Source: Jaapia argillacea MUCL 33604 (taxonomy: Eukaryota > Basidiomycota > Agaricomycetes > Jaapiales > Jaapiaceae). From it: DNA of 64,000 nt. The DNA lies in assembly GCA_000697665.1 (NCBI GenBank), contig KL197727.1, positions 248,001 to 312,000 of the forward strand, in the 5' to 3' direction. The notes beneath the pieces were generated by a model. It ran no database searches, was not told the origin of the DNA, and saw nothing but the letters and a program-made list of their open reading frames with translations. The position numbers and the translations under genes are program-made. Of the stretch, positions 1-64,000 are shown one piece after another. Numbering within the stretch: the first letter of the stretch is position 1; the number at the start of each line of letters is the position of its first letter.

Positions 1-262
1 GAGGCATGTCATGACACCGAAGTAAGTATAGTGCCACTCGGGTCGTAAGGTTCTTGTAGGCGTCGAGGGGGACTTCGTCTGATCCTTCCCCTTCGTATGT
101 TAACAGCGGGGGACGAGGGGGACAAGAAGGTGTCGGGCTGGTTATCGTCACTTTGAGGGTTAACCAAAGGGACAGGGAGAGGCCGACGACGTCGAAGCCA
201 GGTCCGATGTTTGCTGAGGTAGCTGGGACTCGGATTGAGAATGTACGGGGTTCGGAGGCCAT
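1..262 (-). CDS. THR1: Homoserine kinase, N-terminal part (runs off the left edge)
   Basis: Homoserine kinase phosphorylates L-homoserine with ATP in the threonine branch of aspartate-family synthesis, in the cytosol. Reading the minus strand from the ATG at 262 gives an uninterrupted frame of 87 residues to the window edge. After a short leader it carries the family's N-terminal signature [20 protein letters not shown] (residues about 12-31), the GHMP-kinase opening strand and loop. The frame then continues through [17 protein letters not shown], where homoserine kinases have the 'GEG...N' stretch. The GHMP ATP-binding P-x3-GLGSS motif would lie beyond the edge. No intron is needed in the visible part. 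The start is chosen because the signature begins about ten residues later, as in yeast Thr1. Family assignment is firm; completeness cannot be judged. Confidence 0.9.
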
Positions 263-805
263 GGGGGACCAATTGTACTGCCTGTGCTCGACCCTTCACA
301 GTGGACACATCCAAGACGATCGAACATCAGATGTGTCGTGGTGAAGGAAGGAGCTGACTGCACAATACTGACTCGGGCTATTCACTTGAGAGGGTTGTCC
401 GGTTTCGTAGAGTATGATCTGGTAGAAAGAGTCTGAAGCTGACCTTGCAGACGCAGATCGAGTCACCCATGGTTAAAATCTCCCCTTTCCTTTTGGGGCG
501 TAAATTGAATCCATCCGACTTGCACCCGACGGACAGAGTCCTCAAGCAGCGACTGTTTTCAATCCTTTTCAACCTCCAGAGCCTGCATTTGTGATTGGAG
601 GACGGAGGACGATGAAAAGAGCGTTGGTATTACCGATACAGTAAGTAGAAATGGTAGTAAGATACAAGCAGTACAACAAGGTACAACGCCATCAAGGCAA
701 CAAGTGGCACGTGAATGAGAAATCGCAGTAAATAAGTTATGATAAACTTGATAATCGTAGTGTTAACACCCAAGCATCGTTTCGAGTACCAGACCCCCGG
801 ACGGC
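263..805. other. Intergenic, upstream of THR1
   Basis: This 543-base stretch lies between the THR1 start and the 3' end of the secreted-protein gene. It should hold the THR1 promoter. Short minus-strand frames around 378-572 lack a usable start or splice continuation into THR1. No gene is supported here. Confidence 0.5.
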
Positions 806-2180
806 TCAGTTGTTCCCGTTATTGTTGTTGCCAACAGTGAACTGCAAAGAAATGAGGATTAGATCCCAACAAAGAGCATTAAATGCCAACACTCACATAA
901 ATCATGTCATCCAAGGCGCCGTGCTGAGCGATGGCGACGAGGACAGGTTGGTGGTTAGCAGCGGAGTTGATCGACGCCATCCTATACACACCCGCATCCA
1001 ACCCACCCGTAACATTCGCCGTCAAAATCCCATTCTGCGCCTGGGCATTCAACCCCTTGAAGAACACAAACTTTGCCGGATTCGTGGGCTTGGTCTGAGT
1101 CAAGCTGTCCAATTGTTCAATCACAACATGTGAATGACCCTCCACATCCCCATTGCCGTTGGTAAACTGAGGCGCGGCAAAATAATTCTGGTCTGCGTTG
1201 ACGAAATTGCCCGTCGCGAGATTACTGATGGCCATCTGGATCGTGAAGGACTGGTTAACGCCGAGGTTATCCATATTTTTGGGAAAGACGAATTTGGATG
1301 AGGGCATGTTGTTGACAGAGGCGATGACACCCATCGGAGCAGGATTGCAAGAGCCGCCTTTTACTTGTTGACCATTGGTGATGGGGAGGTTGGGGACGGT
1401 GAGGCAGAAATTAATGAAGTTGTTGGATGAGGTCTTGGAAGCGACTTGGCCGGCTTCTGGCTGGGATTGACCGTCATTCTCGAAGCCTTTGGCGATGACA
1501 TTAGGGTCGAGTGTCAAGGATGACTGGGGATCGCCGTCGGTGCCATTGACGTTCCCTTGGGAGGTAGCGGTGGACGTCGCCGTAGCCTGCGGATGAGACG
1601 ATGAGCCGGATAGTCAATATTTGACTGACAGGATGTGGACTTACTGCAGAAGTAGATGTGGTCACGGTTGCCGTTGCAGAAGTGGCAACGGTACTTGAGG
1701 ATGCGACGACGGATGTCGAGTTACCGCTGGTGGCCCCGGTGGCAGCAATCCGAGCATCGACATCAGCTTGAGTGTCGCAAGTAATACTAGTCCCAACGGA
1801 GTTCACGAGGGGTAATGCAGCACATCTAACGCAAAACGATCAGTCCCAACTGCGCTAAGTAGTGAAAAGTTAATGATTCATACATAGTACCGCTCGCACA
1901 TGGCTGGGAGGTGAACTGTCCGTTCACACATTGGGCAAATCCGCCGTTGATACAACCCTCGTCACCGGATTGACAGGGATCTCCGACCTTTAAGGTCTTG
2001 AACTTATTGCTGTGAGAGAAGAGGTGAGCCAGTGAAGGGGAGATAGACCCAGATGACCTACTTCAGAGCAATAGCGTCCTGGCCATTCTTCAAAGCATCA
2101 CCCGCACTAATGGCGAGGCGCAATGGTCGAGCAGAAGCCGACAAGGATAAAGCGAACAAGGCAAGGATAGAGAACTTCAT
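806..2180 (-). CDS. Secreted protein with CBM19-like N-terminus and conserved basidiomycete C-terminal domain
   Basis: Five exons splice cleanly: 2062-2180, 1884-2009, 1645-1825, 897-1586 and 806-841; all phases agree. The protein is about 380 residues. It opens with a signal peptide (MKFSILALFALSLSASA). A small Cys-rich module with the spacing of fungal chitin-binding CBM19 domains follows (around residues 50-95, with PCQSGDEGC and CASGTICAALP). Next come a Ser/Thr/Ala-rich linker, probably O-glycosylated, and a roughly 210-residue domain rich in Asn and Phe with GHSHVVIEQLDSL near its end. The last exon adds FTVGNNNNGNN. Secreted basidiomycete proteins of this layout are, as I recall, often labelled 'ribosomal protein s17' in databases by mistake; this is no ribosomal protein. 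Role is inferred only: cell wall or secretome, perhaps chitin binding. Confidence 0.85.
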
Positions 2181-2896
2181 ATCGAATGAACGGTGGCAAG
2201 ATAAATGGGAGTGTTAAAGATAGAGGGATATGAAGCGTTGGACACCAGGTCGTTCGTCAAGATCGTCAAGACAAGAACACAAGAAAGGTAACGATGCCGG
2301 ATCGCAAACCTGGGGAACAAATTGCAGAGAGAGCGGGAGGGGTTGAAATTCATGCATGCCAAGAGGGGGGGCTTTATAGAAAGCAACGTTATCCATTGTG
2401 GACGGAATGGTTGCCAATGGGAAAGCCATGCGGTAATTTTATATCTGCATTCTCTGAGCGTGAGTGGTCGACAATGAGCGGCATTCAGCTGCCGGCGAAA
2501 GAAGTACGTGCGATACCCACGTGGCGGAGGCCAATGACTAAATCAGGAGCTGTCCCACGCTCTCAGCCAATCACGTCGCTCCTTTCCCCGCCACCACTTC
2601 CCTTTGGCCATTGTGCCACCCGCGAGACAATGGGTTGCTTCATCTCTGTCCCAAATACTGCTCCATCCAATGGTAACCATTATTCACCTCTGAATACTCA
2701 TTGTAACCTGCTTTCGAAAGCCACTGCGTCTTCATTGGTTGTCTTGCCATGAAAGACGGGCTCGTCGGAGGTTCGGACTCGGACTGATTGAACTGATCCG
2801 TGACCTTGATCTACGAGAGATAACAACACCCATCACGACATCCATTCCCTTCCGCCCATAGCGATCTTGCGCTTGAGGCTTCCTCGGAGACCCACC
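2181..2896. promoter_or_regulatory. Divergent intergenic region between secreted-protein gene and HAD phosphatase
   Basis: The two flanking genes start away from each other, so this 716-base stretch should hold both promoters. CCAAT-type motifs occur (for example around 2666). The 152-codon plus-strand frame at 2294-2752 has no splice logic linking it to the downstream gene and is not taken as coding. Confidence 0.5.
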
Positions 2897-4036
2897 ATGC
2901 CTACCTTACAAGTCGATGCGGTGTGTAGAGTTCCAATGACACAGCTACCAAGTCCCGATTGCCCGTCTGACTCTCTCCGCGTTAGATCTTGTTCGACATG
3001 GACGGGTTTGTCAATCCACCACTCTTGCGATCCTTGTTCTCAACTTTGGATCAGCACTCTCGTCGACTCCACTCCAGGGGTGATGAAAGCCTGGGCAACT
3101 TTCGCCCACGATTATGCGTTGCCAAGTGCAGCTGAGGTTGCCCATGCATCACATGGAAGGAGATTGTACGATACTCTGAAGGAGTGGTGTAAGATTGACG
3201 ACGAGACAAAGCTCCAGGTCATACACATCCTTCAATGTGGTTCGCCTACGGGGGCTGATTAATCATGAACGCCCTCCAGGCCGAGATCGTCCGCTTCGAA
3301 GACGAGGTGATCAAAGGGGGGCCAGTGATCCTCCCTGGCGCATTAGAATTGATCAACCAAGTACTGTATTCCCCTAATATCAATTCTTCCATACCCACTG
3401 ACTCCTCTCATGATCGCCATACCAAGATTCAATCCCTCAACGAAGTCTCCCCTTCTCGCTGGACCATCGTAACATCAGGTGAGGGACCTTATCCCCTCGA
3501 CCAACCTCTAATCCAACAATCAACACAGCAACAAACGTTTACACCCCTAAAGCTCTGGCCGGGTGTTCCATTCCCTTCCCTCCCTCAGGGTATGTTACCT
3601 CAAACGACGTATCCCGCGGAAAACCTCTACCGGATCCGTACCTCGCTGGAGCGAAGAAAGTTAACATCGACCCGTCCAAATGTCAGTATCTATTCCGTTC
3701 AGCATATATGTCCTGTTTTTGACTCCGGTCATTGACGATCCTGTGTTGTAGGCTTGGTCATAGAAGATGCCCCGTCGGGCATCAACTCAGCTCACGCTGC
3801 TGGTAGCAAGAGCCTAGCGGTTTGCACTTCCCATTCAAGGAAAGCTATCATAGATTCTAAATGTAACCCAGATTTCATCGTAGAGGACTTGACTCGGTAC
3901 GTACTCACGCCCCACTACCTTGCAACCCCCTTGCCTGACAGGACTCATATATAGGGTCTCCGTGAAATGGGTAGATGGGAAATTAGAACTCGACATCGAC
4001 GAAACCCCTGCGGACTCGACCATTTTGGCGAATTAG
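2897..4036 (+). CDS. GPP1: HAD-superfamily glycerol-3-phosphate (or 2-deoxyglucose-6-phosphate) phosphatase
   Basis: A cytosolic HAD phosphatase of the yeast Gpp1/Gpp2/Dog1 group, which makes glycerol from glycerol-3-phosphate or removes sugar phosphates. Exons: 2897-2920, 2986-3005, 3055-3217, 3280-3360, 3427-3478, 3529-3681, 3752-3896 and 3955-4036. Motif I (ILFDMDGTLVDS, nucleophile and acid Asp) is split by an intron at the Gly. Motif II is WTIVTSATNVY, motif III lies in SRGKPLPDPYL, and motif IV in CLVIEDAPSGINSAHAAG. The cap region follows motif I. The 66-nt piece 3361-3426 is in frame; I treat it as an intron (GTACTG donor, CTGAC branch, AAG acceptor). If it is retained, the protein has 261 instead of 239 residues. 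The ATG at 2897 has a CCACC context. Substrate among Gpp and Dog types is not resolved. Confidence 0.85.
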
Positions 4037-4055
4037 ATATAGAAATCTTGTAAAC

Positions 4056-4079
4056 CAGTCAGTCAGTCAGTCAGTCAGT
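4056..4079. repeat. CAGT tetranucleotide microsatellite
   Basis: Six perfect CAGT units lie just after the stop of the HAD phosphatase, in its 3' UTR or the short convergent gap to the Mdv1 gene. Confidence 0.95.
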
Positions 4080-4270
4080 GACCGCTCGTAGATGGGAGGC
4101 AATCGCATCTCTATTAGAATGGTGGTCTATTCTGATGGTATAATATTGCATTTCTATGATACATTGGATGGATGCTTGCACGTTCTCATTGACACAAAGC
4201 CCCTAGAGTTGTCGCATAACAAAGAGAGATATTCAATAGAGTCTGTAGCAGCAAGGTCATCGGAACCATA

Positions 4271-7041
4271 TTATAAAGCCCAAACTTTCACGGTAGCGTC
4301 CCGTCCCCCGGAAACCATGAACCTGTCCATGTATCGCAGTTTCTCCACTGGTCGGGTATGCCCGTTCGTTAATAACGTGGAGTTCTGCATCGTCGTTCTG
4401 TTGTATATCTGTTAAGCGGGTCAGCCAGAGATGACAAGAGGTATCGTGCGGTACAAACCTTGATGCCGTTCTCCCCAGTTGCTGCTACAACCTTTCGTGT
4501 ATCAAATTGCAAGGAGGTAACAGCATGGTCGTACTTGAGGGTTTCGAAAATCCCGCCAGATCGAAGGTCCCATATCTAGTGTCAGAGTCAGCACCTCACG
4601 CTCGCATTGCGAACGACCAAACTTACTCGGATCGTCTTGTCCAGACTACCACTCATGACATGCATCTCATCAAACTGCAAACAAGTCACAGGTCCCGTAT
4701 GTCCGGCCAACGTCCGATGTGTCTGACCCGTCCGCACTGTTTTATTCTAGTTAGAGCATTACATCACGAGAGAACGAAAAAGGTAAAACTCACTATCCCA
4801 CATCCTCACGGCACCGTCACCACTCCCACTCACGAGTGCATATCCCCAAAATTGAACGGCACCCACAAAGTCCTGGTACATTTCCCAGCTCCCATCCGCG
4901 TATGGAGGTGTGGGAACAGCAAAGGACCCGGCTGCAGCTGCTGCACCAGGGAAGTAACCTGGTAGTGTACTTGAGCCGGGTGAAGTGGGATGCGATATTG
5001 CCCAGAGGATGTCCATGGTCATGACACATTGACCCGTCGACAGGTCCCATTGTCGGAGTGTCTTGTCTGAGGCGCCGGTGACCTGAAGAAGATGTCAGTA
5101 TATTATCGTATAGCTTAACTTGGTGGAGACGCTGACCAAGCAGTCATCTTCGAAGTACAGTGTCGACACTGCCTTGGTATGTCCTTCCAACAATCGAACA
5201 CAAGGGCCCGACTTCTCCGTCGCACTCCCAGCCGTACCAGACCTGATAGACTTTCCTCCGACCCCGTTCGGCCTCTCAACCATCTCACCCTCCCCTTCAT
5301 CCCCTTCTTCTGCCACATCGCTGAGATTAACCACCTCACCTTCACCCTCCCAGTCATCCTCATCATCGACCTTTCTCAGATCCCAGATTCTCACGTTACC
5401 ATCCTCACCACCGGTCAGACATATCTGATCCTCGACTTGTATGCACTTCACCGACCCGTGATGACCTCGTAATCTTCCAATCTCTTCGCCTGTTAGGAGG
5501 TCCCAGACTCGAGGTTGTGAATCTTCTTGAGAGGCTGTGACTAGAGTGCCATAGGGCTCTGAGAAGTCGAGAGCTGTGATTGGTGTGATGTGGCCTTCAA
5601 GCGTCTAGATAGAATTCTGTAAGACCTAGACACATACAGGGAAGTATAGAATGATACACTCACCATAAATGCGACACCTGGGGGAAGATCGTCGTGTTCC
5701 GAGGGTAAAAAGGCTGGACCTAGAGGACAGACTCAGAGGCGAACAATATAATTGCGAAAGGATGACCCACCCTTTCTTCGTCGTGAACTTGGAACGATAT
5801 GAAGAAGGGGGGTGGCAGTCTTGTGGTGATGTCCAACAGTATTCGCCCGCTCTGCTGCAAGCTGCTCCTTGACCCCTTCCACTGCAGCGTATCGTTGGTA
5901 CCACGCCTTAGGGGAACAATATATTTCACTCACGTTCATCATCCAGCTCCAATTCATCCTCTTGTAATTTCAGCAGATCATTCTCGAGTTTTGCTCGAAT
6001 CTTGTCTAGGGTCTCTATTTTATGCGTAATTTCGGCGATCTCGTTTTCGATAAGCGCCTGGCACGATTGTAAGCCCCACAGATCAGAAGGAAATATTGGG
6101 TAGAAGACATACCCGCTTAACGTGAAGATTTTCCTTGTCGAGCAGAATTTCGCTCGTTTGTCTCGTCAACTCTTCCTTCCCAAACATTTTTCCAGCACTC
6201 AAGCTTTCCCTCCCCTTCTTCTTCCCCTTCCCTTTCTTCCCTCGTCCTCCAACAACAACCACATCATCCTCACTGGCCACACTCTGCGCCTCGTGTTCCC
6301 TCTCCCTCTCAAGTTGGCGCTCCTCCTCCTCCTCATCGACCATCAACCCCCGCGCACTCATACCCAACTGCTTCAACCCCAATTTCTCACCAACATCCAC
6401 ATTCCTGATCTGTCTCCTTCTCGATCTCCCCTTCTCGGCACTCGGTATAGTAGCATTGAATCCCCTCAGCAAACTAACGTTCGAGGCTACACCTTCCGGT
6501 TCGGGGACGTCTGCGTCTAGCAGCTCCTCGGTTGCTTCTACTATCTGGAGGTCTCGGGATGTTATGCGTCGCGAACCGAGGGTGCGGAGAGGGGCGCGTC
6601 CGAGGGTTGCGAAATCTACCGCACGGGAGTTAGTAGAAGTCTCGTTACGGAGACGTTCTTGAGGTCGCGAGGATACGGTAGCAGCCGCGTTCATCATTCG
6701 TGGTGTCATAATAACTGGGGCCACTATATCCATCCAATCCATCCATATATTCGGATAACGCGATATAAGCAGGATACAAAGTGAGGTCAGGGCAAGAAAC
6801 AGGATAAAAGGAAGACGGACGTACACTCTGACAATATTTTATTCGAATCATTCCTCCGGTGAAATGGGGACATGATAGCCCTTGACACGACCTCAAACTT
6901 GCTAGGACCACCTCCCTGGCCAGAAGTGGACGCCGACGATGAACCAGCCATTCCTCCATCAGGAGGCAACGGCGCCCTAGGATGCTTTTTCTTGTCCTTC
7001 TCCCTGTCTTTTGGCCTGAGACCCTCTGGAGGATTGGCCAT
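4271..7041 (-). CDS. MDV1: Mitochondrial division WD40 adaptor (Mdv1/Caf4 family)
   Basis: Mdv1 sits on the mitochondrial outer membrane, binding Fis1 and recruiting the dynamin Dnm1 for fission. About ten exons give a protein of roughly 730 residues. The order is: a basic, Pro/Ser-rich N-terminus, a Fis1-binding helical region, an acidic and Arg/Glu-rich linker, a coiled coil ([20 protein letters not shown] and the next 25 residues, from about 6060 down), then a C-terminal beta-propeller. WD signatures visible include [53 protein letters not shown] and, at the end, [13 protein letters not shown] long acidic insert between blades contains a Ser/Gly stretch. The ending matches basidiomycete Mdv1 closely. 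The ATG at 7041 is preferred; an in-frame ATG at 7137 would add 32 residues. The exon 1-2 acceptor near 6725 is ambiguous (two in-frame AGs). It converges on the HAD phosphatase. Confidence 0.87.
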
Positions 7042-7367
7042 GCCTATACACGCAGGACGCGTAGCTTGGAGAAGGATGTAAAGTTCGGAGTAAAACGCGT
7101 CAGACTCAAGTTTCAACTTTGAGACCTTGTCCGGCAAGGTGGGTTAAAGATGTGGACCGCATATTTGCTTTGGGACTTGGGTTTCTCACGACATAGATAA
7201 CCATTTCGAATCCTTGAAACCAAAGGTTGGTGCTCGGAGTCGGGAAAATGAAGACCAAGATCTCATGTGTAGTATTACAAGTGTGCAGTAGCAGTCAGGA
7301 GAAGTAATCGCTAGAATACACGTCTGAATCACAGCATTTGCACCTAACAAACCACTGCAACAATGCA
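7042..7367. other. Intergenic, upstream of MDV1
   Basis: This 326-base stretch lies between MDV1 and the 3' end of the next minus-strand gene. It would hold the MDV1 promoter or 5' UTR. No supported gene. Confidence 0.45.
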
Positions 7368-8372
7368 CTAGGAAGGTTGTCGAGACCACCCAAAATCCAA
7401 AATCAAGTCAAACCCTAAAGGTTTCAAATCGTATTCCCTACGGAACCACGGAAGCTCGCTCCAAGGCACATAGTTTCGAGGGGGAAGGGAGGTGTCTGGT
7501 GGGATTGTTTTGGTCGGTGAGTCTGATACCGACTCCGCCTTAAGAGGTAATGGAGCGGCGGTGGCTTCCTGGACAGGCGTATCAATGGTGAGAGATATCG
7601 GTTCGGGTGGCGATGGTGGTGGGTGCGGTGCGGATTGTGGTGGAGAAGCGGATTTACGATACATGGAGCGGATGAATGAGGCGATGGTGATTCGGGTCGT
7701 GAGGGTATCGTTTTCAGGTTCGGCGTCATCGAATTGAGGTTCCACTTCAGGTTCGGGTGATGGTGCAACCTCCTCTTCCTCGAGGAAGGATGTACCATTC
7801 AAAACAGCGAGTATATGCTCTGCCTCCTCCTGAGCTGCGTCTTCTCCGATCGTATCCTTATCTCTTTTCTCCAACTCGTCCTTCATCCTGAACAAGCTTA
7901 TCTCTTCCCATTGTGTAAGGTTATATGGCTCAAAGAAACCGCCGAACGACCAATCGACCCAACATCGGTCATTCAGTCTGACAAGGGAGATGTCCGACTT
8001 GTTAATGGAGGGCATTATAGACGACAGCGCGTCGGAATATGTTGTGATGTTTGGGCCCCAGGGAGCTGAGAGGTGCGTGCCAAGAGGGAGAGGTTGCCAG
8101 TAGCATGATGACACGAAGAGGGCAGCTAGCAGGCTAACGCAGTAAAAGCTGTTCACAGGGTCTCATCTTAGCTTCACATGGGTCAATTGATGGAAATAAA
8201 GGAAGCTTACCATGGTCGAGCATGAAAAGTCAAAGAAACCAGGAAGAGAACAAGGAAGTAAGGTGTGGCGATGGGAACTGGCAATATCAGCAATGGTAAA
8301 AACCAGCGGGTACACCTAGCAACCACATCAGCATCTTTCCGTCTATCACATCTTTAACAAGACTCACAACAT
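7368..8372 (-). CDS. Uncharacterised membrane glycoprotein with two N-terminal TM segments
   Basis: Not recognised. Three coding exons (8368-8372, 8211-8315, 7368-8148) give 296 residues with exact phases. The first coding exon is only 5 nt (ATGTT), followed by a 52-nt intron with a GCTGATG bran point. Splicing produces a continuous hydrophobic N-terminus: LPLLILPVPIATPYFLVLFL and, after FHARP, CFYCVSLLAALFVSSCYW, so a signal anchor plus a second TM. The rest has five N-glycosylation sequons (NIT, NKS, NLT, NGT, NDT), an aromatic block WVDWSFGGFFEPYNLTQW, an acidic stretch and a Pro-rich stretch. It ends with Trp/Leu-rich residues, which suggests a luminal or extracellular tail. It diverges from the p23 gene across about 250 bases. 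No function is proposed; a 3' exon beyond 7368 is possible but unsupported. Confidence 0.7.
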
Positions 8373-8624
8373 GAATCCTCAATTCCGTTCGTTGTTGAAA
8401 ACCAAAGACAAGGAGGAACAAATGGCTGACGGGTGTCGACTGCGGCCTGCCCTGAACCTCCAAAAGCTCACATGACCTTCCCTTGATTGGGGCTTCGTCC
8501 TTCTGCAAGATTCTGGTCGATTCCAACGCCGTACGTATCCCTTTCTTCAAAAATACAGGCGCCTAACCAAACCAATAAGTACAGCAAAATCTCAACTTTC
8601 CTTTGAACATTATCTTCATCAACC

Positions 8625-9550
8625 ATGGTCGCACACCCCGAAGTTTTATGGGCTCAGCGTAGTTCAGACAAGGACGAAACCAAGGTGCGTTTAGCTCTAC
8701 TCACCCTTGGATGGCGATCAGGGTTGTTGATGAACTTGGATCGCAGAACATCGTCTACGTGACAATACACTTACCTGATGTCATCCCCTCATCGCTGGAT
8801 TACAAGTTAACTCCGACTACCATATCTCTGACCGCCACTGCTGGAAAGTTCGTTAATTTCCCCTTTATCTCGCCTGAGCTCTGAATCTGATTTTTTGCGA
8901 TTGAAGTGCAGCGAAGGGTATCGCAGAGAAAGACTACGCCTTCTCTTTCGATCTCTATGGCGAAGTCGTCCCCGAGGTTTGTTCCATCTCTCCATCTTCC
9001 CTCAACTCACTCACCGATCCGTCCGATGAACTGCGCACCAGAAATCAACAAAACGCTTAAACTCCCGCGACCTTCTCCTCGTCCTCCGCAAAAAAGACCT
9101 AACCTTGGCCTACTGGCCCCGCCTTACCAAAGAAAAGATCAAAACGCCCTTCCTCAAGACTGATTTCTCGAAATGGGTGGATGAAGATGAGCAAGATGGT
9201 GAGGAGGTCAAGCTTGATGATGATGATATGATGGGTGGCATGCCTGGAGGAGGTATGGGAGGTATGCCGGGTATGGGCGGTATGGGCGGTATGCCGGGTA
9301 TGGGTGGTATGGGCGGCATGGGGGGCATGGATATGGAAGCAGTGGGTCACTTTCTCTACATCGGGTTGAAGCGTCTTTGGAAGGAACTATGCTGATGGAT
9401 CTTTCTTTTTCATAGCTCATGGCGCAAATGGGAGGTGCAGGTGGATTGGGCAACTTGGGCGGAGGTTCAGGAGGGGCCGAAGAGGCTGAAGATGACTCTG
9501 ATGATGATGGTCCCCCTCCCCTTGAGGAGTCCGAGCCCAAGACTGCGTAA
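8625..9550 (+). CDS. SBA1: Hsp90 co-chaperone p23 (Sba1/Wos2)
   Basis: p23 binds ATP-bound Hsp90 through a CS domain and slows its ATPase. It acts in cytosol and nucleus. The spliced frame begins MVAHPEVLWAQRSSDKDETK, then the CS beta-sandwich (YVTIHLPDVIPSSLDYKLTP ... KDYAFSFDLYGEVVPE). The p23 signature block SRDLLLVLRKKDLTLAYWPR follows (around residues 85-105), next to TKEKIKTPFLKTDFSKWVDE. The tail is a Gly/Met-rich repeat, then an acidic end (EDDSDDDGPPPLEESEPKTA). Five exons; the acceptor of the third exon is probably AAG before TGCAG, because it restores the CS frame. Length is about 220 residues, normal for fungi. The ATG at 8625 has a good context (ACC). Confidence 0.9.
9231..9330 (+). 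repeat. Tandem codons for GGM/GMP repeats in p23
   Basis: About 100 bases of degenerate repeat encode runs of GMGGMPG in the C-terminal tail of p23. The reading frame stays open. Fungal and plant p23 proteins are known to carry similar Gly/Met-rich tails. Confidence 0.9.
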
Positions 9551-9998
9551 CTGGAGGACGACCATCATGACCTGACATGAACATAAAGGATTGGGGGCGA
9601 TTGAGGAAGCAGTTGGTTTTGCGATTGTTATGTATTTAATACATTCAGAAGTTCTTGTAGACGAAGGCAATACTGCGGTCACGACCTTGATCTGAAATGA
9701 TCGTTGAAGCGGGCTGCTATGCTTTGAGCTCTGCTGAAACATCGACGTGGGGTAGGATTCTATTGTTGTATATGTGCCAACGAAGGGAAGGTGCAGATTA
9801 TAACAGGGCGGACGGGTATCTTTAGGTATCGTTACTGGACTCGAACGAGTGGTAAGATATCAACTATAGGGCGTGGCAGGGTACACCATATCACCACCTG
9901 GGATTTGTGATATTCGCAACGGACCAATCGGGTATACCTCCACCCAGGCGCAAGCCAAGACGAGCAACAAACTCATAGCCACACAATGTTGCAACCGA
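9551..9998. other. Convergent intergenic gap
   Basis: This 448-base gap lies between the 3' ends of p23 and the first DUF6593 gene. The minus-strand frame that runs through here is out of phase with the spliced DUF6593 gene, which stops at 9999. Nothing else is seen. Confidence 0.5.
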
Positions 9999-10672
9999 TC
10001 AACACCCTCCAGCACTCCAACTCGCATTGCTACCACTGCTGGTAGTGCTTTCCTTCCTCTCCCTCCTCTTCTGTTCGACATAAACAAAGGTAGTGATGAT
10101 AAGGTCGACCATGTGTCGGCCAGCGGGATAAATATCGAGTTGGGCATTGTGGTTAGACGAGAAGATGTTGAGGGTGTGTTCTTTGAAGCATGCAATGGCT
10201 GTTTTGGGGTGGGTTGTTTGGATCAGCTAGAGAGAGCAGTCAGATTGAAATAGTAGGGACTCGGAGGAGGGGAGGGAGGACTTACCTCCATGCCCCGGAG
10301 TTGGGTAACCCATTCGTATTCTTGTCCATCAGGTGCATTGAATTTCCGATCTCTGCAAAAGCCAAAACCATTTCAGCGTGACGTCTCCACCTCACCCACA
10401 TGCTTCAAAACTCACCTAGAAAGTCTCCCTTTCCTCTTGAAAAAATCCCCAACGTCTAAAATCTGTCCCTGGAATAATATCCGACTGTTTCTCATTGTAT
10501 GCCATTGGATCCGAGCCAATTCTTCATCTTTCCCAGTGGTGCACCGAGTGATGGTGGTAGTGGATCTGAAAAGAGTGAGAGGGGTGGATATCTTGTATTG
10601 GGGTATATTGTGATCATCTAGGAGGATTGTGCGGAGGGGAGAGTCGTTGGTCAAGGTCAAACGTTGGGACAT
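9999..10672 (-). CDS. DUF6593 protein, paralog A
   Basis: A basidiomycete family of unknown function with a beta-rich DUF6593 fold. Three exons. Exon 1 starts MSQRLTLTNDSPLRTILLDD and contains the family pattern 'SPLxTxLLDxxxxPxYKISTP', then EELARIQWH and FQGQILDVGDFFKR. The 3' intron has phase 2 (GTGAGT donor). Exon 2 gives DRKFNAPDGQEYEWVTQLRG, and exon 3 gives LDIYPAGRHMVDLIITTFVY followed by VEQKRRER and a Ser/Gly tail. The final Leu/Ile strand followed by basic residues is typical of the domain. Total is about 185 residues. No signal peptide or TM is seen. It is the most diverged of the three tandem copies and lies outside the duplicated segment that holds B and C. Confidence 0.82.
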
Positions 10673-10962
10673 GGTCGGGTTATCAGCCTGAGATATCTTC
10701 TATGTTCTGTAAGGGTGGGTAGTAAAGGGAATTACCATTTCTTCGGGCGCTTTACATGTGCGAAGAGTGCAGAGCCTCGCGGGAGGTATATCAGACGTAA
10801 TACTGCGGGGACAATGCAGGAGGCATGAGGGTAATAGGAAGAGGGAAAAGACAAATACAAAGCAGTACATTATATTGAATCGGGCACGGCTAGCGGGAGG
10901 GGAGTGGTCATCAGACAAAGGCACGCAGGACTGAAACCTCGAGGGGAGATCGACATTTGATG
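10673..10962. promoter_or_regulatory. Presumed promoter of DUF6593 paralog A
   Basis: This stretch is upstream of paralog A on the minus strand and ends where the duplicated segment begins. No gene or clear core motif is seen. Confidence 0.35.
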
Positions 10963-11376
10963 TAGAGATCAAAAGCTGAGAAGGGACAGCAAGTTGGATA
11001 GCCTCAAAGTCTCGCAAACGTTAAACAGCGAGGTGCATCGCAGCCAGGTTGAGAAAGAGTGCGTGGCGGTGTTGTGACATGGAAAGCCTTCAACATGGTG
11101 ACATGTGACAAAATGACAAATGACTTGCTCGTCTCGAGGGTCGGTATTTTGGTAGGGAATTCGATAATGTGAACACATGCTGTGAGGGAACGGCAAGGAG
11201 GTGTTCCAGCACAACAATAAATTCGATTACAAATAATGAGGAGGTAAAGGTTAAGTATACTGTACCTGATTATAACAGCCTGAGAGCCCTCAGTGGAGTG
11301 CCGCTCGCGATGGACAGTCCGCGGTGGATATGAAATCAAAAAAAAACCAGGGAACCAAAGTGGTGCGGAACGACCA

Positions 11377-12068
11377 TCAAAATCCTCCCGCCCCTCCCCT
11401 CATATTAACCTGGTTCATCGCGCCCATCATAGCCATATTCGAACTCCTCCGATCTCCTTCCCGCCGGGTGTGTTCGACATATACAAAAGTCGTGATGATG
11501 AGGTCAATCATATGTTGACCTGCGGGGTAGATGTCAAGGTAGGCATTGCTACTGGGAGAAAATAAGTTGATGGATTGTTCTTTGAAGGAGGCAAGGACGT
11601 TGGTTGGTTGGTCTCTTTGTATTAGCTAGGAAGGTCTAGTTATAGATGTGCCCATGGATGAGGGAGAAGGGAGAACGCACATCCATCCCTCGACGATGGG
11701 TAGACCATTTGTACTCTCGTCCATCGGGGGCTTTGAATTTTGTATCCCTACAAAAGATTATTTTTTCAGCTATACGCGCCGCTGTAGTCGACCTCAAACC
11801 GACCAACTCGCGTTCGAAAGAATCCACTGGGTTTGAAAAAGTCCTTCGTATTCACAATCCGTCCCTGATAAAATAGCCGAGTATCCCTTGTTGAATGCCA
11901 CTCGATCTTTGCAGACTCTTCTTCGTAGCCGTTGGTATACCGAGCTACGGTAGTTGTCGCACTAAGGTCGGGCCGTGGAGTGGAAATTTTGTACTGGGGC
12001 ATATCTTGTTCGTCAAGGAGGAACGTGCGAAGAGGGGAATCACTGGTGAGGGTCAGACGTTGATACAT
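11377..12068 (-). CDS. DUF6593 protein, paralog B
   Basis: Same family and exon layout as paralogs A and C. Exon 1 starts at 12068 with MYQRLTLTSDSPLRTFLLDE and continues to FQxG-type YQGRIVNTKDFFKPSGFFRT. Intron 1 begins GTTTGAG with phase 2 and ends TTTTGTAG, giving DTKFKAPDGREYKWSTHRRG. Exon 3 starts after CTTCCTAG with LIQRDQPTNVLASFKEQSIN, then LDIYPAGQHMIDLIITTFVY, a basic stretch and a Met/Gly-rich tail ending at the TGA at 11377-11379. An in-frame ATG at 12140 exists upstream, but homology with A and C begins at 12068. About 190 residues. It is the intact-looking copy inside duplicated copy 1. Confidence 0.82.
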
Positions 12069-12487
12069 GTTAGAAGCGTACTCAGCAGACGGTGAGAGGG
12101 ACACAGCCGGCGGTATCGACGCTATTAAATGCCACAGCATCTCCCCGCGTAAATTTAGCTCGATAAATTATCAGATATGCCGCGGGTCCTCAGAAACGAA
12201 GATCAAGGTGTGGAAGCCTTTATCCAAATGCAAAACAGTGCATGGGATGGCACAACGGGGACTGTCCTAGAATAGCGAGAAGAGTGGTGTCGCGTGGACG
12301 CTACGTTAGGATCTCAACGGGGGCATTTTCATGATTCCAGCTATCAGATACGCAGCAGGCACGTATGTTGGTGGGACCGGGAGAGACGGCAGTATTCAAG
12401 TTTAGAATCACCACGTGGATGGTCCTGAAGCGTTTTGCTTCGCTTTAAAGCCAACCCAAGCCAAAGATAAGAGTCATACCACTCGAA

Positions 12488-12633
12488 ACTCCTCTTCTAC
12501 CGGGTGCAACCCTCCTCCGACGTCCACCGCTCCATCGATTCTCTGACCATACCTTCGTATCTCCCACCTTGACTTTCGCTCTCTCCGTGACGCGTCATGA
12601 CAGCCTCAGACTTGGCCTCAAAATACGCGGATA
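12488..12633 (+). pseudogene. Dead 5' fragment of ATP11 from the segmental duplication
   Basis: This sequence aligns with the first 142 or so bases of the real ATP11 coding region at 14105-14246, including the shared blocks ctatcgattc-like, ctttcgct and cctcaaaatacgcggata. The start codon position carries ACT instead of ATG, there are indels, and homology stops abruptly after the Lys-Tyr-Ala-Asp codons where the next linker begins. It is therefore a truncated, non-coding relic that marks the duplication breakpoint inside ATP11 exon 1. Upstream homology extends into the shared promoter region (the caccacgtgg block at about 12408 versus gccacgtggg at about 14042). Confidence 0.82.
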
Positions 12634-14246
12634 GAGATCAAAAGCTGAGAAGGGACAGCAAGAGCAGCAAGTTGGATGACACCAAAGCCTCGCAAAAGTC
12701 AAACGGTAGGATGCGCATGCTGTAGGTTGAGGAAGACTGGAGTGGAAATGCGTGGCGGTGTTGTGAGCCTCCGAGCGCGATTGTGACCGTGACAAACTTG
12801 GACTTGCTCACCTAAACTCCGTTAAGGGACCGGTGAGCAGAGGTTCTAGCAATAGGTAGAAAAATATGCTCGATTAATAACGATGAGGAGGTAAAGGTTA
12901 TATATGATTATAGCAAAATTCTGAACAGAGTGTCGCTCGGGAAGGACACTCCTCGACCAGGGAACCAAAGTGGTGAGGAACACCTGTCAGAATCCCCCTG
13001 CCCCTATTCTCGCACTGGCAGCTACTGTCGCATTCGTATTAATCTGGTTCATCGTGTTCATCATAGCCATATTTGAACTCCTCCGATGTCCCTCCCGCCT
13101 CTTCTGCTCGACGTATACAAAAGTCGTGACGATGAGGTCAGTCATATATTGACCTGCGGGATAGATGTCAAGGCGGGCATTGCGGCTAGGAGAAAATATG
13201 TTGATGGATTGTTCTTTGAAGGAGGCAAGGACGTTGGTCGGTTGGTCTCTTTGTATTAGCTGAGGAGATGTAATTACATATGTAAGATTAATGGGGGAGA
13301 AGGGGGGACGTACATCCATGCCTCGACGATTGGTAGACCATTTATACTCTCGTCCATCGGGTGCTTTGAACTTCTGATCCCTACAAAAAATTGTCAGCTA
13401 TACGCGCAGCTGTAATGGAGCTCAAATCCACAAACTCGCCTTCCCAAGAACCCGCTTGGTCTGAAGAAATCATTCGTATTTACAATCTGTCCTTGATAAA
13501 CTAACCGAGTCGTCCGGATCGAATGCCACTCGATCTTTGCAAATTCTTCTTCGTAACCGTTGGTGTACCGAACGATGGTAGTTGTCGCACTAAGGGCGAA
13601 CTGGGGAGTGGATATTTCATACTGGGGCGTGTCTTGTTCGTCGAGGAGGAATGTACGGAGAGGGGAATCACTGGTGAGGGTTAGACGTTGATACATGTTG
13701 GAAGCGTACTCAGGAGATGCTGAAAGGGATACAGCAGTGGTATTCCCATTATTAAAGGGTGCAGGAGATCATATCCCGCGTGAGATTAGCGCGGTAAACC
13801 ATCAGTGATGCCACGGGTCCGCAAAAGCGAGGTTCAAGGTGTGATCAGACGAAGGAAGCCTATACAAATGCAAAGCAGTGCTTGGGATTGCACCACGAGC
13901 AGTGGCCCAGAATAGCGAGAGGAGTGATGTCGCGTGGACGTTGCGGTGGAACCTCAACGGGGGCATTTTCACGAGTCCTACTCAGCAGACAAGTACTAGT
14001 ATGTAGATGGGAGAGAACAGGACAGTATTTAGACTCCGAATCGCCACGTGGGTGGTCCCAAAGCGTCTTGCTTCACATCGAAGCCAAATATTTTGCCACT
14101 TGAAATGCCTCTCCGACTGCGTCCATCCCCCCTCCGATGTCCCACTGCTCTATCGATTCGCTCACCATGCCTTCGCATTGTTCCCCTGGGCTTTCGCTCA
14201 CTCCACGACGCGCCAGCCTCCGACTTTGCCTCAAAATACGCGGATA
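12634..14246. repeat. Tandem segmental duplication, copy 2
   Basis: This unit holds the linker, DUF6593 paralog C, its promoter and the start of the functional ATP11 gene. It is collinear with 10963-12633. Beyond about 14246 the ATP11 reading frame continues with no counterpart in copy 1. Confidence 0.85.
12987..13696 (-). CDS. DUF6593 protein, paralog C (doubtful first splice donor)
   Basis: Exon 1 starts at 13696 (MYQRLTLTSDSPLRTFLLDE) and is close to paralog B up to FRPSGFLGRR. Exon 2 (DQKFKAPDGREYKWSTNRRG) and exon 3 (LDIYPAGQYMTDLIVTTFVY, ending at the TGA at 12987) also match. The intron 1 donor that in B reads GTTTGAG reads ATTTGAG here, at about 13424, so the homologous GT is lost. 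The branch region and TTTTTTGTAG acceptor are kept. A phase-2 GTTCTT a few codons earlier could rescue splicing and shorten the loop after PSG; otherwise the intron would be AT-AG or the gene is failing. No other inactivating change was seen. The coding frame downstream is conserved, which argues for recent function. Confidence 0.7.
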
Positions 14247-15338
14247 AACTACAACAACGAGCTCAACAGTGAGGTGTACCCTCCCCAATGTTTTAATCGT
14301 TGTGTGACGTTGTCTTACAGATGAACAATCACTTTCTCTGTCTCGCTATGGCTTTGTGTGTGTTGCCAACTTGACGCAGGAAGGGAACGAGCGTCGAGGA
14401 GTTACGTGCAAAGTTGAGGGATGAAGAGAGGGAACGGAGACGGAAAGCAGCTGCTCAAGCCGAAGCTGCTTCGATACCGCAAAAGCAAGGAGTTCAACCT
14501 ACTCCTTCAGCATCCCCGCCAACCCCTGGCACATCCATTCGCAAAGACAGCTCTCCTGTCAAAGTGCGTCTCTCCGTCTATCGTAATGTCGTCACAATTC
14601 ACTCATACCTACCCTATCACGCAGCCCTTATCATCCTTCCTAAACCTTCCCCGCCTCCTACAAACTCCCCACACCCCAGCCCAAATATCCGCTCTTTGGA
14701 CAGCTTATCACGCCTCCCGTTCTCAAGGCACGGGCCGAGGCTATATCTGTGCCACAGTTCCTCTCGAAGCATACGAGAAGATGATGGGTGTAGCCAAACG
14801 GTATCCAGCTTTCATCGTTCCCGTTCCTCGCCAAGCACCTCTAGAAGAGGGAGAAGTGGAAAAGAAGGCGTACGAATTTTATTATTTGCAATGGGCGTTC
14901 CACGAGGTACCCGAAGTACCCACTTATGAGAGGCTTACCGATCCTTTTGCCGCTCTCATCCCCCCCTCACCTTCCACCTCACCCCACAACCCACAAACTT
15001 CCACAGTCCTGTTCACCCCTCTGCTAGAATACAAACTTCGTCAAACATTCGCCACTCCCTACCTTGTATTGACGCATTATACCGACTTGGCGCAGACGCA
15101 TGGGGTGGTCCTGTTGCGTGGTGAGATCACACCCTCGGCTGCATCTGGTTCGGGAGGTGGAGGAGAGGGGTGGATGTTGAGTCAGCAGGACGCGCAGTTG
15201 TTGGCTGTGGGTGTGCAGAGGTTTTATTTGTGGGGTGGAGGAGGGAAGGAAGAAGGTTTGTTGAAGAAGTTCCATGAGAGTCCTGCAGAGTTTAGTTGGG
15301 AGGATTTGTTGGAGTTGGGTGATCCCACCGCTATATAG
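14105..15338 (+). CDS. ATP11: Mitochondrial F1-ATP synthase assembly factor Atp11
   Basis: Atp11 is a matrix chaperone that binds unassembled F1 beta subunits. The ATG at 14105 opens an Arg/Leu/Ser-rich, acid-free presequence, followed by DFASKYADKLQQRAQ, a typical Atp11 entry. Intron 1 (about 14270-14379) is long for this window. Exon 2 encodes GTSVEELRAKLRDEERERRR and a Pro/Ser linker. Exon 3 begins PLSSFLNLPRL after a CACGCAG acceptor and holds the conserved core: QISALWTAYHASR, GYICATVPLEAYEKM, YPAFIVPVPR, EFYYLQWAF, LVLTHYTDLAQTHGVVLLRG and a C-terminal LLKKFHESPAEFSWEDLLEL. The length of about 325 residues fits fungal Atp11. Its first exon and promoter are duplicated upstream as a relic. 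Confidence 0.92.
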
Positions 15339-15962
15339 ATGTGGGAGCGATCAACAGGATGGTTGTCTTGCCCCATGTATCTCTTATCGGCCCCCCGTAC
15401 TTTTGCTTTACCTTGGTCGGCGTCCGAGAACATGACCGTTGATCAACACACAAATACGCACTTATTGTCCGGTGGCGTCCGCCTCCACTAGACTTGTCTT
15501 TAGAACGATAGAACATTCAATCGACCGCCTCGTTGCAACCTTCTCGACTAGTGCTGGATTCTCCTGTCATAGTTTCTTTGACTAGAAGCCTGAGGCCTCA
15601 GGCTTCTAATGACCAAGTGCACTTTATCTGATGCGTAGCCTACGCAATACGTGAGAGTCATTTGCCTCGAGTCATCGACGCAAATTTGGACGGTCATCGA
15701 GCTTGTCCTCGACTCCACGCTCGCAAGTTCAACTGGTATCGCTCCAGTTCTTTACTGCGCTTTGGCATAAAGCCATAGGTCGACTGAGCACTTTTACGGG
15801 GCTCTTGTCATTCATTGCGTCATAACACACCAGTAAGTGCCCATTTCCGCAATGATCTCCACTCAACCGGGACTTCACTAACCAACCTCTTACTTATGAA
15901 CCCTCCAATTTCAAGCGATCCCTTAATCCACGCACTCTCATCCCCAATACCAAAACCACATA
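15339..15962. other. Intergenic between ATP11 and the oxidoreductase gene
   Basis: Both flanking genes are on the plus strand. This 624-base gap contains a perfect 26-nt palindrome (15583-15608) and otherwise no supported gene. Confidence 0.5.
15583..15608. repeat. Perfect 26-nt palindrome (hairpin or dyad)
   Basis: The half-site TAGAAGCCTGAGG is followed immediately by its exact reverse complement, with no spacer. It lies about 245 bases past the ATP11 stop and 355 bases before the next ATG. It could form a 3'-end hairpin in the ATP11 transcript, a cruciform, or a dyad binding site. Confidence 0.95.
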
Positions 15963-16634
15963 ATGCGCGTCCTCATCCTAGGCGGCACAGGTCCTTCCGG
16001 TCTCCTCCTTATCCAAACCGCCCTCGCAGCATCGCATACCGTCATAATCTACGCTCGTTCCCCTCATAAACTCCCCGAGTCCATAACATCCAACACCTCC
16101 ATCATAGTCATCAAAGGCGAACTAACCGACGCCGACGAGCTCTCCAAAGCCATGGAAACAGGCGTTCACGCAGTCATCTCCGCTCTCGGCCCCCAAGCGA
16201 GTTTGATGAGTTGGAAGTACCCAAGGAACACACCATTAGCAGAGGGTTATAAAGTGGTGTTGGAAGTGATGAAGAGATATAATGTGAAGAGGTTGATAGC
16301 GTTGGGGACTCCGAGTATGAAAGACCCCAACGATAAATTCGATTTGGTGATGAAGGGTTTGATAACGGGTGTTGCTGTTGGTGCCAATGGTGCTTATAGA
16401 GATATAGTGGCTATTGGGGAGGTTATTAGAGGGGATGAGGAATTGCTTTGGACGATTGCGAGAGTGCCTTTGTTGACGAATGATGAGGGGAAGGAGTTTG
16501 TGGTGGGGTATGTTGGGGATGGACCGGTGAAGGGGAAGTATAAGTTGTCGAGGGCGGCTTGGGCAGCGTTTGTTGTGGGGGAGTTGGAGAAGAATGAGTG
16601 GGTGAAGGCAGCGCCGCTTGTTACTTCACCTTGA
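15963..16634 (+). CDS. NAD(P)-binding Rossmann oxidoreductase (NmrA/atypical SDR)
   Basis: A single-exon gene of 223 residues. The N-terminus MRVLILGGTGPSGLLLIQTA has the GxxGxxG dinucleotide-binding loop of atypical short-chain dehydrogenases. YARSPHKLPE follows as the cofactor-discriminating second strand; an Arg there suggests NADP(H). Strand 3 gives VIKGELTDADEL and strand 4 AVISALGP. The RLIALGTPSMKD region stands where extended SDRs have their active-site Ser. The size and order fit NAD(P)H-binding proteins of the flavin-reductase/NmrA-like group that act as small reductases or redox sensors. The substrate is unknown. The ATG at 15963 starts directly at the Rossmann strand, as usual for this group. 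Confidence 0.85.
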   Translation: MRVLILGGTGPSGLLLIQTALAASHTVIIYARSPHKLPESITSNTSIIVIKGELTDADELSKAMETGVHAVISALGPQASLMSWKYPRNTPLAEGYKVVLEVMKRYNVKRLIALGTPSMKDPNDKFDLVMKGLITGVAVGANGAYRDIVAIGEVIRGDEELLWTIARVPLLTNDEGKEFVVGYVGDGPVKGKYKLSRAAWAAFVVGELEKNEWVKAAPLVTSP

Positions 16635-16801
16635 TCTTGGCCCTTGGGTTGTCGTTATGGAGGTTAAGCTCGTGCCTTTTTTCATGTTATTCTTTCTTAA
16701 TCGGTATGGATAGAGTCTCGCGCATGCTGTGCATGCATATCTTGGTAACTTGGGGATTGGTAGCAAGTCGTATTATGCCAGGAATTCTGGATGAAACTAG
16801 T

Positions 16802-17572
16802 CTATGGTAAGGGTGTCCGGTGCCAGTCACCAGCTTGCCGTGCATCCTCCTCAACAGCCCTAATAGCTTCTTCAACCTCACCCTCAGCCTCGACATCTAA
16901 CTTGACCATCTCCCTCCCGAACATCTTTCCAAACCGCTTCACTAACTCAGGTATCTCACCCTCGACTGTAGCATCCTTTCCGATGCATCCAGCTTTGACG
17001 TCTTCCAAGCCACATGCCACTATTTTATTGAACCATGCGAGGGGCTCAGGAGTGATGTTCATCGCAAAACCATGAGATGTAAGTCTGTGGCGGACTTGAA
17101 CACCTATGCTGGCAATCTTGGTCTGAGCATCAAGGAAGACTCCGGTGTGTTCGGAAGGGATGAGTTTTAGCCCATGGGCCTCGACCAACTGACCCTCCAA
17201 GACCTTTTGGAGCTTACAAATATACTCCCGAATACCCAACACCGATTCGCCTCTGGCTAAATCCAACAGGGGGTACCCCACGATTTGGCCAGGACCGTGG
17301 TAGGTGAGTTGGCCGCCTCGTTGTGTGGAGACAAAGTCTGCACCGAGGCGGGTGAGACGGGTACGTTCGGAGTGGAGTTCGTCGTCTGTTTGCCGACGGC
17401 CTGCGGTGTAGACTGGGCGGTGTTGGAGAAGGAGGAGGACGTCTTTGTGCGTGGACGGTGTGGCGCGGCGCTGGAGCAGTTGGAGGGAGTGCAGCTGCTC
17501 TTGCAGGGCGAGCGTACGGGTGTAGGGCAGTGGCAGGCGGAAGTAGTGGTACGCGAGGGGAGGGAGGCTCAT
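16802..17572 (-). CDS. LIP2: Lipoyl(octanoyl) transferase (LipB/Lip2)
   Basis: This mitochondrial enzyme moves octanoyl groups from acyl carrier protein to lipoyl domains (first glycine-cleavage H protein), the first step of lipoate attachment. Single exon, 256 residues. The family signature RGGQLTYHGPGQIVGYPLLD is present (residues about 84-103). The catalytic Lys lies in TKIASIGVQVRH, and the catalytic Cys in FNKIVACGLED. LLLLQHRPVYTAGRR near the N-terminus is the conserved 'HxxVYTxGRR' block. No clear presequence is seen beyond Leu/Tyr-rich residues; an unannotated 5' exon could add one, since an upstream frame at 17604-17870 does not splice in clearly. Assignment is firm. Confidence 0.93.
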   Translation of the reverse strand: MSLPPLAYHYFRLPLPYTRTLALQEQLHSLQLLQRRATPSTHKDVLLLLQHRPVYTAGRRQTDDELHSERTRLTRLGADFVSTQRGGQLTYHGPGQIVGYPLLDLARGESVLGIREYICKLQKVLEGQLVEAHGLKLIPSEHTGVFLDAQTKIASIGVQVRHRLTSHGFAMNITPEPLAWFNKIVACGLEDVKAGCIGKDATVEGEIPELVKRFGKMFGREMVKLDVEAEGEVEEAIRAVEEDARQAGDWHRTPLP

Positions 17573-19557
17573 CGTGGCGGGTGGAAACCTGTAAAACGTG
17601 GGGTTAGGGTCCCTTGCCCACCCCGCCGTGACTTTGGTAGTTTACTAGTCTGACAAATTGCTCATTTACAAACATGCCTTCAAGACGAATTGTCTTTGGG
17701 TTTGAATAAATTTTCACCCAAGAGGACCCCAAATACTGTGGACGCTCAGTATATTCCTCGTAGCCCATGTTCTCACTCCCCGGTGAGCTGCATTCATCTT
17801 CTCTGACCGGGAATTTATTTCGGAGGCGTTTACACCAATACACCTGGTCACTGACATGTTTCTCTTTCATAGAAGCTTTGTCCCTCTCGGGAAGCCACGA
17901 TTGAGCCCTTTGTGCGGCCTTGAAACGGCGGCACTGTGCACCCGCACCTCCCAGGTCACGGCGATGTAATCACATCGCTGCGATACGACTACCACCGGGT
18001 GGGTCAACGTCTCCCGCGATAATGTGCGTATCTCGAGACCTTACGTGGCTGCCGTTAAACATCTTATCACCAGAGCCATGTCCTCGGGACGTCATCGCAC
18101 CTATCGAATGGACGCGATTTGCAACAAACGTGGCAGATGTCGTCTTCTCCTTGTTAAATTCCTCATCGCTTCTCCACGGCGTCCAGCGAACCTCTCCCGT
18201 ACTTTGACCGACATGTCACACCCGACGTCCCAGAATCATGTTCACTGATTGGCCATCTTGCTCGTCTTTCCCTCATTCATCAGCCCCCGTACTCATCGTA
18301 TCTTGACAGAATCCGTCCATCTCCCTCGCTATCAAAACCCCTCCGTCGGTGCCTTTCTTCGCGTCTATTCATCATCCACGATAATCATCAAGCCGATGAC
18401 TATCATACGTGCCTGTCGGGCGAAGTTGTGGCGCAATCTGTGAGTCCACAGAAGCTACAAGTCCCGACCCTCATACGCCTATCGTATTACCACCTAACTG
18501 AATCTCTCCGATCAATATCTCTCGCACGCCTGTCCTGACACGTCGGTCACTTTCACTTTCGCATCAGTCTTCTCATGGAAGCTTTTGCGTCGCTCCTTAT
18601 GCGGCTGAGAAGCTTCTCCTCCAGGACCGGCTTCTCCCATGCTGTGCTCCACAAACTTCGCTAATAACGTCCAGACCAGTATCTGATAATCGTGGAGGAC
18701 CGCGCGCGCGCTGGGCGCTGGGCCTTCTCTACCGCCATCTCACGGTTGGTCTAAATCGCTCCATGCATTGACGGTAATTTTAATCTATCACCTATCGCTA
18801 GTGAATCCCGCCTCGTGGGTAGAAACTCGATGCTCGCGCCCTCCTTTGAACAAGCTCCAAGTTCTCTTCCATGTCAAGACCTCAAGATGTCGAGGGCGAG
18901 AGGAAAAACCATCACACCAGCATATCAGAATCGCTCCATAACATACCTCTCTCGTGGTGTCTCCACCTTAACCTCACAATTCCATATCACACCCTGTGTT
19001 CCAAGACACCCATTTAGAACGCCGTGCGAGACGTGTGCCAGTCTCCGGCGTTCTCCAGCGCCACAGACAAGTCTTCTTCTTCGCCGTGGTGCCTTGTCAG
19101 GGTCGAGGTATACGAGGAAATTTTGATGGGTCGCCAATATGCGTGTATATGCTATCTCACCGATCATCCTCACCGAAGGGTGAGACTGAGATTCGCTACG
19201 TGGTTCTATCTCCCCATCGTTTTCTTCAGGGTCGGTGTTGTTCAATCTATGATAGGTGGCGCACCGAGTGATGGATTTTTTTGTGTGTCCTTGTGCACGA
19301 GTTGGAAGTGGGTTTCGTCCGATGGAAACGCGTAAACGGACCCTTCGTGTTTGGTGTGTCTGCCCTCACGCCACGCACTCTGGGGGTGGGATGAGGCACA
19401 TGGGAATGCACCTAGGCCTTCGATTCATTGCAGAGGGACGAGGCCTCGTACATTGGTGCGTTTCTTCTGCGCGTGGTGTTAGTTGATTGACTTGGCATTG
19501 ACACCTTACATGCGACGACTCGGGGGCATGCCCTCGCCAAGTTCTAAATTGACGCTC
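17573..19557. other. Gene-poor stretch
   Basis: This is almost 2 kb without a supported gene. Open frames here lack a start or splice continuity. The best is a minus frame at about 18925-19245 containing HQNFLVYLDPDKAPRRRR; it has no upstream ATG in frame. A short (CG) run lies near 18702. The part next to 17572 should contain the LIP2 promoter. Confidence 0.4.
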
Positions 19558-19838
19558 TCACCGCGTGGATCCATCCTCCTTTCCACTGCTCAAGACAATC
19601 TAGACCCTATCTCCCTTGTGGCCTTTGGTAAGTTACCGAGGTGTGCTGCGCCGCGCTGAATACAGCTCACAGGGGATTCAACGCTCTTCTCGAGTTCACG
19701 GAGATATGAGATAGAGCGTGCGTGCGCCGCGAGGAATTCCGTAAAGCTTAATGTTTCTTTGTACCGTCGCATTGACTCCCCGTATAGTCCTCGCAGTTTC
19801 GTGGGGATCGGATTGAGGAGCAATGAGTTACCCCCAGG
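19558..19838 (-). CDS. Possible 3' exons of an unrecognised gene
   Basis: Exon 19671-19838 (56 codons, phase 0 at both ends) follows a TCTGAAC...AAAGATAG branch and acceptor, and ends at a GTGAGC donor. It reads like a helical, charged protein (YGESMRRYKETLSFTEFLAA, then ISYLRELEKSVESP). A last exon at 19558-19599 (after GGGTCTAG) adds IVLSSGKEDGSTR and a stop in phase. The upstream exons are not resolved; a 36-nt exon just before 19930 is one option. The amino-acid pattern looks coding rather than random. It lies on the same strand as, and downstream of, the small gene at 20146-20586. No family was recognised. Confidence 0.35.
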
Positions 19839-20145
19839 CTATCTTTGTTCAGACTAAACTTGAAGTCTTGGCTTGTTATTGTCGGTGTTTAGGTCCTTAA
19901 CAGGCTTGCGTGCTGTCACGACAACCGGTCCGTGACCCTAATAGCTCTCTTGGATACGCCAACTAGGAGGATCCTGAATGCACAATATTTTTTTGGACAG
20001 AAAACTTCTTTGGTGCGTGATATTCCTACAACAACTTTTGACCCACTAGTACAACATAAATTAACAGATAATTCCCAGAATACGAATCTCGAGGTATCAG
20101 GTCCATGAGTGCGTTTGTTTCGTCATGCGATCGTTTGTTCTGATA

Positions 20146-20586
20146 TTACATCCAAGCCAAGTTATCATCCTCCAACATTTCGGCCTCGAACTAAGAAAGA
20201 GTCATGGTCAGTTCGCATCCTAGAATGTAATTGATCTCGCTTGGAACTTACAGTTGGGACCAGATCCTCCGTAAGCGTGGCAGAACTATCGTTCCATTTC
20301 CGGCTCATTTTCTGTTATCTAGCGTTAGCTTTGCCCGAGAGGGACGATTTACTGTCCTAGAGGGTACTCACTGTGCTTGCCGGGCTTCCAAGTTTCCCTT
20401 TCAGGAATAAGCGCAGAGTGCGGGCTAAGAGGGAGCGCTTCTTTGGGTAGACTTCTTTATGATCCTTCTGTGAATGGGGAGGAGATGAGGTATGAGCTTC
20501 GCCCGATATGTCAAGTGGAAGATGTAGCTGACCATCATAACTGTAGATGATTTCTCGTAGCAAGGCGAGTCGAAGGACTTGATCAT
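20146..20586 (-). CDS. Small basic protein with C-terminal LEDDN box, paralog 1
   Basis: Not recognised. Four exons with phase-0 junctions throughout: 20542-20586 (or to 20533 with the alternative GTCAGC donor), 20372-20467, 20252-20311 and 20146-20190. The protein has 81 or 84 residues. The centre is strongly basic (HKEVYPKKRSLLARTLRLFL), followed by a Ser/Thr/Asp stretch (MSRKWNDSSATLTEDLVPT). The terminal exon encodes only FEAEMLEDDNLAWM. The last exon resembles that of the gene at 22745-23181, which has the same four-exon, phase-0 structure on the same strand. There is no TM or signal peptide. A TATA box lies about 125 bases upstream. The acidic-aromatic tail looks like a short interaction motif. 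Confidence 0.72.
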
Positions 20587-22744
20587 AGTGAGTCGTGAAA
20601 TAAACGTGAAGAGGTCGTTAAAAGTCTTGAACTGGGGGACCGGAGCTCAGTTCACTTGTATCATGCGATGAGAGGGGAACTTGGGGAAATGAAAGGTCGG
20701 TCTGGTCGACTTTTATACTTGAATGGCATGCGGTTTCCCTTCACATCCCCATCCATAAAGGTGGAGGGTATTCTTGGTGCTTCTGCTATCGAAGATGTGG
20801 GGGGACAGAGCCGGCTGAAGTCCGGATGTAATCTGCCCGGGTATCCGCAACGCAAAGCCGAGGTATTGTCTTTGATCTTTATGGTTGCTGTCGATCGTCC
20901 CCTCCCTTGTGAATCCCCTTTACCTCCGCCCAAAAACTTTCCAACGTCTTCAATTCTCTCCACATGTTGGCACTTCGATTCCTAGCCCTGCCTGACAAAT
21001 ATCGTCAACCTTGTTCTTTTACCTTGCGTATATGATGGGCTCACCCGTCGCGCTCTATTTCAAGGGGCGTAGTGGGAAAGGAAAGTGCGTATGTTTAGAC
21101 GAACGGTATGTCCGTACAAGACCGACCATTCCGTCGGACAAGTCAGCTGCAAGCGCTAACCACTGCTTAAAATGGGCATGCGACCTGCGACAACTGCGAT
21201 ACATCGCGCACGGCGACCATACTTACAGGAGTCCCGACAACGGTCGTGGATAGGTCATCATTCCCCACACGGAGCTAAGAAAAGGATTTAGAGCTGGGGT
21301 GAAATAACGTTGTAAGGAATCGTTGCGCATGATTGTTTGCCGTAAGCCGGGCAATCAATCAATTGGAAGTGCCACTCATGACCAGCCATCCTCTGTAAAA
21401 CATTGCCCATTGAAATATTTAACAGGTGACATGTGTGAGGGATGTCATTGGGAATCGAAATCATCGTATAGTTGAGGGATGGGACAAGGGTCGCTCCACC
21501 TCTATTGTTAATGACTGCAAGAGTCGAAGTATGAATCAATCATTGTAATGTGTGCTTGTTTCTTGGAAAGGACGCCCCTTTTTGCTTCACCGTCACTCCT
21601 GGGAAGTCGATTTCGTGAAGAAGTTAAAAGAAAAAAATGCCGGTGGATTAGAATGCCGGTGACCAATGCTACGAGTCGTCAGGCGGCCGCCATCGAGGTT
21701 GTGGTACCGCTTGTCAGATGGGATGCTCAAACGTCTGGAAAACAAGGAGAGGAACCATAATTTACTCTCTTTTGGACGCCGGAGAGATTCGTCCGAGTCG
21801 AAGCATGCAGGAAGGTGTGGTCAGTAAGCGGCTACTAAGATATACGTTTATTCAGCGAGGATTTCCGTACCCACCACATGAGGGGCCCGTCCAGGGCAGT
21901 TGACGTAGTCTAGAGCAGCTATTCCGAGAACCAGGTTGAAGAGCAAGTTGAAGTCTAAGAGAGTATCTGGTGGATGGACTCATCACGTGAGCTTGACACT
22001 GCTGATGAAGACATTGTTGATTATCCCGGTGCTATGTATACACAAGCCCCTCTTGGAGACAAGTGGCGAAACCGCCCTCGGCTCTGACTGAAATAATCAG
22101 TCGGGTGAAGTCGTATCCTCTGAGGAATTCTCGAAAGCGTGACTAACAGAAGTGTAAGGCACCCAGCCTGAGCTTCGACAGTGTAATGTCAAAATTTGCT
22201 GACTCTGAGGGAGGCTCAGGCGGCCGTCGAGGTGGTAATGCTTGCATATCCGGTGAATATTCTTGGGACAATGCTATGTCAGACGTCGGTTCGGGTAGGC
22301 TTTGACTAACTAGAAAAGCTTCTTTGCAAGACCGTGACGGGAGCCGTCGGAAGCGAAGGGTAGAGCCTGATCCGTTCCTGGGTATCGGAGGGACGGGATG
22401 AAGGAGCGATGTCTAAAAGGGTTGAGAGGGCTCAAATTCAAGCCAAGATGTATACCGCGAACAAAAATATCCACGAGGGTGACATGAAGTCGGCTGAAGC
22501 ACTAAGACGTCACTCGGTGACATGACTGAATGAACCAAGTAAGCAATATGGCAGGTGCTGGTCAGGATTCGGATTCAAGCTTATATCGACATTCCAATGC
22601 CACACAGTAGGACACGAAGGACAAGAAACATCATCGGCATTGGCAGCAATACTATACAAACATTATTACACATGGGCAGTGGCCCCATAACCTAAGGGCG
22701 GATGACACCAACTGGGACGGGTATATCGAGGGCCTGAAATGACC
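20587..22744. other. Gene-poor stretch between the two LEDDN-box genes
   Basis: About 2.2 kb. It contains the promoter of paralog 1 near 20587-20800. A minus frame at 21288-21530 (after a possible TTGCAG acceptor) has an ordinary amino-acid mix but no recognisable start or family. A small inverted repeat, gactga/tcagtc with a 5-base loop, lies near 22086. No gene is supported. Confidence 0.4.
20711..20717 (-). promoter_or_regulatory. TATA box of the LEDDN-box paralog 1 gene
   Basis: The minus strand reads AAGTATAAAAG here, about 125 bases upstream of the ATG at 20586. It is a near-consensus TATA element at a plausible distance. Confidence 0.5.
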
Positions 22745-23181
22745 TCAAGTACGGCGAGAGCGTTTCTTTTGCTTAACCGGAGCCGCAGTCCTCCCCCAAG
22801 CCATGTTATCATCTTCCAATAGCTCGGCCTGGTATTTGAATCACAATGAGTGGAAGTTCTATCAGGTATCAGATTACTACTCACAATTGAGCTGGATTCA
22901 GACGACGACACAGAGATCGGTAGAGTGATCGAAGAGTACGACGGTGGCTAGGGAGCAACTTCAGCCATCGGACGCGGGCACCAAGGAGACTGCACATACC
23001 AATGAGGCGGCGTAAACGGATGAGGGGTCTGAAGTCATCTGAGACGAAGACGAGGTGCTTGTCGAGAGGGTTGAATCCCTTCGCGAACGCTATTGTGAGG
23101 CACAGGTCAATCAGAGTGTTTGGTGACGACGAGATCTGTACCGACCTTCGAGCTGAAGGAAAGGCGCCTAAGAGAGAACAT
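22745..23181 (-). CDS. Small Ser-rich protein with C-terminal LEDDN box, paralog 2
   Basis: Not recognised. Four exons, all phase 0: 23146-23181, 23000-23089, 22885-22947 and 22745-22828, giving exactly 90 residues. Exon 1 is basic (MFSLRRLSFSSK). The middle is almost wholly Ser/Thr (STLSTSTSSSSQM, then PPSYSSITLPISVSSSESSS). The last exon gives AELLEDDNMAWGRTAAPVKQ followed by a basic tail KKRSRRT. The AExLEDDNxAW core and its position directly after the last intron match the gene at 20146-20586, although the N-terminal parts differ. Branch points (CTGAT, GCTGAAG) and acceptors are good. No TM is seen. The basic tail could be a nuclear-localisation signal. The family is probably restricted to Tremellomycetes, but this is a guess. 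Confidence 0.72.
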
Positions 23182-25871
23182 AGCGACGATTTGAGACAAG
23201 GGTTGGTAGGAGGGAGAGTGTTTGGTTGGAAGGGCGATCTGATAACTTGTTGAGGGAGTTGTAAGCACTAGCAGCTGCCTTTTGTACCTGCAGCCGTCGA
23301 TGCATCACCAAATTTGTCGGAGTGGCATAAGATACCGGATTTTTGATGCTAGTAAATTTTAGGACCTTTCCTCCCCTGACAGTGGGTCAGGCGACCATTG
23401 GACCAAGTAGGGTTTGACGGACGGAGGAGGAAGCATACCGTAACATTCGCCTTGGGCCACAAACACGGAGACGAAGAGAGATTGGCTGGTTCCAGAGCCA
23501 ACCAGGAACTCTGCGATCCTCGAGGACATTCACATCAGCCCGGCGTTTGGGCAAAACAAGACCTCGATAACTCCATACGACAAATCCAGAGGTTCCTGCC
23601 CCAGACGGCCCCCACAGAAAGAATCACTGAGAAGCAAGAAATGGATAGTTGACAATTCGGAGGCCGATACGCTCCAAGTACTGGGGACCTAGCAAAATAT
23701 AGAACAGACGAATTGCGTTGCAGCTTCCAGGACTATCAGATTGCTGAGCAGGGAGTGGGTGAAGGCGTGGCAGCGAACGGCCAATAGCGACAGCTGTGAC
23801 CATCACGTAACAGCTTTCCCAACCACTACGCTTTCCTTTTTGGGCTCATCCTTCTCAGCGAAATCCTTTCACCGTCAACTGACAGCCAGCTCGTTCTCAC
23901 CACTGCCTTTCTGCCAACCGTTTTGTCTGATAACAAAGACCCCAAAAGCCATTTCATGAAGCCAAATTTGGCTCTTCTTAGAAAGGGGAACTGAACCCAT
24001 TATTTTCACCGGGATCCTCGCTGGATGTCGTCACTCCTCTGGTAGTTGGCAAAAATTCCATAGTCTCCACTCCTACTGTTTGCATGGATGTAAAGCCTCC
24101 TCGAAAGATTCTGCTACTGTTTGCCTTTAGCCTTCAGCACTGACAGCGGCAGCTGTTTTTTAGCACTAGCGGGTAGGCATTACCAGCTCCTGACCTCCTG
24201 ACCACCATTATGACCGAGCCAGCGCAGGGTAACCCGGTCAATTTCTTCCGTAACCAGTACAAAGGAACAATCACCGACCTTTCTGCGGACCTCGGACCAC
24301 GATGTCTTGCCGTCGGGATGTCCACCCTCCTCCCCACGGATACGGGACCGATTGATGTAATCCCGCCATTGATTGTGCAGTTGTCATCTTTTCAGCGTCG
24401 CCCCGTGCTCCGAGTCAACTTGGAAAGGTGAACTAGCCTTGTTGAGCGGACCCGATTGTTCTGAAGATCAAATGAGCGGTCGTACACGTCGCGTCCCTCG
24501 TGTGAGCGGAGGTATGTAACACCTGTCTCTACCGAATCATCTGCTCTTTTGCTCTGCCAGGGTTATCACCGTATCTTTCATCCGCTGTATCATGCCATTT
24601 CGCAGTCCGATGAGGGTGTAGAAGAATTCCAGCAGGTGAATGACGAACTGCTATTCGTCGTTTGAAGTTCGGCTAATTGCCTCTTGACGTCGTAGGTTAC
24701 TCGGAGAGCAAGATACCTGTCACAATGCTGCCGATATCACGATATAAATCCCGTTCTTCGTCGAAATCTTGCTTCTGAGCGGCGAGCTCCACGATTTGGA
24801 CGCGATCTCCCATGCCATGCTTGTCGTTGCGATCGTCGTCAATTTGCCCTACATACGCCTCGACCCCTCACAACGTCGCCTTGTCTCTGGATCAAGCTCC
24901 GAGCCAGCTCCTTCCCATTACCCTTGTTCTAATTTCATCTCCTACCCCATCATGGTCGATTGACAGCGAGGAGTGTCAGCATGGCACTCCACCTGAACGT
25001 CCTGTCTTTGTTATTACGGCCTCGCCAACTGGCTATAGACGGATGCTCTGTTCCAATGTAGAGTTCCCGAGCTGAGGGTATACATCAGGTGCCTGATCGC
25101 GGCCTATCAGATGTGTGGTGTGGGGGGTCCTGCCTGAAATGCAATGCGGAACCAATAATTTGACCCCTACAGGCGTCTCAACCTAACCTTGACTTTAAAA
25201 ATACAGTCGAATCATCTGGCATCAGCGGGTCTTAGTGCCTCACTGTCGAGTCATGCCGATGTCGCCACTCTACGTGGTACGTTACTTTATGAAACGCTTT
25301 ATGTCGACTTTGGCTTGTGATCACCTTTTGCCCCAGGTCCCAGGCACTCTGTCAGGTGTGGGCAACTATAAACACTACGTTCAGGGTCCGGGAGGGGATT
25401 GGTTATCTAACTCTAAATCTTTTCTTGATTTTGCAATCCTCGAATTGCTAGTGGAGGAGCGTGGCATGTTCTCGCTACTTGTTGTCCAACGTATTCACCC
25501 TCCATCTCTCGCGGACCCAGTTATCGACCTTCCTCGACAAACTGAAGACAAACTGGAATCTACTCATTGTTGATCGGCCACAGTCGCGTCATCCACGGAT
25601 GATTCACGCTCGTGGAACGCAAGAAGTACGGATTTTCGAAACTTCGCATTCTTATTTCATACTATTGGGTACTCGAAGACACTTCCCGATCCTACAATTG
25701 CAAGCCACACAGGCGCCGAGTCGATACTTTCGATGAATTGGAAGTTACTCTGATCAGCCTCGGCTTTCCCTCAGATGCTGGGAAACAAGTATAGATATTG
25801 TAGTGATTGCGGATATTACAACATGGGATGCTATGTGTTATGCAGTGTTCACATCATTGACCAACATACTC
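23182..25871. other. Gene-poor stretch upstream of LEDDN-box paralog 2
   Basis: About 2.7 kb. One weak candidate is a plus-strand start at 24472 whose exon (MSGRTRRVPR) could splice by GTGAGC...CTGCCAG into GYHRIFHPLYHAISQ and onward to EGVEEFQQ, then by GTGAATG...CGTCGTAG into VTRRARYL. The continuation then becomes random-looking. A plus frame at 24208-24431 and another at 25235-25573 have no support. I see no repeats or element ends. Confidence 0.4.
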
Positions 25872-26376
25872 TTACTTCTTCACTCCACTGAAGTTCTCCT
25901 TCGCATCTTCCTTCGTCTTTCGCGCTGCTGAACCAGCCTGAATGACGTTGGGTGAACACACGTAGACGGGAAACTGCTCTCGAACGACATACCTCATTGG
26001 CCTTTTGACCAGCAACTGTGGAAGCCTCCTCTGCCTTTCTCTTGGTCTCCTCTGTCTTCGCGCCTATGGGAAGAGCATCGCAAGTTAGATCTATTCCCTC
26101 CAGATGACACAAAATGGCTCACCCAGTGTCTGCTTTGTTGCCTCGGTAGCTTCTTCACCCTTCTCGAGGGCACCTGCCAATCCTCGACCGACAGACTTGT
26201 TGACCTGGATGCGCCACATGGTCAGATCATATCCAGCGATGAGACAATTATCAAACCTTCTCCGCAACCTCAGACACTTTTTCCGTCACCGTTTTGCGGG
26301 TGACAGCAGAGGCGTGCAACTGTCTAACAGCGACGAGGTTGGCCCGGGGGACATGCGAGATAACAATGCGATACAT
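25872..26376 (-). CDS. LEA-like hydrophilic protein, probably mitochondrial
   Basis: Four exons in phase. Exon 1 (26257-26376) encodes exactly 40 residues: an Arg/Val-rich amphipathic leader (MYRIVISHVPRANLVAVRQL, then HASAV) that resembles a matrix-targeting presequence. The rest is low-complexity and rich in Lys, Glu, Ala and Thr: TVTEKVSEVAEK, GRGLAGALEKGEEATEATKQ, TEETKRKAEEASTVAGQKAN and ARKTKEDAKENFSG. This is the 11-mer-like helical pattern of group 3 LEA/hydrophilin proteins, which protect membranes and enzymes during desiccation or osmotic stress. Total is about 112 residues. The targeting and stress role are inferred from composition; no catalytic motif is present. Upstream lies the 3' end of ECT1, on the same strand. 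Confidence 0.75.
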
Positions 26377-26639
26377 GATTTTGGAGAGAGTGCGAGTGGT
26401 ATATCCGTCTGAGTTGTTGTGCAGTTGTTTCAAACATCCCGCCTTTTGAATGGTGATGAGGAGTTAACACGATGACGTCGAGTTGCAGTGATGATGTCAC
26501 TTGCCATCGCACAGGTCATCGATGGACGGCCTCGTGGACTTGGTGGACTAAGTACTTAGTACCCCAGTATTTCAAGTGGAAAACGTCGACTTGTTCGCAT
26601 ATGGAGTGCATGGTAAATTGGACATCAACATCGTTCTAG

Positions 26640-28219
26640 CTACAGAACACCCTTCCGTCTCTGTCGTTGGATATATGCTTCTCTCCGTGCCTTGACCTTT
26701 GCCCGTAAGCTGGGCAGAGACTGCAGGCGAGGCTTTGGGACGACAAGTTTCTGCAGTGATCGTTCAGCCATGTCTGTCAACGACGAGAAGGGGCATTACC
26801 AGCAGTCCTTCGGGCAAATCATGGTGCTCATCAACAACAGCAACCTGCACATTGAGGCTATGCAAGACAACTTGGAGATCAGGATGTGTGTTGAGAACGA
26901 TTGCATCTGTGTGCTGAAGGGAACAGATTAGTCTGAGGGAGTCTGAACCTGCAAGGCACAAACCTTGCACTGAAGAACAGCCAGGGCGCGTTCTAACATC
27001 GTAAATAAAGGTTTCTCGCCGGTAGCTGCTTTTACTGCCTAAGGGGAATGTAAAATGACGATCATAATAGTGGAAACAGCCTTTCGTTCGCTCACTTCAT
27101 CGGACCAAACTCCAACAGCTAGAATGGCACTGCTTGGTAGGACTTCCTTCGCTCGGCGTAGATACTCAACATGGTCGGATCCGAAGCAATCCCAAGAATC
27201 CCCAATGTATACCACACGCCGACCAGTTATTTGCTCCAGGTCAAATGAAATACCTGAAGCCAAATCAACCACCGGCGGAGGAGGTAGGATAGAAGAGAGG
27301 AACTCGTTGAGGAGAGCATAGAGACGTTTCTGGTCAGGCCAGATGTGTCCCGGAGTGAGCAAGCGTTGGATAATGGATGTAGTCGAGATACCATCTCTGA
27401 AATATGATGGAGGATTCAGATAATGAGACAGCTTACTGAGATAGACTCACGTTCGTTTGAACTCTCGATACCGGCCTTTATGCTTTAGAACGGCATAAAT
27501 GTCGTTGCCGTAAAAATCCTACTGGAAATCTCGGGTTCCGGTTGGAGAGACTCAATAAAATTTTACGCACCACAACAGGATCGTCACCGTGGACGAGATA
27601 GTCTAAAAAGAAGGTAAAATACTATCAATTCCTCCCTCGCTGGAAATGTGCGTACCGGCCCTGTGAGAATCGAGTACTTCAAGTCGGGGGATGTAAGGCG
27701 CGTCCTCCACTACCTGATCCACAAATCGACAACCAGCTACCAGGGCATATCTGGCGTACCCCTCAGCATCAGTCTCTGGGTCGGCCTGTTCAAGCTAAGA
27801 CATACCTTTCCGATTCGTCGAAAAGTGGTGGGCCTTTGTTCCTGGATCATACTGGAGATTAGAAATTTCACAAACGAATGAATAGTACATACTTGAGGAT
27901 CTCTGCGTCGGAGTGGACACACGCGAGTAGGTGTACGGGTCCTGAGATCAAATCTCGGGCTTGTCGAAATGCATTGGCATGTGCGTACTGTGTGGACGGG
28001 TCACAAGATAATTCGTCTTAGAAACCGGCTGGGATGGACTGGTTGAACCCCTACATGAAACCCATCGAAGCAACCATCCAGCCTAATCCCGATAAACGAG
28101 AATATTAATCACTCTGAACTTCGGCTGGCCAAGTTCCAAGTGTGAAAAAAGACGAACCACAAGATCGTTGTCTTCGTCGTCGATGGATTGCTCTCCAGGC
28201 CAGCAATGCTGATCGTCAT
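26640..28219 (-). CDS. ECT1: Ethanolamine-phosphate cytidylyltransferase
   Basis: This enzyme makes CDP-ethanolamine from CTP and phosphoethanolamine, the rate-limiting step of the Kennedy pathway to phosphatidylethanolamine. About nine or ten exons. The N-terminal cytidylyltransferase domain begins ILWLDGCFDGFHYAHANAFR, where HYAH is the H-x-[GA]-H nucleotide-binding motif. It continues with ACVHSDAEILKNKGPPLFDE, QVVEDAPYIPRLEVLDSH, YLVHGDDPVVVD and the loop REFKRTDGISTTSIIQRLLT, equivalent to R-T-x-G-[VI]-S-T-T. The second domain is VVYIGDSWDCFGSDHVEYLR ... AILAVGVWSDE. There the H-x-G-H motif reads FGSDH, so its first His is lost. The C-terminus is LRAKVKARREAYIQRQRRKG before the TAG at 26640-26642. 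The start at 28219 fits the WLDGCFD spacing. Confidence 0.87.
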
Positions 28220-28744
28220 CCCGACTGCTTCAAGGAAAAGCGGACAAGAGCTCCATCGTTATCTCCTTTCTTCGGATGTTATCTTTGTGAGCTCGGAGCA
28301 CGTTCGTCAAACACGACACTTTCGAATTCCGCTGACGAGATCTCTGAGTAGCTGTTCCAGCCCACTGGCATCCGCGAAGAGGGAGTCGGTGGGCGATCAT
28401 CGATCGACTCTGACGGACGGCTTTCAAAAGAGAGATACACAAGTCGATGATGCACAAGTCGATGATGATCTGGGTTTGTGGAAGGGGAAGGAACTTGGAG
28501 GGCTGAGTCTGACAACATACTTCGGTTCAGTGCAATATACGAGGTCGTAGCCAAGATCGATCGGGTTGTTTCCAAGTTCCTCCTGATATTTTCAAGAGAT
28601 AAAGGTACAAAGGTATTATTGATTGACTTTTGGGCGTCAGCTGCAGGCTCATTCTTTTCGTGTCAATGCGCTCCAAAAATGCGCTCTAAATACTGCCCAA
28701 ACAAGATGATTATGTCGTTCTACTATATAGATCGCTCCAACTTT
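28220..28744. promoter_or_regulatory. ECT1 upstream region with 15-bp tandem duplication
   Basis: This 525-base stretch lies between the ECT1 start and the ERG5 stop, both on the minus strand. It contains two exact copies of cacaagtcgatgatg at 28438-28467, about 220 bases upstream of the ECT1 ATG. No gene is seen. Confidence 0.5.
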
Positions 28745-30568
28745 TTAGACTCGGGGGCTGAACTTCATTAAACATCCATCCTTCGGGAAGATAGTGGCGA
28801 TCATCCTAAAACGAACGACACAAGTGATCAGCGATCGGATCGACAAGATCCACTCCTTAGATGAAACACTCACTGCACTTCGTTGCTCTCTGGTGTGATC
28901 TTGTGGTCAAAGTTCATCAAAACCGCAGCGTTTGCGAGTGTGAGGGCAATGTTCATGTTGGCATATTCGAGCCCGATGCAACGATGAGGGCCACTGCCAA
29001 AGACGAGATAGTTCCTAGGATTAGCGTTTGCCGTGCTCGCAGGGTCGAGCCATCGTTCGGGGATGAGCTTGTCAGGATCGGGGAAGATAGACTCGTCGTG
29101 GAGGGAAGGGTAGATCGAAGGGATAACCATGCTGCCAACGGGGGCAGTGTAAGTATCGGAGATGGGGAAGGGCTTGAGTGCTCGGTATGGGACCTATTAC
29201 GGGAGATAAGGTTTGAGCCACAAAGATACGATGAAAGCACTTACCATTGTGACGGGAGGCTTGACTCTCAGACTCTCCTTAACAAAGGCTTTCAAGTAAG
29301 GCATGTCGTCCATCATTTCGAGAGTCAGAGGTTTCTCGTAATCACCAGCCCTAACGCGTTCCTGCTCCTCCCGAACCTTGGCCAAGATATCAGGGTTATC
29401 AGCCAAATGCTGAAGGCCGTAGATCAATCCACTGCTCATGGCGTCCTGACTCGCGAACAAGAACGAAAAGACAACCATGGCCATTTCGCGATCACTGAAG
29501 TCCCGACGACCCTTATACTCCGGGTTGGCAAGCTCCTGAACCCATTCGTCAAGCATGCACTCTGGCTCTCCACCCTGCGCCATAGCAATTTTACTGTTGT
29601 GGGCAGCCAATTCCAACCACTTGAGAGCGATCTTGCGAGCCTGAATAGCCTTGTATACTTTAGTTCCCGGAAGAGCGAGAGGGAAATTGACAAGTTCGAG
29701 AGCGACGGTGATGGCCCAATATTTATCAGCGATTTCCTGGGCAGCGTGGTCGGGGATGTGCTTGCCACAGAAGACTCGAAGAGATGTGTCCATGTTGGCG
29801 TCACGAGCGGTCATCATGATGGGTTGGTGAGTTTCGCTCGAGTCTGCGAGCCATTTGGCAAAATGCTTTCTCGAGATGACGTCTTGGATGGTCACATAGA
29901 TACTGGGAGCATGTAAGACTTGAGAAGGATATGGTTAGAGAAGAGTACGAACCCAAGGGCTTTACGAGTGAAGAGAGTATTCAAGCCACGTCGGAAGTCG
30001 ACGTGAACTTTGCCAGTCAAGAATACCCTTAACAACAGTCAGTCGATTGCTGGTATCACGTGGAAGGGAGCGCCCTCACCAGTTATCGGGGCAGAGAACC
30101 TGCTTTGCTGAGTTCACAAGGCAAGGCTCCGCATATGTTGGGGAGTTGAAGATTTTGCGAGTGTACTCATTCGAGGAAGCGATGACAATAAAACTAGACG
30201 GATATCAGAGACCTTTCTAAGAGTTGCAGGGGTTAAAGCTCTTACATGTTGAACACGCTGAGGGCACTGAGGGCTCCCGAGTTCCACTGAGCCTTATAAT
30301 TCTCCAGCGTAGGGCTGAGGGAATCGGCGAACTTGCCGATAATAGGGATGGACCATGAGGGGCCAGGTAGATTCTGCTTCTTGTACCTATAGACAGTTTG
30401 TTCGAGAACAAGAAGGGCTAGGATGATAGCGAGTGTGGTATAGACCCAAGTCAAAGACTCGGATACGACGGGGAAGAATGAGGAGACGGGAATATTATAG
30501 AGGGGAGGCGGGGTTGTGGAAGAGGGGATCGATGCAGAGGCGGAACGATCCTTGAATAACGAGGCCAT
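28745..30568 (-). CDS. ERG5: Sterol C-22 desaturase, cytochrome P450 CYP61 (Erg5)
   Basis: Erg5 introduces the C22-C23 double bond late in ergosterol synthesis in the ER. Six exons give about 520 residues. An N-terminal TM anchor (TWVYTTLAIILALLVLEQTV) precedes a Pro-rich hinge (NLPGPSWSIPIIGKFADSL). The I-helix region is MAMVVFSFLFASQDAMSSGL, the K-helix ExxR is in FVKESLRVKPPVTM, the PERF-type region is PERWLDP, and the heme loop is FGSGPHRCIGLEY with its Cys ligand. The final exon, after GTGAGTG...TTTTAG, adds MIATIFPKDGCLMKFSPRV. These blocks match fungal CYP61 rather than CYP51. The start at 30568 (MASLFKDRS) places the anchor about 50 residues in. Confidence 0.93.
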
Positions 30569-32761
30569 GGTCCTGACAAGGGAGGGGCAAGGGGATGGGA
30601 GACTGAGTAGCCTGGGACGGCGTTCGCTCGAACTCGCCACCTATTTGGATTTTTGGGAGGCCCGTTTCTGATTGGCTGGACCCAAAAATCAGTCGATCCA
30701 TGCATGTGCCATCACTCGATGCCCAAGTATAATATTAATCATCCCACAATACATACGTTATTGTTGCTTACCCGCGACCGACCAAGTAATAGTAGTACTT
30801 GGCACACCAAGGTCAAGGCGCGCAACGGTTACGATCAGCGTACCGTGCCCACTCGGTTTTCTCCAGCTGGGTCAACATCCACCCTCGCGTATTCTCTGTT
30901 TGAAACCCTAGCCTGATTTCCATCTGCTTGCCTTGTGATCTTTTCAACGTTTCCCGGCTGCTCGAACGTCTCCGTGTGTGGTTCATGGGTTGATGCTATG
31001 CCTAGACTTCACATCGATTTCGCAGACTTGGGATCAGCCGAATAACCGATGCCACAAGCTTGTACCGACTAACCTTCTTTCTCAGAGGCCGTTCAGACAG
31101 AGTCTGCACATCTTGGCTTTCGACGGGGTGGGTGATGATGGGTGTAAGTAAAGCCTTGGTTGCCTTGAACCGCCTCACAGGTGCTCTGTGGCTCAAAACG
31201 GCGCTAGCCAGCCCTTATGACCACCTGATACCCCTATTGCGATTCCCTGATTTTGCTTTGCCCCGGACGCCCCGCGCCCCGCCCCCGAGACTTTATTTCA
31301 CTTAAAGCTTGATCTCGTCTATATGATGGGTTGGTATGGGCTTGTTACACCTCGGTCTCCCTTTGGCTGGTTCGGATCGGCCAATCCCAGTGCATGTGCA
31401 CAGTGTTCCCTGCTTTTCACCCAACCCTTGTGTCATTATTGGCAAACTGATTTTATCGATGTTCTAAGGCTCCATTCGCCCCCTGCTGACGCCTTTTGAT
31501 TCCAACTTGCGTCTAGTGGACCCTCTGCTCCTGTTGAAACCCGATCAGCAAAGGCACATTGCCGTGCAACTAGACCGATGAAGGATTTATGGGTCACCTT
31601 GCAATCGGTATTCGGTACGAGTGACAACACATTCCAGTTGACAACGTTCTGACTTTCACTTTTATATGGCCCTCGCACACGGTGTTCCGTTATGAATTCG
31701 CCTTGGTGGTCACGCGCACGTACATTCGAACGAGAATCTTCCGAAAGTGGAAAAATTGTTCGTGGCTGCATTCTGGACTTGAACCCCAGCGGAGGATTGC
31801 GCCATCAGAAGCTTTGCAGCTGTCTCGGCGATGTAGAAGAACTTGTATGTTCGCATCCACGCTCAAGTTACTTTTCTGCGAGGAAGGAGGATTGTGAGTG
31901 CTCTGCGACCCGGGAGACTGCCATGCACAACATTGATCCGTAAAGTCTGGGTATGCAGGATTTGACCTGGGTAACGGAAGACCTGTGCTCGTCCCGGTTG
32001 TTGAGCGGAACGAAGTCAACTCGCAGAAATTGTAATAAAAACTTCAATCGATCGGCTCAGGAAGCCAATTTTCCGCGTGACGCCCCTCTCTCGGCCGATG
32101 ACCAGGCTCATGAACGTGTCTATATAACGAGAAGATCACACCTCCCCACACTTGAACCAGTTTGTGCTGCTTTGCCTTCATTCCCGTCTGTATCAGATCC
32201 TTCCGCGTCGCGGTGTTGGTTTCGACCTGTACCCTGGATCCTTCCCCCACCTCAACACTCTCCGCGAGGTCCCCTGAAGGTATGTCAATTCCCCACTTCC
32301 TCGAGAGTCTGTGGTGGTGCAGTTGTGGATTCAAGAAAAATTCGTCGGTGATTTCCGGCGTAGGAAGCGTTCAAATTATGACGTCACCTTTCCTTGAACC
32401 TTGCAGCACCAGCTCAGACAAAGCTGGTGAGGTTGGCCCGTGTTTAACCCTTGTGAATGGAGATGTCCCCTCGCACTGGCGGAATCCATTTGATTGTTTT
32501 CATCCAACAACTAGCGATGTTTGCAATCGACCCGACGTTCTCGAACGTCATGCTTGCTGAACAGATTAAACTGTTACTGGGTGGATCCCTCAGTGGGGAA
32601 TCGCCTGGCCAATCACATTGGATATCTTTATCTTGTTAGCCACCATGGAGGCTTCGACTCTAGTACTGGAGCTGGTCGAGGTGCTCCAGTCCATAAAATG
32701 ATTCTCTCTCTTTGCCTCCTCACTCTTTTCGCCTTCGCTCAACACCCCGCTCCGTAGCACC
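30569..32761. promoter_or_regulatory. Long divergent intergenic region between ERG5 and the ammonium transporter
   Basis: About 2.2 kb between two genes that start away from each other, so both promoters lie here. Plus and minus open frames (for example 31436-31771, 32162-32560) show no family or splice logic. A minus-strand GGTTCAAGTCC at about 31774-31784 resembles a pol III B box but no tRNA folds around it. GATA-type sites occur near the transporter. Confidence 0.5.
32628..32633 (-). promoter_or_regulatory. GATA-factor site upstream of the ammonium transporter
   Basis: The minus strand reads AAGATAAAG-like sequence (AGATAA core) 129 bases before the transporter ATG, with a CCAAT box at about 32609. 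Fungal ammonium permeases are known to be controlled by GATA factors (Gat1/Are1) under nitrogen limitation. The link here is inference from sequence alone. Confidence 0.35.
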
Positions 32762-34674
32762 ATGTCATTAACAGAGGCGTCGAAATATTTATTCTCGAGT
32801 GCGTTACTCTCATGATTGTCTGGAGTTAATATCTGACCGTTGTATGTGTAGGAGATGCCAGCCCGTCAAACTTGGGCTCGTGAGCATACGTAATCTTTCA
32901 TCTTGGGCCCACTCTAATCTTGCTTCCAAGGTACGACCGCGGCGATATTTCTTTCATCATTCTGTCCGGAGCATTAGTATCATTCATGATACCGGGGTTG
33001 GGTTAGTGAACCCCCTCACCGCACATTGTACTCCTCGCTCATCCTATCCGTATCTTAGCTTTCCTATACTCCGGTTTGGTTCGGCGCAAGTCTGCTCTGG
33101 CCCTCATCTGGGCAGTATCGGCCAGCAACGCAGTCGTAATATTCCAATGGTTCTTCTGGGGCTACTCGTTAGCGTTCTCCAAGTCGGCGACGAACGGCTT
33201 TATCGGAGATCTGAGAAACTTTGGCCTACGCAAAGTTGGCGGCGACCCCTCACCAGGGTCGCCTTTGATCCCTGAGCTTCTCTACAGCTTCTACCAGATG
33301 GAGTTCGCTTGTGTGACGGTGGGCATTCTTATGGGCGGTCTTGCGGAACGTGGTCGTGTTATGCCTGCGATGATATTCTCATTCGTCTGGATGACCATCG
33401 TCTATTGTCCTCTCGCCTGTTGGGCATGGTCGCCGAACGGTTGGGGTTTCAGTTGGGGAGTTCTAGATTACGCCGGTACGTCCTCGCTTTTTTTCACCTC
33501 GCGGCGTTCACCCAATATCATCCCACAGGTGGTGGCCCGGTCGAGATTGGCAGCGGCATAGCGGGGCTCGCTTACGCTTGGGTTCTTGGACGCCGCCAAG
33601 AGAAGGAGCTGCTGAATTTCCGACCTCATAACGTTTCCATGGTAGGACTTGGCACGTTCATCCTCTGGCTCGGCTGGATCGGATTTAACGCTGGGAGTTC
33701 GTTCGGCGCCAACTTACGAGCTATCACGGCCGCTTGGAATTCTATGATGGCAGCAGCTATGGGTGGTATTGTCTGGTGTATGCTCGATTGGAGAATGGAG
33801 AGGAAATTTAGTATGGTCGGGTTTTGTTCTGGCACCATTGCTGGTTTGGTTGCTGCAACTCCCGCCAGTGGTTATATCCCTATTTGGTCTTCCATGATTA
33901 TGGGCGTGCTTAGCGGTGTTATCTGTAATTTTGCCACAAAGAGTGCGTCCTTTTTTTAATTTGTTTCAAACATTGACTCTAAACATTCTTCGGATTTTAG
34001 TGAAGTTCGTGGTCGGGATTGATGACGCCCTCGATCTGTTCGCTGAGCATGCCATCGGTGGAGTTATTGGTCTTCTCTTCAACGGGTTCTTCGCGACATC
34101 AGAGGTCATTGGCCTCGATGGAGTAAACACATCTGTGACCGGTGGATGGCTTGATCGTAATTGGAAACAACTCTACATCCAGGTTCGTGTCCCTCAGAAT
34201 TCACCTTGAATTTGATAACCAACGTGTGTACCCGTCTAGTTCGCTTATGTATGCGCTGTTTGTGCATACACTTTCGTCGTAACAGCCCTTCTTGCCAAAT
34301 GTTTTGATCTTATTCCGGGCCTGAGGCTGAGAGCTTCTTTCGAGGCAGAGACACTGGGCATGGATGAGGTTGACGTAAGTTCTCGTCCCTCTTTTTCGTC
34401 GAGCAAACCTGACCCCGTTCCTGCTCCGTAGATCGGAGAGTTCGCCACCGACTACATAGAGGTTCGCCGAGACTACGCGGATTGGACACCTCTGGGCAAT
34501 GTTTCCAATGAGAAACGAGATGAGAGCGTCACCTCCCAAACGCACTTGGCTGCCGGTGATCGTCACGGACGTCCTGACATATCTCCCAAACCTCGCGGAC
34601 GACAGGGCAATGGTGCCGCACTCGAACCGGTCAACGAGAAACCAGAACATTCACCAGAGCACTCTCCTGAATAA
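32762..34674 (+). CDS. AMT1: Ammonium transporter (Mep/Amt family)
   Basis: A plasma-membrane ammonium permease, and in basidiomycetes often also a sensor for filamentous growth. Eight exons: 32762-32798, 32852-32879, 32931-33001, 33059-33475, 33529-33942, 34001-34182, 34240-34374 and 34432-34674. These sum to 508 codons plus stop, with every phase agreeing. TM1 is SFIILSGALVSFMIPGLAFL followed by YSGLVRRKSA. The ammonium-recruitment and pore region contains NAVVIFQWFFWGYSLAFS, ELLYSFYQMEFACVTVGILM, a conserved RGR turn and FILWLGWIGFNAGSSF. The pore His equivalents lie in DYAGGGPVEIGSGIAG and the AEHAIGG helix. In the first, the usual His of 'DFAGGxxVH' is Glu, as in the Mep2/Mep1 split known from yeasts. 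A cytosolic tail of about 90 residues, Glu/Pro-rich, ends the protein. Confidence 0.93.
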
Positions 34675-34942
34675 AGCTCCAATGGGTTCCTTGCATCCGC
34701 TCCTCATTTCCATCACTCCGAATCCTTTCCCCTCCCCCCCAATTATTAATCGAGATCCTCAGCGTGCCAGTATCTATTGAAGAAAAATATGGCGATGTGT
34801 GTGGAAGGCAGTGCAGGGGACGCACGGCTGGCACTCGCTCTGTATCCGTATCCGTACTATATATATTCAGCTATTGTACAGTGTACCAGTACTAATCCAC
34901 CACATATAAGACGACAGTCTGGTGCGGAGTGAAAGATGTGAA

Positions 34943-36920
34943 TCAACAGTCAAAACCAAGAACAAAATCAGCTCCGGATGTGGCTGGCTTTAGTGGCTGC
35001 TGTGTCCCAGCCTCAGTACTCTCGATTCTGGGCGGTCCACAGATGCCCGAGTTCAGCTGCTCTTGCAGGAGGAGATCAACAATGTTGCGAGCCGCTATGG
35101 TTTCGGTTTCCATGGTCGAGATGAACCTTTGTTTCGCCGGGATGAGTATCGAGACAGCGAGGTAGAGACAAAGAAAATAAAACTCACGGCTCAAAGGCGT
35201 TGACATAGTACATCCCATTGCCCAATTTAACCGGGGGGAAGGTCGTGGTAGGGGGTAATTTCGGATAAGCATCCCACTATCGAGAGGTTTAGATCACGTA
35301 ACAGATAGGCCGCGAAGACAAACCTCCTTCCTGAGGACCCAACCAACCTGTCCATCAAAGAGGCTGTTGAGCCACTCATCAGACAGCCTCTCCTCTGAGA
35401 ATAACTTGACGACCCATTCCTTGGGTGCAACACCATCCTTGACAAGGCCGTGGTAACTGAGAGAATTAAACTCCGGAGCCTTCCCGCCATTTCGTATCCC
35501 CTCAGCAGAAGTCAAGATGGTTGTGGGTACACGATAATGAGAAGGAAGGGAGAAGAGGGCAGGATTTGGGTGTGGAGCCGTTGTTGCGAGGAGCGTAACA
35601 TGAAGGCGGACATAAGGCTGCTTAGGGACCTGAGAGGAGAGGGACGGGGGGAACGAAATGCCAGTGGAATGGAATGGGGCAGCGATGATGACAGAGTCGT
35701 ATGTCACAGTTCCTTTGTCAATCTGAACAGCCCATGAATCTCCGTCGCGAGAGATGCTTCGGACCTGTAGTGGATCAGACGAGGATTAAGGATGAAGTTT
35801 GGAACGGAGAAGAAACACGAACTGGGGTTTTCAAGAAGACGTCTGCTCCGGATCGGTTCAGGAAATTCTCGAAAATCAAGTAGTTACCATCCCGAATTCC
35901 CGATGCCCCAGAAGCAGCCATTGAGCAAAATCCTTCAAGCGCGTGGATCTCATCCAGATTCTGTGCCAAAGCCTTTGGTGAGCCACTTGATCTACGAAAT
36001 AGAACGATGTTTATACTTGTCCGTAATTCACACGAGTGGCGGCTTCCACAAGTTCGCGAGAGAATCTCTTTGAAACGCCATTGGAATCGAGATATTCAGC
36101 TGTAGTCTGGGACACCATGTCGCTCCATTGGAAAGCATCCGCGAGGTCGGATATAGTGCTCCACCTCGGACTTTCAGGTGTGTACAGTTCCACAAAACGG
36201 TCGATCATCTGTTTCACGCTACAGATAGGTAGATGTCAGACGAATTAATGCATTCTATTCGATGAGACTTACAGAGTTTGAGTTTTAGTGGGTGAGGAAT
36301 ACCCATATCTCCAGAGCACTTTGACAGTCGACCACCACCCAGAGAAGAATCCGTTTCCACCCATCTTAAGTCGTACGAGATAATAAAAATCGAAAAGGGT
36401 ATTGGGAAAGGAGCTGCGTACTCACCGTCAGCAAAAATTTCTCACCATCCCAGATCCCCATTTCGGAGTCGCCATCTTCGAAGTCTTTACGAGCAAGGTT
36501 GAACTCCTCGGAAGCACGCCACAAGTTCTTGTTAACTTTGACAAAGATAGAAGCGCCAAGTTCAATAGGATTCATGCTGGTGTCATTGTAGGGGTACACG
36601 ACGGTGCTCCCTTGAATAGATGGGACGTAGGTGCCAATAAGCGTCCGAGCATGCCGCAAGAAAAGGAAGAGCTCACTTCCACCGATATATGACTCCTTGT
36701 CATAAACATCAACTTCAATATCGAGACCGTATCTTTCTTTCGCTTTCGAGATCCAAAAGGCGGCGGAGGAACCCGCAGCGCCAGCGCCTATTATCGCGAC
36801 AGTGTGAGGCCCAGCGGTAGCAGGAGTCGGGTGGCTACTAGGTTTCAAGAAAGGCAGGAGAGATGATAATTCGAAAGCATGAGCTGCACCTGCCAGCGAA
36901 AGTGCCAGAAACCAGCGCAT
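34943..36920 (-). CDS. Prenylcysteine oxidase (FAD-dependent)
   Basis: Prenylcysteine lyase cleaves farnesyl- or geranylgeranyl-cysteine released from degraded prenylated proteins, yielding an aldehyde, Cys and H2O2 in a secretory or lysosome-like compartment. About eight exons. A signal peptide (MRWFLALSLAGAAHAFEL) leads to the FAD dinucleotide loop TVAIIGAGAAGSSAAFWISK and the acidic residue at VDVYDKESYIGG. After splicing, GGRSTVVYPYND matches the family's GGR motif. Downstream are NPIELGASIFVKVNKNLWRA, ELVEAATRVNYGQ, SMAASGASGI and a C-terminal FISTMETETIAARNIVDLLL, where the FAD-binding helix of this amine-oxidase-like fold closes. The last stop is at 34943. The start at 36920 is chosen for the signal peptide; a longer minus frame to 37061 exists. 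Confidence 0.88.
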
Positions 36921-37125
36921 CGTGAATAAACGTCCAGCGGAGGGGTCTTCAGCAGAAAATTGACAAGACACTGCAGTAGCTAGGCACGAAGCTACGGTGA
37001 CTATATTTACGTAATGGCAAAGACACCGGGTATCAAATTCCCCCAAGCTCACCAGCTTCACTCACCATCGCAATAGTAATACCCTGCGACACTATTTTCA
37101 GCGCTTCCCAGAGAGTTCCATTTGC

Positions 37126-38004
37126 ATGGCGGGATTGCGGGTCAGTTTCATTGAGCTCTTCACGCAATTTGTTCAGACCCACTGACTTTCAAGTTCTGGT
37201 GCACTGCTCGTCTAGAGAAAAGCTACCAAGTCGGAGATCCGTAGCGCAGGCGTCACAACACGCTCGCAGAGCCTACGGAGCGAAGTCCTCTCTGCGCTTG
37301 ACCCCAGAGCTCTCCCTCATCTGGTCGGGAAGCGGCAGATAAAATCTACTGCCCACTTAGCCGACGACTTCCCACCAAACACGGACGCGGTTGCAAACAG
37401 GACGCGATCCCGACTCAAGTTTACGAATGCTAAGGACAATCGTGTGGCAAGTCCCGAACGCAGGCCCTCAATGCCTGAAAATCTTTGCTACGTTGAGATG
37501 CCTCCCCTTCAAGCACCCCGGTCTTCGTATGGTTCCATGCTTGCCCATCTTGCAGGTTCAATTGTCTCGCTTCCACTCCCCGCCGCAAACCTTTCTGCTG
37601 CCTCCGCAACTCCTCCCATTCCGAATTGTTGCCAAGCTCAGATGTCAGGAGAGACCCTATCTTCTTTGTCACATCCACCCATCGGTACCGAGTATCTCAA
37701 GAATCACCATCAGGACGCGTATCATCTTCTCACTACCACGGGCTTGTCATCGGAGTTGAAGCACCCAGATCAAACAACCGGAAGCTTGATACGCCTACAA
37801 CTCGAGGATACCCCCGAAATGCTCCGCTCCACCATTCCCAACCTCCTTCAAAGTTTCCCCTCGCGATTCGGGTTAGTTCTCAGTGTGGTTGGAGGATTGT
37901 GCTTCGCGTTCTTTCTCGGTTCGCGAGTTTCCCGTTTTTATGAACACGGATGGGACATCATATGGTTTTGGCTGTATTCTTTCCAGATTATTTCTCTTGT
38001 ATAG
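37126..38004 (+). CDS. Uncharacterised protein with C-terminal TM segment
   Basis: Not recognised. Exon 1 (MAGLR, 37126-37140) ends at a GTCAGT donor. An acceptor CTCGTCTAG at about 37213 restores a single long open frame in phase 0 that runs to the TAG at 38002-38004. The protein is about 268 residues: a Ser/Arg-rich N-terminal half (RSQSLRSEVLSALDPRALPH and RTRSRLKFTNAKDNR), a Ser/Pro/Ala-rich middle, LRSTIPNLLQSFPSRFGLVL and a single TM (VLSVVGGLCFAFFLGSRVSR) about 30 residues from the end. The layout suggests a tail-anchored or type-II membrane protein. An intron within the middle part (from the GTTCAATTG near 37556) cannot be excluded. It diverges from the prenylcysteine oxidase gene. 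Confidence 0.6.
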
Positions 38005-38227
38005 CATACTTGTGTCTACTTGTATTGACTTTGTAGCTTCTGCGACGACAAAGTAGGAAAAAGAAGCAACCCGGCCCTATCATCGCAATCTCGTTTGTCA
38101 TAGCGAGAGCTTATTTCCCATGAGTAAATCAGTCTGGTCAGGCTCTGCGTTCCGGCCACACGGCTTATAATCAGGAGGACTTGAGGATGCCTGCTTTCTC
38201 GACGACAATCTTCCGCCTTCCGCCACC

Positions 38228-39964
38228 ATGATAGCCGCAGCTCCAATATCGTCGCCTTCAGTGTTGCCGATACCTTGCGAAGTAACGGAACAGGCACTGA
38301 CTTTCTGTCATCCTCGAGATGTTGCATCCTTTGCTGGGACTTGTCGCAGTGCCCGGAATCTTGTCTACCAGACCCCCGACCAATATCTTTGGCGCCAACT
38401 CTTTCTGGCTCACTTTGACGATCCTAGGAAGGCATTGTCAGTCAAGCGGGAGGACAGTTGTAGGTTGGATTGGAAAGCGGAGCTGCAGAAACGAATCCGA
38501 GCAGAATTCGTTGCGTATAATGCTGAGGAGCGAGCCCTAGATCGGTATCGTGCCCTCGCCACTTTTATTGCAGTCATCGAAGGAGCTGCCCCGGTTGAAG
38601 AAGGCCACGAACACACCGTCTCGTTGAACCTGAAGTGGCTTGACCATGTTCTACGGGACTCCCGGGTGCTCGATACAGCAGTCTGGCACCCCGAGCGTGC
38701 GATGCGTGCCCTTCTTCGCTCATATCTCGCCCTCACGCACGACGACCGCAAGGACGACGAGGCGGGGAAGCGTTTGAAACTCATGAGGACGAGTAGCCGA
38801 TGTTTTGTCTACGATCTACGCAAGTACTCCCGCGAAACATTCTGGGGACCATACGAGCCACAGAATTCGGTCAATTGGAAACACGTCGAGAATAATATCA
38901 ATGTGATCATCATGAACCTGCGCGAACTGCCCGATATGTGGTTGAATACGAGACCACCTTGTGGTTTGGAGTCCACCAGAGCGTATTCTGCGCCAGGATC
39001 TTTCGCGAGATCTCCAAGGGATTGGGCAGGCGTTGAGGGTAACTGGCGAAGATTCGTGTGTTTTATGGATTATCGGTGCATATTCATGCTACCCTCCTCT
39101 TTCGCAAAACTGACAGGTTTGGTTTTTGATGCCAACTTCTAGTGATCTCTTTGGTATGTTCCTGATCTTCCTGGTTCCAGTGATGAGTGCTGACTTGACC
39201 ACCTATAGCTTTTAACGTTTGCATTCGTCCATTGACCCTGTTTCTCACCTTCTAACGCCGATTTATCCACCAGTTCTCAGCTCACAACAATGGACCACGG
39301 CATCCCTCATTCTTTGAGGATGAGAATTTCCAAGAAGCGACCAGATTGGTCGAAACAACGTTTCGAGTCATTGAGGATGACGCAGAAGACGAAGAGTTTT
39401 CATTTGTGGGCCATCCAGCGAACTGTCAAGCGGATCAACCTTCCCATCCTGCCCCCATCCATTTCGTGGGGCTGTCGCATGGCTCGCATGGTAACGAGGC
39501 GACGGTTAAGGGATGCGTCAAGATGTTTGGAGACAGGATCAGGTGGAGATGGGTAAGGATACTGAGCTTCATGTTTCAGTCTTGAGCATGATCATTGAAA
39601 AATTGCTACAGGTGTCGATCTACGACCACCACACTCAATGGAGGTTCGTGACGCCGATTCTTCCCTTACTCGGAGCCTCAACTTCGCTTTTCCTTTTGCT
39701 TAGTTCCGATGGTGTACAACTTGGTCAAGTCTGTAGCGCAGCTGGTGTCGTAGGAAACTGGACCGGCGCGTATCATGAGGAAGGTTTGTCTGTTACTTTC
39801 CTTCTCTTTCCTACTTACTAATCCCTTGTTCTAGGTGATCCTGCCGGTAAGTCATTGCCCAACTAGTCGACGTTCTCCACTGATTGATCTCCCCAGGACC
39901 ATTCTGGCTATGGAAAGTTCCTGATGAACATCCAAGCCATTTGTCTGAATTTACTGACGACTGA
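38228..39964 (+). CDS. F-box-like protein
   Basis: A probable substrate adaptor for SCF ubiquitin ligases. Exon 1 (38228-39075) encodes an N-terminal F-box-like fold: LPIPCEVTEQALTFCHPRDV, ASFAGTCRSARNLVYQTPDQ, YLWRQLFLAHFDDPRKAL. A helical central domain follows, ending GNWRRFVCFMDYR. Two microexons then add DLF and AFN (39143-39153, 11 nt; 39209-39216, 8 nt). The next exons give FSAHNNGPRHPSFFEDENFQ, VSIYDHHTQW, SDGVQLGQVCSAAGVVGNWT and PFWLWKVPDEHPSHLSEFTD before the TGA. The GxxHxPSFF and WR..W(V)..S(I) plus 'G.Q.G' blocks resemble a C-terminal beta domain shared by a family of basidiomycete F-box proteins. The family assignment rests on the N-terminal pattern; the substrate is unknown. 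Confidence 0.75.
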
Positions 39965-40167
39965 GATAGTCTGTTTCGGGGTATAGGATACCCCTTCGTT
40001 AGTTCTTTCATGATCTTGTACTCGGTGGACTACTCTCCCTAGATATCTGTATTCTGGATGTAACTTCAACTTGTTTCTTGCGCTCTCGGCTCTGCATAAT
40101 ACTACGATACGATTATACGCCTTTGTTTCTTCTCAGTTCACCTAACGATTTCTTGACTTTTCTTCTC

Positions 40168-41325
40168 TCAGGCCAAGGCGTTCTTGAAGTACTTGATTAA
40201 CGTGGCGTAGAGATCCTCAAATCTGACCAGCATTGGAATGAATGAAGAATGGTTTACCAACTGCGTAAGACTCACGCTTTCTTGTTTTCGGGTTCGTCAA
40301 GGTTTGCCCTAGCAGCAGCAAATCCGTGGAACCTGTGGTATGAATCATCGGGTTATACCGTGCTGACTGACCAGTGGATTTCTTCGAACATACATGTTTT
40401 TGTAGAGCTTATGATCATTCTTAGATGCAAATGGCTTTTTGGCAACAATTTCAAGCATTCTGTTGTACTATCCCAATGGTCAAGACAGATTGAACTAATT
40501 TGTACTGACCAAACTCACCTCCTCGATTGGTTCATCCTTGGATGGATACAACCCTAGGGGGACCTCAAGGCTGTTCACATCGGACGATGATAACATCCTA
40601 TAAATTTTCGATGAAGTCACGATAGCGAAGAATATATCACAAAAGCCCTACGCTGGGTGGACGGCCGCTACGGCGTCGAGGGGGGTGGAGGTTTGAGAGC
40701 CTGCGAGGATGGTCACTTTTCCACCTTTGGTAGAATGAGTGATATGATTCGTTGAAAAGCCAGTGCACTTCTGGCTTACCCCAACAGAAGCCAAAAGCAC
40801 CGACAGCCTTGACACCATCAGATTTGAGGGATTTCGCTACTTGGATAAGACCGGTAACAGAGTTTGAGGGATTGGCGGGTCCGCCAAAGAACTCTTGCAG
40901 TTCTCGCTTTTCCTTGTCGTCTTTGGGGGGATACTTTGAGGCTGGCCACTCCTCGCCGTGGAAAAAGTCAGGCATGAGGACAGTGACATTTAAACTGGAC
41001 GCAATGATATCAGCGCCTTGTTGGGTCTGCGGCTTGAATCTATGGGGGAACAACGATCGGATGTTGTCTTAAAAGTTAATTAATGCCAGACCAAGCTGGC
41101 GCACCCAAAGATATCGTAGACCGCGACGAGGGTCATCTCGCTCTTGGCAGGTCCAGTCACGTAGACCTTGTCAAACCCTCCATAGGCCTTGAAAGTACCT
41201 TTGGGGGAATAATCGGATTTCACGGGTGGAATGGTGCAACAGGCAACGTTGTCGTTATGAACATGGGTCGACATTTTGAGCTGACCACGAAGATGGGGGA
41301 GAAGGGCACGAAGACGTGAAAGCAT
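40168..41325 (-). CDS. Dienelactone hydrolase family protein (alpha/beta hydrolase)
   Basis: About seven exons. The nucleophile elbow GAFGFCWGG carries the catalytic Cys typical of dienelactone hydrolases. The first part, MSTHVHNDNVACCTIPPVKS ... FDKVYVTG, TLVAVYDIFG, then GADIIASSLNVTVLMPDFFH, is the conserved N-terminal half. After the Cys come VTILAGSQTS and AAVHPA. A GTAGGG...TTATAG intron hides what looks like a stop. The next exons give VPLGLYPSKDEPIEE (catalytic Asp region), then YKNMFHGFAAARANLDEPEN (catalytic His) and FEDLYATLIKYFKNAL. The start could be 41325 (Arg/Leu-rich leader LSRLRALLPHLRGQL, mitochondria-like) or the Met at 41274. The substrate is unknown; related fungal proteins (Aim2-like) are uncharacterised hydrolases. 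Confidence 0.85.
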
Positions 41326-42113
41326 CTGAGTTCAAGTCCAGTTCTTACATCGACTCGCAAAGGTCATAAGACGTCTGGCAGACCACCAATAGCTCAAAAC
41401 TTTGAGAGAATGACGACGTCACCTTGTTGAACGCTTGTCGTGGAAAAACCAAACGGCAGGCTCCGAGGGATACAAAACGCAGAATTCGGCAGGATTTTTC
41501 ACAGAAACTCTCATCACGCTCGGACTTTTGCTCAGAGCAACTCTTCGTCTCAGCGTCATCGGACAAGGGTATTAGCCTGGTGAGAGGAGAGTGAAGCGAG
41601 CTCAATTAAGCCGGAGCGCCTCCTAGCACTCGCACCCGCCCTCATCGAGGGTAGGGGTGGAAGGTGCTTGACTATGCGGCCCCAACACTCAATATTCGAG
41701 ATCTTGTATTCCCTTGGACCTTGACAGAAATGATATTTTATTTTTACTACTTGCTGGATCCCCGCCACTCGCTTGTCTTGACACTACCGCTATCACTTCC
41801 ACCGAATGTCGAACCGCTAAAGTAGTTGCATCGATGCAACTGTAGCCTTGTCCATATTTTTGCAATGCAGGACTCCCAAAAACTCCCATACGAGACTGTC
41901 CAGCACCGTCCCTGGATTTATGGCCGAGATGTCCCTTTTATTTGTCGTCTCTTGCAACCCCGACTCGGCATCCGATCCTGACGCACTCGGCCAATGGCTC
42001 GGTATCGAAGTCCCTTTCACCACGACGCCATACGCCCACGCTGTATACCCGCCCACACATGAGCCTCTGGCACCTTTGTCGTTGAGTTAGTTCGTCGAGG
42101 GTTTCGTCCACCG
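41326..42113. promoter_or_regulatory. Divergent intergenic region
   Basis: This 788-base stretch separates the start of the hydrolase gene (minus) and the DUF6533 gene (plus), so both promoters lie here. A plus frame at 41848-42090 was considered and not accepted, as it has no link to the downstream exons. Confidence 0.45.
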
Positions 42114-43584
42114 ATGGCGACACTTGATGCGGAGATGCGTGGTGTGCTGGCCTGTAACTATTCTGCAGGTGAGTTTGGTGATTTCATTGCTGCTGTGGTA
42201 TTCGGTTTATAGGCGACATCCATTCGTTAGTAGCTGCCTTCGCTTTCACCCTCTGGGACATCTGTGTGACTATCGACGATGAGGTATATCCTTTTGCCAT
42301 CTACTTCGGAACTTTGCATACTGATGTGCGACCTCAAGGTGAAGGTGATATGGACGTACGTCGTCATTTTCACAATTTCAAACCTCATGTCAAGCAATTA
42401 TCCAGCCACCCATGGACATTCTTCAAGATGATTTTCGCTTTTATGCGGGTTGGCTCAATTGTATCCCAAGTGTAAGTCACCGATTACTCCAATCGAACAC
42501 CTGGTGAATTGATTGCGCAGGGTGGCACAATCCCTCTATTTCAAGTTGTCTGCCGTCAACGCAGTTGACTCCGCATTCTGCTACAAACTTCTACTATTTC
42601 AAGGAGCTGCAGGCTGCATCCTAATGTTTTGTTGCCAATCTGTGCTGATTTCGCGAGGTGCGCCCCACTTTCTGCTTTCGAATCCTTTCAGATATTCTTC
42701 CAATCCGCTGAACCATTCCTTAGCTTCAGCTCTGTACAGTGAGACTCCGCGTGTTCGGATCTTCCTACTGGTCTTCTACTTCGCGGAAATAGTAATCGTA
42801 TCAACGGTACTTATCTTCGGCACGTCTACCATCCAATACGGCCCGTTCTGCCAGCCATTCAACTATCCTCGATCGACCATCGCCTTTGGGTCAGTGTCAC
42901 TCGTCCTACATTCGTGATAAATGTGCTAATGCTCCCCAGAGCCCCGCCGGTTATGCTGGACACAATTTTATTTGGGTTGACGATGAGGAAGTTCTACCAA
43001 TATATCAGAGAGGGATGGGGATCTCGGCCAATAATCTCGAAATTTATGACAGATGGTATTTGGGCTTTTGTTCTGGCGTTTGGTAATTTGCCTCGCTCGT
43101 CGCGTGCATCAGGTCTTTTGCTTAAATTTCTCCTTCGTTAGTTGTCGTTGTCGTGAATACCGTATTTCTGACCTTCGTGGGGGGAATTCTCTCCTCGGTC
43201 GTCTATCCGTGAGTTGTCTCTACATCCTCGGGTAACAGTCACTGATTAAGAATAGATGGTATCTGGCCATCCCATCGTTTATTGTTGGTAGCTCTGACAA
43301 CAGTTTTCTGGGTCTTGACTGATGAGACATCCAAGGGCTACCGCTTGATCCTGAATATCATTTACTTGTTCAACCCTCCACAGCTAACGATCAATGATGC
43401 TTTCGACATCACCAGTAACTCCATCCATCTCGACACCTTTGCGATTGTGGGAACATCTCCGAGTGAGCTCCATACGTCTTCGTCCGCCTCTACCCTTGAT
43501 GACCTCCGCGAACTGCCTCCTTGCCAGGCACTGATCCAGCATGCGAAAGTGTTGGAGTCCAGGGCAGTTCTAGTTTCCAAATGA
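42114..43584 (+). CDS. DUF6533 multi-pass membrane protein
   Basis: A basidiomycete membrane family of unknown function with a GPCR-like count of TM segments. About eight exons. The diagnostic N-terminus is AAFAFTLWDICVTIDDE followed by VKVIWT, matching the DUF6533 pattern in which an Asp/Glu-bearing helix is followed by VxxIW. Further TMs are FFKMIFAFMRVGSIVSQVVA, AVDSAFCYKLLLFQGAAGCI, LMFCCQSVLI, VRIFLLVFYFAEIVIVSTVL, GIWAFVLAF joined to VVVVVNTVFLTFVGGILSSV, and LAIPSFI. The cytosolic C-terminus is FNPPQLTINDAFDI and a Ser-rich region. The Tyr/Asp elements and WY turn before the last helix are usual. The ATG at 42114 is chosen as the first in frame with exon 2 (acceptor TTTATAG). Confidence 0.75.
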
Positions 43585-43893
43585 CATCCCAGTCGGGGCA
43601 CGACCGCTGTAGTTGATTTGACGAACCTTGTATTTACTCGTTCAAGGTTCGTTCATGGATGTCGGGCTTCCGGAATATATTTTTTATCTGGATCCCATCT
43701 ACGGTAACGCCACAACTTCATGCCCCCCCACCAAGAGTAGACAGATGTATGCACGCTGCAAAATATTTTTATGATTGTTGTGCGACCATGTTACAGTCAT
43801 GTTCGTTCTTCCCAACGAGAAGTCCAACTCTTACAACTCCTTTCCGCGTGCTTCGCCTCTCTGCTCTGGAGTCTTGTGAAGCTTTGTCCAAAG
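43585..43893. other. Short intergenic region
   Basis: About 300 bases between the DUF6533 and LAS1 genes, both on the plus strand. The in-frame Met upstream of LAS1 at 43771 is not used; the conserved part begins at 43894. No gene is seen. Confidence 0.4.
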
Positions 43894-45623
43894 ATGAGAC
43901 TGCCTCGCCGTGTCCCCTGGACGTCCATCACTGAACTGGAACAAGTTTGTTCTTGGATCTACTCCGACGAAAATGATTTGGCTCAGCTGGGATCTGCTGC
44001 AAGACGGGTGAGCGTGAGCTATCATTTTTGATCAAGTCAACCTACTCACAACCGTCAGCTCTCAGCCTGGAGAGTATCCACCGTCCTCCCTCACGCTCTG
44101 GAGTCTGCCCTGGCTATCTTGGTTGTGATATTGCAAGATAAAAAGCAAGAAAATCGGAGCTCCTTGTCCCTTCGGCAGAGCTATGCGACTGCTATCATTC
44201 GACTCGTGAACGGCCTTGTGGATCCTTTACAAAGGGGTGTCTACGCTCGATCCATAGCATCCATAGCTACACAATTGGGACTACCAGCTTGGTTGGTGGA
44301 ACTCAGGCATGCTGCTACCCACGAAGATTTACCTAGCTTGGAGGTGCTAAGGGAGGCTGCTAGAGAGGTGTGTAGTTTTATTCCAGAACCAATGTTTTCC
44401 TAACCGTATGATGCCAGTCAATGTCATGGCTGTTGCAAAATTACTTCCTCCCAACCTTGAATCCGGCCTCCACACCCACGTCTCAGTTGGCACCTCTGAG
44501 CCCACTCGCACCCTTCCTAAAGAGCTATAAATCTCTTGCCAAACTTCTGTCTCGGGATGCAACGCTTAAATACCGGTACAAGCATGAGTTTGCAAAAACT
44601 CTCAGAGACATTGAGAGGTGGATATCAGAGGCGAAGGTTGCGGCCGATGGGGCGATGGGGGAGTTTGGATGGGGTGCACCTGGCAATGTGGAGGAGACTG
44701 CGACAGACGCTGGAGAAGAAGATGTAAGGGAACGGTGGGCTATGGAAAGGCTATGCGATGCCCTACTGCAGAAAGGCGGCCTCGTTCCTGTATCCAAAAA
44801 GTTCGTCCTCCTCTGCTCCACGACCGAGTTTTCTATCTAAACATTTCTCCGCATTGAAGAAAGCGAGTGGCTTCCGACGACTCTGGCCTCCCTCCTGTAT
44901 CTTCAATAAATATTTGGAGGCCACTGCTGGATCATCTACGGACCTTCCATCCCAGTTTACTGTCCGTTCTTGCTTCTCGCATAGTCCTATTTCTCACTAC
45001 GGACACACCACTTGATGGAGAACCCAACGGACTCCCCTCCTCTGATTTGTCGCATGGGATGGTCCTGGCGCGCTGGATGGTGTGGCTTGTCCAAACATAC
45101 GCCTCAAACGACGAGTCGGACGCGGAACTCAGGAGAGAGGACATGCTGGCTCAACTTATAACTAGCGTCGGACCAGGTCTCAGTCGGCATATGGAACACC
45201 AAAAAGCGTACGTTTGTTTTTGGGCGACTCCCTCCTCCTAGCCAATGATATCTCGCATAGTATCGAAATGCTTCTGCACTCCTTGTCCGTAGGTTCTCCC
45301 AATATCGACGTGATGATGGAACTCGTTGCCAGCGACTCCATCGGCAAGCCGTCCGGGGTGAGACAGAATGACTGTTTTAATACTACGCCGGCTAACACCC
45401 TCGATAGGATTGGCAGCAGGACGACATTGATGTTATGACCCAACGGCTCAACTCTCTCATCGGTGCGGCTCCTCTGGAAGCCACACGTGCCTCGGAGGCT
45501 GCTGCTCCAAGTTTGACAAGCACTCCTGCCAAGCTTCAGTTCACACTCCCGAATGGTTGGAAGGCAGTGGACGACTCGTCAATATGGAAACCTTGTCCCA
45601 TTGGCGTCTTCATAGCATTGTAG
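43894..45623 (+). CDS. LAS1: Las1, endoribonuclease for ITS2 processing
   Basis: Las1 is a HEPN-domain RNase that, with Grc3, cuts the C2 site of ITS2 in pre-60S ribosome maturation in the nucleolus. About six exons. The N-terminus MRLPRRVPWTSITELEQVCS is the family opening, followed by AWRVSTVLPHALESALAILV. HEPN catalytic signature: LVELRHAATHEDLPSLEVLR, the R-H-x2-T-H pattern with Arg and His nucleases. The middle of the protein has helical repeats (SYKSLAKLLSRDATLKYRYK, LARWMVWLVQTY). The C-terminus is FTLPNGWKAVDDSSIWKPCP with IGVF, matching the family's W-x-P-x-P-I-G end. The stop is at 45621-45623. The exon containing the acidic ERWAMERLCDALLQKGG is followed by a GTTCGT donor. Confidence 0.9.
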
Positions 45624-45975
45624 CCATACTTACCTTGTTTCGAAACCCATCCAATGGGTTGCGCAATCACGATTCTTGCCACTCCCAAAATATTAGGTGC
45701 AAATGAGATGGAAAGGCTGATCTGGTATAGGCCTACAATCATGGACGCATCTCGGGGGAGGGCATATAAACACGGTAGAAACATGGCTACACATGACAAG
45801 ATAACACGATGAACAGACCAGCAAGGGAGCGAAAACGAACAAAACGAATGTAACAGATCATCTCCCGGTTGACCAATTAATCAACGTAAGTTAAAAGCGC
45901 ACAAGAAACGAACGAAGGGGCGTCCCCAGCAACCTAATAAATACACAAGAAGCCAATATAGTGAGGGAAATCCCA
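45624..45975. other. Convergent intergenic gap
   Basis: This 352-base gap lies between the LAS1 stop and the end of the next minus-strand gene. No gene is seen. Confidence 0.45.
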
Positions 45976-48154
45976 TCAACTCCAGTTCGACGAGGGATCG
46001 GCGGGTGGTGTTCGCGCCGAGTCCTGAGGCTTCCGTACGGCACCGGGAGACCTTCGCTGCGGCTCCAATGTCCTGAAGCTTGGTGCTTCAGACCTACCCT
46101 CCGACCTCCCGTCCGACCTGCCAGCATCTGAAGGGGCACGTTCTGATCGAGATCCTCCCCCCCCCCCTCCGGCCTCCGACCGCTCGTCGAGATACCTAGG
46201 GGGTAGCTCTACAATCTCCGCTCCATTGTCAGCATAAACAGTAACGGGAGCGCGGCCACCATCGTGATGCACGACATAAACGTTTGGCCTCTCAGAATTC
46301 CTCCGTCCAGCATTCCGTGATGTAGAGGATTCCGCATTCGAATGTGATAGAGAAGGTACTGGACCCGGTGTATGAATCGGCGAAGTTGGGGGCGGGGACC
46401 CGGGATGGGTAACGTGGGAGGTTTCGCTGGGCATCACGAAAGGTTCGATATGATACTGGCCTCCACCACCAGCCCTCAAACTCCCAAAGCTCCCAATGGT
46501 GTTATGGGTATGTCTTGTATCCAACGTCGTTGCGAAACTTCTCGTATTGGCTGACGACATTAGCGTGGGTTCCGCTGTGGGCACGGAACTGTAAACCTGA
46601 TGCGAAGTGCTCGAAAAGCCGTGGACCCCACCGTCGAGATCTGAGGTTTTCCTCACTGGCATAACTCGATCCATATCGTCGTGAGACTCCCCTCGAGGTC
46701 GACTGCAGAAGTAGGCAATTAGGCCGCCCAGAAGGGCTCCGAGAGCGAGACCACCGACGCCAGTGCCAATTGCTACGACGGGTTTGAGACCGGAGCCCCC
46801 CGATACACTACTAGTGGATAAATGAAGTGAGAACGGGCTCGAAAATTGGCTAGGAAGTAGTACTTACGTATCAGTCTGGGCTAGGCAGGCTGTGGGACCC
46901 CCTCCACCACTGTGCAATGGTCCGTTTGCCCAGGTATTGCCTTGCGAGTCGACGAGAGAAATGTAGAAGGGGGAACCCCAAGACTGTCATACATACATGT
47001 CAGGTCACTGGTGGGAGAGTCAGAAAGGACGAAGCCTAACCAAAGATACGGTCCAATTAATGGGAGCCATGCTATTCGAGGTGATATTTGCGGGTGGATG
47101 TAGAGTAGGTGCGATCTGGCAATGGAGGTAAGAAAAATTAGAAACACAATCCGTGATAAATGGGAAGGACGTACCGTCAGCGTGAAGGGTGGCGTCCCGT
47201 TTTTTGGCGTGATTGATAAATCAGTGCACTAGCAGGGATCTACATTGAGACACCTTCAAGAAATCGGCTCCAAATGCAAACCTACCTGATCTGGCCAACC
47301 GTATTGTGACCAAGAACCCAGCGATTGCGCTCCTTGTACGTCCAATGCTGAAGCGGGATATGTTAGATTTTGACACACAGGTGGGTTGTCCAGTGTTGAA
47401 TTGATGGCGGGGATGACAGTGTATTGTCGTTGGCACCCTCCTGGGACGCCATTCGCGTCAAACTACACATCCTCGTCAGATTGCGACGTATGAAAGTGAA
47501 ATCGTGTGACCAACATACCATGCAAATTTGGAACTATGTCGGTCAGCGATCAGCCTCAGTGTAAGCGGAGAGAGTGAGTACTTGAGCTCACCTGGGTACC
47601 AGGGATAAAAGGAACGATCCAATCCTGGGTACATGGACATTGATAAGGTCAATTCTAGTGAGGGAAGGGAAACAGACTTACAAAAGTCAATCCATTTCCA
47701 GCGGGAATGATGAATGGCACGACGAAAGTCCTATCGGGACTTATCAGCGTCCTGACTAGATCCGGTTCCGAAGAGGGACGTACGAAGTGTAGACTTGGAG
47801 ATAATACGGAGCGTTTGGGTTTGGGCTGGGTGAAAGCTCAATAAATTGAGAAAAGAAAAGAATCATAAATGTAACGAACCCAGTAGCACTGCCACGCGAC
47901 CACGAAAGATGAATGGGATCGCATTGTGCTTTGTGCGTCCAAAAACAATCAATTCAATGGTTACCACCACGCGAGCCACGAGGAAGCGTACCTGTCGTAG
48001 GAATCGGAACAGCTTGTGAAGCAGGAGCGAAATCAAAGTAGAATCCTTGCTCCAAAAACGGGGTAAATTTCGCCTTGACCGCCGGCGTGAAAGTGAGGAA
48101 ACATCCCGTCCATAGTGCAGCTGTTGCGAGGCGAAAGTACGAGGCGCCCATCAT
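45976..48154 (-). CDS. Single-pass cell-surface protein with Ser/Pro-rich cytosolic tail
   Basis: Not recognised as a named protein. The start at 48154 gives a signal peptide (LATAALWTGCFLTFTPAVKA). About eight short exons encode the extracellular part: FYFDFAPASQAVPIPTT, PIHLSWSRGSATG, PYYLQVYTS, VPFIIPAGNGL, QICMFDANGVPGGCQRQYTV and LDNPPVCQNLTYPASAL. Then come NGTPPFTLTVAPSLHPPANI and ACLAQTDTVSG. The TM is VVAIGTGVGGLALGALLGGL followed by IAYFCSRPRG. The cytosolic tail of about 230 residues is Ser/Pro/Gly/Arg-rich and includes NVYVVHHDGGRAPVTVYADN and ELPPRYLDERSE. The fold resembles fungal surface proteins with beta domains and PPXY-like tail motifs. No enzymatic motif is seen. It could be a wall-stress sensor. 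Confidence 0.75.
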
Positions 48155-49213
48155 ATTTTCATGGAACAGCGGGGCAATGACTTGACCAGGGAGGGAGATA
48201 CGGAGAGATTAGAGTAGTGAAAAAGGAAGAGGTTGATACGGTGGCAGGTTTCCGTTTTGAAGGGAGCCTTGTTTTGTACAAGTCGTAAATGAGGCCTAGC
48301 CGAGGACATGCACAGCCAAAACGCCAAATCGCGGGGGTTAGGGGGACGGGAAAATATTACGTACTTGACGTGGCAATCGCAATGGGCGCATCACGTCGTT
48401 CCAACTCCGCGATTTATGAGGCCTCGAAATCAGCCGACGTCCAGCTCGAGTTTTCGTCGGCGAGGAGGTTTGGACTTAAGCTTGGATGCTGGAAGCACTC
48501 GTTCGCGCCTATTGTTATTCATAGTCGACACATTGGGAATCCTCCATATTTGGAGCACGGGGCAATCATTGGCCAATGACGTCAGCTCTCACTGCACTGA
48601 TTTACATAGCCTCTTGGAACGGAATTCAGTGAGGGTAGAGATTCCGTGTCCACATCAAACATTCTCGATAACGCGATATGTTTGATCATCAAATTCTTCG
48701 CCTCGAGGGGAGACGGTACGTGTAAGCAGGAATACTATCAGGAGATAGGATGGGTCGTTCAATCAATGGCAGTACTGCGTCAATTTCGGTTTAGACTGGA
48801 CATCGATGATAGGGATGTCGGTCTGTACTACATTCACTCTGGCAAGGGTCTGCGTGAACCACATTGCGTGCAATCACAAATTCATTGACGAATGGGGATC
48901 TCGGTTTGCAAGATTTGATCCTATGCCTGACTAGTTCTGACTGGCGCTCCCACAGACAGATAGTTGGATAGATAGATGACGGTTTGTCTAAAGCTTCAAA
49001 GCCAAAGTTGCAGGCGAGGTGAAACTGCGATAAGTCGATCGCTTGTCGATCTGATCGTGGCATTTGGATGCACAGCCACAGGGCTCGGCTTTCGTCAGCG
49101 CAGGCCACTCATCCGCAGGTCGTCCTGCCGCCGCTCGCACGCCAATCATCTTCTTCATTCTCCAACTCGTCTGCTTCTTCTCTTAGCGACAATATACCAA
49201 CGTATTGCTGCTC
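48155..49213. promoter_or_regulatory. Divergent intergenic region
   Basis: About 1.06 kb between the surface-protein gene (minus) and the YSC84-type gene (plus), so both promoters are expected here. Open frames at 48289-48888 show no family. No repeats seen. Confidence 0.45.
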
Positions 49214-51491
49214 ATGAAACTAAATACGCCATTACCTCAACCACTACCTAAAGAATGTGCAAAGGCCGCAAAGATATGTCAGCACACATCTCCTTTCGTT
49301 CAATGTACACCGTATCTGACCTTGAGCTTCCAGTCCAGTCATTCGTCGACAACGGAAACAATGGTCTGGACGGTGTAAGCATCATTCGGATTACTTCTGA
49401 TACTCATTCAGACAACGACAGGCCAGTTCACATCATGATCACCGCCCTTCGTTTCGTTTAGGTCATACCTCGGCATGTCCTTGAACACGCTAAAGGATTT
49501 GCGATATTCACCGTCTTCAAAGCGGGTTTCTTGCTCACTGCGAGAGCAGGAAGTGGGGTAGTTATAGCTAGATTGGATGATGGTAGTAAGTTCTCTTTCC
49601 CCTCCTTGACCCTCGTTCGCTGCGGAGGTGCTGACGCACTCTTCATGATTAGCTTGGTCTGCGCCAAGTGCGATCGGTACTGCTGGTCTTGGAATTGGAG
49701 GTCAGGCAGGCGCAGAGATGACAGACTTCTTGATTGTTTTGAATACCCGTTCTGTGAGTAACGCAATCATGTCTCCTCTTCTCTTCGGAATGCCAAACTC
49801 ATGCTCCATATCAAGGCTATCGTGAGTACTGGGAATACATGTCCCGAGCGGGCAATCCCTAAAGTTAGGACAACTAGAAATCCTTCATGGCAGCCGGTTC
49901 CCTCACTCTGGGAGGCAACATGAGTATCGCTGTTGGGCCTCTTGGACGCAACGGTGAAGCAATAGGTGCTGTCAACTCCAGCGGTAGCCTGGCAGCCATG
50001 TGCGTCATTTTCGCGTCACATCCAACCCCTCATTATAGACTTTGTCCCCGATTACAGGTACAGCTACTCAAAAACCAAAGGCCTCTTTGGGGGCGTCTCT
50101 ATCGAAGGCTCTGTAATAGTCGAACGACAAGACGCAAACTCCCTTGCATACCACCAAGATGTGTCGTCGAAGATGCTTCTATCTGGTGGAGTCCCCCCAC
50201 CAGAATGGGCTGATTCCTTAATCAAGACGATCGAAGCTTGTACTGGTGTGCCGGGGATTAGTCGGTGGATACCTGATCAGCCCCCTGCTGGTGAGCAAGG
50301 GATGGGATATGCATTCGGTGGGGTTAATAGTCGGGACTCGAGCGCTGCCAACACACCCGCTGCTACCGGTTCCTCCTCTTCTTCATTCCTGTCCTTCAGC
50401 CGAAAGAAACGATCCACCAGCGCTCAATTCCCTCCTGCTCACTGGGGAACCCGCAAGAACTCAGGATCATATTTCACAGATCCAGATGATATGGTTGATA
50501 TCGGGGGCGAAGAAGAGAGGAGAGCCAGAGCCGCGAAGATGATCATGGAAGAGAGGCAGAAGAACCCTTCACCTACTGCTGGGTTCGAGACACATTTCGA
50601 TACGGACTTCTTGCCAGAGGATGTGGCGAGGCGACATCCTCATCTGAACGTTTCACCCAGCAATCCTACTACAACCCTTCCTCCGAGTGGTGGGGCGGAC
50701 CAGTACCAGCCAGGATCACCGTTTAACTCGTTACCACCGTTCGATCTTGCTCGATCGCGCGTGTCGAGTAATTCCGTCACTCACAATCGATCGGTTAGCG
50801 CCGGGTCGTTCTTGCCTCCTAAAACGAATAGTGGCAATCCTTTCTCACGCCCAGCCGCATCGCCATTATCTCAACCCCCCACCCAATCACAAGCGGATCC
50901 ATTCTCCCTTTCGCCAGCACTTTCGAGCGACCATGGGCGTGGTGGGGGATATGACGATTTCGACGACCTCCTCTCGGATAATTTCATGACTCCCGATACG
51001 AGTGGTAGGACAATGTCGAATAAGCCTATACGGCCGTTACAAGTCAAACCTGGGTTGACTTCGCAACGGGATTTTCTTTCGGATGATTTTATGGGATCGG
51101 ATAATAGGAGTAGATCGACTTCGACTTCGGGAAAGCTTGTGAAGCCGTTGCAGGTCAAGCCTGGGTTGTCGACGCCACTTAGGAGTGGTGTTGGGCGGGC
51201 TATTGCCTTGTATGATTTCGGAGCTGTTGAGGTGTGTTCTCATCTCTGTGCCACGCAATCTTGATTGGTTGACTGATTTGTGGTGGGTTAGAGTGGTGAC
51301 TTGTCCTTCAAGCAAGGTGATGTGATTACCATCATTGAGAAGAGTGATAGTACGGATGCGTGGTACGTCTCCACCCAACTTATTCTCTGTTTGATACCAA
51401 CAGAACTTTTTTTCCGCTGGTTTTTAGGTGGAGAGGAGAAATTGGAGGAAGGACGGGGATTTTCCCTGCGAATTTTGTGGAGGTCGTGTGA
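49214..51491 (+). CDS. LSB3: YSC84/SH3YL1-type actin-binding protein with C-terminal SH3
   Basis: Ysc84/Lsb3 proteins bind F-actin through the SYLF domain and the endocytic patch protein Las17 through SH3, acting at actin patches. The SYLF domain is spread over several exons: KLNTPLPQPLPKECAKAAKI, SFVDNGN, IPRHVLEHAKGFAIFTVFKA, GSGVVIARLDDGAWSAPSAI, TAGLGIGGQAGAEMTDFLIV, then NTRSAIKSFMAAGSLTLGGN and YSYSKTKGLFGGVSIEGSVI with ERQDAN. A 6-nt microexon (49816-49821) supplies the Ala-Ile codons. A Ser/Pro-rich linker of about 250 residues contains two copies of PLQVKPGL next to LSDNFM and LSDDFM elements. The SH3 is ALYDFGAVESGDLSFKQGDV ... WWRGEIGGRTGIFPANFVEV. About 595 residues; stop at 51489-51491. 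Confidence 0.9.
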
Positions 51492-51777
51492 GGGTTCGCA
51501 TTGTACCTCAACTTGGACGGATATATTTTCTGTATCTCTATCTTTGTATCAATCTACTGTGTTGTTAGCACCCCTCATCTTTGTGAACCTTCTTGAATCT
51601 CTGGTCGATGTCGGAGTCCGTTGTGAACAAAAGAAAATTAAAACGACAGGGCGCGACTCGTGTCACGTGATCGCGAAGGAGACGCACCTGATCCACGTCG
51701 CGCCCCTTTCTCAGTGCCCTCACCATCTCTGGGTCTCTTCCAAGATTCAGCACTCAGCGGGAGTACTGAGACGGCTA

Positions 51778-54430
51778 ATGCCTAAAGTCAGGAATAAATT
51801 CTATGCTGTCAAGATTGGTCGGGGCGGCCCAGCTATCTACACCACGTGGGACGAGGTAAGTGTCGTTGCATTGTTCGGTGAACATTCCCCTGACTGGTGC
51901 AATCAAACATAGTGCAAAGCAAAGGTTCGCATCTACTCCTACTCGTACCCTGTGATTACACTGAATTTTCTCTGCAGACAGAGAGGTTCCCTGGGGCCGT
52001 TCATAAGAGTTTCACCTCGAAAAGTCAGGCAGAAGCATGGCTCCGAGTTCCAGAACATCGGGGTACGCACTCTCATCTTCCTTCACCCGATAATCAGAGC
52101 TCACTGCCTTCCTTATGACATCGCAGTGTATATGCGTGATCCCGAGGAGCTGACACAGGACGAGGAGGATCTGCTGTGGCAACAATTTCCACGCTGTGCG
52201 ACAGAGGAGCCGCCGGAGTTCATTGAGAGTGGGCCGAGTGTGGCAGGGATTAGTGCGCGTACAGAGGAAGAGGATTTTATCAGGCTTGATGAGGCAATGG
52301 ATACAATACCTCCTCCGCCCCCACGTGAAGTGCCACTAGTCCTCAGCCCTGAACAGATGATGGTTCTAGCGAAGGTTAAGCAGGGTGGGAGTGTCTTCTT
52401 CACTGGGTCGGCTGGTTCGTCATTGTCCTTCTGTCTTTGCTCCCTGTTAATCTTGTTATTATCAACCAATCATTGGGCAGGCACGGGTAAATCTGTTCTC
52501 CTCCGCGAGATCATCAGCTCCCTGAGAGAAAACTCGTATGAGCGTGACTCGGTTGCCATCACCGCATCTACTGGCATCGCAGCTGTCAACATTGGGGGCT
52601 CAACTCTGCATTCGTGGGCTGGTATTGGATTGGGTGCGGAACCTAAGGAAAAGCTTGCAGGAAAGCTTCTCGGGCAGAAGAAGGTTGAACCTGCCAAGAA
52701 CAGGTGGAGGCAGGTTAAAACCTTGATCATTGATGAAAGTATGTCCACATCGTGATTGTATATCCGTCCGATCTACTGACGACGGTTCCTTAGTCTCAAT
52801 GATCGATGGTGTGTTGTTTGACAAGTTGGTATGTCCTTTCCATCTCCATCATCTCGAAACTGAGCAAATTTTCGAAGGAATACGTGGCTCGGGCTTTGCG
52901 GTTCAATGACAAACCCTTTGGTGGGATTCAGGTAATCAACCTGCTGGATATAACAAACTTGATCTTACAATTTCCTTCAGCTCGTGCTTTCAGGAGACTT
53001 TTGCCAGCTTCCCCCAGTGCCAGGTCGAAGCAACGGTGTTCAGATACCCGCTAAGTTTGCATTTGACTCCGACTCGTGGTCCAGATGTATTGGAAAGCCC
53101 ATTACACTGAAAAAGGTTTTCCGGCAAAAGGACCAAGGTTTGTTTGTTGACTTTCAGAAGCTTTCCATCCTTACTTGTAATCCAGCATTTGTCGATATGC
53201 TCAACTCGATGCGATTCGGAAAGTTGACTCCTCAAGCCGTTACGGAGTTTCGGAAGCTATCTCGGCGTGTGGTATATGACGACGCCATCGAGCCTACCGA
53301 ACTGTCCGTATCGTCTTAGCTTATTTTTGGCGGTTTTGACAATTTGTTCCGTGACAGCTACCCAACACGGAGAGAAGTCGAAGAGGCCAATCGCACGCGT
53401 CTGCAACAACTGCCTGATCCCCTGCATACATACGTCGCTCAAGACGTCCCTGGTGTTAACGACAAAGGAGAGCGTGTTTCACTCGAAACCATGGAACGAT
53501 TACTGGAGAGGTTGGTGGCCACGAAAGAGATTTCTCTTAAGGTCCGTCGTTTACTGGTCCGGTAGGATTTGAGGCTAACTACGATGACAAACATAGATTG
53601 GAGCTCAAGTTATGCTAATCAAAGTCAGTTGTCAATTCTCATATAACTGCTCCTCTGATCTTTAGGGAAATGTACAGAACCTGGTGCAAGGATCGTTGGT
53701 GAACGGCTCACTGGGCCAAATCATAGAATTCAGAACACCAAAGGATGCTCTCAGAGATCATGTTGAGATCGCTCAAGCCCAATCAGACAACAAACAACAC
53801 CCCTATGGTGGATCAGATCCCCGTACGCAGACAGCTCAACTGCCTCAAAAGTTACTGGAAAGCACCCGCGTATGGCCTTTGGTCCAATTTACAAACGGGG
53901 AGAAAAGGCTATGCGTTCCCGCTGAGTTTACGGTCAACAACGCTTCGGGAGACATCGAGGCCAAACGAGACCAGGTAGCTTTCTCCTGCCCATATGCTAT
54001 CGCCCGGAGCTGAGCCAATTGTTCAGGTACCTCTAATATTGGCGTGGGCCCTCAGCGTGCACAAATCCCAGGGCCAGACTCTTGAGAGAGTCAAGGTTGA
54101 CTTGGGCCGCACATTTGAGAAGGGGCAAGGTAAGGCATGGCATTCCCCTTGACTCTGACTTTCGTTTCACACTTCCTTAGCATATGTTGCTCTGTCGCGA
54201 GCGACAGGTATGGCAGCTCTGCAAGTACTCAACTTCGTTCCTTCAAAGTTCGTAACATGTCGCCATCCCATTTCCCACCATTATTGATTCTCACCATCAG
54301 AGTGGAAGCACATCCCCGCGTGCTGCAATGGTACAATCAAATCGAAGAAGACGACATGTTCGATTCCATTGATGGTGAGATGGACAGCGAGGAAGCAATG
54401 GCAGCGTATTACGATCAAGACGATTGGTGA
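51778..54430 (+). CDS. PIF1: PIF1-family helicase with N-terminal RNase H1-type hybrid-binding domain
   Basis: Pif1 is a 5'-3' DNA helicase that removes telomerase from ends, unwinds G-quadruplexes and R-loops, and maintains mtDNA. The ATG at 51778 starts [20 protein letters not shown], then a 12-nt microexon encoding CKAK, then [20 protein letters not shown]. This is the hybrid-binding fold of RNase H1 N-termini (Cauli_VI/viroplasmin), an RNA:DNA-binding module. The helicase core follows: [20 protein letters not shown] (Walker A, split by an intron), [30 protein letters not shown] (Walker B), [15 protein letters not shown] (motif III), [37 protein letters not shown] (motif V/VI region) and AYVALSRAT with [11 protein letters not shown]-terminus: acidic, [13 protein letters not shown]. 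About 12 exons. Confidence 0.92.
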
Positions 54431-54598
54431 AAACGGTGTCCAATTCGGAGACGCCCACGAGATATCGAATAATCTCACAGTACTCTCCACGATGTCCGGG
54501 GAGTACATGGCAATAATAACACAAACATTAACTAGTACTTCTGGTCTGCGAGAATATCGTGACAACATCCACCATATGTACAGTAACATAGTATTGGC

Positions 54599-57562
54599 CT
54601 AGTCCACCCCTCCTGAATCTGTAGGGTTTATCGGGCCCTGCTGTGGAAGACGGGATGGTGGTGAAGTTGTCGGCGAAGACGCCGCGGTCGTGAAAGCTTC
54701 TGGTGAACTTGGACGCTGGGGATCTTCATGACCCTCTGATAGTCCACGCGGGCTTGAGTTCACAGCACTGACATCTGCTTGTGTAACCGGTACTTCTGCT
54801 GGCAATGGGGAGAGGGAGGGCGGAGGAACGTTATGTTCCGCTGGGTTCGGCATTCGCGGAATGGGCGGGAGATCGTTGTCTGATTTGGGGTAGTTTGCCC
54901 GAGCCGAAGGATGGATACTGTTGGCTGGTCGAGCAGGCATTGCAGGGGTGAAGTCCTCTGGAGGGCGATTCGTTGACACGTAAGACGGGGGCACGCTTGC
55001 GACTTTAGTATGTGATGAGCCGTAAGTTGGAGCGACAGGCTCTACTGATGGCGGCAGTGGGAGGGGCGGTTCTGGACTAGGGGAATCACGGTCTTCAAAC
55101 AGAGTTTGTGAATTGGTTATCAGGTCTTCCATAAGAGAATCCTATGAAAGAGTGGTTTACAGAGAATCTCCATACAGGACAAGGATAACACACCTTGTAG
55201 TTCTGGAGACTGAGAAGATCCCCGGCTTTCGGCATCTCATCTTCCCCAAATATGACAGTACCGAAAATAATGGCCAGATTGTGGGCGTCCATTTTGGTCT
55301 TATCGCAGCATGCAGCCACCCGCGCCAGATGTTCCACGACGGCCTTCAACGTCGCCTGATGGACAGGGGGAAGCCTGCGCATTTTACCACGCAGAAGAAG
55401 AAAGTCATTGGACGCATGATCAGCTTCGACAAGGTTAGAAGCCAGCCGCGCTCAGATAAATAAGAGTTCTCACTGAGGTCCTCGGTATGTTGGATACGGT
55501 CCTGCAAGGGGAACTTGAACACTGGATCAGGCAACTCCCGGAGATAGAGCTGCGTGAAGGAGAACATAGAAGCATCCAAGTCTTTGGAAAATGAAAGTGA
55601 CGCACCTTCAAAAGGGAGGCTACTGCGTACACGTCGTCGGTCCCAGGATTAAATTTGAATGCTTTCTCGTTGCGTTCAATCTTGTGCTGCAACTGGATGC
55701 GATACGAAGCAAGTCAGATAATATCCTCGAGCCGATGAGAGAGATTCAACTTCTTGCACCACAGCGTGGCGTCCTGAGACCTGTTCGGAGGGGTGAATAG
55801 TGCGAGTGATGGGAATGGCGAAGTAGCTCACTCGATACACCCCTTCGGTTTCTAGTCCACGTTTATCAATCTCCTGTATACACAAGCGGACTACCCTTGG
55901 TATTTCGGCGTCACTTAAGCCTCGGCTGGTCGCGTAATCTACGAGGCTAACGCCGAAGATGAGATCGCTGCATTCGCCGACAAAATAGTTGTAGTAAAGC
56001 ACGGGCTTTGGAATTGCAGACGCCAATGACCGGGATATACGCGAGGCGATGACGTTCGCATCGGACGAAGGGGAGATCTTATCAACCACGTGACGGCCGT
56101 GATTTGAGAGAGCTGTCTCCGTTGTCGTGGTTGCCCTGTACACCACGATTGGGGGTCAAGGAACATCGAAAGACATAGACAGACTTACGACATGTTATCA
56201 GTGTACTTCTCCAGCACTTTCTTCAGAGTCTCCGCAGATTCGATGATGAACAATTCCAAGCTCTGAAAGAGACATTTGGAGGACCGCCAATCCATGAAGT
56301 AGGGCCACCAACCTTATATCCACCTTCCAAGATCTTGGTCCTTCGTAAGCGAAGGGTCTCAAGCCAGTGAACAGCCCTTCGATACTCCTTATCTAGAGGC
56401 AGATAGGTCAAGCCATCGAACGATCAACCAGTGCCACTCACCAGCTTCGTCGGCTTCCCGCTTAGCTTTAACGGTTCGAAGGGCGTCAGGACGACTAGGA
56501 AGACCGTCCTTCCCTGTGTTAGCTTTGTCAAGGAAGGTCATTAGCTGATTCAATTGCTTCTTCCCTGTGCAGAAGACGAATGAGTAATGCACGAACGACC
56601 TTGCCGTAGACATGACCTTGGTGAGCCAGATCTGACAAGGCGGTGGAAGATGAAGGAGAACGGTTACGGGTGGGTGCAGTCACTGAAGGGCGACGGTCCA
56701 AGGGTCGCAATGGCTGGGGTGCTGTAACAACAGGTTTCAACGGAGCCTGTGAGTTATCAGTTTGAAACGATGCCGTCGAGGATGATGGGGTCTGAGCAGC
56801 TGCCGCCGCCGCCTTATGCTCCTGGAAATAGAGGTATGTGTAAAAATCGCCTGCGATAGAGCAAAGACCCTACGTCGACTTCCTGACACTTTCTCAGATA
56901 ATTGCGCTTCAACCTAGGCAGAGTGTTCTCCGCATAATCAACATGCGCGGCGATAGACTCTTTGAGGTCCTCTTTGATGCGCTTCCGGGTTCGCTCTTGT
57001 GTTTCCTATGATGTAGTTCCAGAACTCCACTCAAGTTCTAGGGCATATCGAACGCACTTTCAGAGCGGTGAGAGGATTCAATACATCGGCATCAAGTGTG
57101 GCGAGGAAAGCCTGTCTCGTTTGCGCCTCTGCTTCATGTCAACAATAGCTGCCACTGCGATAGGTCACGATGACCTTACCTCGGTCGACATTGTCGCGGA
57201 TCTCACTCCACGCACTCCTCGTCGTATTCAGACTACCCCGATCGTCGAGCCATCCATCAACTGCCTTGGCTTTGCGGTGTAGCTTGTGCAATGAGTCCAC
57301 ACTGATAGGTGTATCAGTATTCAACTGAAATCAGGTCAAGGCAGAGGCGTTACTAGGCTTCCTCGACCCTCTTCCTGCGCCATAAGATACGTTAGCCAGG
57401 TGAGATACGCAACGCTCTGTAATCTTACCTTTCTTGGAAGAAGCTCAGGTAGGAGTCTGTGAGAAATCGAAGTTGTAGGTCAAACAGTGGGATGGGGCCT
57501 TCGGTCTGACCATCCCCTTGGTTTGGACGAGGAGTCGGTGGCGGATCTGGGACGGCAGACAT
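54599..57562 (-). CDS. RGD1: F-BAR plus RhoGAP protein (Rgd1-like)
   Basis: Rgd1 stimulates GTP hydrolysis by Rho3/Rho4 and bends membranes through its F-BAR domain at sites of polarised growth. About fifteen exons. The start at 57562 (MSAVPDPPPTPRPNQGDGQT) leads into the FCH helix FDLQLRFLTDSYLSFFQERK and the F-BAR coiled regions (LHKLHRKAKAVDGWLDDRGS, ERTRKRIKEDLKESIAAHVD, KKQLNQLMTFLDKANTGKDG, KEYRRAVHWLETLRLRRTKI). The RhoGAP domain follows: FGVSLVDYATSRGLSDAEIP, GLETEGVYRVSGR (arginine finger region), DVYAVASLLKLYLRELPDPV and MDAHNLAIIFGTVIFGEDEM. The C-terminus is Pro/Ser-rich and ends at 54599. Two introns in the FCH region end at alternative AGs; I chose those keeping VDSLHKL in phase. 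Catalytic Arg, Lys-equivalent and Asn appear present. Confidence 0.87.
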
Positions 57563-58160
57563 GGATGAGAATCAATCAACAGATGGGTCGCTGCTCAGCA
57601 GGTTTCACATGTTCAAATGTTCCCACGCATACAACGCGTCTGTGCAACTTCAGGTTGGCGGTTATCTTACACAAGGTCCGACTTAAAAGTTGCTATCGAT
57701 GAATTCATAATGCAAAAAGATTCATTGCAAGGCGAAGAACGATGCCGAACGACGCTGAGGCGAGAAAATAAGGGATGCGTGTAGTGGGAAACCAACCGTC
57801 CTTGAGGAGGAGAATGAAGGAAATATGTTATACCTTTCCCATCACCAGGTATGCGCTGCAACAGGGGCAAGAAGGAACGGCAGCCAATGATCGCCAGCAT
57901 GGTCACGGTCGAGTTATCCTGGCAGATGAATCGTAAGACAAGTCGAGGCCAATAAATGTCGCAAGGCTCGAGCGGGTGGTTAAACCATTGCAAGAGGATC
58001 CAGTACCAGACCAGAAACCAGGGAGAGACATCAGGGAGTAGACTTAGATTATGAGAACGAAGGTACTAATATGGCAGGCGAAGACAGCTCAACAAACTCG
58101 ATCGGAGAAAGCCATTAACCAAAGAGACCCGCGATTGTCGAGGTACATATCAAATACTTT
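57563..58160. other. Intergenic, upstream of RGD1
   Basis: About 600 bases between the RGD1 start and the 3' end of the RNA-binding gene. A 108-codon minus frame (57667-57993) lacks splice links or family and is not accepted. Confidence 0.45.
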
Positions 58161-60102
58161 TCAGGCCCTGCGGTAGCTACCACTGGGGTCTCCAGATTCG
58201 CGGCCATTACGAGGAGGATAATCTCGAGGAGGACCAGCACTTCTGGGTGGTGGCACAGACGCAGAACCATTGCCAGGGTAGCCATTGCCAGAGTAGGTGT
58301 CATAGCCAGCTGTTCCGGGAGCCGAGCGAGAGGGGGGACTTTGCGAACGACGGCTATTATCAAAGTGAATAAGGTGTAGGAAGAAAAAACCAACAACATA
58401 CCGATATCGCTGAGTGGGAGCATCCGTGCTTGGAGCCCTCGGCGGCGGATAGTCCGGATATCTCGAGGATGGAGGACTTGGGGGGCGACCTCGGAACTCA
58501 GGCGGAGGTGGCAGGTAGTCACTATGACCCGGAATCAGTGGGCAGTCACACAGCAAAATCCAACGGAACGGACGTACCGAGGAGGCCTGTCGAACTCATC
58601 ACGCCCGCGCGGAGGAGGCACACCAGGGGGAGGGGACCGCGGACGACCGCCACCTGGGGGTGGTGGATACGCCCCATACCGATCGGGGGGAGGGAGGGGC
58701 TTTCTGTCGTATCGGTCATAGAAATCTCGAGGAGGCGGGGGTGGAGCGTAGCCACGAGGGGGATAACCCGGCGGTGGAGGAAGATCGTCAGGAGGATAGT
58801 AACCAGGGCGGGATTCGTACCGAGGAGGTGGCGGAGGGGGAGGTGGTCCACCTCTCATTCGATAATCATCGTAATCACGAGCGGACCGCATGGGCGGCGG
58901 CGGTCCCACAGGGTATTCTCGAAAATCTCTAGGAGGGGAGGGTGGCCTACGATAGTCCCGTCCAGGGGGAGGGATGGGAGGGTAATCGTAGTATCGGGGA
59001 TCACGAGGAGGAAAGCGACCATAGTCTTCCCTGTAGGACCCATATTCTCTGGGAGGGGGAGGGGGGAAGTCGCGGGAAGGCTGAATCCTGTCGATGAGAG
59101 GGGCATCACGACGTCCACCACCACCACTGTACCCAGGTTAGGAGGAGCGTTTCAATCAGAAGATAGACCGAGGACGAACCTAGAGGCACCATGGTTTGGG
59201 CATTCCCTGGTGTGGGATAAGTGATGGAGACAAGGACGAGTCGATTCAAGCATACCTCGCCCAATGACCCATCTGGCCGCACTTGAAGCATGCACCAGGT
59301 TCGCCCGCATACTTAGCAGTTCTGCCTCCCCCGTGGGACAGTTCGACCCGGATTTTGTTTCCCATGAAATAACCTTCATGATATTTTGCAACGCTTTCCT
59401 CGGCAGCCTCCTTGCTCTCAAATTCCTAAGAAGCAACAATGGCAACAAATTTAAGCGACAGGCAGCCAAACGAAAGAAACACCCCTACGACAAAACCGTA
59501 GCCAAGTCTACGAGATAACGTCAAGACCTATGAGCTCAATGAACAGTTGACTGGTTGTAAGAAAAGACCGACTTTAGTTCAATGTTGACAATGGTTCCTA
59601 TCTTGCCGAAGCAACTTTGCAAGTCTTCACGACGCGTATGTTCAGGGAGGCCTCCGATGTAGACTTTGTTCGGCTGCAGAAGACCACATGACAAGGCAGG
59701 CGAGCACAAGAAAACAAGATCAAATGAGCATCAGGACAAGTTTCCAGAAACAAGCTCGCGGCAGTTGCGGAAGGGAAGTTATTGGAAGCAGCATGGATCC
59801 AAAAGCTATGCCGGAGATGCGCCTAGCGAGCAAGAGACAAGAAGAGACCTAAGCACCTTTACTTGCTTGTCGCGACGTTCACGTTCAGAAGCAGTTTTTC
59901 CTCCAGTAGCACTACCGTCCATTTCGCTGACGCCACGAGGGTAGTCAGGATGCGCAGAATCTTGGGCGGAAGGGTCATCTGAGGGTGGCGGGCCACCATT
60001 GGATGCCTCCCCTGAAGGGCCCATAGAATCGTGCTCCGAAGGACCCCACTTGTCCTCGGGATGCGGATTGCCAGCGTCCTCTGCCATGGGAGAAGCGGCC
60101 AT
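58161..60102 (-). CDS. RRM and CCHC zinc-knuckle RNA-binding protein (SR-like)
   Basis: A probable nuclear mRNA-processing factor. The start at 60102 gives an acidic Ser/Gly-rich leader (MAASPMAEDAGNPHPEDKWG). The RRM starts NKVYIGGLPEHTRREDLQSC (RNP2 = VYIGGL) and, after an intron, GYGFVEFE forms RNP1, then ESKEAAEESVAKYHEGYFMG. A single zinc knuckle, CFKCGQMGHWARDC-like with CX2CX4HX4C spacing, follows. The long C-terminus is Pro/Arg/Gly/Tyr-rich with repeats such as PPPPPREY, DRYDRKPLPPP and RSPPPG, ending YPGNGSASVPPPRSAGPPRD. The layout resembles plant and fungal RSZ/SR proteins. The long plus-strand frame antisense to it is a shadow of this biased composition. The zinc-knuckle exon boundary near 59255 was fixed by RNP1 and knuckle frames. 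Confidence 0.82.
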
Positions 60103-60416
60103 GGAAGTCAAAGTTGAAGATGTGAGACGAGCGCCACAGCTAAACAGGGGTTACGAAAATCTTCGGAATTGGAACTCCGATGGCCCGAGCGCCTCGAGGC
60201 TCGAGAAATGCTTTGCGTTGTAAGTTAAGACCGTTAAAAGCGAGTGATTTGGGTGGGAAGTACAGCGTAGGTATGGTATGGAAGAATACTGTATATCACA
60301 AGAAGCCCTCCTGAATTACGCCGAATCAATAGTCAACGATAAAAGTCTGTTATTGAAGTAACTACAATCAAAGTCCAAATCTTCTGTGGTCCGCATGAAC
60401 GAAGCTCGGAAACCTC
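60103..60416. other. Intergenic, upstream of the RNA-binding gene
   Basis: This 314-base gap lies between the start of the RNA-binding gene and the stop of the glucanosyltransferase gene, both on the minus strand. It likely holds the RNA-binding gene's promoter. No gene is seen. Confidence 0.45.
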
Positions 60417-62352
60417 TCAGGCAACCGTCAAAATACCACCAACAACGCTGAATACGACAGCCACAGTCAAACCGATAAGGCTCCTTGCGTCATTGAAGAT
60501 AGGAACGGCCCCACTGCTATGGGTGCCGCTGGACGAGCCGCCCGAGCCCGATCCACCAGTTGTCGCAGGAGCGCTGGGTGTGAAGGTGGCCGAGGGGTTG
60601 GTCAAGCAAGAGCTTGCAGCCGAATTGGCGGCCGAGACGGTCGAGGGAGCATGAGAGTTCACCGTACCGTTTCCTGCAAAGCTGCAAGCCTGTGCATTGC
60701 GGTTGTTGGCCTCGTAGTACTCGCTCATTACAAATGAAAGCTTGGTGTCTAGATGATAAATGTGTGAGATTGGCGAAGTGGTCTGGAATTCAAACGAGGC
60801 TTACTAGGGTCACACATCGAAACAGGGCCATAGACACCAGATGTTCCATTTCCGGCGATGGCATTGCAGTTGCCACCGGATTGGCCGAGGAGTGAGCACG
60901 CTGTGTCAAGAAGAGTCCCAACAATGGCGGTGGTGTTTGTGGTTTGGGGGGTGAACTGACAGCTGAGGCTGCTCTCGAGACACGAACACGCGGCGTCGTT
61001 TGGAGTTGGGGGAAGAGTGGTGGATGCAAGGAGATCGGCACTTTGCACAGGGCACACCGGGTAGACGGTGGAACCGGCGCCTGATTGGGTTGGGGTATTC
61101 GGTGGGGTAGCATTGCCGTACTGAGTCTGCAAGTTGGTGAAGTCACTGCTGGTCGTGACGGTCTTCCCATCCGTGGAAATTGTAACCATTCCGAACTGCC
61201 CCTGGGCACTGGTGGCGGGGAAGTAGGAGAAAGCGATTCCACCAGACCACACAGGCGACATCTGGCTGCTCAGGAGCGCGCCAACCTCTGTAAAGAGACG
61301 AGGTGGGGAGGTGATGCAGCCAAACTCGCTGAAGTAGGCAGGAATGTTGTAGCTAGCGAAGTCGGATTCCACGCCAGAGTAGGATGCTTGGAATGTAGAT
61401 GCACCACACCATTCACTGTCAAAAATGACATTGAGTGCAACCCCACCCAGTGAGAGAGGGGGAGGCTTACTAGTTGTTGAGACCATAAAGATCGATAGCA
61501 GTGGCACCCGAATTAGCACCCGAAATGTCGCACGAAAGGAAATTGGCAAGAGGTTGCCTCCAGCTGGAATCGGCATCAATGGCGGCATAGCCTACCAATG
61601 CAGACGAAGAGATCGAAGTCCTACACCATATATGTGAATTAATGCGCAGGGCGGAGTGGAGACAAACGAACAAGTAGGTTTTAACGTCCCTAGCTGCGGC
61701 TTTGATATACGACGCAGCAGCGGTTCCATTGGCAGCAATAACGACTTCGTTACCAACGTTGTACGCGAGGACGTTGTCATATTTTGAGAATGCGTTTATG
61801 GTGCCAAGGTAGAGATCCAACAGGTTTGTCGACCAAGAGGGGGCATTACGGTCCATGGAGCCATTGAGAGGAAGAGAAAGATCAATACTGCGAAAAGTAT
61901 TAGAGTCAACGATGGTGAAAATAGGGGAACTAGGAGAACGAACATGGTATAGATACCAGCACCACTGAGGGCTTGCATGCACGAGTCATGATTCAATGAA
62001 GAGTTAACACTGTATACTCGAATGGTGTTGACCCCGAGCTGTTGAAGGTAGGGCAAATCACGAGCACAGGATGTGCCATCAGCCAGCGGGTCGATGAAGC
62101 TGTTAGGCTCGAGGAAAGGGTTGCTGGCACTGGCGACGACAGCACCTAATCAGGGGTCAGGAACGCCTGGAGAGGGAAGAGAGTGGAGGATGTCGTACCT
62201 TGCTCCTGATAAGCAACACCCTTGATGTAAAACCTGTTTCCATCAGCGGTGTAGAGATATCTCCCGGCCCTGGTGACCTTGGAAATAGCAGACACGCCCG
62301 ATAGGAGGGCAGCAGCGAGGGCCACAGCAGTGGCGCAGACGGTGGTCCGCAT
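60417..62352 (-). CDS. GAS1: GPI-anchored beta-1,3-glucanosyltransferase (GH72 with X8/CBM43)
   Basis: This cell-wall enzyme cuts and rejoins beta-1,3-glucan chains on the outer face of the plasma membrane. The start at 62352 gives a signal peptide ([14 protein letters not shown]). The GH72 catalytic domain has [41 protein letters not shown] (acid/base Glu) and AYFSEFGC (nucleophile Glu), with about six exons. The X8 module follows with the family's cysteines: [49 protein letters not shown] and YGPVSMCDP. After a Ser/Thr/Gly stretch, the C-terminus has [20 protein letters not shown], a hydrophobic GPI-signal end. Stop at 60417. Between X8 and the tail the last exon starts [20 protein letters not shown]. 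Confidence 0.93.
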
Positions 62353-63365
62353 TATTTTGATGGAAGTACAGAAGGTAAAGGACTGGAAGGTAGGGTGGAC
62401 TGAGGGAAAACGTTAGGAGAGAAAAGGAAAGACGACGGCGAGACACAAGGAGAAGCCTTGTAAAAACGTTGACGGTTGGTGGCTGTTTTCGGCTGACCTA
62501 AACATAGTCCATTGATTTGTCCTGTCCGCAGCTCGGTTCTAAATCTAAACAGCATTTTACTCCGCGCCTGCAGGTCGTCCTCGCCGCTTCTAAGATCTAA
62601 GAGCCCAGCAGTCTGCAGACTGTTTTTCCGACTACCAATTCCACACCCCCATGGGACGTCTGCCCTCGCGTCCCGCAGACACGCCGTTGAAGGGTCGGGC
62701 AAGCTCAACCGTTTATTCGCCTGGACTGGTTCTTGGCTCGATCCCTGTCATCTCTTGGCAGCTCGGAATGTGGCGTTTTGTCGGGTATGAAACACAAGTA
62801 GCCCCGAGTTCTCGATTTGAAGCTTTCGCGACCCCTGACAGCTGTTGCGCCAGGGCAATGCTCCAGTCGACTGTCGCCGACTTCCTTGCTCTACATACAG
62901 TAGCATTCTCAACGGTGGCTTGCCTAAGCCGGATTTGTCTCGTCGTTTCCCGATTGCCTGCCCTTTGTTTGTCGACATCATGGGGGCTGAATCCCTGTTT
63001 AGATTCACCGCCTCCTGCTTCCACGCCGTTTCTGTTTGTCCCACCGTCCGCGGAGGTAGATATGCATGTGTTTGCCATTATTCTCTCTCACTCCATTCCT
63101 TATTTTTTGATCATTGCCGACGCGTTGACGGTTTGAGGATTGACTCATGGGAGCTGAGGCAACTGCGGATTTACACGTACATCCCAGCCGCCTCCTCTTC
63201 TGATCCACGTTACACCGACTTCCAGTGACATCACATTGTTCACCGCCTCTGAACGTTCCAATCGCCTCCCCGCAGGCGATGGTCTCCACCCTCCGTCTGG
63301 TGTCGTGGTATGACTCTCTCCACACGCTCACTGCACTTATAGACACCCGGGGTACAATTTACATC
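62353..63365. promoter_or_regulatory. Intergenic, upstream of the GH72 gene
   Basis: About 1 kb between the GH72 start (minus) and the tRNA (plus). It should contain the GH72 promoter. Plus frames such as 62651-63136 have no family or splice support. Confidence 0.45.
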
Positions 63366-63456
63366 GCCCGCCTAGCTCAATCGGATAGAGCGTCAGACTC
63401 TTACCTAGGCTTCTACGGCGATCTGAAGGCTGCGAGTTCGACCCTCGCGGTGGGCT
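63366..63456 (+). tRNA. tRNA-Lys (anticodon CUU), with a 17-nt intron
   Basis: The 7-bp acceptor stem is GCCCGCC pairing with GGTGGGC at the 3' end (one G-T pair). The D arm has AGCTCAATCGGATAGAGC. The anticodon stem TCAGA pairs with TCTGA; between them the loop reads CTCTTA plus A, with anticodon CTT. A 17-nt intron (CCTAGGCTTCTACGGCG) lies after position 37, where nuclear tRNA introns sit. The T arm is TGCGAGTTCGACCCTCGCG, with GGTTCGA-like B box GAGTTCGACCC. The intron splits the loop one base 3' of the anticodon. Confidence 0.92.
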
Positions 63457-63756
63457 AGAAACACTTTTTGTGGTGAAGGAACAATGATTTTGTTATCGCA
63501 TAATTCTCCAATATTTCCCAGTTTCTATGAATTAACGTTGAAGAACCGGTGAAAGCGATGGAGAGTTCCTCTCCCCAGACCCACGGAAGCGCAGCGATTT
63601 CGGCATTTCATAGAATGTCGAGGACAGAACCAAGTCGTCTCATCAATTTCAAGATCATGTCATGGCCCAGTCGTACTCAAGTAGATTGTGAGAGTGGGGA
63701 ATCGCGGGAGCGTATTAGATTAGAGCAACCATCCATATATCTATCTATAGATTATT

Positions 63757-64000
63757 CTAAACATAGTTGGCAAACAATGGTATCAGCGATTGTGCCAGGG
63801 TGTAGCTGAAGACGAGTTTGGGCCCGACGACCAAAATCTACAAAGGGTTCAGCGTCAGACAGAGACAAGTCAAGGAATATAGTCCATACCTTGGGTGTCA
63901 GCCCTTTGAACAGCGCCAGCGGACCCTCATTCTTCAACAAATCTTTGATGACTGTAACCCCGCTAACTTTATTCTCAAAGTTGGCATTTTGGATCCGAGT
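63757..64000 (-). CDS. Mitochondrial carrier, C-terminal part (runs off the right edge)
   Basis: Reading the minus strand from the window edge gives TRIQNANFENKVSGVTVIKD followed by LLKNEGPLALFKGLTPK. Then, after an intron (GTATGG donor, CTGACG branch, TTTGTAG acceptor), come ILVVGPKLVFSYTLAQSLIP and LFANYV before the TAG at 63757-63759. The 'K-x2-GxxALFKGLTPK' loop and the following TM6 are the third repeat of mitochondrial solute carriers. The VGPKLVFS...AQ end resembles the Yhm2/oxodicarboxylate-type carriers, but the substrate cannot be fixed from this part. Confidence 0.78.

Follow-up and report, generated by a model that had tools for sequence, protein, structure and literature searches.

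Three small predicted genes in the genome of Jaapia argillacea share a LEDDN box near the C-terminus, a candidate docking motif on the last exon

Results

Two four-exon gene models in the window

The window, a stretch of 64,000 nucleotides from contig KL197727.1 of Jaapia argillacea MUCL 33604, holds two small genes with a common C-terminal box. Both lie on the minus strand, which the sequence-only reading that first drew attention to them did not give. That reading had placed four exons with phase-0 junctions at 20146-20586 and at 22745-23181; these coordinates match the sequence, and consensus sites splice exactly so. As read from the sequence, the predicted spliced products are 84 aa (gene 1) and 90 aa (gene 2), each from four exons, with 18, 32 and 20 codons ahead of the tail exon in gene 1 and 12, 30 and 21 in gene 2. 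All six introns of the two genes are GT-AG, 52-65 nt long and in phase 0. The features are listed below in window positions.

20533 to 20586, minus strand: gene 1 exon 1, start codon, 18 codons
20372 to 20467, minus strand: gene 1 exon 2, 32 codons, basic
20252 to 20311, minus strand: gene 1 exon 3, 20 codons
20146 to 20190, minus strand: gene 1 exon 4, Phe-Glu, box AEMLEDDNLAW, Met, stop
20152 to 20184, minus strand: gene 1 LEDDN box, AEMLEDDNLAW
20711 to 20717, minus strand: TATA-like TATAAAA, about 125 nt upstream of the gene 1 ATG, a candidate picked by eye
23146 to 23181, minus strand: gene 2 exon 1, start codon, 12 codons, RRLSF inside
23000 to 23089, minus strand: gene 2 exon 2, 30 codons, Ser-rich, RRDST inside
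22885 to 22947, minus strand: gene 2 exon 3, 21 codons
22745 to 22828, minus strand: gene 2 exon 4, box AELLEDDNMAW, 16-residue basic tail, stop
22796 to 22828, minus strand: gene 2 LEDDN box, AELLEDDNMAW

The box had been said to begin directly after the last intron in both genes. This is so in gene 2, whereas in gene 1 two codons, Phe-Glu, intervene. It does end or nearly end the protein, as had also been proposed, with one residue past the box Trp in gene 1 and 16 more in gene 2. A stretch at 22436-22463 with a 71% match to the gene 1 tail DNA, listed as a third direct-repeat copy, is probably due to chance.

Between 17.9 and 28.5 kb, none of the 10 ORFs scanned matched a Pfam family above the cut-off, and one gave a sub-threshold match of 12.4 bits against 21. 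This agrees with the description of the surroundings as a gene-poor block as far as these 10, a selection of the longer ORFs, are concerned. On its low side, at 14418-17641, the block is bordered by ORFs with matches to ATP11, an NAD(P)H-binding family and a lipoyl ligase family. Further along the window are an ORF on the plus strand that matches a PIF1-like helicase (51913-52752, E 2.8e-18) and, on the minus strand, a GH72 glucanosyltransferase of the fungal cell wall that carries an X8 domain (60752-61591); a match to the Ysc84 family was also noted. Genome-wide, the exon-level matches to PF17667, a fungal kinase family, number 66, many of them on contigs C4, C7, C42 and C46; 63 are over the cut-off, 3 of these only with their neighbours. 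With GH72-X8 and Ysc84, this kinase family points to a fungal source. No 5.8S rRNA turned up among the 39 of 1321 candidates scored.

A third copy of the box elsewhere in the genome

A degenerate box pattern gave one further exact copy, on contig C2. The pair in the window had been thought to stand alone; instead, the 43.7 Mb genome holds three exact boxes, and the third belongs to a gene among housekeeping ORFs. A second pattern returned the same three copies at zero mismatches, while 0.005-0.007 exact matches per genome per pattern would be expected by chance, assuming independent bases of the window's composition. The second pattern gave 15 genome matches altogether, 12 of them with one or two mismatches, and its reversed control gave 2; none of the 12 near-matches, read in context by eye, looked like a terminal box exon. 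By the family's own definition, the consensus AE[ILM]LEDDN[LM]AW begins no more than two codons into the last exon in all three exact copies; two of the proteins stop a single residue past the Trp.

Predicted splicing of the C2 gene yields a protein of 135 aa with the C-terminus AEILEDDNLAWM-stop and four phase-0 introns of 49-59 nt. Exon 1 of this model is a lone ATG, an internal Met of the next exon being the alternative start. Because the donor of the last intron, GTAGCA, is weaker, the model failed the strict splice test described below; when any GT is admitted as donor it passes, along with 40 of 4,752 shuffled anchors, and we therefore regard it as less secure than the models in the window. 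The gene lies between TIP49/RVB and enolase ORFs, and of the six ORFs scanned nearby, four pass the Pfam cut-off: two for TIP49, one for enolase and one for ribosomal L2, which reads as mitochondrial-type. A charged ORF that adjoins the gene on the minus strand (L024, 7650-8150) resembles a conserved eukaryotic protein by eye and has a single, sub-threshold Pfam match.

Within the organism's own genome, the one match to 219 bases of gene 2 DNA was the query itself, and the whole-protein queries found their own loci and one weak match each (C33, E 2.88; C3, E 5.38; C1, E 0.366), none of which we took as a relative. The protein search was so weak, with none of the three queries recovering the other two genes and the C2 query losing its own tail exon, that other divergent members may have escaped it.

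Rarity of the spliced models

The gene models were compared with those that arise in shuffled sequence. An anchor was any YAG followed by 12 open codons. A strict model then needed three phase-0 introns leading back to an ATG, each of 45-70 nt with a GTNNGY donor and a YTNA branch-like site; loose models were allowed any GT, 45-80 nt and no branch site. Strict models were found at 0 of 42,635 anchors in dinucleotide-shuffled sequence (40 shuffles; 0 of 3,267 in a separate run), at 0 of 998 on the window's real plus strand and at 4 of 992 on its minus strand. The box exons account for two of these four; the strict criteria were picked after the models had been seen and fitted to them, which inflates the rarity. 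The other two anchors, at 47115 and 47533, possibly belong to one ordinary multi-exon gene. Loose models occurred at 487 of 6,361 shuffled anchors, 127 of 992 on the real minus strand and 71 of 998 on the real plus strand, and the splice consensus therefore carries the weight of the chance result. At up to three mismatches, the box DNA pattern has 2 matches in the window against 0.12 expected. Codon usage, scored from a training set of only 860 codons, gave z values over shuffles of 1.76 for gene 1, 0.43 for gene 2 and 1.08 for C2; on the same training, the raw score is below zero for gene 2 and C2, and another frame of gene 2 scores higher.

Conservation of the box and divergence of the bodies

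Over the 33 bases of the box, C2 departs from gene 1 at 9 bases, 7 of them third positions, with 1 of 11 residues altered, and from gene 2 at 10 bases, again 7 of them third positions, with 2 residues altered. Random changes of equal number kept the peptide as well in 0 of 100,000 trials for C2 and gene 1 and in 13 of 100,000 for C2 and gene 2, a test that is partly circular because C2 was found through its peptide match. With that bias in the test, the sequence comparison of C2 and gene 1 indicates that the box peptide is kept while its DNA drifts. The boxes of genes 1 and 2 differ at 5 bases with 2 residue changes (P 0.058), and this pair alone shows no purifying selection; the tail DNA of the two genes is 86% identical across 35 nt.

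The remainder of the proteins had been described as diverged, and indeed no pair of bodies is significantly similar, the observed score being reached by 219, 428 and 221 shuffles out of 1000. The same was found for the 300-nt upstream stretches (219, 272 and 477 of 500 shuffles as high). Promoter similarity over the 70 nt before the ATG was not clearly above shuffles, 64 of 1000 scoring as high for C2 and gene 1, 59 for C2 and gene 2, and 997 for genes 1 and 2.

The bodies have net charges of +8, +6 and +3, and Ser, Thr and Pro make up 24-43% of the three whole proteins. In a charge-hydropathy measure, gene 1 lies on the folded side of the line, and the other two, C2 and gene 2, lie on the disordered side. 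We regard the bodies as basic, Ser/Thr-rich and, in at least two of the three, probably disordered. R-R-x-S/T sites, as in PKA-type substrates and a pattern chosen post hoc, number 4 against 0.73 in shuffles (P 0.0044), two being in C2 (RRRS, RRKS), two in gene 2 (RRLS, RRDS) and none in gene 1. The likewise post hoc pattern [RK][RK]x[ST] occurs 7 times against 1.69 (P 0.0018), and the looser R-x-x-S/T is not enriched over shuffles (8 against 7.41, P 0.48).

Comparison with known families

None of the predicted spliced proteins has a Pfam-A match at an E of 10 or less, and the bacterial and archaeal NCBIfam library gave nothing above its curated cut-off; its one sub-threshold match, at 13.6 bits (E 0.061) where the cut-off is 70, pairs gene 1 with the glutamine synthetase inactivation factor. 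Against PDB chains, phmmer found no match for the two tails as one query, and four uL23 chains matched by the C2 protein (E 0.24-0.94) were too weak to accept. IMG/VR contained 135 stretches that fit the pattern, none confirmed as a relative by tblastn, in a search that is weak for so short a motif. The earlier statement that no known family carries the box accordingly holds for Pfam, NCBIfam, PDB and IMG/VR as searched. Among the titles listed, the literature on the box peptide offered nothing on topic, and that on fungal orphan genes nothing specific.

Discussion

The three genes resemble lineage-specific (orphan) small fungal genes in being small, spliced and without a Pfam or NCBIfam family or a convincing PDB relative, and differ from them in a conserved motif common to three genes of one genome. 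The other likeness is to short-linear-motif adaptors, whose bodies are disordered and phosphorylated: here too a short conserved acidic/aromatic peptide is joined to a variable low-complexity body with kinase-type sites. Compared by eye with the WASP-type acidic-Trp, 9aaTAD, NES, AIM/LIR and kinesin W-acidic consensuses, the LEDDN box fits none of them well.

We give an even chance to the reading that these are a three-gene family of small proteins (84, 90 and 135 aa) in which variable bodies are followed by a docking motif on a separate last exon. We infer that the motif, AE(I/L/M)LEDDN(L/M)AW, is a docking peptide. The tail would probably form an amphipathic turn or helix and bind one conserved protein, while the timing or place of binding would be governed by the body and its kinase-type R-R-x-S/T sites; each protein would then be an adaptor or regulator with a constant docking tail and a variable kinase-addressed body. 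On such a scheme the bodies would be free to diverge because it is mainly the tail that is constrained.

That the tail has a phase-0 exon to itself is compatible with exon shuffling as well as with old family descent. Had the tail exon been copied with its 3' splice site behind unrelated exons, the proteins would be related by the tail only, as is suggested by bodies and 300-nt upstream stretches that lack significant similarity when genes 1 and 2 still have 86% DNA identity in the tail over 35 nt. Nevertheless, the two genes agree in exon number, have similar exon sizes and have phase-0 introns throughout, and bodies of such a kind can diverge quickly anyway; we consider shuffling unlikely, though it merits attention.

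Still less probable, in our judgement, is that the window copies, or one of them, arose by recent duplication of the C2 gene and are now decaying into pseudogenes, recognisable by the tail alone. Their location, where none of the 10 tested ORFs has a Pfam match above the cut-off, as against that of C2 among housekeeping ORFs, would suit such decay. Decay should, however, erase open phase-0 models and good splice sites along with the body, and both copies keep them. We also doubt strongly that the tail serves as a signal for degradation or location instead of docking a partner: two of the three proteins do stop one residue past the Trp, but gene 2 runs 16 residues beyond the box, and a free C-terminus at the Trp is therefore not required. 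Chance ORFs with a coincidental peptide are most improbable, for although loose splice rules build models at many shuffled anchors and codon usage, scored from the small training set, gives no clear call either way, three exact boxes stand against 0.005 expected, each 0 or two codons after the 3' end of a modelled intron.

Returning to a family with a docking tail, the LEDDN-box genes escape domain searches because their bodies have no detectable homology, and they illustrate how motif-only families can slip past such searches. The C2 copy, between TIP49/RVB and enolase, provides a synteny anchor for locating orthologues by position. If the tail is a docking peptide, a 12-residue bait could fish out its partner. 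Tentatively, we suggest that the genes may represent an undescribed family of fungal microproteins whose terminal-exon motif binds a conserved hub, the diverging bodies of the paralogues, with their AGC-kinase-type sites, perhaps plugging different signals into the same partner.
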